Assembly (NCBI GenBank): GCA_027604005.1
Contig: JADGJT010000028.1
Coordinates: forward strand, 1 to 64,000
Length of the DNA: 64,000 bases
DNA from: Dinochytrium kinnereticum
Lineage: Eukaryota > Chytridiomycota > Chytridiomycetes > Chytridiales > Chytridiaceae
Reading direction: 5' to 3'
Shown piece by piece: positions 1-64,000 of this stretch. The translations under genes were made by a program, and so were the position numbers. Within the stretch, counting starts at the first letter, position 1. Each line of letters starts with the position of its first letter. The notes under the pieces were generated by a model that saw only the letters and a program-made list of their open reading frames with translations, did not search any database and had not been told where the DNA came from.

Positions 1-809
1 CTCTCTTCCCACCCAGTGTTTATCAGCAAAAGTGATCAACGGAAGCTGAACGAACCACTGACGAGTTTTTTTTTTTTGTTTTCTTTAGTGGGGGTTGTCA
101 AAAAAAACCGTGTTTTTTGTTTTTTGTTTTGTGGTTTGGGTTTCATCGTTAATCACTTTTTTTTTTTTTTGGGACAATTATCAACACTGCTCTTTTCCCA
201 CCCAGTGTTTATCAGCAAAAGTGATGAACGGAAGCTGAACGAACCACTGACGAGTTTTTTTTTTGGTGGTTTTTTTTTTTTCTTTATTGGGGGTTTTTTT
301 TTGGCGAGCTGTCGAGGAGGGGGGTTGTTGTGATGGAGAAAGTGTGATGTTTTTTTGTTTTTTAATATTTGTTTGTTTAGGGATGGGTGCTGTGTGGTTT
401 GTTTTTTTTGTTTTTTTTTGGTTGTTGTTTGTGGCCAAACATGCAGATATCAAGCCTTACTTGCCATGGTAAAAACTAGTTTCGAGAAAGCAAAAAAAAA
501 AGAAAAAAGAAAAAGGATAGGCTAGACGGGTTAATGGAGATATTCACCTTTTTTTATTTGTCCTTTTTTGTCAAGGGGTGGGTGGTGAGGCGTTGTTTGG
601 TTTTCGTTTGGTTTTCTGGCAGAAAGAGCTTTTAAAAAAAAAAAAATTCTTTGCTCCGCATCTCCAGCTTTCATACTTCCAAACCACCGATTTTTCAAGT
701 CAAGATTGAGGTAAAAAGAGTATTATACTTGTAGTTTCACATGGTACTATTTTTTAAACCAAGAGCATGATTATCAAATTCGCGGGAAATCCCCAGCATC
801 CCTCTCCAC
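1..809. repeat. T-rich intergenic DNA with a direct repeat
   Basis: No convincing gene is seen here. Bases 8 to about 74 recur at 197 to about 263 (offset 189), differing at 37/226 (C versus G), and each copy runs into a long T tract. The rest is dominated by homopolymeric T runs with some A runs. Short open frames across the repeat encode low-complexity Phe-rich peptides and are not believed. The left edge may enter a longer tandem array, since copy 1 starts almost at the window border. Confidence 0.7.
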
Positions 810-2030
810 TCACACCTTCACCCCCGTTCTAGCCGCAACAACAGCCTTCCACTCTTTAAACAAAAACTGAGCCCTCACCCTTCGATAAGTCCGCAAAAGC
901 TCCGGCAACTTCAACTCCACCTCCAGCCTCTCCAAAACCCCATCATGAAGATCCCCACCATCAAACCTCCACCCAACCTCCTTATGAACCTCCCCAACCT
1001 TCTTCATGACGACATCCTCAAACCCCTGACTGGGCGTCCAAGTGATCTTCTTGGTGTCAATGAGCCTTTGAAGCGTCTGCGCGTTGCGATTGGCACGCCA
1101 GTGTGCGTTCACCCGGAACACGTTGTAACAGAGAAAGGTGTTGGCGGCCACGAGGGCGACCTTGGCTAGGTAGATGTCGAGGGGGAGGATGAGCGTCCAG
1201 AGGAAGAGCTTGCCGCGGTGTTTTGTGCTGTCTAAGTTTTTTTTTTATTTTTTAAAAAAAATATTATTATCTGGAGATTGGTTTGAAGAAAGGGGGGAAG
1301 GTGAGGGGGTTCGGTGGAAAGGGAGAACTGACCTCCAAGGTAGTCAACGAGCTGCTCCTTTATGAGACGGGAGTTGAGACTGGGGGGGTAGATGAATTCG
1401 GCCTGTGGGATGAACCGAAATGGAAGAGAACAAGTGATAGTGAGAAAAAAAAAGGGTAACCGAGACGGAAGGTATGGTAAACGTTTAAAGATAATAGGGA
1501 ACTACTTTTATCACAATCAAAAGGCTAAAGAAAATGCAGATGAAAGTGAAGGGAGGACACGAAACAGAAAAATATAAATAAAAAAAGAAGATACGAACAT
1601 GCTCGGCAATCATTGGCACAGTCTTCAAAAAATACTCATCATCCGCCTTCCTAGTGATAATCCGATTGATCCCTTGATAAACTAATTTCCCAAAAAATCC
1701 TCCCTCAGTAACAGCCCACTTCCCAAACCCAGTCCAAGGTTCCGCAAAAGCATCCGAGACCTTATACCTCCATTTCCTCAACACGAACCCCAACACAATC
1801 GCCAACCTCTCAAACTGATTCCGAGGCGGCGAAAAACGAACATGAAATGCGTACTTTGTTGGATGTATGGTCGGGAAGACGTAGATCTTTACTGAGGTTG
1901 GGGCGATCGGGGTGGTTGCGTAGGTCTGGAACTTTTTGGGTGGGAGTGAGGGTGGGGACGTTGCAGGGGGCGGTTCCTGGGAGGTTGAAAAGCGGGTGGG
2001 TGGGGGAAGGAGGGAGGAGGTTTTACGCAT
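810..2030 (-). CDS. Mitochondrial K+-H+ exchange-related protein (Mit_KHE1 family)
   Basis: Three exons on the minus strand, 2030-1599, 1402-1333 and 1231-810, join in phase to give 307 residues. The ATG at 2030 gives an Arg/Ser/Pro-rich leader typical of mitochondrial import. The body shows the family's features: a KIYVFP strand, an ERLA/KW region with several Trp, a segment reading EFIYPPSL, then a hydrophobic helix (about 190-225) and an ending with FRVNAHWRANRNAQ. The family is named from yeast proteins affecting mitochondrial K+/H+ exchange; whether they are the exchanger itself is not settled. The frame stays open upstream towards 2264 and that region overlaps the divergent neighbour's promoter, so the start could be earlier. 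The family call rests on recall of the conserved blocks. Confidence 0.75.
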
Positions 2031-2344
2031 GAGATGGGGAAACGGCGACGCTATCGCTCGCATGCGCGAGACATGCATCCACGTCGATGGAGGTAAGGGC
2101 ATCGTCAGCTTTTTTCGCCGAAAAAAAATCTTTGTCCAAGAGAAAAAACCTTTCCTTCGCGACGGAACAGAAGCAGTGAGTGTGTGTTTTGTTAAGGCCG
2201 TCCTCTTCCCCCAACCAAAGCAATTTTCGCGCGGCCATGGCGTTGAGATTTCCTCATCAGCCATCGAAAACTGCTTATCGCACTTTCTTCCTTTTTTGCT
2301 CTTGCTGTGATTCTAACTCAGAGTTCAAAGAGGATTGGATTGTG
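2031..2344. promoter_or_regulatory. Divergent promoter region between Mit_KHE1 and TPR/Mlp1
   Basis: This gap of about 310 bp separates the minus-strand ATG at 2030 from the plus-strand ATG at 2345, so it should hold both promoters and 5' leaders. Frames on both strands remain open through parts of it (plus frame from 2180, minus frame to 2264), so either coding region could be a little longer. No clear TATA box was recognised. Confidence 0.5.
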
Positions 2345-5300
2345 ATGGCGGACACCCCTGACGAGCCTTCGGACGACGTCCCACTCGCCTTTGACGGAGA
2401 TGGGATGAGTGAAAGAGGGTCTGTCCTCACCCCCATGGAAGATATCGAAACGCTTCCCCAACCAACCAACGCTTCAACCACCTCACCCCCTCTTCAGGAA
2501 CAAACGCTTCAAGAACCCACTCAAAATCCGTTTGTATCCTCTGAAGAGCCCACGGATACATCTGTTCCACCTTTATTCAGCAATGAAGGGTTAGAAGGGA
2601 TGGACGTGGACGTTCCCGCGTCCCTTGGGGTTGAGGTTTCGGGGTTGGGGTCCATGGTTTCCACACCCACACCTGCTGGAAGCGGGGTGAGGGGAGTCTC
2701 ACCTGGGAGGATTGGATTGGAGTCACCCACGCGGGGCTTGAAGAGTGGTGAAGATGCGCCGCCGTTGGAGGAGATGAATCGTGAAGATGAATCATCATCT
2801 GTTGAGGAGTTGAGAGGCTCACCAAGGATGATGCCAACAACATCTCAGATGTCGCCACAGAGGTCCCCTCAAAGGTCACCGGTGAAGTCTCCACAACGGT
2901 CTCCACGAAAGTCACCAGAGAAATCCCCGCAGAGATCACCAGTCATCACTCTGGCGCCCCCGGCACAAGAAACGACCCCGAAAGCCTCCATGCCAAGACT
3001 TCCAAGCCCCACCATCTCCTTCACAGCTCCTCCCGAGTCAAACTCCCCTGTAGATGACGGTACAAGCGCGATGCTTATTCAAGCCGCTATGGCTTATACC
3101 CCACCCCCCGCTTTGCGAGCTGCAAGACAACTCTCCCCAGGAAGATCGATTCCATCCACTCCCGCACCTCCGACCATAACAAGGGATCGACTTGGACGGG
3201 TTTTGGATGCTTTGGCTTTGGGGGAAACTCTTGGGGATGTGGCGGAAGCGGTTGGGAAATTCCCGGAGCTAGGGGGTTTGATGATTGCCATGGAGAGGAT
3301 TTTGGTTACTGAGATGACGGGGGAGACTTCGGTGGAGGCTTTGAGAGGGAAGGTTGCGAGGTTGGAGGCTGAGAAGGTTGTTTTGGAGACGGAGATGGGT
3401 GGGTTATTATTATTATTTTTTTTTTTTTTTTGCTTTCGTGAATGTGTTTTTGTTGACCAAGCCGTTGTTCTTTTCTTTTCTTTTTTCTTTTTCTCTTTTT
3501 TTTTGGGGGGGGGATAACTCCACTTGACACTCCACTTTATGTTGTTTGTTGTTTTTTGCTGTTTAGAGAGCCGCGCGCACGTTCTGGAGAACCAGACGAG
3601 GTCGATACGCGGTGAGCTTCAGAAAGTTATTCGGTCTGAGGATGGGTTGAAGCAGCAGGTTGATTCGCTTGGTGGGTGGTTTTTCGACGCTTTCGATTTT
3701 GTTTTTTTTTGTTTTTGGAGCAGTTAGCATGGTGACTGATACCTTCATTCATTGCTTTGTTTTGTTTGGTTTTTTGTTTTGGTTTTCTTGCAGCTAAGGC
3801 TCTGGAGAATGAACGAAAGTCAACAGAGCAGGCTCGCGAAAGGGTTGACGCTTGCGTTAAAGAGGTTGCGTCGTTGAAGGCTACTGTCGATTCTCTTGAG
3901 CTTGATAAAAGAAATCTTGCGTCGGCTGTTGCGAGTAAGATTGAGGAGCAGGAGTCATATTCTCGTAAGTTTGTTTTTTCTTCTTATTGAATTTAGATGC
4001 TGATGCGCTCTTTGATCTCAATTTTCTTTTGGTTTTTTATTTCAATTTTTTATATTCCTTTCCTTTTTAATTTTTTTTCATTTTGAATCCTTTCCGGATC
4101 CCAGGTGAGATTTCTCGCCTTCGATCTGACCTTGATTCGAGTAGGTCCGAAGTACGGGCACTGAATGCCCAGCTTTCGGAAATGCAGGCGAGGGAGGTTC
4201 AGGTTCGACTTGAGAGGGCTACAAGAGATCAGGAAGGGGAGCAGCTGAGACAGAATGTTGAGTGGCTGAACCAGGAGCTTTCTAGGAAGGCTGAGGAGTT
4301 TAGGGGATATCGAAAGGAGAAGGTTTGTTAAACTTGATGCGTAGGTTCTCTTCTTACATTCGCGACGATTGTATCCTTTTCGTCGTTTAGTCGGAGATCA
4401 TATCAAAGCTTGAAATGCAGCTTGAGAACGCGATACAGGAGAAGAAGACATTTGAGCTTCAAGCCACTAGTCAACAGGAGAAGGCCAACTCTCTCGAGAA
4501 ACGCGTTTCGGAAGTCGTCGAGAAGCTCAAAGAGGTGAGATATCCTTGCGCACACCCACTCAGCTCAAAACCCTAACCCCACGTCAACAAAACAAAAAAA
4601 ACAAACAAATTCATTAGTCTGAAAACCGCATCATTTCCTCTGAGCAATCCTTCAAGAACGAGATGAACGCTCAACTCAAGATCTCCTCTCTTTACCAGTC
4701 TCATGCCGAGGACCTTGCACAACAGGTTAAGGAGTTGCAGGCGCTCTTGACGGAGGTGGAGGGTGGCCTGGAAGGCGTTAGAGTGGATCGGGATGATGCG
4801 CTGAGGAGATTGAAGGAGCAATCGGATGAGTTCCAGGTTGAAATGGAGAAGAAGGAATTGTTGATTGAGGAGATGAGCCAGCAGATTAAGGCTGTTAATG
4901 CTGTCGCTGGAGGGGAGATTCGGAAGGGGGTATCGGTGAGTTCTTTTTTATTGGTTTTTGGTGGTTTTTTTTTTTGTGGGTCTTCGCTTTTCCAATGTAT
5001 TTCTTACGTGGGTCTTCTTCTTTTTTTACAGCTTGATATGATTAGTCCTGCGGCCCAGGCGGCGAGCCAACTGCAAAAGTCTGGAAAGACGTTCACCGAA
5101 ATTGTAAACCATATAGTTTTTGTTTTGTTTGTTTTTCTTTGTGTTTAAGAGATATTGCTGAGCTACCTCACGAAAATAACCTTCTTTTCTGCCATTCCTT
5201 TACAGTACGCCGACTACACGCGGTTGCAAGACGAGCATCTTCTGTCATCTCGCGAATGTGCGAGACTAAGCGAGTGCCTTAACCATGTCTTAAGCGAGCT

Positions 5301-8300
5301 TGCCGAGCGGGTGAGGATTATAGAATATCGGTGATAAGGCTTTCTATTTTTAAGCATTTTATACTTTCAGGCTCCGGTTGTAGAGAAGGTCAGGGAGGAT
5401 AAAGAAATGGCCGAAAAGGAGGTTGATCGCTTGACCCTAGAGCTAAAGCGCACACTTGAAGCTCATGAGAGTTCAGCAGCCGCCATAAAGTCCGCACAAG
5501 ACCATATCGACTCTCTTGATCAGCGTAACCGCATGCTCACTCAGGAGTCCCACGACCTCGGTAGACAGGTCCAGCACCTTATGATGGAGCTTGAGACTCT
5601 TCGAGCAGGCCCTGGTGGCATCGCTGCCTTCCCTCCTCACATCCATAAAGATGATCACGAAGACCCAGCTGCGATGTCTCCATCGGGTCGAGTCATATCG
5701 CAGCGACTTGTTATCTTCAATAGCATTGCCGAGCTTCAAAATCAGAATCAGCAGCTGAGAGCTTCGCTTCGGGCTATGAGTGACGCTCTTGAGCAGTCTA
5801 AGGCGGATGTTGAGGGCAAGTATAAGGAGAGAGTTGAGAAGGAGCTGGAGGAAGCTGCTACGACCTTGGAAGGCGTGAGGGAGCAGCTAAGGTTGGCTAA
5901 TCTGAAGTGCGAGTCTTATGTTCGCGAGAGAGAGCAATGGAAGAGGATAGCGGAGAATAGAGGAGTAGGGGGAAGCCCTGGTCGGTCCTTTGGGCTGCCT
6001 TCTACCCCTGTGAGAGGTGGAGATTCCCTTGGGATGGATGGAGGCGCATCTGGCGAATATGAAAGGCTTTACAGGGAACTTCAGGTTTGGCGTTTGAATG
6101 TTTTGAGATCGCTTGTAATGTGCTTGTGTCTGACAACCTTGGCTTTTGGTTTGGTAGCGTGATTTTGATAGCTTCCGCAAGGAGACGGGGCTCGATACCA
6201 GAACGTTGAAGGAGGCTAATGAGACTCTTAGAAACGAAAAGAGTGAGCTCTCAATACAGGCCGCAAAGCTAAACAGCGCTATGGACCACCTGAATGGTTG
6301 GTGATCCACTTCTTTTTCATGTCCAATCTACTTCATAGGTTAATAATCTTGTTCAGAACGATACCGATCCCTCTCGCAGAATGCCGACATTCAAACCAAG
6401 GAGAACTCCCAGCTACGCACCCGCATCGACTCTCTCGTCCTGTCTCTGACCTCACAGGAGACAAAGGCTCAAGAGCTCGCTAACCACCTTGTTGATGTCC
6501 GAGCGTCCATGGACGCTTTGTCGACTGAATGCAGACAGCTGAGAAGCGAAAGAGAGCTCCTGAAATCCAGCGAGGCACGCGTGATGGCGGAGAATTCAGG
6601 GCTTGTTCAACAGAGAAATATGGCGAATGAGCATTTGAAGAGCCTGCAGAGGATGTTTGATGATTTGGAGAGGCAGGGGAGAGATAATGTGCAGAGGCTT
6701 GAAGAAAAGGCGTCAAGGATGGAGAAGGAAGTGTGGGTATTGTTTTATAGCGGGCGTTGTCGCTGATTTATTTTTTCTTCCCTTCTTTAGTGATGTTTTG
6801 AGGCATCAACTTTCGGTATCGCAGGATGAGTTGCGGGCCGCTTCCTTACGCAGAGAGTCAGAACAGAAAGAGGTTCTCCACAAAATTGAGCGATTGGTAA
6901 AGTCTTTTCTGTATGGAGTCATCTTGCTGACGACTTTTATATTCGAAGTCAAAAGACCTCGCCGTTGCTCTTCGGGACTGTGAGGTGGCCCGCATGGAAG
7001 AGCGGCTCGCCCGCCAGAAGGTGGAAGACCTGCAGACGCGGCTTACTAGCTCCGAGGGGAGGATTAAGGATCTGGAGGCCGCAGGGACGGAGCCTACCTC
7101 CGCTTTGTCAAGCTCTTCGGATCTAATTAAAGAACTCAAGGCCGAGCTTTTGCAAGTTCGATCAGACCTTGACAATGCCACAGAGTCACTTAAGCTTGAG
7201 AAGGAGAGAGTGGAGCAGTACAAAGCTATTGCGAATGCGGCGGAGGAGAAGCTTGCTGAGTTTAACTCGACATATGATCGGTACAGGGAGGAAACGGATC
7301 AGAAGATTTCTGAGGCTGAGGTTCTCTTTATTAGTATTATTATGGTTAAACCTTTTTTTTTTCTTCTTCTTTTTTCCCTTCCGTAGAGCATGATCTCGAG
7401 CCTCGAGAGAAACAGGAGTGACTTAGAGGAGAGGTTGGGACGCACCATACAGGAGATTACGGAACTCCAGGAGAAGTCGGACTTGGAGAGGATGGAGGTT
7501 GCAAATGAGAGGGCAAGGCTGAATGATGAGATTGCGAGGTTGAAGAAAGCTGAATCTCATGTGAGTTGGTTTGGCCTATTTTCCTTTCTTGGCCTTGCCG
7601 TTCCGTTCTGGTTTTATATCTAGGGATAAACCCTGAGTGACTTTCCTCCGTTTATTTGTTTTTTTTTTACTCAGGCACGTGAAAGCGTAACAAGCCTCCA
7701 GCTTGAGCTAAATGCCCATTCAAACCGTCTCACTGAGGCGCGCTCAGATTATGAGCGTGTGATTATTGCCGAAGCGGAGCGTATTAGGCTTCTTCAAGCA
7801 TCTGAAAAGGAGGTGTCGAGTCTTAAGAAAGAGAACATGGACTTGAGGGTGAGTATTTACTTGCAATATCATTTTAATTGTTTATTAGGGGCGAGCTTCT
7901 TCTGCCGAGCAGCAGCTTGCAACCGCCGAAAAGTCCTGGGAGTCGATACAGCAAAAGTTCAAAGACGACCTTGCTGCCTTGGAGAGGACGTAATAATTCT
8001 ATCATTCATTAACTAAGTCTCACTATGTTTTTATGTGTTTAGGAACGAGGATCTGGATCAGCAAAATAAGATTCTGCATAATCAGTTCGAATCTATCAAT
8101 ACCCGCCTTCAGACTCTTCAGGATCTTCGCAGTTCGGCCGTCCCACTCCTCACTGGGTCGGACCTTGAGGGATCGATCTCATCTGAGACTGAGAAGAACC
8201 TTGCCGATGTTATTAGGTATCTGAGGAGGGAGAAGGATATTCTGGAGAAGGAGAGGGAAGTGTCTGAGCAGAAGATTGCTAGAATGCATAGTCAGATCGA

Positions 8301-11300
8301 GCATCTTCAGCGGTCGTTAGATGAAGCTCGCGTTATTTTGAATGAGGTTTGCCTTCTTCCCCATTTTGGTGGGATTATTCATGATGTTTTTAGGAGCGTC
8401 AGAAATCGTCCGAGTCCGCTGACGCGAAGCGAATGCACTCTGAGCTCCTCGAGAAGATCGATTCTTTGAACATTCTTAGAGAATCCAACGCAACCCTCAG
8501 ATCCCAGAATGAGGTTCATATCAAGAGGATCAGTTTGCTAGAAGGGAAAATCAGGGATAAGGAGCACGAGTTTGGACCGCTCAAAGGTTGGTTTGAGACT
8601 TTCTTCAAGGATATGTACTGATATGTTCATGTAGAGGAGAACATAACGTTGAAGGCTGAACTTGAGACGGTTAGGGCGGAGATAAAGGCTCTGGAGGAGG
8701 ACAACGCGAGGTGGAAGGGAAGGACCCAGCAGATTCTCGCGAAATATGAGGTTTGTACGATTTATACCTAAATTCTCTATTGCGTGCAATTCTGACCGGG
8801 TTTTCATTTGAGTAGCGCATCGACCCTGTCGAGCATCAGCAGCTGAAAGAGAAGGTCGCCCAGGTTGAGACTCTCCGTGACGAGGCTATGAAGGAATTGG
8901 AGTCCCATAAACAGAAGCTTGCAGAGGTGACCGTAGCCCTAGATGAAAAGTCTAGGCTTCTTGCTGACGCTGAAAGGAAGCTCGCGTCAGCTGAGACTGA
9001 TAAGGTAGATTAGTATCAATTGCCTAAGCTCTTAAAGTTTATTATCAGGTTTCTGGGAGCGCTGAGATTGTGTCGATGGTTGAGCAGCTTGAGGCAGCTA
9101 GGAAAGAAAAGGTCGCATTGGTCCAGAAGGCCAATGCAATTACGCTCAAATTTAGGGAGCAGGTAGCCCAGCTAAGAGAGCAACTTAAGGTCGCTATTGG
9201 CGAGAAGGATGCCTTAATCGCGCAAAAGAATGTAAGGCACCTGATTGTACTTTGAAATCGTCTAAATCAACCCTTAGGAAATGACGAAGGTACATGAAGA
9301 GAAAATTGCCCAGCTTACTGCGCAAATGGATGCCAGAGTTCAGGAAGAAAAGGCGAAATTGGAGGCACAAATCGCATTGATAGGGAAGACCGCCCAGTTG
9401 CCTTCTGCGGTGGCGCCGGCCACACCAGTGGCTTCATCTCCTACAGTGACCGCAGTGCCGCCAGTGGTGCCTGCAACTTCCGCGGCTGCCGTAGGCTTCA
9501 GGCCACCCCCAACCGCTGCTAGTCGGCAAACTTCGGCTCCAGGAACCCCTGGGGCTGTAAGGCCATTAATGTCCCAAGGATCATCCGCACAACCAGCTCA
9601 GACTCCTGCGCCATTAGCCGCTGTCAGACCTTCAGCACCGTCAACAACGCCAGCTGCAGTTAGACCCGCCCCATTACCGGTTACCCCTTCAACTTCCTCG
9701 GCTAGGCCGCCTGCCGCGGCAGTCCCTCCTTCTCAGGCCTCTAGTAGTTTGGCTCCAGCTGCGGTGTCTGCCGCTGCCCAAACGCCTGTACAGACACAAC
9801 CTCCCAAAGCAACCGCCTCAGGTCCCTCTCCTATCGCAAAGAGGACGCGGGAGGAGGAGGCCGCTGCCCAGACACCTGAGCAGCCCAAAGCCAGTGTTGT
9901 GAAGGATACCGAGATGAAGGAGCCTGGTGAACTAGATGAGCCTGCAAGCAAGAGGATGCGGTTGGAAAAGGTCGAAGCCGAATCCTCAATTCCCGCCATT
10001 TCTCCTCCTAAAGGTGCAGGCGAACGGGCGAGTGATCCTATGGTTGAGGATGTAACGACTTCGGACGCCGTGATTGTTGAGGCTCCTGCCATTTCGGCTG
10101 CGGTGGGTATGGTTGCGGCGTCAGCCCAGCCTGCTAATGCTGCTGAGAGTAAGCCAACCGCCGTAGTGCCTGGAACACCTTTGCCAGTTCCACCTGCTGT
10201 GTCAACGTAAGCTCCCCTCATAATTTCTGATGAACTTATCCTGTTGCAGCCCAGAAACGTCGATTGTCTCCACTTCCCTATCCGCTAAAGTCGAAGGGCA
10301 GGCTGATGTGTCCGCCCCGCAGTCAGTGCATGCTGCCTCGGCTACCGCGGCGCCTGCCTTTGCCGTCCCGTCCTCAGTTTCGGCACCAAAGCCTGCTGAT
10401 AGCCCGACAGTGCCGCCTAAATCACCTGCACCTACGGCTGCGACCCCCCCGGGAACTCCAGCTACTCCACCAGTCAAGATCCAACGGACCGGCCCTACTC
10501 AAACTCCGGCCCCGCACGCTACCTCTTCGGCTATTGCACCAGTCACCGCGGTAGCTGAGCTGCCTGCAAAGGCTATTGCTCCTGTGGTCTCCGCTCCGGC
10601 AACACCTTCTCCCGCTACACAGCCGGCTACCGCCTTTTCGACCCCGTCCCTAGCTCAGATTCCTCCGGTGAGACCTGCCCAGCCTGATGCCCCACCGTCT
10701 ACTCCAGCTACGGGAGCGGCCCCGGCTGTAGGAACCCCTACTGCCCTACCGTCTACTCCAGCTGCTGGAGCGGCCCCCGCTGTAGGAGCCCCGACAGCTT
10801 CTCAGACGGCCAACGTAAATGCCTCTAGGAATGGTTTGTTTATTTTATTGAGACTTTTGGGAGCTTAACCTTTTTTTCCCTCTTCTTTCAGAACTTTTGA
10901 AGAGAAAGTTAGCGAAGATGCAGCCTCCTGCAGGTGGGGAGACACCCGGCTCACCTGCAACGGTTACGCAGCCTGATCAAGGTGCTGGAACGATAGGTAT
11001 ATTCAATCAAGCAGCGATTCCGTTTTATCCATTTTGACTTTTTGTTTGCTCATTAGACGACGGGTCTGTCACTCCCGCAATGCGCCGTCAAAGGATCATT
11101 CGCACACCAGGTTGGTAGACAACATCCTCCTTATTCATGCACCTCTCCGTCACATTATTTTTTTTGGCTTTCAGCTACTAGCCTGCCTACTCACTAATGC
11201 CACGCAAAAAAAAGGTGCTTCTGGCACGGTGGCCCAAAGCCAACCTCCTGGACAGCAAGGACAGCCTCCAGCACCAGCGACACCCGCACATTTACCAAGT

Positions 11301-11864
11301 GCAGGAGGCCCAGGAACACCGATGCCCCAAAGGATGGGTTCAGTACCGCCAGGAGCTGGTCGAGGAATGGCCCCGACAAGGGCTTTAGAAGAAAAACGAC
11401 TTCGCATGCAGCAGCAACAGCAAGCATTGCAGCAAGGCGCTCAAATTGGCCAGCAGCAGCAAGGACACGGTCAGCAGCAGTTCCAGCAGCAAGGGCAAGG
11501 TCATCAAATAGGCAGAGGAGGGATTTTCCAAGCCCAGCGTGGTCAGCAGGTAAATGCCGCTCAACAGCAGCACCAAGGTGGCCCGGCAGGTTCCCCCGGA
11601 ATGAACCAGGGGCAGCGGATGGTTAATATGCAAGGAATGAACCAGCAACAGATTGCAATGATTCAGCGCCAGCAGCAGGGCCTCGGTAGGGCCTCTCCTC
11701 GCGGTGGATCTGCTCGCGGTCTGGCTATTCGGGGCAGCAGGGGAGTTCCCCGCGGACGTGGGGCGCCAACGCAGGGCCAACCTCAGCAAGGTCAGGGAGG
11801 CATATCTCCAAGCCAGCTTGGAAATAACCAAGGACAAGGCTCCGGCGCTCCTCCTTCGGGATAA
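2345..11864 (+). CDS. Nuclear pore basket protein TPR/Mlp1, 26 exons
   Basis: Exons: 2345-3398, 3567-3671, 3794-3964, 4105-4322, 4391-4534, 4618-4935, 5032-5103, 5206-5310, 5371-6084, 6158-6296, 6357-6732, 6791-6896, 6949-7320, 7387-7560, 7675-7848, 7889-7989, 8043-8346, 8394-8586, 8635-8750, 8816-9004, 9049-9231, 9278-10206, 10250-10833, 10892-10996, 11057-11110, 11215-11864. All phases agree and give 2549 residues, close to animal TPR. The protein has a disordered N-terminal extension with an SP-x-K/R repeat (about 168-200), a coiled coil of roughly 1500 residues containing the IAELQNQNQQL block typical of the TPR/MLP1 domain, an Ala/Pro/Thr-rich tail and a Gln/Gly/Arg-rich C terminus with RGG-like motifs. 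The family forms nuclear basket filaments and works in mRNA export and checkpoint anchoring. The ATG at 2345 is preferred; an in-frame opening to 2180 exists. Confidence 0.85.
2848..2946 (+). repeat. SP-x-K/R tandem repeat coding segment in TPR/Mlp1
   Basis: Within exon 1 of the TPR gene this stretch encodes about eight closely spaced Ser-Pro dipeptides, mostly SPQR, SPVK, SPRK or SPEK. Such motifs are both proline-directed kinase (CDK-type) consensus sites and SPKK-like minor-groove-binding motifs. The codons vary between units, which argues for an old, selected repeat rather than fresh slippage. Confidence 0.8.
10695..10802 (+). repeat. 54-bp tandem duplication in the TPR/Mlp1 tail
   Basis: Two adjacent 54-bp units (10695-10748 and 10749-10802) with a handful of substitutions encode near-identical Pro/Thr/Ala/Gly peptides beginning PSTPA. 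The duplication keeps frame and lies in the disordered segment following the coiled coil. Confidence 0.75.
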
Positions 11865-11911
11865 AGAATAACTTGGCAATATTGCTGTTAGAAGTAAATA
11901 ATAAAGAGGCA

Positions 11912-13216
11912 CTACAATGTATTAATAGGCTCGCCAGTAGGTACGCTAACAAATATATCGCAGAGATTCTCTACGTCGCGATAGGTTTTGCTATGCATCT
12001 CCGCGATCCTGAGACCAACGATCTTATGCAAGCCAGAGAGAAGTGGGTAAAAGCTGAGGTTAAAATCATGGTAGCCTAAGGGAGGTATCTCGATGGGTTC
12101 GGTCTCCGCAGGACCCCATAGCAATACGCTGCTCATCTTGCTCTTGATTCCGCTAATCACAAAGCGCTGAGTCGCTGAGAGATCGTTGTTTCGAAGTCGG
12201 CATGTCACGCTAAATGCCTCCTCAGACAAGATAGTGGTCGGGACGTCAATTACAAATACGTCAAAGAGCTCAACCTGAACAGGCTTTCGAGACAGTTGTG
12301 ATGTTTGAAGCCGACCCGCCTGACCGAGCAGTGTCCTCCATACAATATCTAGCTTTCCGAGAGTTGGCGTGGTTCTGGCTATAGGGTCGCCCTTTGTTTT
12401 CGGATTCAAAATGTAAAGGTACTGCCGTGAGTCCTGAGAAGGAAGGCAGTTGGTTTTTCCGAATATACTTGGTAGCTTATCCATCTGGCTGAAGATGTCT
12501 TGAATGTTGTTGGTATTGGTGTTTTGATGGGTAAGGGCATGGTTCATGTCCACATAGTCGAAAAGGTCGGAAGGTTCAAAGCGCAGGCGTTCAAGGTAAA
12601 TTGGATTACCAGTGACGTTCTGCACTTGGGCTTCTAGGAAAACACGGCCATCCTGAAAGGTATTGACCTTCGTCTTCACGGCAAGAGGGTTGAGCACTTG
12701 GAATTTGTAGAACTTCCTGAAATACTTCTTCGAGCCGCCAGATGTGTAGTGAACGGAGCAGACGAGAATATGGATTCCAAGTTCTTTGATTTCATGATGT
12801 ACGAGAAACTCGGCTGATTGTGTGGGAAGGAGTGATACTTTTGACGGTTGCTGGCTCTGATCACCCGAATCCTGCTGCCGATGGACGCTTAGTGTATCCG
12901 CCAACGTGAATCTCTGTGACGAAGTTTGCAACTCGGCCTTTATGCATACTTCATCGACAGCCCCAGTAGCCTCATTGTTGATGCAGAGATATGACGAGAA
13001 CGTTTCGCCAAGGTATATGTTCCCAAAAGAGATGGGAAGTGAAAGAAGCTGAGAGACAACGCATGCCTCGCTAGATTCCCATCGAATATCCTCAGGAGCG
13101 TCTACTGGATCGAGCTCATTCACTACGTCACTTTTGGGATCTAGCTGGAAGCAGGGACGCGACAAGCGCATCACCTTCAGCGAGAGGGGATGGACGATGG
13201 CCGCATTTTCTGCCAT
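11912..13216 (-). CDS. TRAPP complex subunit TRAPPC13 (DUF974 family)
   Basis: A single uninterrupted frame of 434 residues from the ATG at 13216 (MAENAAIVHPLSLKVMRLSR). Family features are the start motif with HPLSLKVMRL, the FGNIYLGETFSSYLCINN strand pair that opens the first beta-sandwich, the VHYTSGGSKKYFRKFYKF block in the middle and a C-terminal LRIAEM-like region. Animal TRAPPC13 is about 417 residues, so the length fits. The family belongs to TRAPP, a tethering complex and Rab/Ypt exchange factor at the Golgi and in autophagy; the subunit is related to yeast Trs65. The stop lies only 47 bp from the stop of the convergent TPR gene, so the 3' UTRs must overlap. Confidence 0.85.
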   Translation of the reverse strand: MAENAAIVHPLSLKVMRLSRPCFQLDPKSDVVNELDPVDAPEDIRWESSEACVVSQLLSLPISFGNIYLGETFSSYLCINNEATGAVDEVCIKAELQTSSQRFTLADTLSVHRQQDSGDQSQQPSKVSLLPTQSAEFLVHHEIKELGIHILVCSVHYTSGGSKKYFRKFYKFQVLNPLAVKTKVNTFQDGRVFLEAQVQNVTGNPIYLERLRFEPSDLFDYVDMNHALTHQNTNTNNIQDIFSQMDKLPSIFGKTNCLPSQDSRQYLYILNPKTKGDPIARTTPTLGKLDIVWRTLLGQAGRLQTSQLSRKPVQVELFDVFVIDVPTTILSEEAFSVTCRLRNNDLSATQRFVISGIKSKMSSVLLWGPAETEPIEIPPLGYHDFNLSFYPLLSGLHKIVGLRIAEMHSKTYRDVENLCDIFVSVPTGEPINTL

Positions 13217-13657
13217 GTTGGTCAGTCTCCAAGTTTTTGAAAATAAATATATTTGTTGAGCTGTTTCGCTTAAACCCATCCAAATTCATCGGGCCAAGCC
13301 CCGTCCGACCAACTCCAATCTATCTCAACACGCATAATTGATAAATAAATCGATTCTTATCCCTCCGCTTCGTGTTCTTGCGACCCATTGATAGGTAGGA
13401 GGCAAGCGGCGATGGCCGAGGGGGGATATTCTCTGATTGTTGAGCATCCTTCCACTGCTTTTTCTGACAAGGGTTAATTGAGCATTCTGCCAAAGTCTGG
13501 GGTAGAGCGCCTATAGAAGCCCACGGGCTTTCACTGCCCTTTGCATAGTTACTGCTTCATTCTTCCAACTTCTTGCAGGTTTGGATGCCCCGAAGCGCTA
13601 GGTGTTGGTGGTTTTTTGAAAGTCGTCTAAGTGAAGCGAATGCAAAGCTTTGTGGGG
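13217..13657. other. Intergenic: TRAPPC13 promoter and helicase 3' region
   Basis: About 440 bp lie between the TRAPPC13 start and the helicase stop, both genes being on the minus strand. It should contain the helicase 3' UTR and the TRAPPC13 promoter. I see no gene or recognisable structured RNA in it. Confidence 0.5.
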
Positions 13658-16600
13658 TTACTTCGAGTCTTCGAATCCATCAGATACATCACTCCAATCG
13701 ATTCCTTCCAAGAGTTTTGCGTATTTGTCGTCTTCGGTGTGAGTTTGATGAGATACCTCCAGGATAACCCCTCTTTCCATTGGGCCGCTTTCCTCATGTC
13801 TTTCAATATGAGATGAAGTATAATAGTCACTGCTGCGATCTCCGGTTTCGTCATCTACTACAAAATCTGCTAAGTCATCATCGTCGTAGTATTCTGAAGC
13901 CTCAGCACCCTCTCCCCACTGTGTCGCCTCGCCCTCCCATTCCTCTCTTCCCCGCTTTCTCATTCTGTCTTTAGACGGAATGGATAGCCTCGCAGCATCC
14001 AACCGAGCTTGCAATAGAGCTCTCTGGTACATTGAAATTTCAGGGGAACTACCTAGCGCTTTTGATACAATTCCGGTCACTTGCGTAGATGCCGCGCTGA
14101 TCTCGTTGTCATGCACAATAAATCCACTGAGATCACAGTCAATATCTCCATCAATGACCTCATCTCCACTTCCGCCGTCATCTCCAGATAGGTCAGCCTC
14201 CAGTTCGATAAATGCTTTCACAGCTGGATGCAATTTTCGTGGCCGCTTTGGTTTGGGCCGTGCACGCTTTGACGAAATATCCTCACGCTCAAGAATATTC
14301 TCATTCTCTTCAGAAGACTCTATAATTCCCCGTTCTCTCGGAGCTTTGCGCTTTTTTGGCTCACGCTTCCTCCTTAAAATCCTGGCGAACTCAGGAGTCT
14401 CTCCCATTATTTCTTCCGTTTCCAAATCTGGCTTCACAATACCGGAGGGACTTGAATTAGCCTCAAAGAGCTGACGAAACTGCGATTTGACTGATCTGTC
14501 CTCAAAGTCTGGCGTAGGTTTTGCTGAGCGAAAATCACCTTTGTTGATGTCATCACATTTTGGAACGTGTACAGGAGAACTTGAATTCAAGATTAGACGT
14601 TTAGCTCCTTTTCGACGAGTGATTAATGGCGTTTCGTCGGCATCAAAGGAAAATTTTGTGGCTGTCGGAGTCGGTCCTTTTCCTTCTACAGAACGTGATA
14701 TTCGTTTGGGCGTCGGATCAGTGCTAAAAGTTACAGCTTTCTGTCGCTTTTCGATGAATTCCTCCACTACTCCTTGAGCATTATCTGACTCGAAGTCTGC
14801 ATCGCCAACATCCTTAAAGAAAGGCCTCTTTAAAGATTGACACAATGCTGGTTGCCCTCCCGTCGATATTTCTTCTATTTGACGTGCAATGACGCTTTTT
14901 AAATGCTCTTCATATACAGTCTCTGCCAGAGGTTGTTCCCGAATCTCAGGAGACTTCTGCCTTTTTGTAACGAGCTCCTCCTTCCTTGGTGCCATATTAA
15001 TACTAAAATATTCTTGACCTAAATCTTTAGACACCACATTAAAATCTACGCATTTTCCGTCTACAGCTTCGGGCAGAGGCTTCTCGGGCAATTTCTGAAA
15101 TAACTTTGACTTGAGAGCGTCATTTGAGGCTATCGGAGATGCTCTCATGCTAGCCTCGTCCGATAGCAACGGCCAGCTTGAGTACTCGGGTGCCCTTTTC
15201 GTTTTCTCCTTAAAAGGCCAGAATGAGCTATTCTCAATCAAAAGTAAAGGTCCTGCAAAGTAAGCAGTCTAAATTAAACAGATTAAGTTTTAGAAAGCTT
15301 ACTGGCATCTCCGTCTGCTTCGACTAAATCTCTATGCTCCGAATTAGTCGGGGAATTCGGTATAAAAGTAATATCCTCGCTACCGATGGAGCGTTGCGAA
15401 AGTATAGGAGACATTGGCACAATTATTGTAGCTGAATTTGTGCAAGTTTTGCCTGTGGTGAGTTCTGAAACTCCTAATATAACAGAATCAGCTTCCGTGG
15501 GAAACTTGCCAGGGGGCCTTTGATCATCTTCAAGAAGACATCCAACAAAGCCATCATTAAGCACGTCAAAATCAAAGGCATTTTCTCCTCGGTCATTCCG
15601 GAAAGGTGTATCGGGTCTGCTTGGATCAGACGAAGAATTTGAGAATACTAAATCCGCGACATCCTGAAAATCCTCATCGTCCGAAATAGCCATTGTAATA
15701 TTGCTTAGGTCTTTGATGGTGCGCCTCTTTTGCACTCGATCTTCCCCTCTTTCACCAATCTCTGGGCCAGGTTTTTCGACGGTGTTTTCTTGCAACATGC
15801 GAGATTGATTGCGTTCTTCTAAAACAGACTCATCCGAGAGATTATTTTGTATCGGGCTCTTCAATGGAGCTACCTTTGCTCGCGATTTCATTCGCAGAAG
15901 GAGTCCACGGTCGATATGATATTTATCTGTCACATCCAGATGTCTAGCAATTAGGTTTTCTGAATGAACATCGGGCCTCTTGCTCTCTTCATCCTGAGCT
16001 AAGGAATGAAAGAGCTGCATCAGTTGTACCAGATCCTGCGAACGAAACGACTTTGAGACCGCGGCGATTGGAAAATCGACAGCCTGCCAATGTGTGTACT
16101 TGCTGACAGATACATCGCCCAATCGGGGCCGCGTAGGCATTCGATATTTACGCTCATACTCTTCGCGTTCAGCTTCACTTAGCAATGATTTCTTTCCAGG
16201 AAAAGTTCCGTTTTTATCAGGCCTCCCCTTTCCCTTGTCGTTAGCGCGAGATTTCAAAGCCTTCTTTGAGCCTGTTTCGATCGAAGGTGCAGGTTCGAAG
16301 TTTTGCTTTACACAGACAGGCTTGCAACCTTTTGGTAGTAAGTTGAACATGTCTTGTCCAAATAGTCTGAATTTCTCGCTGGCTATCGCTTTTTGAATAG
16401 CCTTGTATTGCGCTTGCGCGCGTTTTTGGCTCTCCTCCTCTTTGCCTTCGGATAAAAGTAAAACAACTCGGCCTTCACGCTTTCGGCCGGTTCGACCCAT
16501 TCGCTGGAGCATTCGAATAGGGGAGTTCTGAGAATCAAAGCAAATGATCAAATCGACCTCCCCTATATCTAAGCCCTCCTCTCCAATACAAGTAGCAACC

Positions 16601-18400
16601 ACTGTGTTAAAGGCACCCGATTGGAATTTTTTGATGACCTTAACTAAATGTTAAGGTGGGAGGGGAAAGAGGAACGGGTTGAAAATATTACCTCTAGTTG
16701 CTCCTTTTGAGTCTGTCCTTTCATCGATCCCTTCTTGCCACTACCTTGGCCAATAAAGCAAGTGGCTCTAACAAGTGGTTCATGCTTCGAAAGTACGTCC
16801 ACAATCTCTTCAACACTATCGCGATATTGAGAAAAGATCATAATCCTGGTGTTTGGTGTGCCATCTTCTGTCTGTTCTTCGTGATTCGCAAGATGAGATA
16901 AGACAATCTCCATGAGGCGCTCCAACTTCGGATGAGAGATAAAGTTTGGCAAGGTTATCATAAGCCTCAAATTGCTCATCATTTCCTTAAACTCGCGGTT
17001 GTTAATCAGCTCAGCACAACCCTGTGACCGAGAGTTCCTTTCGTGGTCCGCAATAAACTTCTCCAGTTTTTTTAAAAACGTCCTTATCCCAAACTGAAGA
17101 AGATGTGTCAAAGCATCGCATAAAGACATACATATCGCAAAGTCATCTTCAATTCGGTACTTTTGCTTCTGAGGAAAATTTCTTTCACGAAACTTCTCTC
17201 TTGCCGTTATCAATTGATATCGAGAAATACGACATGGATCCTTTTCAAAAAAAACCTTCGCAGATATGAGTCGACCAAGATAGATTCCCACCATCTTTGA
17301 AAACAGCTCGCTTAGCGCACGAATCTCATCTGATGGTTGAACCGTAATAGCCTCCTGTGCTCTCTTGTGCGTGAATTGAGCAATATCAGGAGAGTCTTCA
17401 GTTCTGAGCTCAACTCGAGATATGCAAAGGTTCTCAAGAACCTTTTGAACAGTTTGAGTATCGGATCCGGGGGTTGCGGTTAAAGCCAGAATTCGAAAAT
17501 GCAGAGTAGTTTTGCGAAGAGCCTTAACAGTCATGCAATATGCATGATCTCCGAGGGCTCTATGGGCTTCATCCACAACAACCAAAACGACTTTGGATGC
17601 GGGACAGGCTTTGCTCGCCAAATCATTCTGAAAAACTTGTGGCGTTAGGAAGAAAACCCTCTTATTCATCCAGCTTAAACGGCGTAATTCAGGTGAGGAT
17701 GTCCCAGTAAGTATATCCATGACATCCTGTGAGATTCCGGTAATAGTCTGACAGGCCTCTATTTGCTGCGCCACTAAAGGCTTTGTTGGGGCCATGAAGA
17801 CTATCTTGCCGTTTGGAAACCATCGAAAATAATTAAAAATGACCACTGCGGCAATGAATGTTTTTCCAAGGCCAGTAGGCAGCGCGACGAGAGTGTTGGA
17901 AAACAAGCATCTCTCGCAAATATTGAATTGGTAGTCCCGCATCACCTGATTCGTTGGAAAGAGCCAGGTCTTAGCAGCTTCCATGTCAATTTCATGCAAT
18001 TTCTGAACATGCCCATCGTTGGCATCGTTATCGTAATTAAAGTAGTCATCGCGCAAGACCTTCGGCTCTCTGCATGCCGGTTGAAGGGCTATTCCAGAGT
18101 GCCCAAATTCAAATAAGGTCGCCTGTCGTGTAGGCGCTTTGCCTGGTTTGGAAGCGCTGTGTTGGCTTTGAAAGACAATGATTATCAGCTTGGTGATCTT
18201 GTACATGAATAACCCACCCGTGTCCGAAAAAAGAGTTATTATATCCAGGGTTTGAATACACCTGCTTCTCGGCATTTTCGATAGCTAAGAGAATTTCCTA
18301 GAGTTACAGCGTTTCAACTTCTGAATATCGTCTCCAAGTGTAAGAAGATTCCAGCGCTTACTGGGTCAAGCGGCTCGTCGAAAAGGTCATCCTCGTCCAT
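13658..18400 (-). CDS. FANCM/Mph1-type DNA helicase-translocase
   Basis: Minus-strand exons 18400-18362, 18297-18218, 18156-16692, 16638-15303 and 15252-13658 join in phase into 1504 residues. The N terminus is acidic (MDEDDLFDEPLDP). The first helicase lobe has Walker A PTGLGKT (about 133-139), the PTKPLVAQQ motif, a DEAH box (236-239) and LALTATPGS. Between the lobes lies the helical insert of the Mph1/FANCM family. The second lobe spans the intron at 16639-16691, with IGEEGLDIGEVD and QRMGRTGR. The long C-terminal third is disordered and Ser/Asp/Lys-rich with basic RKREPKKRK-like clusters; no ERCC4-type nuclease-like domain is recognised. The family remodels stalled forks and D-loops and limits crossing-over. 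The first two tiny exons are inferred from phase and an Mph1-like acidic start; the third exon could begin nine bases earlier. The gene diverges from the formin only 49 bp away. Confidence 0.88.
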
Positions 18401-18449
18401 CCATCCAAACCTTCTACAGATACGTCCGTACTACATTGAGTTGCACGGA
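18401..18449. promoter_or_regulatory. 49-bp start-to-start gap shared by helicase and formin
   Basis: Only 49 bases separate the helicase ATG (minus, 18400) from the formin ATG (plus, 18450). If both starts are right, the core promoters must overlap each other or lie inside the opposite transcript, for instance in the helicase's first intron (18298-18361). Confidence 0.55.
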
Positions 18450-21400
18450 ATGAACTTCATCCACAACTTGGGGAGAAAGAACACGGCAGAGCGATCGTCG
18501 ACGCGGGACCTGTCGCAGCCAGTCTCAGAAAGCGAGTTCATCCAGCTTCTGGTAACAGCTACTGAATGGGATGCCTTGGAAACATTTCTGATCTTGCGAT
18601 AGGATAAACTGGGTTTGCATGGCGAGGCAAGAGACAAGATGCTTCGAATGCCTGAAGATCAACGTAGGATCTTGGTTGAGCAGCATCGCAAGACCAACAC
18701 GGGTCCCAGCATTAGCTCAGTGCCTTATGTTGACCCTGTTAAAGCATCTCCGTCAGTGAGCTCTTCGCAAACTATCAGTCAAGATCCACAGACACAGAAG
18801 CCCCCACGGCCTCAGAGTTATCATGGCAGCGGATTCTTTGGCAGCCGAACTGGGTCGTCAACCGATATTTCTGGTCAACAGTATATCAATTACCAACCCG
18901 TCAACCAGCCTCAGTATTACGATCGGCCGCAAGCACCACAACAACCCTATACCCCCAACAGTTCTGGATATTATGGGGATTCAAGGCAAAGCATCCCACC
19001 TCCATCGGATGCCGGGAATCAAACTTACTTGGGATATCAACATCTGCCTGCTCAATCTATACCAATGTATCAGAATCCTCCTCCTAGAGTTCCTTCGCCA
19101 CAACCTCCGTACCAGAGCTACCACCAGCAACCATCGCCAGCACAGAATTATCAAGCGTCTCCTACGATAGCACCTCAGCCTCTGAATCAGCCTTACCATC
19201 CTCAAGCTCCCAGTAATGTTGGATATTTTGCTGCTCCGCAGGCCGCATCGCAAAGCATGGGCAATTACAGTAAACCTCATGCAGGGTATGGGCCGGCCCA
19301 AGGAGCCCAAAACCTAAACTACAACCAGCAAGCTGGCGGTCAAAGCTATAGCCATTCTACGGTACCCCAAGGTGTAGGAAGTCAGACCAATTCAAACTAT
19401 GTCCAGCCTGGCGCCCATAGTCACAGCCAACCACCACAGCAACAACAGGCTGTCAACCACCAGTATCCTCTTCAACCGTCTCACTCGCAACCCTCCTTAT
19501 CCCTACCCTCAAGCGGAATCGAAACGCAGCCCCTCGCGAGAGCCTCGACTGGAAGCTCTACTTACTCGGTTAATAGCTCGACGAGTAATCTCTCTCGAAG
19601 CGCTAGTGAGAACAGAACAAGTTTAAATGACCAAAAGATGACTGGCTCTATGATGTCCATGCAAGGTTCTAAGGATCACATGATGACCGGCTCTATGCTT
19701 TCACTCCAATCCAGTGCCAAAGCAAACCATAGCCATCAACATCAGCAGCACCCTCTTGGCTCTGAAAAAGGAGGGCACCACTTTGATATTGCAACTAATC
19801 TGCATGCTGCTTTCGAGCATGTCTTGGTGAGTGCTATTTTATCACTACTTTGTAGTCTTACAAACGTATAGGAATCGCTTCAAATTTCGGGGCATCGCCG
19901 TGAAGATGTTTTAAAACGAACGAGTGATACTCAGAAAAGAGCTATTGTTGCTCAATATATGAGAAACTCGAAGAAGCCTGAAATTGACATTAGCTACCTG
20001 AATGGGGCGGATCTCGACCGTGAATTAGAATTTGCTCTGGTTAGTTATTCATTTCTTTAGGGAGAGGTGGGGGGGGTATATTTCTGTCTATACTCTTCCT
20101 ATTTTGGTCGATGCCGTCTCTTTTTGGGAAGGAGAGTTAAACACCAATAGACATCTAAATTGTACTGATTTTTTTTAAATTATATAGGATGATTTAAAAA
20201 TGAACCCATCTGCTAAGGCAGCAGTGTTAAAGACCATGCCAGAATCGAACAAAAGGATTCTTCTTATTGAATATTTGAAAAAGCCGGGGAAAAGCCTATC
20301 AAAGTCGAAATCGAAAGATACTTCACAGATAAACCCTCCTCCCCTCCCGCCTCGTCCAGACGATGGCGACGACCTGCTAAACAAATTGCAACAGGATCCC
20401 GGGTTCTATATTTTGAAGCTAGCTGACAGGTTTTCCTTACCCATCTTGCTAAAATATTAACATCTGCAAAGGAATACTTCTTTGAAATCCCTTGTCCGCC
20501 ACCTAGCTAACCTTCAGATTAATCTATCCCTAGCCGTTGCCTCGGAGATTGAGACTTTCTTGGTTACAGAAGTGAACGTGAACGGGCAAAAGGTTTCTGG
20601 AGCCTATGCTTTTGAAATTGCACTTAATCGGGTTGTCCAGCTGAAGTCTTTTGAGGCTGCAACAGCCAGGTAAGAAAGATAGTTTTACCATTATCTCGCT
20701 CAAATTTAACTTAAAAACATCAGCGCCTCGCAATCTTATTCGGACTCCGTATTGGATGACGAGCTCCGGTTGCAAATTCTTCATTGCCTTGCGGAAGTTA
20801 TCAAGAAAAATGAAAATTCAGTAACAATTGTTGCCACACCTGGTCTCGTCAAACAAATCGCATTCTGTTTAGCTGTCCCTGCATCATTTTCCGGGCGTGA
20901 TAAACAACTACAGCTCTCGAATATTACTCTTCGAATTGAATCCTTAACTTTACTTGAGGCATTCTGTCTCATTCTTCCGGAAGGAGCAAGGTACATTATA
21001 GAACCAAAAGTTTATCTAAAATGCATAAAGGCTTGCCTTGGAAGCTCTCCGTGATCTATCTGCTATGCAAAGCGAACCAGGGAGATTCTACAGCTGTGTT
21101 TCCTCCCTCCTAGATCCTTTCCAGGATGCCTTCGCTGAAACCCCGGAAGGTGATTTCATCGAAGATATAGCTATGGCTCAATCATATGACCTTGATTTGA
21201 TCTGGAACCTCCGCGCTCGGTTCTTAACCTTGTTCAACACACTTCTTGCGCCAAAGGATGAAGAAGACTCAAAGGAGGATCTCGAAGAGAGGATGAGGGT
21301 GCGATCTGAGCTTGAATCTCATGGGCTGCTTCAGGCTTTCTCGATTTTAAAGACCTGGAATGCCACAGAAGACGTTCTAGAACAGATTGAAATCTACGAG

Positions 21401-24324
21401 GAGGATCGGACTGTAGATTTGGAAGGAATGGAGGCAAATTACAGGCAGATCAACGGAGCCTTTAGGTTAGCATAGTTTTTTTTACGTTCTATATATCGAT
21501 CAGCTTTCTTATCTGTTCATATCGGTTGATAAATTATTGCTTATGACAATATAGAGACCCTAGCGATGTTTTGAAAGACATTCTCGAGATTACAAGGAGT
21601 CTTCCGGAACCTGAGCGGAGTCTTAACGCCATGCTGAAAACAATCAACAATGTTTACTCCGTCCTCAGCACGATTAAAAGCGCGAAAGACGATGTCTTAC
21701 ATCGATCCCTTGAGGGTGAAAGACAAAATGGCGAGATAGCGTCAGAATACTCGATCATTTCGCTTCAAATTTTGGAGAGGCTTTCTGGGACGGTGTCTGG
21801 GAATACAGCATCTTGGATTGGAAAAGGCAAGAGGCAAAGTACGACAAGGAGAGCAAAAATGCAGACACTTGCGTCGGAGGTGATCCATTCTATTGAATAT
21901 GTGGCGGGGGTACCATTACATTTAGGGACAGGGAGGAATAAGGGATCTACCAATAGCTCGGAGACTGCAAAAGAGTTAGCTAACTTGAAGTATTTGGTAT
22001 GTCTTAAATGATATATATATATATATATATATTTTCATTCCTAGCCCCTTAGCTAATATTTTATGCGATCCACCCCAAAAGTACAACGAAACCCTTCTGA
22101 CTAATGACGAGCTCCGCAAAGAGAACGAGCAAATCCGCGCAAAGCTCGAACAAAGCGGTTTGAAGGCAAGCGAAGATGCAGCTCATACTGCAGCCATTCA
22201 GAAGGAGATGAGGCAACTCCAGGATGCGATTGCTACGTTGCAGATAGAGAAGGAAGAGCTTAGGGAAAAACTTTACCCGACTGCTGCTAAACCCGGTGAT
22301 CCTGAACCTGAGTTCAAGCCACCCCCTGCTCCGGTGGCTGTCGGCCCGTTGCCTACGTTTGAAGTCCCAGAGCCTGTTGTTCCGTTGCTGGTAAAATCTT
22401 TTTTAGGTTATCAGTTAACTTACTTTTATTTATGCTACAGCCCCTTCTGTGGACAAAAGTTCCTCCCCGTTACGTCCATAATAGTGTGTGGAAGGCTCTC
22501 GTTGAAAGGGTCTACATATCTGACAATAGTCTTGCCCCTAAGATTCTCGATCAGACCGAAATTCAACAAGTACCCCAAATCTTTATGAAATCCACGGAGC
22601 CTATGTCCCCTAAGGCAGTGACCGCTTCTTCGAAGGCTCGTAGGGTCGCTATCACTATAATTGATATGACAAGGGCAAGAAACATGGAGATCCTTTTAGC
22701 ATCCCTTCGAAAATCTTATGGGGCTGCAAAGGATGCTCTCCTATCTATCGATGACGAGTTCTTAACTTCAGAGAGGTTATCGCTATTGAAGCAATGTATC
22801 CCCACTGATGAAGAGGTACAATGCATTGAATTGTTCCAGAGACTTACACCCGTTACAGATTGAAATTGTTCAAAATTATGATGGCGATAAATCCGAGCTT
22901 GGGAACGCGGAAAAGTTTATCACAGTCGTCGCCAGTATTCCTCGCCTACCCCAGCGTATTGAGTCCCTCGTATACCGCAACAAGTTCAATGAAGAACTTG
23001 ATGACTTGGTAACAGACCTCGTAGCTCTCAAAGAAGCCGCGTTGGCTCTAAGATCTTCGGAGAAATTCCAATACACGCTTCAGGTTGTTTTGGTTGTGGG
23101 GAATTATATGAACTCTGGTACATACCGAGGGAAGGCTTACGGATTCCTGCTTCAGGGATTATCGGAGTTGGAGAAGACAAAAGCTAACAGCATGAGTGAG
23201 TGGAAGGATCGTGCGCCAACGTTGCTGCATTATGTAGCGAGAAGAATTGATGAATTGGAGCCTGATAACATCAACTTAAAGGATGAGTTATCCGCCATCG
23301 AGCTTGCGACGCAAGGTTTGTTTCTTTATTCTACGCCTATAAATATTCAGGGTATATTTAATGGCTAGTGCATCATTGTCGTATCCTTTTTACACCTTGC
23401 TAAAATTTTCTTCAACGAAACCCAGTCGACGTCAATAGCCTATTTATTACCGTCAAATCCTTAGGCAAGGGTCTTAAGGCGATCCGTGATGAGCTAGAAG
23501 CGCTTCAACATCTACCGCATATCGAAGGCGACTGGTTCAAGGATGTGATGGGTGCTTTTATTGCCTCCTCCGAGGTCCGGGTAAATGAGGTCACCCAAAA
23601 GGCTAAAGACATTGAGGATATTGTCCACAGTGTCCTCTCATTCTTCGGAGAGGACGACACGTCCAAGGTTTCAATCCCCGATGACTTCTTCCGAGTCGTG
23701 TGGGAGTTCCAAAAGGCCCTCTTGGTAAGAAGTTTGCCTGCCACAACTTTTTTTCTTAACTTCAAATTGTAGCGCGCACACTCGGAGAATATTGCCATGG
23801 AAGACTTATGGAAGAAGCGTGGAAAAAACGCATCGGCTCTCACCCGAAGGTCAGCACCAACACCCATGTTCTTGGCGCTGCAAGCAAAGAGGAACCGTCT
23901 AAAGGCCGTAGAAGGTGCTCTTCCATTTTCTCAAAGGCTTACAGTCCGTCGTCCGAGAAACTTTCCCCTACCAACAGATGGCGAAGAGCTTCTCAACATC
24001 GCCCCAAGAGGCTCAAGCCTTTCAGACCTGGTCGCAGCGCGATCAACGATGCGGAGGATGAAGACTACAATGAAGGCCGTTGCGAAAGGAACCCGAAAGC
24101 CCATAATGGGCGCGTTTGATGAGTCCGCCGAGAGGACGGACATTGCGGTGCCCACTATCAGCTTCTCGGAGGATGTGAGGGATGATTCAGCGAGGGCGAC
24201 GCCGACGGGAGTTATACCGGATGAGCTACAGAAGCTCCTCTTGGAGGCCGAAGAGTGGGAGAGGGATCAAGGTTCTCAGGAGGGGTCACACGTGACGCGG
24301 TCTGGCTCCATCATGATCAACTGA
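18450..24324 (+). CDS. Formin (actin nucleator) with GBD/FH3 and FH2 domains
   Basis: Exons 18450-18551, 18603-19826, 19872-20039, 20188-20429, 20472-20669, 20724-20990, 21031-21465, 21555-21996, 22082-22390, 22441-22815, 22859-23315, 23426-23724 and 23773-24324 give 1689 residues with consistent phases. The split GBD (SEFIQLL + DKLGLHGEARDKM) is interrupted by a Gln/Pro/Ser-rich stretch of about 370 residues. An armadillo-like FH3 follows, then a coiled coil, a short Pro-rich FH1 (PPPAPVAVGPLP) and an FH2 beginning LLWTKVPPRY at about 1132, with the VVGNYMNSGTYRGKAYGF core block. Formins are Rho-regulated dimers that nucleate and elongate unbranched actin filaments. The short FH1 implies few profilin sites. 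Several introns end in AAG; that at 22816-22858 is only 43 nt. The first exon is inferred from GBD homology and phase. Confidence 0.88.
22011..22032. repeat. (AT)n microsatellite in a formin intron
   Basis: About eleven AT units lie inside the intron 21997-22081 of the formin gene. This is likely a length-variable marker. Confidence 0.85.
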
Positions 24325-24422
24325 TGAGGGAGGGCAACTAAATCCAGATCTCATCTTATTTTACTGTTTCAAACTTTTGGTGGAATAGATTGTCACAACT
24401 ACAGTATTAGAAAAACATTAGT

Positions 24423-25627
24423 ATGTCAGAGGAAGCCAAGGCCAAAAGAAAGGTGCGGTAAACAAGCAGCGATAATCTACGAGAGGATCGCTGGAGCCCT
24501 CTGTGGCATCCCAGCCCTAGCGTCTTACTTCTTGTCATACTGCTTGCTAGTGACTTCTTCTGTCTCGGGTGAACTGATTCAGTCTTCATAAAGATATCTC
24601 CGCAAGAGTCGTTCCTCGCAGGCGCTCTTGCAGGCGCAGTGGAAGCCACAATCACCTACCCCACTGAATACGTCAAAACTCGTCTTCAGCTTCAAAAAAA
24701 AGCATCCCCTCTTCTCGCATCAGGCGCAACCGCTCATAAGCCTCTGACACTATGGCAGATGGTAACGACAACTGTCCGGGACCAAGGTTTCTTTAGTCTC
24801 TACCGAGGCGTTTCAGCCATGGTTTTGGGGACAGCTTCCAAAGCTTCGGTGAGGTTTCTTGTGTTTGACTCCATCAAGGCCGCACTGGCAGATAAGGAGA
24901 CGGGGAAGATCACTGGTTCAAGAATGGCTATTGCTGGATTGGGTGCTGGGGTGATTGAAGCCATAACTGTCGTGACTCCCAGCGAGACTATCAAGACCAA
25001 GCTCATTGAGGACCAAGCGAGGGCTGTTTCGCAGGGGACAAAGCCAAAGTACCGGGGCCTCTTTCAAGGTGTGAGGGAGATTGTTAGGGAATGCGGTGTC
25101 ACTGGGATCTATCAAGGGGTAACGGCGGTGGTTGCGAGGCAAGGGGCAAATCAGGCTGTGAGACTTACAGTTTATGGGCTTTTAAAGGAGTGGGCCACTG
25201 ATAAGTGGGCCACTGATAAGTGGAACGTTAAGGGTGCATCGAAGGAGAAGCAGGCTTTGCCTTGGTATGCGACCTTTGGAATTGGAGCAGTTGCTGGAAT
25301 CGTGACGGTGTATACGACGATGCCACTTGATGTTCTGAAAACCAAGATGCAGGGACTTGAGGCGAGAGCAGAGTATAAGAACACCTTGGATTGCCTTGTT
25401 AAAACGGTGAAAGGTGAAGGAGTTTTTGCGCTTTGGAAGGGCGCAACCCCGAGACTTGGAAGACTGATTGTAAGTCCACGCTCTACTTTTCTTCGTGAAG
25501 TGTGGTTGACCGAATGCTTTTCATCTAGTTCTCGGGCGGAATTGTTTTCGCGGTCTACGAAGAGGTCATCAAGGTATTTGACCTGATTAACACGAGCTCG
25601 GCATCAATCTCTCCAACAAATAAATAA
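24423..25627 (+). CDS. Mitochondrial tricarboxylate (citrate) carrier, SLC25A1/Ctp1 type
   Basis: Exons 24423-24452, 24594-25469 and 25529-25627 give 334 residues. Three mitochondrial-carrier repeats are visible, each with a P-x-[DE]-x-x-[KR]-x-[KR] signature: YPTEYVKTRLQ, TPSETIKTKL and MPLDVLKTKM. The TYPTEYVKT and IYQGVTAVVARQGANQAVR blocks are those of the citrate carrier subgroup. The protein exchanges citrate for malate across the inner membrane and feeds cytosolic acetyl-CoA for lipid synthesis. The first exon codes for ten Lys-rich residues and the first intron ends in AAG. A 15-bp in-frame tandem duplication gives WATDKWATDK on the matrix side after the fourth helix. The stop codon overlaps an AATAAA-type signal. 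Confidence 0.85.
25191..25220 (+). repeat. 15-bp in-frame tandem duplication in the citrate carrier
   Basis: Two identical 15-bp units encode WATDK twice in succession. Identity of both copies at the DNA level suggests a recent event. It lengthens the loop between the second and third carrier repeats. Confidence 0.8.
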
Positions 25628-26128
25628 ATACGCTTCCTTTATTCATTGCCTCTTCTTCCACTTTTCTTTTTTCTTTTTCTTTTTCGTTTGCACTTCTGTC
25701 AGGTCAATCGGACAGGTCCCGTTCGGCCAGAGGCTGCGGGGTAATCCATTCCTAAGAATCACGTTCGTAGACCATTCAGCCATGCAGGATATTTGCATCT
25801 AAGTGTCGAGATCGCCATCACCTTTAAATAGCACCGGGTGATGATGCTTGTTCGCCCTGGGTTCCTTCTTTCTAAGTGGGGTGTGAGTGGACTTGACGGC
25901 GCTGCTCATTCTCGAATTCATGGTGAGTCTCCTGCACCGACGCGTCAAGGTCAGGGGGTGGACAGAAGCCGCGTTAATGGAGGCAGGTTGACGGGTGTCG
26001 AAGGTTGAGCAGTGTCACACTTGGTAAAAACGAGCAGCAAGGGGCTTCGATTCGAAGCAAAAAGAAAGAAACAAAAAGGAAGAAATTCACTTTTCGTTTT
26101 TTCATATTCGTTTCTTATCGCCATCACC
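25628..26128. other. Intergenic: carrier 3' UTR and peroxidase promoter
   Basis: About 500 bp lie between two plus-strand genes. AATAAA-like signals lie at the very start, pyrimidine-rich DNA follows, and an AT-rich TTTAAATAG element near 25823 is the best TATA-like candidate for the peroxidase gene. No further gene is recognised. Confidence 0.45.
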
Positions 26129-27451
26129 ATGACTGTCGCGTCTGCAGAAGAGTTCCAGGCTGCTGCTAAGGAGATCTTGGCCCTCATCGAGTAAGCATCC
26201 TTCTGCTTCGTCACCTTACCCCGTCCTCGTTGCCGCCCACTGCTCCACCCCGTCCGTCATTGCACCTCTTATCGCCCTCGCAAACTGGACCACTCCGTTG
26301 CAATACATGCTAACATTCATTTATTTTTCAAAAGGGCCAAAGGCTGCCACCCGATCTTGGTGCGTTCACTCATGCTTGGGATGGCCTTCTATGAACTCCC
26401 CTCAGAACCCCCTAACTCACTATCAACCAGGTCCGTCTTGCATGGCACGATGCCGGTACTTACTGCGCCGAGACCAAGACTGGCGGTCCCAATGCCTCCA
26501 TGCGCTATGTCTCCATTGCCTCCCACGGCGCTAACAACGGCTTGGTGCGTTCTTCTTACTTGATAGAAATCTAAATACTTCTCACCATGCAGGCCATTGC
26601 CCGCGATCTGATGGCCCCTATCTGCACTGCCCATCCAACCATTTCCGTTGCTGATATGTGGCAGCTTGCCGGCAAGGTCGCCATTGAGTACGGTGCCAGG
26701 GGAACTGGGTAGGCTGGTTTTACTTGTCCAAATTGGTGTTATTGGATTTGTTGCTAATAACATTGCTTTAAAGGTACAAGATACCTTTCCGTGCTGGCCG
26801 CACTGATTGCACTGAGGGCATGTGCACCCCTGACGGCCGTCTTCCTGATGCTACCAAGGGTGCTGACCACCTCCGCACCATTTTCCACCGCATGGTAGGT
26901 GGACTGGATAATTGTTTGTTACCCTGTACTTAACGGACGCAATCGTTCTTTTTTTCCTTCTTCGCATTAGGGTCTGAACGACCAGGACATTGTTGCTCTC
27001 TCCGGTGCTCACTCTCTTGGGTATGTTCTTTTAAATCGTTTGATGGAACACCTTCTTTACTCCCGTTCAAAGCCCAATTTGATACGTCACAAAAGAGACA
27101 AGAAGACTCTCTAACCATTCTATGACCTCTAGCCGTATGCACGCGGATCGTTCTGGATTCGAAGGTCCTTGGGTTGAGGACCCTACCCGCTTCACAAACG
27201 CATACTTTGTTGACATCCTTAAGGGCAAGTGGGAGGAAGGTGTCAGCTCTGCCGGCAATAAGCAGTTCTTTGACAAGGCCAAGGGCACTGCCATGGTCAA
27301 CTCTGACCTCACCCTTGCCACGGATCCCGTCTTCAGGCCCCTCGTTGACAAGTACGCAGCCAGCCAAGAGGCCTTCTTCGCCGACTTTGCCGTGTCCTTC
27401 CAGAAGCTCCAGGAGCTTGGATGCACTGGTCTCGTCCCCGTCGACGTTTAA
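26129..27451 (+). CDS. Class I haem peroxidase, ascorbate-peroxidase-like
   Basis: Seven exons (26129-26190, 26335-26359, 26431-26544, 26593-26708, 26774-26894, 26971-27020, 27133-27451) give 268 residues. The distal haem triad Arg31, Trp34, His35 lies in [11 protein letters not shown]. The proximal site is His160 in LSGAHSLGR, with Trp176 in FEGPW at the position of the CcP radical Trp. Arg169 in HADRSGF matches the ascorbate-binding Arg of plant APX rather than the Asn of yeast cytochrome c peroxidase, so the enzyme may use ascorbate or both donors. There is no mitochondrial leader, so a cytosolic enzyme detoxifying hydrogen peroxide is expected. Two of the introns end in AAG preceded by CTAAC or CTAAT. 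A polyadenylation signal follows at 27474. Confidence 0.85.
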
Positions 27452-27473
27452 TCAACAGCCATTCACACACCAA

Positions 27474-27479
27474 AATAAA
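27474..27479 (+). terminator. AATAAA polyadenylation signal after the peroxidase gene
   Basis: AATAAA occurs 23 bases after the peroxidase stop and about 90 bases before the next ATG on the same strand. Confidence 0.6.
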
Positions 27480-27570
27480 GTACCTCCTATTCACACCTTT
27501 GCTGTATTACAGACGAATACCATCACCGAACCACCCAGTCTGTTGGTTCTTCACGCAGTCATCTCGAACT

Positions 27571-28965
27571 ATGGACGCCCCGCCTCCTCCTTACCAGGAA
27601 TTTCCGACTGTCCCGTCTGCTCCAAGCATGGACGACCTCATCTTCGTGCCTCCCATAACCCACCCATCACCCAGCTTCTCGGAAATAGGCTGGGTGAAAC
27701 CACAATCTCCTCCCACCCAGCCCTCCATCACCGTCGAAGCAATACGTAACCTCCTTTCCAACCACCTGCGCAACTCATGGCTCGGCCACGGGATGATTTC
27801 CAGCGCATTGGCCGATTTTTACCTTGATTTGAAGCCAGCGAAACAACTCGATGCTGTTGCCATGCTCCCCCTAATCACCATCGTAACGGGATCCCTGTCC
27901 ATGAAGGAGACGAAGGAGATTGTCAAGGAGTCTACCCCGAACTGGGATTCTTCGAGGGCCGAAATGGGGCTTCATGGTACTCAACAGAGCGGTGAGGACT
28001 CTGCAAAGTGGGCTAAAGGTTTGACGGCCGAGAATGCTGTGGAGCTTATGGGTTTTCAAATCTCTCTGGGGAGTCTGACGCCTTGGAAACGTCCGTCTAA
28101 TTTTGATATTGGGGCGAGACACCTTTCGTCTAGATGGATGGTTGGGCAGGTCACGACGACGATTCCAAAGACCACAACCATCAAGCTCTGTATTTCGTGT
28201 GCTGGAAACGGCTACACTCCCTGTCATGACTGCCATTCCTCTGGAAGAACCAAAGCTTGCACTAAATGTGATGGAGATGGCACCGTCAAGAAAGAGAAGG
28301 GTGACCGAGTGAAATGTAATTCTTGTGAAGGAAGACGACGACCTTGCTCTGAATGCGATGGTACCGGAAGAAAGATATGCAATACCTGCAAACGGTGCGG
28401 ATCTACCATTGACAACCATGCCCTCAAGACCACGAGATTTGTGGACGTGTCAAGCTCCGTTTTTATCAAGCGAAAGGATCCGGAAGGGGAAACCTTTCGA
28501 ACCGTGTCGCTTCCAGACCTCCCTGAAGTTCAGTCAAAGGCATTGAACAGCTTTTCCTGCTTGTGGGAGGCTGAGGCGGAATGGGGGGATGATGCGATTC
28601 TGCTTCCGGATATTGATCCAAGGAGTGGGTCGATTGAAATGAGCGACGTGATGGGATCGGTCGCCTCTATGCTTTCTATTACGAAACCTTCAGAGTTTAG
28701 CGTCGTATCGTCGACCAAGATGACGCGCAACGTTGCGCAGAGAGTTTGGCTGTTGCAAGGTGCTTTGCATCGCATTGAATGTTCGCATGCAGACAAAATG
28801 TTTTATATTTACTTGGAAGAGGACCCCACCTCTTCTTCTGGGCATCGCGTTGCATACGTGTCAGGATACCCCTCTGGCAAGGCATACCTTAACTTTGGGC
28901 TTTCCGTTGCTGCAGCTGTCAGCTTTATCGGGGCGGTCGGGTATTTCGTTGCGTCCTCCTTTTAA
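27571..28965 (+). CDS. Zinc-knuckle (DnaJ-type Cys-rich, SSUH2-like) membrane-anchored protein
   Basis: A single exon of 464 residues starting at MDAPPPPYQEF. The N terminus is Pro-rich. At about 207-278 lies a dense array of CxxC pairs in DnaJ zinc-finger style (CISCAGNGYTPCHDCHSSG, then CTKCDGDG, CNSCEG, CSECDGTG and CNTCKRCGS). No J domain is present. This layout, with a helical N-terminal domain before the cysteine array, resembles SSUH2-like proteins. A hydrophobic segment at the extreme C terminus (about 440-462) suggests a tail anchor or a single membrane span. Function is not known; the zinc array suggests structural metal binding or client binding. Family assignment is tentative. Confidence 0.6.
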   Translation: MDAPPPPYQEFPTVPSAPSMDDLIFVPPITHPSPSFSEIGWVKPQSPPTQPSITVEAIRNLLSNHLRNSWLGHGMISSALADFYLDLKPAKQLDAVAMLPLITIVTGSLSMKETKEIVKESTPNWDSSRAEMGLHGTQQSGEDSAKWAKGLTAENAVELMGFQISLGSLTPWKRPSNFDIGARHLSSRWMVGQVTTTIPKTTTIKLCISCAGNGYTPCHDCHSSGRTKACTKCDGDGTVKKEKGDRVKCNSCEGRRRPCSECDGTGRKICNTCKRCGSTIDNHALKTTRFVDVSSSVFIKRKDPEGETFRTVSLPDLPEVQSKALNSFSCLWEAEAEWGDDAILLPDIDPRSGSIEMSDVMGSVASMLSITKPSEFSVVSSTKMTRNVAQRVWLLQGALHRIECSHADKMFYIYLEEDPTSSSGHRVAYVSGYPSGKAYLNFGLSVAAAVSFIGAVGYFVASSF

Positions 28966-29198
28966 GCATCTCCATCATTATAGTCATCATCTCTGTATAA
29001 GTAAAATACATTCCTCAACGGCCTCTATCTCCCATCAACCCTGCGAGGTGCCGTCCAAAACCTATCGCTATCGCTCATGTTGTTGCGTTGTTGTTGCTCA
29101 TCACAAAATTACGTGTTGGTGGGAAGGAGGAAAAATCTTTTCGCCAGGCGAAAAAACGAAAAATCCCCCAACCTCCTGCATTCTCCTTCGAGATCACA

Positions 29199-30845
29199 AT
29201 GTTCAAGGTTGCTTCCCGCTCATCGCAACGGCTCCAGCCGCACCTTACGAGGGGCTACGCAGTCGTTAGCTCTCCGGTTGACTACAGCAGGAAGGGTGAT
29301 CAGCCCGCCTTCGCCCCCACCGCACTCAAGAGTGTCTCGCGTACCGCTGGTGGAGTCTCCATCGCGACCCTCGATGGCCGTGGCCCCGTCAGCAGCTTGG
29401 CCCTTGTTGTCGCTGCCGGCTCCCGAAATGAGAGCTTCGACGCTCCTGGAACTGCTCACTTCTTAAAGACTTCCATTTTCAGGGTAATGAGCATCCTATG
29501 CTTCCTTTGCGCGATCTGTCCTTTTTGTAATGCTGGAAGACTTGGAGGCTGATGGTTCCTTATTTTCTTCATCCGTTATTTGGAACATAGAGCGTTGCCG
29601 GCGACAACTCGGCTCGAGTTGTGAGGGAGCTTGAGTTGAGGGGAAACAGCATGGAATCGGCGGTTACAAGGGAGCACCTCATCGTCTCTTCCACTTTCCT
29701 CAGGGATGACCTGTAAGGATTTTTGATGCCCAATCGACTGCAAGTCAATAACCAACGAACTATTGTTTTAGTGTCGACGTCGTTCCCCTGTTGGTCAACC
29801 ACGTTTTCAACCCCTCCTTCCAGCCTTATGAATTCCTGGACGCTCAGCCCTACGTCCTCAGCGAGTCCGCGGCTGCACTTGCCGACCCTACCACTGAGGT
29901 TTTGGACAAGCTCCACCAGGTTGCTTTCCGGACTGGTCTCGGCAACTCTCTCTTTGCCTCCCCCTCCTCCGTCAACTCTTTGAAGAGGGCTAACCTTCAG
30001 GAATTCGCTGCAAACTACTTCACTGCCGACAGGATCGCCCTTGTTGGCACTGGAGTCGCCCAGGATGAACTTGCCGAGCTGCTTGAGTCTTCCCTCAAGT
30101 CGGTTTCCCTTTCCTCCACTAAGCCCACTGTTGCTGCTTCTCAGTACTTTGGCGGTGAAGCCCGCATTGAGGCCGGTGTTAAGTCTACCGCTACCTACGC
30201 TATTGCCTTCAAGTCCGTGTCCTTCTCATCACCCCAGTACGCGGCCTCCCTCGTCCTCCGCGCCGCTCTCGATGGATCCCGCCGTCTTAAATGGGGCGCC
30301 GCTGGCTCCTCTGGCCTCTTGTCCCAGGCTTCGTCTGCCGATGCCTCTGTTTCGGCCTTCAACACCTCCTATACCGATGCTGGTCTTTTCGGGATCATTG
30401 TACAGGGATCCAACTCTGCCGTTAAGGGCGCCGCACAGAAGGGTATCGATGCTTTGAAGGCTGTTGCCTCGAGCGTCTCGGCTTCGACTCTGGAGAAGGC
30501 GAAGAAGGCCGCCGTTCTTGACTCAGAGGCCGCTCTCTTTGGATCCCGCGATGCTGCTACTCACGAGATTGGGAAGAATGTTTTGGCTTCCGGAAACTAC
30601 TCTACCGTCACTGAGCTTGCTGCCGCCATCTCTAAGGTTTCTCCGGAGGAAGTTTCATCGGTATGCTTTATTTATGTACCCGGCATGTTTCCTTTTTTTT
30701 CATATGATATCCACGGTATTTGCTTACTTTTCGTCGACTTTGTATTTCTAAATAGCTCGCCAAGTCCCTTCTGTCGTCCAAGCCCAGCATTGCTGCGCGC
30801 GGTAACCTGCTGAAGCTCCCTTATTCCGACGAGCTCAAGTTCTGA
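29199..30845 (+). CDS. QCR2: Ubiquinol-cytochrome c reductase core protein 2
   Basis: Exons 29199-29483, 29591-29712, 29772-30660 and 30756-30845 give 461 residues. The start MFKVASRSSQRLQPHLTRGY is a typical cleavable mitochondrial leader. It is an M16-fold protein: GPVSSLALVVAAGSRNES, then GTAHFLKT where active peptidases carry HxxEH, then the RELELRGNSMES block. The zinc-binding motif is lost, as expected for core 2 rather than a processing peptidase. It supports complex III structure on the matrix side. The C-terminal half has Ala/Ser-rich helices typical of fungal Qcr2, and it ends LLKLPYSDELKF. Confidence 0.85.
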
Positions 30846-31135
30846 TCTGATCTCGTTTCCCAGTTTTTGCCCCTTCCCAACCCTCTCCATCTGCTTGACT
30901 TGCTGCCTGCCTTCCTTGCAGCAGGGAGCACCATCGAAAATATAAAAATCAAAAATTAAAATAATTTGGGTGCCGCATTGTCAATCACAGGCCAGCGACC
31001 GACAATCTTTGAAGTACCCAACATCTCAACCACTGCAACCGCATTTCGCCGGTGCAGTCCAAACGACCAACCGACCGCAGACCTTCCCTCGATTTAGGGC
31101 GTTGCTGAGCGATACCCGCTACGTGGGCTGCTGTC

Positions 31136-33269
31136 ATGGCGTTGCTGGGCGAATCGATGGCCTCTCTGGATGTAAAACATTAGAATGTCGCATATCGGTA
31201 AACCTAATCTTTCCTCTTTCCATCAGCGGGCAACTCGCCCGGCCCAGAAGTCCGACTACCTTATTGTAAATAGGAGGAGGGAAGAGGAGAATAGGAATAA
31301 GATGGTTGAAAGGACAAACTACTATGCCTCCACGGCATTAAAGGTTTGTCTCTGATATTGGAGCATAGTCAAGTTCTAAACTCATGAGTATAGTCAACGT
31401 TTGAGGAGACTTCAACCAATGCAATTAGAAGGAATCATCTTTTTCGACGTCTCGAGGAGCTGAAGACTTGTGAGGATATCAAACTGGAGCAAAGGCGGCA
31501 GAGGTACAAAATGTGGTTTCTCTCACCAGGAATGAGGGCTATCACTAAAATAACAATTGGTAAAAATTCCCCCCCTCCCCCACAGGCTTCGAAAGTTGCT
31601 GGAAGAGGACGAGGCTCGATACTCAGCCGAGCTCCTCCGAAACGAGGAGACGCAAGGATCCCGATTGGAGAAGATGAAAAACAGGATGGAGGAGCTTCGG
31701 TCTCGCCGAGAGGCGGAGAGGCAGCAGGTTGTTGAGGAGAAATTACTGCAGAGATGGAGGTTTAAATTTTTATTATCGTAGTGGAAGTGAACTAAAAAAA
31801 CACATAGGGGGCAGTGTGACGAGCTTCGAGCGATCGAGTCCAAGCTTCTTGAAAGGGAGGTTGCGGAGCAGAGGGCCGATCAATTGGTGGAGGCTGAGGA
31901 GAAGAGGGCTCGTAATTTGGAAGGTTGTTTTTTTTGCCTATTAGTGTTGTATAATGCTTAAACGAATTTTAGAGAAAAAGTACTATGACAATTTATGGGA
32001 GCAGGATCGACAGATGAAGATTGCTAAAGAGGAAGCGGAGAAGCATCGTCAGAAGGAGATGAACGCTGCCACGACCGCCATTCTTGAGGCGCAGTTGGAG
32101 CTCTTACGAAAGCAGGCAATGGAAGAGGAACGACTAAAACAAGAGGAAGCTATTCTAATGGTGAGAATATAATTGAAATATATTGGAAACGGAGACTTGA
32201 CATCTAAAACCAACCTCAGCGCGAAGAAATGCTGATGCGGGAACTCGAAGACGAGCGAAAACGTCAAAGGAAACTCGCAGAGCAGCGCATCATCCGCACA
32301 GAACTCGATAAATTCAACAAGATTAAAATCGAGCAGCGCGCTAAAGAGGTTCGAGAATCGCTTGAGATGGACATGAGGATCGTGAATGAATTCTTCCGGA
32401 TGGATCAAAGCGAAGCAGAGACAAAGTCCCGCAGGAGGGCGGAGTTACGGAAGGAGATGCAGTTATATCGCGAGCATTTATTGGAACAGCAACGAATTGA
32501 GAGGGAGAGAGAGAAGGAGATTGATCGTTTGCAAAGGGAGGAGAATGATAAGGTTGTTGTTTTGTTTTCGACAATTCTAATTACGTAGCTTTGGAGAACT
32601 CGTGCCGAAAAATGGAAGAAGGAGCAGCAGGCTAGGGATCGTCTCATGCAAGAGGTTTTGCAGGGTCGAAAGGAGCAGCTGAAGTATTCCAGTCCGTTAT
32701 ATTTTCTTCTAGCGTGTTTATCCCACCTTAATTGCCAGAAGCAATGCCTCACTCTTTCGCTAAAAATTTCTTTTTCAGTCGATCAAAACAATCAGCGTCT
32801 ACTTACAATTCAAGAGGAACGCGAGAACGTTCTTCGACAAATCGAGGCCGCACAGAGGGTCGAAGAGGCTGAGCGACAACAGAAGGAGGTGATGATTAAT
32901 CAGTACCGTGAATCCTTGGCAGCTCAAATGGAGGCAACGGAAGAGAAGAGAAGGGATGATAGGCGGAAGGTTGAAATGGAAGCTGTGGCATTTAAGGTGT
33001 GTAATTTTTCTTCCAAGAGTTTGAAATGTAAACCTATAATTAATTACTTTACTTAATATATGTATATATATTTGTGTGTAAATTCCTCCTCTTTTCTTTT
33101 TTAGGTGGCCGATGAGCGTTATAGGGACCTGCTTGCTTCGGAGGTTGAGCGAACTGTTTATAAGTCAAGGTAAAAGTGGGGCCATTATTTACAGTTTGAT
33201 ATTTCATTTCAATTTCTCTTAACTTCTTCAATTCGAAAAAGACTTGGAAGGCCAAGGAATAGCGGCTAG
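31136..33269 (+). CDS. CFAP53: Cilia- and flagella-associated protein 53 (CCDC11)
   Basis: Modelled exons: 31136-31171, 31227-31343, 31394-31503, 31586-31759, 31808-31923, 31973-32160, 32220-32552, 32589-32691, 32779-32996, 33105-33169 and 33242-33269, 495 residues (human is 514). It is nearly all charged coiled coil (trichoplein-like) with family landmarks: LRKLLEEDEARYSAEL, the ET...KM.RMEELR segment, QCDELRAIE, NLWEQDRQMK and RLMQEVLQGR. CFAP53 is an axonemal inner-junction/microtubule-inner protein also linked to basal bodies, so its presence implies a flagellated stage. Two places are uncertain: the intron near 32692-32778 (weak donor) and the end, where reading through gives a stop at 33171-33173 instead of the last small exon. 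The first exon is inferred from phase. Confidence 0.8.
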
Positions 33270-33562
33270 GGTTTTTTTTTATATCTCGTAGATGTATATT
33301 CCTATGCTACGCTTTATTGCCACCATGTAATTTATAAGTCCTCATTGCACGAAAATAGAATTTATTAATAAAACTCAACTCAAAGAAGAGATAGAACGAG
33401 GAAAGATACAATCAATGTACACGGGTTTTCTTCCATTGGTTTCCCGGTCGCGGGCTTATTTGTTCATTATAACAAGTTTTCGATGCAAATGATTATTCTT
33501 GGATAACCGCTCTTGCAATGGCAACGTTGGTCTGCCCTTAACGTCTTATGAAACTCATTTTC

Positions 33563-35813
33563 CTACTCCGTGCTATCCTTAAGTATACCCTCTTCAGCAG
33601 CAAGGACCACATCTGAAGACTGCTTTTCAAGCCCCGCCGGCTTATTTCTGCTCGACCCACTGACCCTTTGTTCGGCCACGTTTCCAGTTGAATCACTCAC
33701 AGCTATCCTAACTTCACTTATTCCTAGTTCAACTGACGAAGCGCCATCCCTCCCCCTACTTCCAATCGACACAACAGCAGCATCACTCGCAGAAGGTTTT
33801 ATGCCAGGCGCCCTCAAACTCTTCCTAAATGACGAAGGCTCCTCCTCGAGATCCGATTCCTTCACAGCTGACTTATTCATATCAGTATTGCTCATACCAA
33901 GCAACGCCTTGTCTCTTCCACCAAACGCCGCCATAGCCAGGCTGGATCTTCTATTTTTTTGAGCGACCGCCGGAATCTGAGAAACCCTTTGGGCAGAGGG
34001 TCCCATTCCAAAATCTTCATCCATATCATCTGCAGAAACTTTACGAGTCTTACGGGTGCTCATGGCTTGCTTGTATCGTGCCTCTGTTGCACTTCGAACG
34101 AGCTCTCTGTCTTCCGGGTAAAAGTCGAAGGCGCGTTCTAGGTCACGAATATGAAGAACGTAGATATCCGTATTGCAGACGGCTCTTGCTGAGTACTCGT
34201 GACGATGACCAAGGATTATCTGAAATTCGCCTTTTGGAAGAAGCGGTTAAGTTTTCCAGGCTTATATTATTTTTGGAATAAAGTATTTCTCACCGAAATG
34301 TGCGCCTTCGATAAGAGAGGCTGTGGGTTTTCTTAAATCTTCGGTAGAGTAAACGTCGATCCTTCCTTGAGTGATAAAGTACATTTCCGTGCCGAGGTCA
34401 CCGCGATGGGCGACGTATTCGTTCGCGGTAAAAAGATAAAGCTTCATATCGATTGCAATCATGCGACGGAATCCAATAGAGCAACCACGAAAGATGGTGG
34501 CCTTTTGATAAACAAACCCAAAAAAATACAATCAGTCACGGAGAAGGTGTTTTTTTTGTTTTGTTTTTTAATTATATCGTTTTAGAACAAACCTTATCAA
34601 TTATTGCATTGTTCAAACTTAAAGCAACCTCACTCCGAAAGGTACTGGGCATGTCCTCAAACAAATTCTTTATGTCTATTCCCCTGTTTCGCTCCCAAAC
34701 GTAATCATAGTAATCCAGCACTCGCTCCTGCATGTCGACATCCATTGCTCTATCACTCATGTACTGTCGAACTGCGTCCATCTTCTGTTGGTATGACACT
34801 CTGCGACTATCCATGTTGGCAAGAGCAGAAGCAATTGTACCTTTTAACCGAAAATCGTTAGCTGCCTACCTACGGTGATGTTATGTTTCTCCTACCTGAA
34901 ACGTATCCATAGAAGAAAATACCCGAAGTCATGGTAAAAATAGCAAACAGACGTTGACCATCGTTTTGGGGGGTAATATCACCGTATCCACAAGTGGTCA
35001 TGGTCGTTACTATTATAAGAGAATAGCCAACGTTAATACTTGGCCTTGCGCAATTGTGAGAAAAAGACAGCGCTGACCTGTCCAATAAACCGACTGCACA
35101 TAAAGACTCGGTAACGTTTGATTCCTTACAACTTCAATCTCATCTCTCGACGGCATTCGGCACATTCCAGAATCTCTCTCAGGACAAACCATCACATACC
35201 AAATGCAAGCGATTGTATGCGTGATAACAATCAATGTTGTCATGAATTTAAGCACCTGAAGCAAAAAGGTAGCGTGAAGCTTCCTCTCCTGCCTCCTAAA
35301 GAACGTCAAGATCCTAGCAACCCGAATTATCTTCGCGATTCTCAAGAAAGTAAGCATCATCAAAGCCTCCTCTTCGCCGCGGTGAACCCAACCTAGCGCA
35401 ATTATATCTAGAGGCAAGTTCGCGGTAACATCGTACTTGAACTCAACCGAGTGAAGGTAATGCATCGCCATCTCCTTTGGGAAAACCACCCAGAATCCAC
35501 CCTGCAGATAGGCCACATGAAACTTGATGTATATGTCGAGAAGGAATAGGAAGTCGATCACGTAGCTGACGAAGAAGGCGGCAGTGGAGTGGTGGTTGAA
35601 AGCCGCCATGAAGGTGAGAAGGGTACAGCTGATGACGGTAAAGAGCACCATAAGCCTGTCCCAGTTCTGCAGAAAGGGGCCCTCGGGGATCAGGTAGAAC
35701 TTGGTTAGTCTCTCGAGCCATCCCTCTGCGAGTGTCGAAGGGAGTAGTGCCCCCTTGTCAACCTTGGCAGGTTTGTCCACAGCCAAATCAGTTTTGCTGG
35801 AGGACTTGTCCAT
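33563..35813 (-). CDS. Six-TM K+ channel with cyclic-nucleotide-binding domain (EAG/HCN/CNG superfamily)
   Basis: Minus-strand exons 35813-35078, 35009-34896, 34840-34593, 34501-34294 and 34230-33563 give 657 residues. S1 (about 53-73), S2 (80-100), S3 (130-142), a positively charged S4 (155-175, with RIAKIIRVAR and FFRRQ) and S5 (183-207) are visible. The pore filter is TTCGYGD (250-256), a K+-type GYGD. S6 carries SGIFFYGYVSG. A C-linker leads to a cNMP-binding fold (about 380-480) with MYFITQGRIDVYS and a phosphate-cassette-like FGEFQIILGHRHEYSARA that departs from the usual R-T-A. The tail is disordered. Zoosporic fungi such as Blastocladiella use a cGMP-gated K+ channel downstream of a rhodopsin-guanylyl cyclase in phototaxis; this is a candidate relative, not proven. 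Three introns end in AAG. Confidence 0.85.
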
Positions 35814-36074
35814 GGTTTTCGGTGTTGCGGCGTCAAGATGCAATCGCACCTGTTCCTGGTCTATACTGAAAGTGCAGATACCTCACGTAGCAACGATGAA
35901 ACATCCAGAGCCAGGTCTGATGTTGCGCCTGATTGACAGAGGCCCTTTGTTGCAAATCAGGACAATCTTAGGACGACCGGCACCTGCAAAGATTGAAAGA
36001 CCTATTTTATTGGATGAATGCTCCCCTCCGTTGTTTAAGCATTTATCCTGTTGCAGCCTTTTGATTTCCATTGC

Positions 36075-37073
36075 TCAATCGTCCTCATGCTCATCATCAT
36101 CATCTTCACCACTCTTTTTCTTCCACCGCCGTTCATCCTGGTTCGGATCTTGCGATATCACCTCTACGAAAGGAAATTAAAGATTCAGAATAACGAGAAA
36201 AGACGAGAACGCCAGTTGAGTATCTTAAAACTCACTGCTGAAAGATAGTCGCTTCTCAAATGTTGATGCCGAAAATGAATCCGTGCCTCCCAACTCATCA
36301 AACCCAACAATGCTACAAACGAATAATCCATACAATAAGATAAAGATCAAAATATGAGGCAGCGACGATTAAAACCTCGAAAAAGATGAAACATAATTGA
36401 GAAAAGAAAGATATCAAAAAACCAACCGATCCACCGCAATCCCTTTAATAAACGCAATAACGCAGGGCAAAACCTGGACTTTCAGTCTCTCCACAAGGAA
36501 AGGGCATTTTTCCACATCAATCCTGACGAATCTGGTACGGTAATGTTTCCTAGTGAGCCCCTAAAACGAACTTCAGCAAATAGCCCCTCAAAAAAGAAGT
36601 CCTCACATCCAAATGCTTGTGAATGATCTGACACCTCCGGAACTCTTTGTGATAAAAATGCACAACAACCTTGTCGGTCGATGTTGTAATCTTCAATATT
36701 TCCCTTTCACTGTCAATGTCCTCATAGCTCCCATGGTTGCTGCTCGCCATTTCCTGAGCCTTCCGGAACCTATTCAAAAAAACCACCAAGTCCTTAGTGG
36801 TCCACCTCGTCACAAAACCAGCAAAAGCCGCAAAACAATAGCTCGTCTAGTCCCTTACTCAAAGCGTAGCTCATCCATGCGCCTCTCACGGATGTGTGCC
36901 ATCTGGTTGTCATCGTCCTTCTCCAGCTCCTTGAAGAGCTCCTCCTCATCGAGTTCAACGTCTGGCTCCGGACTGGATGAAAGGCAGAAGGTCAGCAACG
37001 GCGGACAGCACCACGGTGGGATGGGGTGGTTAAGCACTTACATAGGGATTTCAATCTCTGCTTCGTGCAGCAT
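36075..37073 (-). CDS. TXNDC9: Thioredoxin-domain protein 9 / phosducin-like protein
   Basis: Six minus-strand exons (37073-37042, 36972-36859, 36769-36607, 36560-36427, 36312-36236, 36163-36075) give 202 residues. The order is an acidic helix (EPDVELDEEELFKELE), an RERRMDELRFE coil, then a thioredoxin fold with VVVHFYHKEFRRCQIIHKHL, TRFVRIDVEKCPFLVERL, VLPCVIAFIKG and IVGFDELGG. As in this family, the CxxC active site is absent (a single Cys in the RRCQI loop), so it is not a redox thioredoxin. The tail is acidic. TXNDC9/PLP relatives bind the CCT chaperonin and tune tubulin and actin folding. The neighbour upstream of the channel gene is in the same orientation. Confidence 0.85.
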
Positions 37074-37795
37074 TATAAAATATTTTGACAATAATAAATA
37101 AATAAAGTATCAAGCATCCAGTAACAGCAAAAATGAAATCGGACTTGAAATCCAACAACAGTCAACATCAAGACGAATCCATCGTCAAAGTAGAAGATAT
37201 TATTATACACAAAAAAAACTGGTCCAAGACCTCCTTCAAAGGCATAATAAGAAAGATGAAAAGAAGATAAGAAGATAAGAAGAAAAAGAAACCTTCAAGC
37301 CGTAAGGGAAAGAGTAGGGTAAACCAGCCTTTGAAAGAATGAAAGAAAAAGAAGGGTAAAAAAAAATAAATGCATGATTCCTCTTTTTTTGGGATTTTTT
37401 GGTTAGTAGGATAAATAAAGATGTGTCAATAAATAATAACGGTAGCCATTTCGGCATTTCGGCATGACATGGGAGGCGCGAGCATAAAGGGTGTGCGCTT
37501 TGGAAAGTATAAAAGATAAAAATCGGATAGAGTGGAAAAGACGAAGGTTGGAGCGCGAATAGGTGGGGGATGGAAAAAAAATCATGCAATAAAGACTGGA
37601 TAAGTGAAAAAACGGATATCGAAAAGATGCCCATCAAAAAAGAAAAAAAATATAATTGTGAAAGAGATAACTAGGTCAATAGGCAACCAAATTAAAAGTC
37701 CGTGCCAAGCCAGGTGATTCACTACAACAAAAGGAATCGGGCCGAGACGAGCTTGACGAAGGGTGAAAGATGCATTGAATAAATTATCGCAAGGA
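37074..37795. other. Intergenic 720 bp, purine-rich
   Basis: This separates two minus-strand genes and should hold the TXNDC9 promoter and the 3' UTR of the zinc-finger gene. An A/G-rich tract at about 37252-37290 (repeated AGAAGATA-like units) is the only striking composition. Open frames here are low in complexity and not supported. Confidence 0.5.
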
Positions 37796-40717
37796 CTAAA
37801 AGTCTTCATCATCTTCGTCGTCGTTGTCGTCATCATCATCCTCTCGCCGACTCTTTCTGCGAGATTTGCCCTTAAGAGCCGTTGTGCGCTTAACTTTACG
37901 GTTGCGATGATGGTGTAGGAGATGGTATCTGTGATGAAATAAAAGATGATTGATAAGCCAACATTCCAAGCAACTTAAGAGAAGAGAAACAATAGGTGGA
38001 TTACTCACCGAAGACCAGCAGGACTAGCATAAACCTTGAGGCATCCTGGCTCTTCGCATTCAATTTTCTTCCTGATCCTTCCGCCGCGGACTTCACTCGA
38101 AGGGTCTACATTTTCCTTAACATCCAAACTTGGGGACTCATCCGCAACCTCATGAGCCAATTGTTCATAATGATTTTCGTCATCCACTTTTCGCTTCGTC
38201 GGGGTAACAATAGTCATTCTAAATGAGCTGGCAACATCAGGCACCCTAGGCAAAGTCGGCTCGGATTCCACCGCTGCAAAAGACTCTCCGATAAGGCGCG
38301 ACTTGCGACCCCTTCGCTTCGGGTTTTCAGAATTAACAGTAACCGCGGGCTCTACCTTGGTCGGCGTCATGGGTATAACATGGCCGTTCAATGGCTCCAC
38401 AGCCACAGCAGCAGCAGTGAGCTCTTCAACGTTGACTAAATTCTCTGAAAAAACACTGAAAGCTTTCTGATGCTTGCCCAACCCTAATCCAAGAGCACTG
38501 GTATAGAGGCTGTAATCCTCAGGTTCATCCTTAGTTTCAACATAGAAGGTATCATCCGGGTCCCTGCCGTCCTGCCCGTCATAATCCACAAGGTTCAGCA
38601 GGTCCTCATCAACCGTATCCGCAGTTTCGATAGCAGTCACGGGTGACGCCGAGCCGTCAACAGGGGAAGCCACGACATCGACAACGCCACTTGTCCAAGG
38701 AGCAACATCGATCGGGTTGCAATAGTCTTGGGTTAAGTTCTCAATTCCAGGGGCGGCATCGGAAGAGTTCGACAACACAGTGACAAGTGAAACTAGGGAG
38801 AGGTTGGCTTCCTCATTATCGCCGCAGACGGTAACCGGGGATGAAAGGGTAAAATGGCCATCGTAAGAGCCAACTGCGGATGACAGCTACGTTAGCAAGG
38901 TGTCGCTCTTTCCGCAAAATCCAAAAAGCAACTTACATGGGGAGCCGTTATCATTAGTGGTGTCGGGAGTGAGCACATCCCAAAGAGCGTTAGAAGCCCT
39001 GCTTTCGTCAGCAATTCCAGTCGCAGCCCCCAAACTCCATTGATCCTCAGACATATCCAGCGGGTTTAAAAAAAAGGGTTGAACGACGTTGGGATCCCAA
39101 TCGGCCATATTGGTAGGCGAGGGGGACGGGGAGATGATATGCTCGCCAATAGTACGGGAAAAGGAAGTCTTCTTTGCTGATTCCTCTTCTTCAACAGGAA
39201 AGAGATCCGCTGAGGGAGAAAAGTTTATCTCGGAGGGAGTGGGTCCCCTTGACATTGGACCCGTCATGGGTGGAGTGAGCGGTCTTGACCCGAAATCTAC
39301 ATACAGGCAAAGTCAGATGAAAAAGAAAAGCAGAAAAGCATATTTCTAGAGGGGTCAACCAACCTTTGAAAGCTGAAGGGTTGGATGACAACTTGCCCAA
39401 GTTCTTAAGCTTCTCGGCGGCCAGCGCCAGCTTGAAGTGCTTGCTTGAAGCCTTGGTACCCACAGGGAGGTTGGTCTGTGACGCGGCCCTTCGTTGGTGC
39501 CTGCTAGTGACATGCTTGAACCGATGATTTACAGGAGTCAATGGTGACGAGTCATCATCACCATCCGGAAAATAGACGGCATAAGACGACCCAGGAAGCG
39601 AACGCCGACGGTTTGTGAAGCGGACAGGGGTGACATTTGTTCGAGGACTCTGGGTGCTGGTGACAGCCCAGTGTTGCGAGCAAGGTGTGTCTTGGGAGGC
39701 GGAAGAGTTGGACCCCGGGGTGGTCACCGTGGTTTTGATAACTGAAGGCTGAGGTGGCGGTAGCTTGGACACGATTCGAGTGGGTGCGCTGCCGTGGTGG
39801 TTCGAGAACTGCGCCGCGTTTACCGCCGTTGCTGCCAAAGCCGAGAGTCCCATTGCCGCGGTGGCTGGTGCCCCAAAGTGGGCCTGCTGGTTGTGAACGG
39901 TAAACTCGGCCATTGTGAAGCTGGAGCCGCAGCATTTCACGCAATCACTGACTGGGCCTCCTGGGTTGGGAGATGCGGCCCCCTTAGAGGCAGCCGATCG
40001 ACGGGCAAGGTTTCTAAAGAAGAGAGGGAGGTCAGAACTGATATCATCTGATGGGGAGGGGAGGGCTCTCGCGTATGATCCTAACAAACACCAAAACAAT
40101 CTATCCCAGCCCAAGCATCCGCCATCCCCTAAACAACCAAAGCATCTGGACAGTCCAGTCAGTAGTACCCTTTATCCTCCTGCAGCCTCCGTGGCCTCAA
40201 CAGGCAGAGTGCCAGAGGTGAGACGACGGCGACAGCGTCATGCTCCAGAGCGTTTGCAACGGACCACGTCATGAGGGTCGTTGTTTACGGACAGAAGAGA
40301 AAAAGGCGGGTGGACAAAACTGAGCCAACCAAGAAAGAGAGGCCCCAAAGAGAAATTCGAAAAAATTCCAATGCAAAAGGTAAATATGATACACTCTGCA
40401 CGCATCGCATCGCTGGCGACGGACGGGACTGAGGGGGGGGAGGGACAACGTGAACGATCGCCTGGTGCTTGTGCTAACGGCGACGATAGGGTGATGTGGG
40501 GTGCAACTGGGGCAGGGTATACTCACATTGGGGTGGGGCGAAGCACTTGGGAGCATGCAGCTTTGGGGAGATTGGTGATGTTGGAGGGACGCGGTCTTGA
40601 AGCCGACGGGCGGCTAGTCATCTCCTGCTTGGCTTGAGTCTTGACTGGTCCATCGGAATGGACAGCGAGAGCCTGCTTGGTGGTGCGGCGCGATCCTCGT
40701 TTCGGGCGGTGCACCAT
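37796..40717 (-). CDS. C2H2 zinc-finger protein with one finger at each end
   Basis: Minus-strand exons 40717-40527, 40013-39364, 39296-38937, 38873-38009 and 37928-37796 give 732 residues. A basic, Arg/Lys-rich N terminus precedes a finger-like C88-x2-C91-x12-H104-x4-H109. The middle is disordered, with RRRSLPG and many SP/TP sites. Near the C terminus a second finger, C673-x4-C678-x12-H691-x2/3/4-H, carries LKVYASPAGLRYHLLHH, split by the last intron. That finger resembles the last finger of Sfp1/JAZF1-type proteins (KVY..P.GLRYH). A basic then strongly acidic tail (EDDDDDNDDEDDEDF) ends the protein. It is probably a nuclear DNA- or chromatin-binding regulator; targets are unknown. The first intron, 513 nt, is the longest in the window, so the first exon is less certain. 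Confidence 0.7.
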
Positions 40718-41763
40718 GGTGCAGTCGCGAGATGTGGATTTGGATCCGTTGGGGGCGACTTGATGCTAATGGGTAAGACTTGAAAAGGACCGACAAGAAG
40801 AGTTTCTTCTTGTCGACTCGTTTGGGGATCTGGAGATGGTAGAAGTGGTTAGTTGATGGGGTGTGACGCAGAAAAGCGAGGAATGCGATATCATAGGCAT
40901 TTGAGATGCGTTGAGAGTATGGACGATTGCAATCACGGCACAGGAAGGATACCACGGAGAAGTGAGAAGTGTGTAGGGGTAGGGTGAGGTTGCCAGAATG
41001 CAAGTATCTGATGCCTTCATTGTCGCTGGAGTCCTCACCTGTGTTGAGCCTTGAACGCTATCACCTCTTTCGTCCGGCTTGCTTGAAGGTAAGATGTATG
41101 TGATGATGCCCAGGGTCCAAGGACAGTTGACGCGCTCACAGGCAACGATGGGCAACTGCTTAGGAAAGTGTGAGTGATGGTGTGGTACTGATAGCTACGA
41201 GTGTGTCGTGGAAAGGGTATATGAGCAGTGATTCACAAGGAGATGGGGCAAAGGAGATGCTTTTGAGGCAAGCTCATGAGCATGCTGTGAGTGACGAAGG
41301 CCGTGCTTGAGACAACTTTTTTTTTTGCTGCACATTCAATGCAGCAATTTAATTGAGCCCAGCGGAGCACGAATGCCCCAGCGGAGAAAGAAAAGGCGAA
41401 AATATAGAGTGCGGAATTAGGGAGGCAAGAAGATTCCAAAGGTCTATCTTAGTCCTGTATCGCTGGAAAAGGGATTGTGGCAGCAACGCTGTCGAGATAC
41501 CAACACACACGATCGGAGTTGCGTAGGGAAGCAGGGCTGGATGCTGGGAAGGCTGCCCGCCAACAAAAAGTTTTTCTAATTTTGGGCGAGCAAGAATGGC
41601 AAGGGGTGGGGTAAGGAAGGGCACACTATGGCAAAGATCAGAGATCCAATCCCTTCCCATCCTTCTCCTCGCCATCCGTCAACTTCCAATACACATCCAT
41701 CATCCATCACCAAGCAGGCGTTGCCCCCTAGTCAGAGGTTGATGAGGAGGATCGAGCAAGCAC

Positions 41764-41790
41764 CTGGATTGCCGCTGCATGGCAATCCAG
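41764..41790. other. Perfect 10-bp inverted repeat (hairpin)
   Basis: CTGGATTGCC at 41764-41773 and its exact reverse complement at 41781-41790 flank a 7-base loop. It lies in non-coding DNA. It could be an RNA stem or a binding site for a dimeric protein; nothing in the sequence decides between these. Confidence 0.75.
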
Positions 41791-42903
41791 AGGCGAGCAT
41801 GTGTGTTGAACCAGCCGTGCTCTGCTAGATGCCAAGTTCCCTCAACACGGTACCGCAGCTCCGTTCCCTCATATCCCTTAATTGTACATTCCCACCGTAA
41901 CGTTCTTCGGTGCACTCCACCAGCGCCAATGAGTCCAGGCCTTCACCAAGGATTCGGGGACCAATGTCATGAAAAAGCCGTTGGATCCCAAAGCACCATA
42001 CCTCGGCTACACATCCGTCGGTGTTTGAAACCAGCCGCGAATTTGCGCGTTTGTTCCATTTTCAGAAATAGTGTCACACTTTGTGCAACCAGAACGCGTC
42101 GTCCGAGAAAGGCGAACAAAACGCGGTGACAATTCCAATTGACACGACAAAAGAAAAAGTGAAAAGGAAAACTGAAAAGCACTGCGCGCTGGTAAACAAA
42201 TAAATAAAAAAAAATAGCTGAGTGGGGAGAGAGGTGAATGCGGCATCCGAGCAATATGCTCTTCATAGATTGCATGGATTCACTCTGTACTTTTAGCGTT
42301 TTTGGCGAGTTCTACAGGGCAGGACACTACTGGCAACATTGAGACGCAAGCCTCGGATGAAGAAACAAAGATGAGAGATGGATGCTCAATATGCCATCTT
42401 TTCGCGATATATAGCTCAACCATATCATCCATTGCTTAAGGAGTGGTAGGGAGATCCATGGTGTGAGGTGGTGAGGGAGGGATGTCAATGTGGGCAGGGT
42501 GCAAAATTGTGACGGGATGCTTTGCGCACAACTTTGAATCAAGCAGAGGGGTGATGAGGGGCAAACTACGAGGACGCCAGAGAGGTATGAAGAAGGAGAG
42601 AAGCTACTGCAATTGGACCCTGGGGGTTGGAAGTGATGGCTTCGGTTCAAGAGGAGTCATGGATGGATTCTACTGGATCATACCTAACAATCACACCAGC
42701 GTCAACGAGACGGCCACAAAAGGCGAATGGCTATATGGATGTTGACCAAATGGATGGCCAAAGGGTATGTGGAGGAAGAGGTGATGGATGATGGATGGTT
42801 GATGTGGATGTCGATGTCGAAAGAAGAGAGAGTTTTAATTAGGATGCAACCGCTAGAGAATCCACCATCCACCTATATCTCCTGTACTGGGAGGGGTTGC
42901 ACC

Positions 42904-43029
42904 TTCTAGAAGCGCTGAGGCAGCTCTTTGACAGTAATTTTCAAAGCGCTCTGTTAAGGGACCCAAGCTGGATGCTTTGGAGACGTGAGGGCATAAAAGG
43001 CTTTCGCCAATGACAGGGAGCTTCTGGAA
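42904..43029. promoter_or_regulatory. Pair of heat-shock-element-like TTCnnGAA boxes
   Basis: TTCTAGAA (42904-42911) and TTCTGGAA (43022-43029) match the inverted dimer core bound by heat-shock factors, which usually needs at least three NGAAN units. They lie 118 bp apart, with an ATAAAAGG box between them. Chance occurrence is possible. Confidence 0.25.
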
Positions 43030-43814
43030 GCCGCAACAACAGGTGCTTGAAGGAAAGATAAAGCAAGAAGATGGTGGGCGATCGTGATTATATTTTTTAT
43101 AAGAAAATAAATATTTGTTTGGGTATGGGCCTTCAATTGTCCTTTGACAATGATAATAATGAGAGAACCTCCCTCACTCTTTCTTTTCTCCTGCTTTTCC
43201 TCGCTTTTTCTCATGTTTTCTTTTCTTTTTTTTCTATTTGCGTCTCTTTTGACAGCCATGACAATTTGAACCTTCACACTCCAACAGCTTCCCAGCCAGC
43301 AACGCCTCAAACCCATCATCCCATGATTGAAGGTGAATCAAAAACTGCAAATGTTCAAGGCGCGCAGCACATGGCGACAATGCCAACCAGTAGCTGCGTT
43401 GATGCGTGATGATGGGTTGCCCGTTTCACACTTTCTGTCTCCATCGTCCCTCACCTTGCCGCACTGCGTTTACTAGTAAACCAGCATCCGTGTCTCTTTC
43501 AGTGAGGTGAATCTGCCTGAATGATAGAATACAGACCCAGTACATTTTGCCGTCATCTGCAGCTGCTTTATTTGTAGGCACTTGACCTGGGTGTGAGGGG
43601 GGGTGAGCAGGTCTTCGAGCCCAGACCAGCGGACATGGTGCTTGTGTAAAGAAGGTCTCGCCCTTCTTCTGAATTGTCACTTTGGATCGAGTGTCTGAAA
43701 CGTGCCTTTCCCAGAGAAAAAAAGCGCACTTCTCAGTGGTGCCTTTTTTTTTTATATTATTTATATTATTTTACTTGGCAAAAATATATGCCAGTTGGAG
43801 ACAGGCATCTACGT

Positions 43815-45639
43815 TCAGAATCCTCCAACCCCCCGCCCAATGTTATGCGAGCTCCGACTCCTCACCATCCCAACAGGAGGTTCCATCCGGCCCACCCCCC
43901 TCACCTCCAGTCCATGCTTAGCCTCCGCAATCGATCCGCGAAGGGCATCCAGCCACTCAACCATATCCTCTCTGTCACCAGCCCGGAGCTTCCAAACCTG
44001 CTCAGAGTCGCTCGCCATCCCCTTGACTACCAAGTCCCACATCCCATCCTCAGATACATATGCCTCAGAGGTGGGTGTGATGGAAAGGTGTGAGGAAGGG
44101 GTGGAAGTTGGGGTTGGGGTTGGGGTGTGAAAGATGATGAGGCGTTGATCGGCCAGAACGGCGAAGCTGGCCTTCCATGTGCTTGGTGATCGAATGAGGG
44201 TGAATACTGATTTTGGGGTCGTGTGTCGGAACAGAATGCCGACTTTGGCGTTTGGGATGGCCTTGAGTGAGGCAAGATTCAGGGCCATCGGGTCGACGGC
44301 TCGCAGAATAGATGGCGTAGAAGGCGGTAGTGCAGCAGGGTCCATTGATGGTGATAGATGAGGGTGAGACTGCGAGAACGAACGCGGCTTATTCACCAAA
44401 ACGGGATGAGTGGTCTTCAAATCCGTCAGAGGAGCCCTCTCCGATTTCAGCTCGTGCCCATGAATATTGAGACTTCCACAGAAAACATCATCCACTGCTC
44501 GATACTGCTGGACGCGAGCCTCATCAACAAGAGAATGATTTCTTGGCTTTATGCCTGATGAAGGCATGAGGTTACCGTCCATTATGGGAGCTGTCGGTTC
44601 ACGATAAGTCTGTGCGCGAGCCTGCTGTTGCGTGACGGAGATCAGGGCGGAGGTGGTATTCTGTTGAGTGGCAGCTAGAAGTTTCGACACGCTCTGCATA
44701 CGCTGCTGGACCCGAATCTGTTGTTTGCGCTGCTGGTGCACTTGAATCAGGTGCTCAATTTGATCGCTAAGCCCATGGGTGTTCCACATCTACAATTGAT
44801 AAGGAATGAACGTTGGTTAACAGTGTGTATGGAGACGGAGAGAGGATACTTCCGCGCACCTGCGGCAAAGCTTGAGGCTTTTGGACTTGAACAGTCAGAT
44901 CAGCCTGCTGCCTTTCCGCCATCGCGTCAGCTGAATGAAGCGTTTCCATCATGTAGATGATTGTCTGAGGAGAAACCTCCCTTTGCCCAAACTGATCATC
45001 CCTATGCTGATGATCAGCCATCGAAATCGACGACGACTGTGTGAGTGATGTACTCTTGGAATTGCACCAAGTAGAAGAAGATGGTGAATGTCCAGCACCT
45101 CCCGCTAAGCACCCAATGGCCTCATCCAAGCGTCTTAACAACACATCATCCGTCTTTGTCTCCATCTGCAGCATCTGGTCGAACCCATGTGAAACAGGAA
45201 TACACTGCGGTAGAGCACCAATTTTCGGGCTTGACTCGGATCGCGCCGGTCTTGGGGCGTCATGTGGGGATCGATTCAATGACGGGGACGGTGTATTCGG
45301 TCTTGGGGAGGCTGCAGGAGTGCTTGGCCTCCTAAACAACTGTGGGGATAACGACTGATCATCTCCCCGCAAGTCTGATTGCGGTGATGTGGGCAAAAGG
45401 GCCTTAGTCGAAGGCAGGCCCCTCATTTCCAGCTCATACTGCTTCTCATGCAAGATCTGATGAAGATGATCAAAGTCAAAAGCATCATCCTGCATATCAG
45501 TTAAAGCAGGCGGGACAGGCCGTCCTTCGAGTAGCCTCTTTCCTCGCACAAGAGCAGTCGTGGGTCGCTCTCGTGTTGACGCTAAACCCCTAGCATCTGA
45601 GACGATATAGGCAGTCTCCGCTGTATCGTTGGCATTCAT
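43815..45639 (-). CDS. PH-domain protein
   Basis: Two minus-strand exons, 45639-44860 and 44789-43815, give 584 residues. The first 260 are largely disordered with Pro/Ser-rich segments. A Gln-rich coiled segment follows (HQQRKQQIRVQQRMQS). A pleckstrin-homology domain occupies about 445-555: it opens with VGILFRHTTPKSVF, continues with WKASFAVLADQRLIIFH and closes with the C-terminal helix carrying the PH-typical Trp (MVEWLDALRGSI). A Thr/Pro insert sits in the beta3-beta4 loop. PH domains usually bind phosphoinositides or proteins at membranes; the ligand cannot be read from the sequence. No catalytic domain is seen, so a scaffold role is the safest guess. Confidence 0.7.
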
Positions 45640-45806
45640 TTGGTTCAGGCGCGAGCTTCTGAGCTTTGTATTCTGTTTATGGAGTCATGACTTTGTGAAG
45701 CGCGTGAAGGAGACAAGTCAGAGGACAAATCAGTAAGGTTTTTTTTTGATTCTATCAGCTTAGGCATGTGCACACATCGCCTTGAGCACCCATCACGTCG
45801 TTATCT

Positions 45807-47749
45807 TCACAGTCCTCCTTTCTTATCCACCACACCAAGGGCCTGCCCCACCCTCAGCTTCTGGCCTTCCTCAAGCAGGAACTTAAAGTTCTCGGGAGCC
45901 TCAAATACCAAAACCACAGTACTTCCAAGTCTAAAGCCGCCGACTTCCTGACCCCGATAAAGGGTTCTCCCCTTTCCTCCAAAGTGCTTTTCCGCGTAAG
46001 TGCCTAAGGGCTGCGGGTTAAGCTCCTTGGGTAAGTTTGTTTCAAGTTCCTATAACACGAGGTGAGGAGGGTTAATAGATACTCAATACAGACACATGAC
46101 TGACATTAAGACAACTTGACAGAGATGATGAAGAAAACTTACAGGAGCCATGTCGATGCGAATACTACCAACGTTCGTTGCGCCTACAGGAATCATGGAG
46201 AAAAATCCATAAGCCCAAGATCCCGTCAAAGTCACACGTTCGTTAAGAACAAACAGGTTTCGAATCTTGGCAACGACCATTGGGGACACAGAGAGGAGCT
46301 CGCCTAAAGCAACAAAAAGTAAGCTTCACACCTCTAACTAGCCGCACAAGATGGAATCAGCCACACAAAAAATAAGCCTACTAACCAGCAAAGTGACGAA
46401 GCGTGTCAACATTCCAATCTGCCGGAGAATGGAATCGATGATAATCGCCCGGTGCAAGGTAAATGACGCAATAGTGGAGGGCTCTCCCTACCGAGGGGGC
46501 AGATTTGGCCGCTGGGTCGGCTTCAGGGTGAACTAGTGTTGAAGTGGAGCTAAGAGGAGATCCAAGAGGAGTTGAATGCTGGGATGCGCCGTTATCAAGC
46601 AACCTTGTCGTTCCGTCATAACGCAGCCCATCTCGTCCCAAAAGAGCGTCAAGTGAATAAGTGATACCTTTCACCTGCTGAATATGGCGATCCTGGACCA
46701 CTCCAAAATTCAACACTTTTCCATCAGCTGGACTGACCTGTTACAGATTATAATCGAGTCAGCATCAGGCAAGGACAAAAGGCTTGCTGCAAAGATTACC
46801 AATGCGGCGACAGGGTCGATCGGCCTCACGCCATCCTTCAGCCGTCTGTAGAAAAACTCTCCAAGGTTCGGGTAGGACTTGAGGTCCTCATCCAGCATTT
46901 CGTCGAGGTTGCATCCAAATGCGTAGGAGTATGTCTTATAAAGGGGTGTTCGTAAAAAAGTGGGGACGGTAAGCCCATTAAGCCATCCCCACAGGCGAGA
47001 GGCTTCCCGGAGTGGAAGAGCCGCATACATGCGAATCTAAAATAGGCAAAGCAGTAAGTAAAAGCCCAATCAAAGGTTAATCCAACCTGTAGAGGCCCTT
47101 CGACGATCAAATCCGGATGAATGGGCGGGTTCTCCTTCTTTTCTTCATCGGCTCTCTCCTTTAACCTTCGAAGATGCAGCAATGCAATGACGGCGAGCCC
47201 AAGGGAGATAGGGATGGGCTTCCAAATAGTCTTTGTATCAAAGAGAGCCTCCCTCGCTCTCTCAAAGGAGTCTAGAAATAGGCGGAGACGGTGCGGAGAA
47301 GACACGGTTAAGCGATCACACCAAAGAAAGAGAAAGGTGCGGTGTTCAATTACGCAAGAAAGTTAGAGAGAGGAATGCCCATTCAAGAATGGATCCGACG
47401 GAAAGCCATGTATGCCATTGTTCAGCCAACCGAATCATGGACAGATTTGATGGAGGGAGAATTGTGGAATAAACCCAAGGAGAATGGGATGTGGAAGCTG
47501 ACCTTTTGCCTCGTCAAAAAAGGACTTTTGCTTATGGTCCTGATGGTACTGTCTCTGTTGTCTCGGGGCTTGCGGCATGCGCCTGAGGCCGGCGGTGCAT
47601 GACGCACGGGACTGGAAGGGAGGATGGGCGGCAGAGGAGGATGTGATGAGGGTCCTCTTTCCGTCAGCAGCCGCAGCCGCGCGAGGGCATTGCAGTCGCA
47701 GGTGGTAATGTCGATGAAGACATGCGCGCAGAGCAGCAGCACCGTTCAT
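45807..47749 (-). CDS. PSD1: Mitochondrial phosphatidylserine decarboxylase
   Basis: Minus-strand exons 47749-47503, 47271-47087, 47036-46800, 46737-46386, 46303-46143 and 46049-45807 give 474 residues. An Arg/His/Ala-rich leader suggests mitochondrial import, and a hydrophobic span (about 100-115) would anchor it in the inner membrane. Catalytic blocks follow: [42 protein letters not shown] and the self-cleavage site FRLGST, whose Ser (about 437) becomes the pyruvoyl group. The enzyme turns phosphatidylserine into phosphatidylethanolamine. A Ser/Thr-rich insert of about 40 residues sits between the DGKV and YLAPGDYH blocks. The first exon is joined on phase and targeting-peptide character. 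Confidence 0.88.
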
Positions 47750-47919
47750 TTTTTTTTTTTTAATTATTTTTATATGAATTTCTTGTTTTAATTAATTATT
47801 GTTATTATCGTATTTTTGCTCTTTTTCTTTAGTGCTGTGCATCGCAAGGAGACACGAGGGTGAACACATTCAAAATATTCTTTCTCTTCCATCCCAATAA
47901 TCGTCGTCTCGTCTCAAGG

Positions 47920-48613
47920 ATGCCCCTCTCAAAGACCATAGCTGCCCAGGCCACCCTTAAGAACTTCCTGATCGCCGGGGTTGCCTACCTCGTCTCCGTC
48001 TCCGTGCTCAGGAGGACTAACTGGATCCTCTTTGGCGGATCGAGGTCCGCCTTCGCCTTTAACCCCGATGTCGACCTTAACTTTGGCTACTCGGGTGAGG
48101 ATGTGATCACCGCCATTGGTGCTGCGGGCCTCTCTTTCTTTGGAAGGGTGATTGCTCTCCTTGGTACCGCCGTGAACTTTGCGTGAGTTCTTTTACTGTG
48201 GCTTCTGATCCGTTATCTCTGATTGTTGATCACCGCGGCCCGTAGTGTCGATCACCTATTTACCCATACCTCCTTTGCTTTACAGCCAGATTCTCTCATT
48301 TGCCGGCGTTTCCGCAATTCTTATTAATGAGGGTGTCAAAGTTGCCGGTGATGCTGCCAAGGCCTTTACCAGCGCCAACCAGGTCCCCCTCGCCTCGGCC
48401 GCCCTTCACGTTGTTGAGACTGTGATCATCCTTTTGGCGATCAACTCCCACTCTGCTTCTCTTGCCTCCCTCGGTGGACTCATCAGCTACGTCAGGGGGT
48501 TAACCGCCGTCGCTAACTTCTTGGCCCTTCTTGTCGCACTGCCATTCCTCGTTCAGTCTTGGTCGAAGAGCATTGGCCGCGACGGCAGGCAGAAGATTGA
48601 GAAGAAGAACTAA
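47920..48613 (+). CDS. Small multi-span membrane protein, unknown function
   Basis: Exons 47920-48182 and 48286-48613 give 196 residues starting MPLSKTIAAQATLKNF. I do not recognise the family. Four hydrophobic segments are visible at about 13-30, 62-82, 120-150 and 160-180, rich in Ala, Gly, Val and Leu, with a charged, Lys-rich C terminus (IGRDGRQKIEKKN). The coding sequence is rich in C-ending codons, as in the peroxidase and Qcr2 genes here, which hints at strong expression. It may be an organelle membrane protein; that is a guess. An AATAAA lies at 48858, only 9 bases before the stop of the convergent arrestin-like gene. Confidence 0.65.
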
Positions 48614-48857
48614 ATTATATGGTCCTTTCTTATTTTTTTGCCATTTAATGTTGGCGATTGCTGACGTCTGTCGTCCTTGTCGTTTACTTTGTTTTTTTGG
48701 GCTCAGCTCTTTCTTACGAGCGGATTTATGAGTTATTTCTCTCTCAGCCCTCTCAATAGAATGTCTCGTTTTTTAATTCACTCATCAGATGAATGTTGCT
48801 TTACTGAGAGTGTTAACGAACAAACAGAAACAGAAAGTGGAACGACAGAAAGTTATA

Positions 48858-48863
48858 AATAAA
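48858..48863 (+). terminator. AATAAA polyadenylation signal for the small membrane protein gene
   Basis: AATAAA about 245 bases after the stop at 48613 and immediately before the end of the convergent gene, implying overlapping 3' UTRs. Confidence 0.45.
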
Positions 48864-48871
48864 ACCTTGGA

Positions 48872-50005
48872 TTACTCCTCAAGGTCTGCTTGAATCCCCG
48901 CAGCGTTTCTGACAACCCACGCCCGCACGTCTGCGTCTGCGTCGATGAAAACGCAAGGGGCCTCCACTCTGAGATCAGGTTCTCCCTTGATTTTGATGCA
49001 GATCTCATACGCATGCCGAATTGAAAATATCTCATTATAGGTGTCCTGCAATGCATTGATGGTCCTGTGATCTTTCTTCGATCGCCAGTGTGTTGCATCG
49101 ATGGTGGCGAACACCTCCCCAATCCAAGTTGGAGGGCCTGAGGACTTGCCAGTGCCACCTCGGGGAATGACCCTCCCCGACACATCCGGTACGGAGATCA
49201 ACTCGCGAACGACTCGAGTTAGGCCCTCACCTAAGGATATGACAGCATCTTGACGGATAGCGACAGTAACACTTGTAATATTGGTGCGAGGCGAGACGGG
49301 ACGGACATGGTGGATGGTAAACTTGACAGGTTCTTTGAGTCCGAAGATTGCTTTATCGATACCGACCCTCCATTCAACTTTTTCGTTCAATCCGGCAATC
49401 ATCACACCAGTATCAGCACCTTCTCCTCTTAAAACGGTGGGCACATCGATTCTGGGGAAATCAACTGGCTCCACAACCCTCTCTGTCTTGATGGTCGACC
49501 CAAAAAGTCCAGGAGCCAGACCAACCTCAGCCTCCAGCTTGTAGTTCACTCCAATCGCATCTGAACCATTCTCAGACCACTCTGTGGAAAGCGAAGGCGG
49601 AAGAGAAGCAGTGATCTTTTCGGAAAGGGTGAATTCGAAGGGGAATGAGTGGGTGCCTGCTTTGAGGGGTACTGATCGGTCGCTCTTCTTCTTGGCATCT
49701 GCGCTTGCAGGGGCCAAAAGAATCTTTGTTTGCTCAAGAATGACTTTCTTCGCCTTCTTTGCGTTGATGAATGCGCCGTGGGGAGGTGATGCTTGTAGTT
49801 GCGGCCTCCACTCTCCATTGCCGGAGATTGAGGCAGCCAAGTCCCCCAGCAGGGTGATCTTGATGGAAGCAATTGAGACGCTCCTTGTAGCCTCGAATCT
49901 GACAATACCGGAGACGGTGACAACGGGGGTGACGCCCAGGTAGCCATGGAACAAGCTCTTTGAGCCGTCAACGGGCTCGATCGTGAGGTCCTCCAACGTT
50001 GGCAT
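48872..50005 (-). CDS. Arrestin-fold (alpha-arrestin-like) protein
   Basis: A single frame of 377 residues from the ATG at 50005 (MPTLEDLTIEPVDG). It shows an arrestin N-type sandwich: FHGYLGVTPVVTVSGIVRFE, SIASIKITLLGDLAAS, the HSFPFEFTLSEKITASLPPS block, NYKLEAEVGLAPG, then a C-type half opening near VEWRVGIDKAIFGLKEPVKF. No PPxY motif is seen, unlike yeast ubiquitin-ligase adaptor arrestins, so a trafficking or scaffold role is more likely than Rsp5 recruitment. The frame stays open upstream, and an ATG at 50191 would overlap the divergent NLR gene's ATG at 50190; the downstream ATG, where homology begins, is preferred. Confidence 0.7.
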   Translation of the reverse strand: MPTLEDLTIEPVDGSKSLFHGYLGVTPVVTVSGIVRFEATRSVSIASIKITLLGDLAASISGNGEWRPQLQASPPHGAFINAKKAKKVILEQTKILLAPASADAKKKSDRSVPLKAGTHSFPFEFTLSEKITASLPPSLSTEWSENGSDAIGVNYKLEAEVGLAPGLFGSTIKTERVVEPVDFPRIDVPTVLRGEGADTGVMIAGLNEKVEWRVGIDKAIFGLKEPVKFTIHHVRPVSPRTNITSVTVAIRQDAVISLGEGLTRVVRELISVPDVSGRVIPRGGTGKSSGPPTWIGEVFATIDATHWRSKKDHRTINALQDTYNEIFSIRHAYEICIKIKGEPDLRVEAPCVFIDADADVRAWVVRNAAGIQADLEE

Positions 50006-50189
50006 GATCTTGTTTGTGTGTGTGACTCCAGACACTGCCCCAAAAAACAAACTGGAAAGGGGATTGTCACAGATTTTCACGGAGGTGTCGATAATGCCTG
50101 ATACTGGCAGCTCCTGGCAATAACGTAACAGGAATCCACCAGCAAGCTGGAAGAACACGCGCCTCAAGTAGCTCTCTTTGGAAAGGATC

Positions 50190-53100
50190 ATGGGTGGGAA
50201 GGGCTCAAAGACCGCTAGGAGGGGTCGTATCAAGGTCAATCCGGAATCGCTTCAGCGGCAACCTTTAAAAGGGAGTGAAGATGGGAATCGAGATCTCGCA
50301 CCAATAGATGTGGACACACGAGGCTCTGAGGCAGTCAGGCGGAAAAGCTCTCAGCAAGTCTCGAATCAGCTTTCTCGAAATAACACGCATGCATACTCCA
50401 GCTCAAAGTTTCCTGGGGGTCCTGGGGGTTCGACACGAAGCTTCTCCATGCAACGAAATTCAATAGAATATAAAGCCATCGATTCGAATTCTAAACTTTC
50501 AATGTCAGAGATGGACGAAGTGGATACGCCGCTTCGACAGTTTTTACTCAATATTGGCCTCCCAGTCGTGAGTGCTTTAATTTTACAAAGAATTACCTTG
50601 CACTCATGGCTATATGTTCTAAGAACCTTTATCACCCAGCACTATCTTAGAAGTTTCCGTCTCGAAGGATTAGAGGCAAACGCGAATGATTTGAACACTT
50701 TAGTAGAACTGGATGACTTTTCTTTAAACGCATTGCTTCTGGAAATGAACATCAAATTAGTCCACAAAGCTGTTCTAGTCTCAAAGATTAAAGCACTGAG
50801 ATCTGGTGCGGCAGCCATCTCTCCTCAATCAGGACGGCTAAGAGCAAGCGATGGTTCCCTTATGGTACTGCAACATACAGGTCCGATGGTTGCTGTTATA
50901 CCTGCTCCTTTGGAATCTAAAGACATCGAAGAGATCCAGCCTCCGCGGCACGTTTCAGTTGCCTCACAACCAATTGTAAAGAGCACAACAGACTTATCCA
51001 AGCAGGTATATATAGTTAACTGAATGATCGCTAATGATTGCTTTTTTTTTTTTTCCTCAGAATTCTGACAGTCTCGCTATATTACCGGGAAAAGCATCCG
51101 ACACTCATTCTTACACTCATGGTCGTCGTGGATCCGACGTGTCGCTGAAGCCAAAGGAACGTTTTTTCTCACATTCCAATCTCGGAGGTTAATGATTTTT
51201 CTGAAGTTATGCAACTGACCATTTTACAAAATAGCCTCCGACCCCGTGAGAAAGCTCTATGTTCCAAAATGGTCTTGCCGACAACAAAAAGTCGCCCATG
51301 ATTTCTTTATAAGGTACCGTTGCGTAGATGGCTTGATTAAGAGAAGTTTTATAGTTATCGGGCGGAGGCTGATCAGAGCAGCGCTGAGAAACTAGCTTTG
51401 TTGCTAGAAACCAAATCAAAGCATTGCTTTTTTGATAAGAGGTGCCTTGTGGATGGCATGGATTGGGAGCAGGGTTTCTTGAATGGCCTCGAACGATCAC
51501 GATATATTATTCTCTTTTGCTCAGAGGCCGCGCTTGAAAAGGTTAAATCGGCACATATGGTTGAAGATAATATGCTTTTAGAGGTACTTGATTTATTTTC
51601 TATTCATGACTAATATATTTCTATTATTTTCCTTAGTGGGAGCGAGCACTTATATTGAGAGATAAAAACCAGGTTTTTGTCCAGCCTCTCCTTGTTGCAG
51701 CGTACCAAGATATTCAAGTCGGGACAAAGATATCCAAGGCTCTCTTGCCTTTCAAAGCCTTCGACTTGAGTGAATTTCCGGATGAAGTAATGTTTCACCA
51801 CCTCAGCACACGAACCAGAACCATTCGAGAAATTCTCGCAGAAGTCTTTAAGATTCAAGGCATTCGTCTTCTCCCGGACGAAGTTGAAGGGTAAGAATGT
51901 ACCGAGCATAAGTTTTATTGACTGAATAATTCAACAATAGCACTATCCCAAAGCTCCTGGATGGATTATCTCGGTTACAGGGTCAGGCAAAAAATCTTAA
52001 CGATCCGAAAATGGAGTTAGTAGAGCTGACCTTAACAGCCCGAGAAGCGAAGCAACTAAGAGACTGGCTTCGCCCACTCAACATGGAGGATGAGCGATCC
52101 CGTCAACGAAGACGACACGTGGCCGGAACCCGACAATGGCTTTTAAAGCAAGTACTGGATTGGGCTCTTGACCATGCCGAAGGAACAACGCGCGTCTTAT
52201 GGTTGCGTGGTGCATCGGGACTAGGAAAGTCAGTGATGGCGGGATACATTGCAGATTCCCTTCAATCCGATCATTTATTGGGAGCGGCTTTCTTTTGTAA
52301 GCACGATGATACCGAACGTAACGACCCTAAAAGAGTGGTGGAAACTCTTGCATATAGTCTCTCAAAATGGAGCCCAAAGTTTGGTAGAATGCTGCTAAAG
52401 ATTCGCGAAGAAGAGCCAGAGCTCCTCCAAAGGGGCGCAGGCACTACAAGGTTCACGAAGTTATTGCTAAATCCATTGGTAACATTGAATGAGATGGGCA
52501 TGCTTAAACCTGTTGTTCTTGTTGTCGATGCGCTCGATGAGGTCGGCATTAAGGGCCAACGTAGCGACTTTTTGAAGATATTTGCTCAGGACTGCTTACG
52601 ATTACCCCCATGTATCAAGCTTTTTGTTACCAGCAGGCCCGATCTAGATATTGTCGACGCGTTTAGACAAATGAGCCCGATCAGCATTGAGCCATCTCAG
52701 GAAGATAACCTCCACGATCTAACAAAAGTAGCAGAAAAGAGACTCATCGGCGAGGTAAAGCTCCCACCGGATCACTCCAAATCAGTTGCGAAGCGTCTTG
52801 CAACAATGTCCGAAGGGGTGTTCATATGGCTTAATCTCGCGTTCTACTGCTTAAAAGAGCGGATTCCCGCCAACGCGATAGAAGATGAGCTGGTGTCTTT
52901 AGACCAGATCAATGCGATTATTGACAGACTTCCTATGGGACTCGACGAGATGTATAAGCAAACTTTGTCGTCTCTATACCTCTCGGGTCCAGGTGGGCGA
53001 CCCAACACCGATGTGATGAGGATCCTTGGTGCCGTTGTATGCCTGCGAGAACCCGTCACAGAGACCGCGTTAGCCGAGCTCATTGGCATGGAAATAGCAC

Positions 53101-56094
53101 TTTTAACATCGACGCTACGAAATTCTCAAGCCGTTTTAAATGTTTCCGTCAGAGACTCGAAAGTACGGGTGATACACAAGTCTTTGAAAGACCATCTCAC
53201 GAACCCAACGCGAAGCCATAGGAGGTTTCGTGTGCGAGTCACTGAGGAGCATCATCGACTGGGAGAATCTTGTATCAACATCATCCTTCGGAGTCTCCAG
53301 CGTGGCATGGCGGCTATACCCGAATCACTTAATTACGCCTGTCGATATTGGGCGGTTCATATTGCTGGGTGTCTCGGAACCGCGCCATCACTCTTACGTC
53401 TAATTGATCGTATGTGCTCGGAGAAACTTCCAGAATGGCTTGAAGCGTTAAGTTACCTGAAGGCCTTGGATAAATTTGCCGTTTCTTCGTTAAGGTCACT
53501 GGTATCCTGGTACCCCCACAGTTCCATCGCGTCACCTGTAACACTTGCAAAACAATCTATCAAAGAAGATGCAACAAACACAGTGTCTCCACAACCATCA
53601 CCACCTCGCCTTAACGGTCCCCGTGCAACAAGAACTCTGTTAACGGACCTTTTGCGCCTGGTTCTCGAATTCCGAGCCCCTATCGTCGAGTCCCCTGAAG
53701 ACGTTTACAGATCCGCTCTCCCATTTTGCCCATCACGATCCGCTCTATGTCAAGCTTACAGCCAGCGATACCAAGGGGTTCCATCTGTCTATCGAGGACG
53801 TGACGCAAGGTGGGGACCATGTTTATTCAGTTTAGGTGGACAAGGAAGGGATGACAGCGCACCTGTGCTCTGTGTGTCGATTGCGTTAGATGGGTCACGA
53901 TTTCTCTCCGGATCCGCGGATGGGTCTTTAAGGCTCTGGTCGCTCGAAACGGGTGAGACTCTGAAAGTGTTTGAATGGGATGCTGGCGATTCGCCTATTC
54001 CCAAAACTCGTATCGAGGCTACGGCTATTGGTGTTGGTGAAGGCAATAGTACGCTTGGTTTTACCACTAGCGATGAAGGGAGTCTAGTACTATGGTCATT
54101 CGAGCTGGGTGCGCCACTTCGACAAATCACATTAGACGCTTCTTCCTTACCTGAATCATCCGACGATGCATCGACTTCTACTAGGGAATCTGAGGAAGAC
54201 TGGAGAGACGCGGATGATCAATCTCTACCCGTTTTGTCTGGGAGGATCTCAAAAATGATAGGATGGGCCTGCATGACCTCTATTGTATTTTCAAAGGACT
54301 CGAGAGTTGTGGTCGTTGCGGGGGATGAGAAGATTGCATCAGTATCATTGGAGACTGGCAAGTTTTTGTGGCTTCGACGTGAGCCAAGGTGTCAGATTGT
54401 CTTAGTTCGAGCCGTTTCACATGATACAAGGCTAATTGTTGGAGCAGGAAGGTATGCGCGACCTAGTGGTTTTTCTGTAGAGTCGTTTAAATTTCTAGAA
54501 ACTTACCTTCTTCCTTTTTTTTTATACCTACAGCGCGATAAGAATCTTGGCAGCAGATTCTGGTGTACCGCTTTCATCAATGGAGATAACCAACCATTTA
54601 ATCACTGCACTTGCTGCAACTACCGACGGATCCCTCATTGCTTACGGAAGCGATGACGCTTTAATAAGGCTCATAAATTCAGAAGATGGCACAACCCTCT
54701 GTACCCTGTCAGCGCATCATGGTCCCATAACATCCCTCGACATCTCTCCAGACGGTCGCAAAATCGTTTCAGCCTCATCCGATGGAACAGTCCGAATTTG
54801 GCTCTCTATCCCAGCCCCAAAGTCATCGGAAGCCTCTCGAAATCAGCCAGCAACCCCCACAGGGACAAGTCAAGGGAGACAAATATCTATATCATGTGAG
54901 CCAACGTTTCTGAGTGACATGCTAGACCCGCCGACGAATCCGTCCAACGTAGATTCACCGCTGACTACCGAGTTTTCTTCGAGACTTGAAGGAGCTGATA
55001 ATCTTTACGGAACTTCATCACCCGGAAACCTTGGGACGCACATTACGCTTGAAGGACACACTCAGGGGGTTACCTGTGTTTCAATTACTCCTGATGGTCA
55101 TCGGGTTGTTTCGGGATCTATCGACGGAACTATCAAGATTTGGTCTCTGGATACTCTTGGAATGGCAGAACGAAGCGCTGAAAGCCATACAGACATCGTA
55201 CTCAGCCTAGCTGTTTCCAAGAGCCACCTAAAACCTGAATCACCAAACTCATCTTTCGATGGTTCACTTGATCAAATTCCTTTAACTAACTTTAAGGATG
55301 GGTCTGCAACTATCTATCATAAGGGCAGTATGGAGTTTCATCGAACATCTGTAACAAGCAAGCCATCAGACCGCACATCAAATCCACATCCATCTCCTCC
55401 AGAAAGAGTATCAACCCCATCGGCCCAAGCAAAGCCGGTGGCTACGGATCCAGCCATACAAGAGTATTCAGAGTTTCTGGCGTCTGGGTCTAGAGACAGA
55501 ACAGTGAAGGTTTGGAAGATGTCCACCGGAGACCTTTTATGGACGCTCAAAGGACACATGGCCCCCATTTACTCAGTCGCGATCCGACCTGACCGTAAAA
55601 TGGTGGCCTCAGGATCTTCGGATGGTGTCATCAAGCTTTGGTCCACAGTCACTGGAAACCTCATTAGAGACTTTTATCATGGAATCGAATACGGTGGCAG
55701 AGTCAAAAATCTCGAGTTCACTTTTGACGGCACGCGTTTGCTGTCATGGGTGGAGGACAAAGTATTGGTTTGGCACATTCCAAACGGGATCCTTGAGAAC
55801 AAAATTGATGGCCACGTTCGTCTCTGCTCAGATCATCGCCACATCTACGTGCAGGAGGCTTCTGGAACAGAAAAGGTGCTGGACACCTTCACATTTATAG
55901 AGGTTCCATCACAAGAGCAGACAGCGATTAGCGTCCGCGACATAAGAATTGTTAATGGTTGGGTGGTAGATTCGGAAGGCAAGAGGGTGATATGGTTGCC
56001 CGAGGAGTTTAGGGGGATGGCTATCAGTGATTACAGCGGGAAGCATCTTGCTCTATTTGGATACAAAGGTCGAGAGTGTTTTCTTCATTTGTAG
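50190..56094 (+). CDS. SAM-TIR-NACHT-WD40 protein (NLR/STAND-type receptor)
   Basis: Eight exons: 50190-50567, 50640-51005, 51061-51187, 51235-51313, 51355-51583, 51637-51890, 51941-54451 and 54534-56094; phases agree; 1834 residues. The start MGGKGSK fits N-myristoylation (Gly2, Ser6). A SAM domain covers about 114-180 and needs removal of the 72-nt in-frame intron 50568-50639. A TIR domain covers about 311-440: HDFFISYRAEAD, CFFDKRCLVDGMDW, LERSRYIILFCSEAALEK and MLLEWERAL, with Glu393 in the position of the catalytic Glu of NAD-cleaving TIRs. The NACHT region has Walker A GASGLGKS (568-575), Walker B VVLVVDALDE (about 668-677) and LFVTSRPD. From about 1100 to the end there are some eight diverged WD40 repeats (e.g. 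FLSGSADGSLRLWSL, VVSGSIDGTIKIWSL) with disordered inserts. It is most likely a sensor whose WD40 array controls NACHT oligomerisation and TIR activation; function is inferred. Confidence 0.88.
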
Positions 56095-56352
56095 TTTTTT
56101 TGGTCGACTTTCCACATTATCTGGTGATTCATATGTCCCTGAATAAATACATCTATTATATATTATTCATACAAAAGTAGAAAGTAACTGCATTGTCACC
56201 CTCTAAGAAAAGACAGACAAGGTATTCAGGGGGGATGATATAAACACACCTTAAACAACACCAACAAACAAACGATATAACAACTCAACGTAGAAATAGA
56301 CAGCCATAGGAAAGTAACCAATGAACAAAAAAACATAATAACACTTCATACG
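56095..56352. other. Convergent 3' region
   Basis: About 260 bp of AT-rich DNA lie between the stops of the NLR gene (plus) and the membrane protein gene (minus). GAATAAATAC near 56140 is the likely polyadenylation signal of the NLR gene. Confidence 0.5.
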
Positions 56353-57855
56353 TCATTGCGGCAACCCCAAAAGCATCCGTACTAGCGCAGGGTCTAAATC
56401 CTTCTCCCGCAAAACTTCAATGTCCGGCTCTTGCTCCTTCTTCGGAAGACTCATACTAGGAACAGCAACACAAACGCCCCCAGCATCTGCAATGGTCCAA
56501 GGCTCATCCGCGATAGGTTTTTGCCTTGAGATCAATGAGAGGGTTGTAGCCATAGGAAGTCTAAGAACTTTGATTCCAGATCCAGCCGCCCTCGCCTCTC
56601 CACGGACCTCAGCGGCCAAGTCCCCAAAATCAGGCTCACCATCCGCCCAGGAAGCAAACCACATGCCCTCCCGCTTGATGTAAAACCAAGCCCGGACAAA
56701 CGACCTCTGAGCCCACCGAAAGAATTTCTGCGAGAGAGACCTACGCGGTGGTGAAGCTGTCGAACGAGCTCCCTCAGAAGATTCTGCTCGGTCAATACTT
56801 TCGAGGGCATTGCGGAGGTTGGTCTCGTACGCTTCAATCTCGTCCCGTCCACTCGTCCCCGCCATTCCTTCGCGACCGTCCACGCTATCGTAATGGATTC
56901 GTATCAAGTGGGAGAGGAGATGATAGGATAGACCCCAAGCAACAAAAAGGATAGAAACACCAGTTGGGTAGTTTTGGACGAAAAATGTGGTCGCGTTGGT
57001 GTTTGCGAATATGTCTTTCACTCGGGCAATGGAGTAAAGAACCAGAATGCCGAATGAGACGGCTGAAACGCCTATCATTAACCGCATAACAGCTATGGCA
57101 TCGGACTCGTAATGACCTGCTACAAGTTGCATAGGCGGGGTGAGCATTATAGGGCGAATTAACAATATGTAAGCGACGGAAATAGAGAAAACGCAATTTA
57201 GCAATGGCTCACCAAAAAAGATCCTTCCAACCTGCACCTCACTCGCTCTGGTAATTACAGCAAACTCGGGTTCAGCAGGTGCTGCAACGTTAGCTGAATG
57301 CCGAGACCCGTTCATCATGGAATTACGATACCGTCCACCCATAAAAGAAAACTGGTTCCCTCTACTCCTGGACCTCCTTGAAGCAGACCGAAATGACGAA
57401 GACGATCGTCTTCCAGGTTGCTCCTCAGCATTTGGTAGTGATGGGGATAAAGACTCAGTCCCAGAGGTGGTGCGTTCCAACGAAGAGGATGTATGGTTTC
57501 GAGATCGAAGAGTGAGGGAACGTGATGAGGAGAAGAGGGAGCGAGAGAGTGAAGAAATGGAGTGACGGCCTTGGGTGAAAAGAGGTGCTTCTGCAGTGGT
57601 ATTCACGATCGCTGTTGTGGATGCTGTGTCTTGGGCAGCTAACCTTGGTGAGTAGTTTTCATTCTACCTCAATGCATAAAGAGAAGTTTTACCTTTGCCT
57701 TTGCTCAAAGAAGGCGATAAATCAGGTTGAGTCTCGGAAGGAAGCGATGAGTTGCATTCAACACCGACTGACTCATTCGTCTTGATGGAACTGGCATGCC
57801 GATCCGTCAAGGCCGGTGGGGAGGTAGCGTCCAACCCAAGAGGGTCTGTAGTCAT
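56353..57855 (-). CDS. Multi-span membrane protein, unknown function
   Basis: Two minus-strand exons, 57855-57693 and 57638-56353, give 482 residues. The first 170 residues are disordered and very Ser/Arg-rich, with runs such as SLSRSLFSSSRSLT and RSASRRSRSR that look like kinase targets. Three to four membrane spans follow, around FGEPLLNCVFSISVAYILL, VMRLMIGVSAVSFGILVLY and GVSILFVAWGLSYHLLSHL, with a conserved-looking cytosolic tail of about 170 residues. I do not recognise the family. The protein could be an ER or plasma-membrane protein. The splice at 57639-57692 is short, with the acceptor chosen to avoid an in-frame stop. Confidence 0.6.
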
Positions 57856-58549
57856 TTCTTCTCAGTTTGCCGAGTCCAGATGCCTTCACTTGTTTCAGCT
57901 CAACTGCATGCAGAGTCGTACGAAGGGCCAACAACTGGTCTTGGCCCTCCATCGTAAAATCTTGTTGAATTCTGCCTCAACCCATGTCTCACTCAACCCA
58001 AGGCAAAAAAAAAATAACACACGACTCCTCTGAGACCAAATGGGGGATGCTAACTAGCCAAGTTCTTCTGGAGATCACGTCGCTTTAGAAAGGGAAAGGA
58101 GGCCGAAACATGTTTAATAATAGATAACTATAGATAACCCTCCGCAGGCTGAGAGGACCACACTATTAGAGCAAATAGCGGTGGAGAGTTCAAATTCGAC
58201 CGAGCAGTAGGAAAATACAAAATAATGAAGAGATTGAAATACCCATATGCGGGAAACATTGTTGCTGAGTGGAAAGCGGAAACACGGTATATGTGGATTG
58301 ATGAGCGCAGACACCAAAGATAACAAAAAGAATAGTCGGCCCGCAAGAAAGCAAGAACAAAAAGGAACATCACTGCGTTCAAAAAATAGCAAGCCAAAAA
58401 ATATATAAAAAAAAGAAGAAGAAAAAATAAATGGAGAAATTAAAAGAGTGGTTCGGATCGCAATAGATATAAAGCGCATATAAGCAGAAAAAATAACAAA
58501 TTCAACCAAACAATGTTGAAGTGGGAAAAAATTGGGCAAGTCAAAGCTT
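57856..58549. other. Intergenic 690 bp
   Basis: This lies between two minus-strand genes: 3' UTR of the long zinc-finger gene and promoter of the membrane-protein gene. AT-rich, with short repeated ATAGATAAC motifs near 58120-58137. A hydrophobic open frame on the minus strand (58114-58599) overlaps the end of the zinc-finger gene in another frame and is not believed. Confidence 0.5.
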
Positions 58550-61500
58550 TCAACTTTTGGAATCTTCACCGAGTGACAACGGCGACGGGGGAAGCGCAAA
58601 GCCTTGTTGTCCCATGATGCCCTTCCCTGATCCCGCCAAATATCCTGTCACCAACGCTGCCTCCATCGCCGAAGCCCGGGTAGCCCTGTGGTGCATAACA
58701 CGCCCCCGCAACGGCCCTTCCCTTCCGAAGCCATTAGAATCAGTCGATTGATCCAAGGTAGGAGACCCCTGCATCAACATTGTATCAAGGTCAAGCGAGG
58801 AAGGCTTATTTGACACATTCCCTTCGATGTTTTTCGCACTGGCAGAGGATTTCTTAACTGTCGGCTTTCGAGAGGCACCATTATTCTCGTCTTTCACTCT
58901 CAGAGAAGGGCACGTCTGGAGGTGATTTGTCAATGCGGCCATTTCTTTGATAACAGACTTGCAGGCACCACAAGTCAGGGGCAGCTTTGAACCATGGACC
59001 TAATTTCACAATAAAAATACAGTCATGCCATGTAAGAAAGACAATTGCGAGATGTATGGCAAGATAAATATCGAGGCCAGCAAGACTTACAGTTCTAATA
59101 TGCCTTAGAAGATCATGCTTCCTAGCAAAGGATACTTTACAAAAAATGCACTTATGCGGTCGTTCATCTATAAAGTTTAAAAAATTAGATCTCAAGCCTA
59201 TAGAAGAGTAACAAAACCAATGTGAAAGACCATCCAATCTAAAGAAAGAACCCCACCAGAATGAGAGACTAAATGAGTTTTCAGACTATACGGCCTCGAG
59301 AAAGTTTTCCCACACCCCGCAATATTGCAAACGTAAGTCCTTCCACTGCCTCCACCCGACTCCTCTTCCAACACCGGGGACCCAGGCGCAGAAGAAAGCG
59401 AAGGCGTAATACTCTTCAGGCCTCTTCCAAAGTCTCCACCAGTATCCATCCCAGCAGCACTATTTACGGACACCGTCGATGACCTTCGAGATATGGCCGC
59501 TATCTTCTCCGTCTCAGAAACAAGCGGGCTGGCGCGAGGATGCATTCGCTTCCTGCAAGCAGGAGGGGTGATGGGAGTTAGGGGGCTTGCCTCCATCGCA
59601 GCAACATCAAGGCTAGCTCCATAGCGCTTAGATGTATCTGAAGCAGCAGCAGTGGCGGTTGTAGCAAGAGGAGGTGGTGCGGAAAAGATACCTCCGGCCG
59701 CATAGAACGCGGGGATGGCTCGAGGGCATGCCCGAAGCTTAGAGCCTGATCGGACTGGCCCAGTAGCACGCACTTCAAAGCGCTGCTTATCCTGCGGCAT
59801 CTTTGAATTCCTCTCTAGGGCATTAAAAGCAGCCACGCTATCCAATTCCTCCGCCTTAACTCCCGATCCACTGGTAGAAGCGCCACCCCGCGTTGTGGGT
59901 GAAGCATCAACCCCGGGTGATGAAACGGCTGACGTCAGAGGAGAGGGTAGGGATCCCGATACATCTCCATTTGATGCGTCAGAACCCATCGAAACACGAC
60001 GCGGCATCTGCCAGCTTGCCTTCTTAGCCAATTGCAGTGTAGCGTCCACAGATGCCGGGGTTGGATATCCAGTTGAGAATCTATTTTGCTGCTGCTGACC
60101 CCCACCGCCCCACATAGGACTATGAGCGCCGGCGCCACTTGCCCAAAACGGATGTGGGAGAACGGGAGAAGGTGAGGTGACAGAGGATGCAATTACATTC
60201 TTGCGATCTTCCACAGAAGCAGTGTGATCCGAAATATGTGATGGGTCAATTGTCCCGTGCGCTCCAGGATATCTCCCCCCGAAACTCGGTGATGTTGCAC
60301 CGCCATAACCAAAAGGTGGGAAAAAGGGCGATGTTGGAGATCCATCACCGCCAAATAATGGAGAGCCCTCCCCGGAGGCTGCAGCTGCGGCTGCTGCCGC
60401 CATCCAGGCATACGCTTGCTGATGATGAAAGAAAGCCTCCTGAGGAGTCAACATGCCAGATGCTATTGAGCCAGGACCCCCAGTACCAAATGCCATAACC
60501 GCGGCAGCCGATGGATGGTAAGGATAGGCATCCATAGGCGTCTGTGGCTGCTTTCGTCTCGCATCTGAGTTTGGGGTAGGGTGCGCATCGAAAAAGTGGG
60601 GGGATGAAGGGGCAGAAAAGCCCTTTCCTGCATCAATGTGGACGACGCGGCCCGGCCTCCGCGATGGGTAAGGTGATAAGAAAGGTAAAGGTGAGACTTC
60701 CAAGTCCTTCATCTCGTCCATGTTCTCAATAGCCTCCCTATTCTCTCCCTCCTTATCTCCCGACTCTTTATCTTTACGTTGGTCGGCTCCCTCACAAAGC
60801 CTTTTCTGATTCGTATCAGGGGCCATATCCTCAACCACATCGTTTTGTTCCTTTCCCGCCTTTACGGCAAAAGTTGGCGACGCGAGAGGTGACGGAGCGA
60901 AACTAGCATGCTGATTACTTCGTTGCCTTAACGGGGTGGGCATCTGTAATGGGCTTATGTGCTGGGGAGGTGACCGTAACATCTGCTGTTGCGAAAAGTT
61001 GTGTAAGGAAATCTGCTTACGCGGAACGCGTTGCACGGCCTGTCGATGGGCTGAATGAGCTGGGGGGTACATCCGACCGGCGCGAAGTGTTTGACGACCA
61101 CCTCGGAAAACACCAATGGGGTCCACTCCGTTTCCAGAAAAGGCCGCGTGGTTGGCGGCGGCAATCCACATAGCGTCTTCAGGGGCGAGCGACATGGTCG
61201 CGCTAGCCATCGAATCAGCAACGCTTGCACGCGAATAATCCATGGCTTCTTCAAGAAGATTAGCGGTCGTCATACTCTGCTTTTCGGAAAGGCATGAAGA
61301 CGCAGTGTCGGAGCCAAACATCAACGAGGACCCACTATTTAAGAGTTCAGGTTCCAATTGTTGCTTCCCAAACTGATGTGGCGAAGCATCCTCCACAGCT
61401 TCTGAGCCCCAAACTGAGTTTGCATCTTGCAGCTGGGAAAGGAAGGGTGGGATCCCTCCTCCGGTCATTCCCTCATTAGGATCCCGCGGAAGCGAAGCTG

Positions 61501-63830
61501 ACGGCGGCGTCAAGACGTTCTGTCCGATGGTGGTTGGAACCGAAGTATCATCTGGGCTTCCAAGCTCAGAATCGAAGTTACCAGAGGACGTTGGTACTAC
61601 TGTTGTTGCGGATGTGAAAAACTCTGAGGGTCGAGAAGTCGAAAGTACATGCTGAGCCGCTTCACTATCATCCAGCGGAGCAGATTCCAACGCACCAAGT
61701 AGAGACCTTAGAGCCAGGTTCCTGCGAGCCATAAGTGCCAAATGCGCATCTTCCTGTAATGCCGACGAACTCTTTGTCCTCTGCCAGGACCCCTCAGACA
61801 TCAGAAGAAGCTGATCAATAGGCCCTAGCGCAGCCGCAGCAATCTTCGCCCTCGCGATGGCTTCATCCTCGTCGTCGTTGACATCAACAGAGCATCCGTC
61901 CGCAGTCCGCTGCCCAATCAAATCGTCTACCTGAGTATCTGCCGTCGGATAGGTAGCAGATAGGGCCACACGTCGTACAGGATCTCTGTAAGCCCGTGTT
62001 ACTGGCGCGTCGTTGTCTTTTTTCCCATCTTCTAACAGTGGTGTAGGTGCGTTCTCACCGTCCAGCGTGCTCACGCTCGCGCCAGCTTGAGGCTGGCTGC
62101 CCACGACGTTCCGCTCTTCATCGCTAGGATGTAGGTCCGCTTCCCCTCCTCTGTTCTTCCCGTCACCGACGGCTCCTGCCGATTCATCACGCCCATTATG
62201 CAACGGCAAGTGCTTCTCAGAATCAGATCCTTCATGATCATGTTGATTCGTCCCTGCATCAGAAAAGCCATTTTGAGCCTTTCCAACCCCTAGGCCCGTC
62301 GAGGCAGTTCCAGAAGCGGCATCAAGAAGAGCTTTAATCAGCGACGACGACGACGAGGAAGACGACGAAGCCTGCGCCATGCCATCCTTAGCAAGACCAC
62401 AGCTTGTGCTTCCACTAGCAGCAGTGGCCGGCGTAGAGTGATTCGTTAGTGTCGGAGATGAGGCTGAGGACGCCGTGGCAGTAGAATCCTGCTGTGACTG
62501 CGATGATTCCACTGACGTGGGGGACTCTTGCCTCGGACAAGGTGATGGAGAACCATGGAAGGCAGATGAGGAGGTATTTGAAGACCGTCTATTTCCCGCC
62601 GACGGCGGAGGCACCTGCACTGTGGATAACGGTGGGAATGCCGAGGATGGGAGATATGGATGGTGGTGGTTATAAAAATGCTGAGATGGGGGAATAGGTG
62701 GAAAGAATGACGGCGGTCCAGCCCGGCCAAAGGCCGCCGCGACCATGTGTGAGGTGTACATCGGGGACGAGGGGGACGGAGAAAGATAGGGCGGGCCATA
62801 TGGCCTCATCCATGGGTTAAAAGCCGTAAGGTGACCGTAATCCGGGTGGCCATACCCAGACCCTGCCATGGAAGGATGGAGAGCAACGTGCGGAGGAGCG
62901 TGTCCAGCTCCACCTCCACCTACCCCGTTCCCAGCATAAACTACAGCATGCGCTGCCCGCATATGGGCGGCGGCAGCGGCAGCTTGCTGAGATTGGGCTA
63001 AATGAAGCCTGGCCATGCTTGAGGTCGAGAGTGGGGATGGATGCTGCGTGCGCGAAGTAAGCCGGGATTTGGGACGAGTTGGGGACGAAGGATGAAGAGA
63101 AGATGTGGTGGAAGAAGGAGCTGACGCTGGATGTAGCGGAGGTGGGCCTGACGATGGGGGTACAGTGATAGAATCGTCACTGGGGCGGCTGGAGGTTTGT
63201 GGATTAGATGCGGTAATGGTGGTTGTTGTGGTGGATGGAGATGTGAGTGCACTTGAAGCACTCGTTGGCGGATGATTCCCCCAGGTTCGCATGCCAAGTC
63301 TCTCAAGAGCATGATTTCGCCGGCCCTGACGCAAATTCATCCTGGCCGATGGCTCGGGGGAGCCCGCATCTGCACTAGCCTGATTTCCAGCCTCCTGCAT
63401 CGCGCCATCTTTGTCGTCAAAGTGAAGTTCTGAGGCCTGTCGGATGTGCTGCATTTGAGATCCGTGGGTGGAACCCTCATTGGAGATGGCTCGCGGTATC
63501 GAGTCCTCTTGCAGCCCCTGCATCATCATTGCTCCCTCACCGATTGAAAATGGATTTGTGCTGCCTTGCATGAGTTGGAGAAAGCTTGCAGCTGATGACG
63601 GCTCCACATCCTCACTCTGGATGGCATGGACAACAAAAGTCATTAGTGAGCAATCAAGGAAACAGGCCATCAAATGCAAGCGTACGCACGTCTTTCTCAT
63701 CTCCAGGGTAACCCTCGCCGTCACCAAAGCCCTCCTTGTGCAGGTGCTCAGGGTCGGACGATGTGGTGGCAGCGGCGAGTGGAGAGTCAAACACCGATGC
63801 TGCAGCAGCTGCAGCAGCTGCGCAGCTCAT
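58550..63830 (-). CDS. Very long C2H2 transcription factor with Crz1-like fingers
   Basis: Minus-strand exons 63830-63690, 63616-59257, 59167-59091 and 58999-58550 give 1675 residues. About 1450 residues are disordered: runs of Ala, Ser, Gln and His, Pro-rich patches and many SP/TP sites. Fingers follow: C1477-x4-C1482-x12-H1495-x3-H1499 (KTFSRPYSLKTHLVSH), C1507-x2-C1510-x12-H1523-x4-H1528 (KVSFARKHDLLRH) and a degenerate C1536-x2-C1539-x12-H1552-x3-C1556. The linker DERPHKC and the finger 1-2 pair resemble the DNA-binding region of Crz1, the calcineurin-controlled factor; a clear PxIxIT docking site was not identified. The tail after the fingers is Ser-rich. The first ATG used is at 63830, but the frame stays open almost to the window edge with no ATG, so an upstream first exon outside the window is possible. 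Confidence 0.75.
63801..63826. repeat. GCTGCA repeat encoding a poly-Ala run
   Basis: A short trinucleotide-like GCA/GCT repeat encodes about eight Ala residues right after the predicted start of the zinc-finger gene. Such runs expand and shrink by slippage. Confidence 0.7.
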
Positions 63831-64000
63831 GCTGAGGCCAACAGATGCGCCGTCGTTGCGTTTGCGTGTTTTGGATGCAGTATCCAAAGGAGAGGGGAAG
63901 CAGTGCACCTCAGGCAGCAAAATCGAAGATGAAGATTTCTCTTGGGTCCCTTTTCCCTTTTTTTTTTAAATTAATATAATAACATTTATTATTAGAAATT

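Follow-up and report, generated by a model that had tools for sequence, protein, structure and literature searches.

The window, a stretch of 64,000 nucleotides from the chytrid Dinochytrium kinnereticum, contains one conserved gene (Table 1). With somewhat better than even confidence, we read its product as a TIR-NACHT-WD40 type of chytrid NLR (STAND receptor) that begins with a probable N-myristoyl anchor and a divergent SAM-like domain and whose TIR domains would cleave NAD+ upon clustering. By homology, the assignment as an NLR with a TIR NADase is well supported, as the TIR fold predicted for the homologue P0014, the conserved glutamate and the intact NACHT and WD40 parts all point to it.

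Table 1. Features of the receptor gene in the window
Feature	Position	Strand	Basis or remark
Whole gene	50190..56094	+	eight exons; open frame, GT-AG borders, colinear orthologues P0001 and P0002
Exons	50190-50567, 50640-51005, 51061-51187, 51235-51313, 51355-51583, 51637-51890, 51941-54451, 54534-56094	+	
N-terminal MGGKGSK, N-myristoylation-type pattern	50190..50210	+	pattern match
SAM-like segment, residues about 111-181, cut by intron 50568-50639	50520..50804	+	conservation, SAM_1 in P0002, hhalign
TIR domain, residues about 311-455, exons 4 to 6	51294..51822	+	Pfam TIR_2; conservation; fold of homologue P0014
Codon of E393, Glu aligned with the SARM1 catalytic Glu	51581..51583	+	phmmer alignment to SARM1
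NACHT-type STAND NTPase (NPHP3_N), residues 540-710	52125..52637	+	Pfam
Walker A, GASGLGKS, residues 568-575	52209..52232	+	
Walker B, VVLVVDALDE, residues 669-678	52512..52541	+	
WD40 region, low-conservation linkers, split by intron 54452-54533	53844..55809	+	borders approximate

One gene with a TIR-NACHT-WD40 core

The joined exon chain encodes 1834 amino acids and is interrupted by seven GT-AG introns of 41-82 nt, which were chosen by eye. A divergent arrestin-like gene on the opposite strand has an open frame that includes the start of the receptor gene. While the short introns, their choice by eye and the position of the start could speak for a chance join or mis-modelling of adjacent genes, we assign this reading a negligible probability, and it appears largely refuted already by orthologues annotated by others that join these parts in this order. 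P0001 matches residues 95-1834 of the window protein in a single stretch and P0002 in two (residues 98-1624 and 1372-1834), which backs the single spliced frame proposed in an earlier note on this DNA. That note had also considered that TIR and NACHT might belong to separate transcripts; the two are joined in one annotated protein in seven homologues from six species.

The TIR domain, with its HDFFISYR start, is supported by Pfam TIR_2 with 49.6 bits versus a curated cut-off of 28; the sister model PF01582 has no match in the genome, in which TIR_2 does find matches. Residues 297-455 are 93% and 90% conserved in the two orthologues. The TIR fold, on which the original assignment had been made to depend, was found in the predicted structure of the homologue P0014 and not of the window protein itself, with SARM1 as best VIA-align match and with further matches to the TIR folds of plant TIR-NLRs. 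Searched against PDB sequences, the TIR piece reaches SARM1 at E 0.28 only and a ferritin scores better. In the phmmer alignment E393 pairs with the SARM1 glutamate, which is kept in nine of nine aligned sequences, while the tryptophan four residues before the SARM1 glutamate is an asparagine in the window protein and catalysis could therefore differ or be lost.

The NACHT domain with its Walker motifs, both intact, stands as first described, with NPHP3_N at 100.3 bits (cut-off 24.8), PF05729 NACHT at 25.5, just below its cut-off of 26.7, and a conservation between species of 85-94%. The WD40 profile reaches 153 bits, and five stretches pass on their own; seven blade ends emerge from a motif scan and about ten blades by eye, which makes the initial count of about eight repeats a fair one. 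The repeats are not highly alike internally, the best 35-residue pair being identical at 18 of 35 positions. Among the features of fungal NLRs, the protein possesses NACHT/NPHP3_N with Walker A and B, C-terminal WD40 repeats and an N-terminal TIR_2.

Eight of the 78 proteins in the homologue set carry the TIR motif of the family to which the window protein belongs, and a few others in the set are marked TIR_2. A profile search for homologues returned 66 proteins, with close reading of P0001, P0002 and two Entophlyctis proteins. The TIR domain precedes the NLR body in P0001-P0004, P0013, P0015, P0017 and the window protein, while the Polychytrium homologue P0005 begins at NACHT and is devoid of TIR; only two homologues of the SAM-TIR piece are about 200-640 aa long.

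The N-terminus and the SAM-like segment

A start of the myristoylation type is shared with P0001 (MGGGSSK), and two likely TIR-NACHT paralogues in the D. kinnereticum genome begin with MGCGAS; P0002 as annotated begins without the pattern, and none was found for C434. An N-myristoyl anchor in front of the receptor is probable and, judged from the pattern, the protein may be myristoylated.

The earlier note had placed a SAM domain just before the TIR domain. What stands is a segment that is 65-66% conserved in the orthologues P0001 and P0002 and finds moderate hhalign support, but it has no Pfam match in the window protein, and a poorly conserved stretch of about 115 residues (31-39% identical) lies between it and the TIR domain. 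Indeed, the segment could be a lineage-specific helical stretch and the architecture simply TIR-NACHT-WD40, a possibility of appreciable weight although we lean against it. No Pfam SAM profile matches the N-terminus of the window protein, a hand-made consensus or the P0001 segment, whether the extra stretch of the latter is kept or removed. By phmmer against PDB sequences the segment matches no solved SAM, although two true SAM domains of the same genome, used as positive controls, match 19 and 25 sequences; a profile search of the PDB equally finds no SAM, and the segment is absent from the matches of the genome searches with SAM_1 and SAM_2. Its predicted structure is too poor a model (pLDDT 51.8) to be of use.

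Against this reading, the P0002 segment alone gives a SAM_1 match with E 0.0018, at 19 bits below the cut-off of 23, and profile-profile comparison moderately favours SAM. With the fuller SAM set, hhalign gives a probability of 65.7% (59% without P0001), where true SAM domains reach 95-98%; the score of 26.5 lies above all 44 control segments, which reach at most 15.4, and the alignment is in register with SAM1 of SARM1. An earlier comparison with mostly half-length SAM domains gave a weak 9.7%, which still exceeded all 26 control segments. The SAM-like assignment is weak, and a role of the segment in clustering is plausible, not established. The segment is absent from Quaeritorhiza P0003, the N-terminus of which has no Pfam match, from Rhizophlyctis P0004 and from both Entophlyctis proteins. 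A PB1 domain in place of SAM, suspected by eye in the latter, reached E 0.059 in one of the two, below cut-off, and is not claimed.

Mode of action and alternative readings

In the mechanism that we infer, the WD40 part would sense a ligand or an altered host factor, upon which nucleotide exchange at the NACHT domain would lead to oligomerisation and draw the TIR domains close to one another; the SAM-like domain may contribute self-association. The clustered TIR domains would cleave NAD+ via E393, the presumed outcome being cell death, arrest or a nucleotide signal close to a membrane. Of the proposal that WD40 sensing drives SAM/NACHT clustering and NAD cleavage in an immunity or cell-death sensor, the NLR-TIR part is upheld by homology, while the SAM step is plausible; the cell-death and immune role we infer from the same relationships.

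Conservation and predicted fold suggest that the TIR domain is probably NAD-cleaving. Some TIR domains, on the other hand, serve as scaffold only, and the same NLR could employ its TIR domain to recruit other TIR proteins that act downstream. The genome holds candidates in further TIR-type matches (C40 beside ankyrins, C111 beside Sel1 repeats, two on C202, C349 and C156), several of such matches in the genome falling under the TIR_2 cut-off, and the tryptophan preceding the SARM1 glutamate is not conserved. However, with the glutamate invariant in the alignment and the best structural match being an NADase TIR, we consider a pure scaffold unlikely. Equally unlikely, in our estimate, is a housekeeping regulator, acting for instance on development, zoospore physiology or the level of NAD, comparable to SARM1 as a metabolic sensor, in place of an immune receptor. 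Such a role would fit the high conservation of TIR and NACHT across species, unlike that of a fast-evolving immune gene, and WD40 repeats that do not resemble one another as those of HET-E-type receptors do; it fits less well with the presence of likely TIR-NACHT paralogues and with the combination of N-terminal effector and NACHT-WD40, which the available part of a survey gives as a standard fungal NLR layout (PMC4986451).

At 20 of 25 SAM loci examined in the genome, a membrane-type segment lies in an upstream frame. A large family of single-pass membrane proteins with cytosolic SAM domains might conceivably recruit the myristoylated SAM-TIR-NACHT-WD40 NADase via SAM-SAM contacts, a pathway that we regard as very improbable. 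If true, one receptor would combine a signal from the surface with an NLR check in the cytosol, and a zoosporic fungus would possess an adaptor-like TIR pathway that parallels those of animals (TLR/SARM1) and plants (TIR-NLR) but is independent of them.

Relation to known systems

According to the part available of the 2014 survey, NLRs were not found in chytrids (PMC4986451). A conserved TIR-NLR with a SARM1-like TIR domain, along with further TIR-type genes, would extend TIR-based immunity or cell death to zoosporic fungi and connect animal SARM1, plant TIR-NLRs and fungal HET-NLRs in a way that can be tested. The differing N-termini on one TIR-NACHT core, SAM-like in the Phlyctochytrium type and others elsewhere, amount to a natural experiment on how a TIR domain is switched on.

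The full domain order, for which the earlier note knew of no described fungal system, was not found in the literature searched; still, the gene is less isolated than claimed, because TIR-bearing NLRs of Chytridiomycota and fungal NLRs bearing SAM_Ste50p are already mentioned in the accessible part of PMC9815663. With the former the window protein shares the TIR domain ahead of the NLR body in chytrids and adds the SAM-like segment and the myristoylation-type start, the mention in that part giving no further architecture; with the latter it would share a SAM family at the NLR N-terminus, but its segment reaches the cut-off of no SAM profile, and no TIR is mentioned alongside in the same excerpt.

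The HNWD receptors of Podospora (HET-E, HET-D, HET-R) likewise combine an N-terminal effector, NACHT and WD40 repeats. HET is a remote relative of TIR, as stated in the available portions of two sources (PMC4986451; PMC10197012), whereas the window protein has a bona fide TIR_2 plus a SAM-like part, shows no HET family in a Pfam search of residues 1-478 with E values up to 10, and lacks the highly alike WD40 repeats of HNWD. With SARM1/TIR-1 it shares the TIR fold, the conserved glutamate and a SAM-like part ahead of TIR. Of the SARM1-like parts initially proposed, the TIR domain holds, but the order differs and neither a tandem SAM nor an ARM domain was found, residues 1-248 matching no Pfam family even with E values up to 10: SARM1 has two good SAM domains and a C-terminal TIR, the window protein one doubtful SAM followed by TIR, NACHT and WD40. 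Plant TIR-NLRs (RPS4, RPP1, RUN1) follow the same TIR-NTPase-repeat logic with matching TIR folds, but possess NB-ARC and LRR where the window protein, among the best 25 of 51 families, has NACHT/NPHP3_N and WD40.

One reading frame for TIR, NACHT and WD40

In the 22.4 Mb assembly (558 contigs), splice sites read by eye and by script join eight exons of the window gene into an open frame of 1834 residues, the length previously given in the earlier note, across seven introns which are all GT-AG (41, 47, 50, 53, 55, 72 and 82 nt). Two Phlyctochytrium proteins annotated by others follow the same layout, as P0001 is colinear with residues 95-1834 in a single stretch and P0002 in two stretches (98-1624 and 1372-1834), with 62% identity in the best stretch of each. 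TIR and NACHT occur within a single protein in seven proteins of six species, all Chytridiomycota, namely P0001 and P0002, P0003 of Quaeritorhiza haematococci (TIR assigned from alignment), P0004 of Rhizophlyctis rosea, P0013 of Chytridium lagenaria (355 aa, beginning within the TIR, with a TIR_2 score of just 18.6 bits), and two from Entophlyctis luteolus, P0015 and P0017, both labelled partial. The Polychytrium homologue P0005 begins at the NACHT and lacks a TIR, and P0006-P0012 from the same search lack the TIR motif of the window-gene family. The nearest annotated proteins are P0013 (93% over 335 residues) and those of the two Phlyctochytrium species, which with C. lagenaria all belong to the Chytridiaceae; these relatives mark the assembly as that of a chytrid. 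This colinearity and the recurrent joining of TIR and NACHT uphold the proposal of one protein, and a chance joining of its parts in the window is, for practical purposes, ruled out.

The proposed TIR, NACHT with Walker motifs and WD40 repeats are likewise recovered: Pfam searches of protein pieces give 49.6 bits for TIR_2 (cut-off 28), 100.3 bits for NPHP3_N (cut-off 24.8) and 25.5 bits for NACHT, slightly under the cut-off of 26.7, the whole protein gives 153 bits for WD40, and Walker A and B are present here and in 7/7 TIR-NACHT relatives. Best conserved with respect to P0001 and P0002 are the TIR (148/159 and 143/159 identical) and the NACHT (160/171 and 146/171), followed by the WD40 parts (64-83%) and the TIR-NACHT linker (76-82%), with 24-46% in the N-terminus and remaining linkers. 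On these figures, constraint on the TIR is no weaker than on the NTPase.

The SAM-like part and the N-terminus

The SAM domain claimed ahead of the TIR exceeded what the data support. No Pfam SAM profile matches the window protein, the P0001 segments or the consensus, and the P0002 segment reaches SAM_1 with E 0.0018 and 19 bits, under the cut-off of 23. At thresholds at which two true SAM domains from the window genome, used as positive controls, match 19 and 25 PDB sequences (SAM proteins by name), the window segment (residues ~111-181) matches zero; the P0002 segment and a three-sequence profile match, weakly, unrelated proteins alone. The AlphaFold model, in which an in-frame intron had to be included, is unusable (pLDDT 51.8). 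On the other hand, hhalign against eleven known SAMs aligns 42 columns, matching the register of SARM1 SAM1, with a probability of 65.7% and a score of 26.5. Of 44 other segments from the same query alignment, used as controls, none scores above 15.4; known SAMs, each left out in turn, reach 95-98%. The part is probably a divergent SAM.

As annotated, the Quaeritorhiza, Rhizophlyctis and Entophlyctis relatives lack this part, the last being of the same taxonomic order as the window organism; P0013 is too short to tell. By eye, residues 1-95 of the Entophlyctis proteins P0015 and P0017 look like PB1, for which Pfam gives E 0.059, below cut-off, in just one of them; the segment is possibly another self-associating module replacing the SAM.

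The window protein and P0001 start with MGGKGSK and MGGGSSK, both matching the N-myristoylation pattern, which is fitted by 2/70 long first-ATG frames in the window, one being the window gene; the P0002 start as annotated differs. Upstream, on the opposite strand, lie an arrestin-like frame and, farther away, a phosphatidylserine decarboxylase; downstream follow one frame without a Pfam match and one with a C2H2 zinc finger slightly under cut-off, and no sign of a defence island is seen within ~45800-63800. In the region 50005-50251, the window gene starts within the open frame of the divergent arrestin-like gene; by eye, the likelier start of the latter is 50005, ~185 bases away.

Related loci in the genome

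TIR-type and NACHT loci on other contigs of the window genome
Locus	Contig	Positions	Strand	Content
L022	C16	1876-6077	-	NACHT and TIR-type part (TIR_2 29.7 bits, above cut-off); WD40 repeats
L024	C74	2908-4546	+	NACHT and TIR-type part (TIR_2 20 bits, below cut-off)
L025	C434	2105-6411	-	NACHT and WD40; TIR by eye only
L023	C59	2130-7637	-	NACHT gene; 427-aa upstream frame and 1349-aa frame
L026	C40	1957-4276	-	TIR-type match adjoining ankyrin repeats
L030	C111	2857-4769	-	TIR-type match adjoining Sel1 repeats; below cut-off
L027	C202	3192-3651		TIR gene related to L028; common LLEWE motif
L028	C202	2209-3021	+	TIR gene related to L027; common LLEWE motif
	C349 and C156 (below cut-off)			TIR-type matches

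An upstream frame with an MGCGAS start is found at both the C16 and C74 loci, and no N-myristoylation-type start at the C434 locus. In L023 the upstream frame has no Pfam family match and the longer frame no WD40. Frames upstream of the C202 TIR genes are ankyrin-like by eye.

This genome is rich in SAM domains, as SAM_1 gives 24 rows and SAM_2 gives 35, with overlap between the two. Among 25 SAM loci (L032, L042, L043, L048-L069), 20 possess an upstream frame that contains a membrane-type segment, versus 19/200 random window places; by eye, a basic stop-transfer stretch follows the segment at ~16 loci. The pattern resembles a family of single-pass receptors whose SAM is cytosolic. A few of the membrane-type segments may be translated introns.

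Proposed mechanism and known systems

By analogy with what is established for NLRs, SARM1 and plant TIR-NLRs, the most likely mechanism is that the WD40 part would act as sensor and the NACHT would oligomerise and bring the TIRs together, with predicted NAD+ cleavage by the clustered TIRs, while the SAM-like part may aid clustering and an acyl anchor would position the complex at the membrane. Excerpts of PMC9153377 provide a base for this proposal. On a bold and unlikely reading, the single-pass SAM receptors, if real, could signal to this putatively myristoylated TIR-NLR through a hypothetical contact with its SAM-like part.

No NLRs were found in chytrids with the profiles used in 2014 (PMC4986451). 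TIR is reported in NLRs of Chytridiomycota, and SAM_Ste50p is listed among the new N-terminal families of fungal NLRs, with a pointer to SARM1 (PMC9815663). NLRs transferred from bacteria to Mortierellomycota have also been described (PMC11291939). The earlier note knew of no fungal system with the order SAM-TIR-NACHT-WD40; among the entries listed in the literature searched the full order was indeed not found, but TIR-bearing Chytridiomycota NLRs are already mentioned in PMC9815663.

Given the high conservation of the gene and the lack of internal likeness of its WD40 repeats (best pair 18/35), it need not be a HET-E-like allorecognition gene; a role as a conserved guard or as a metabolic sensor is a serious alternative.
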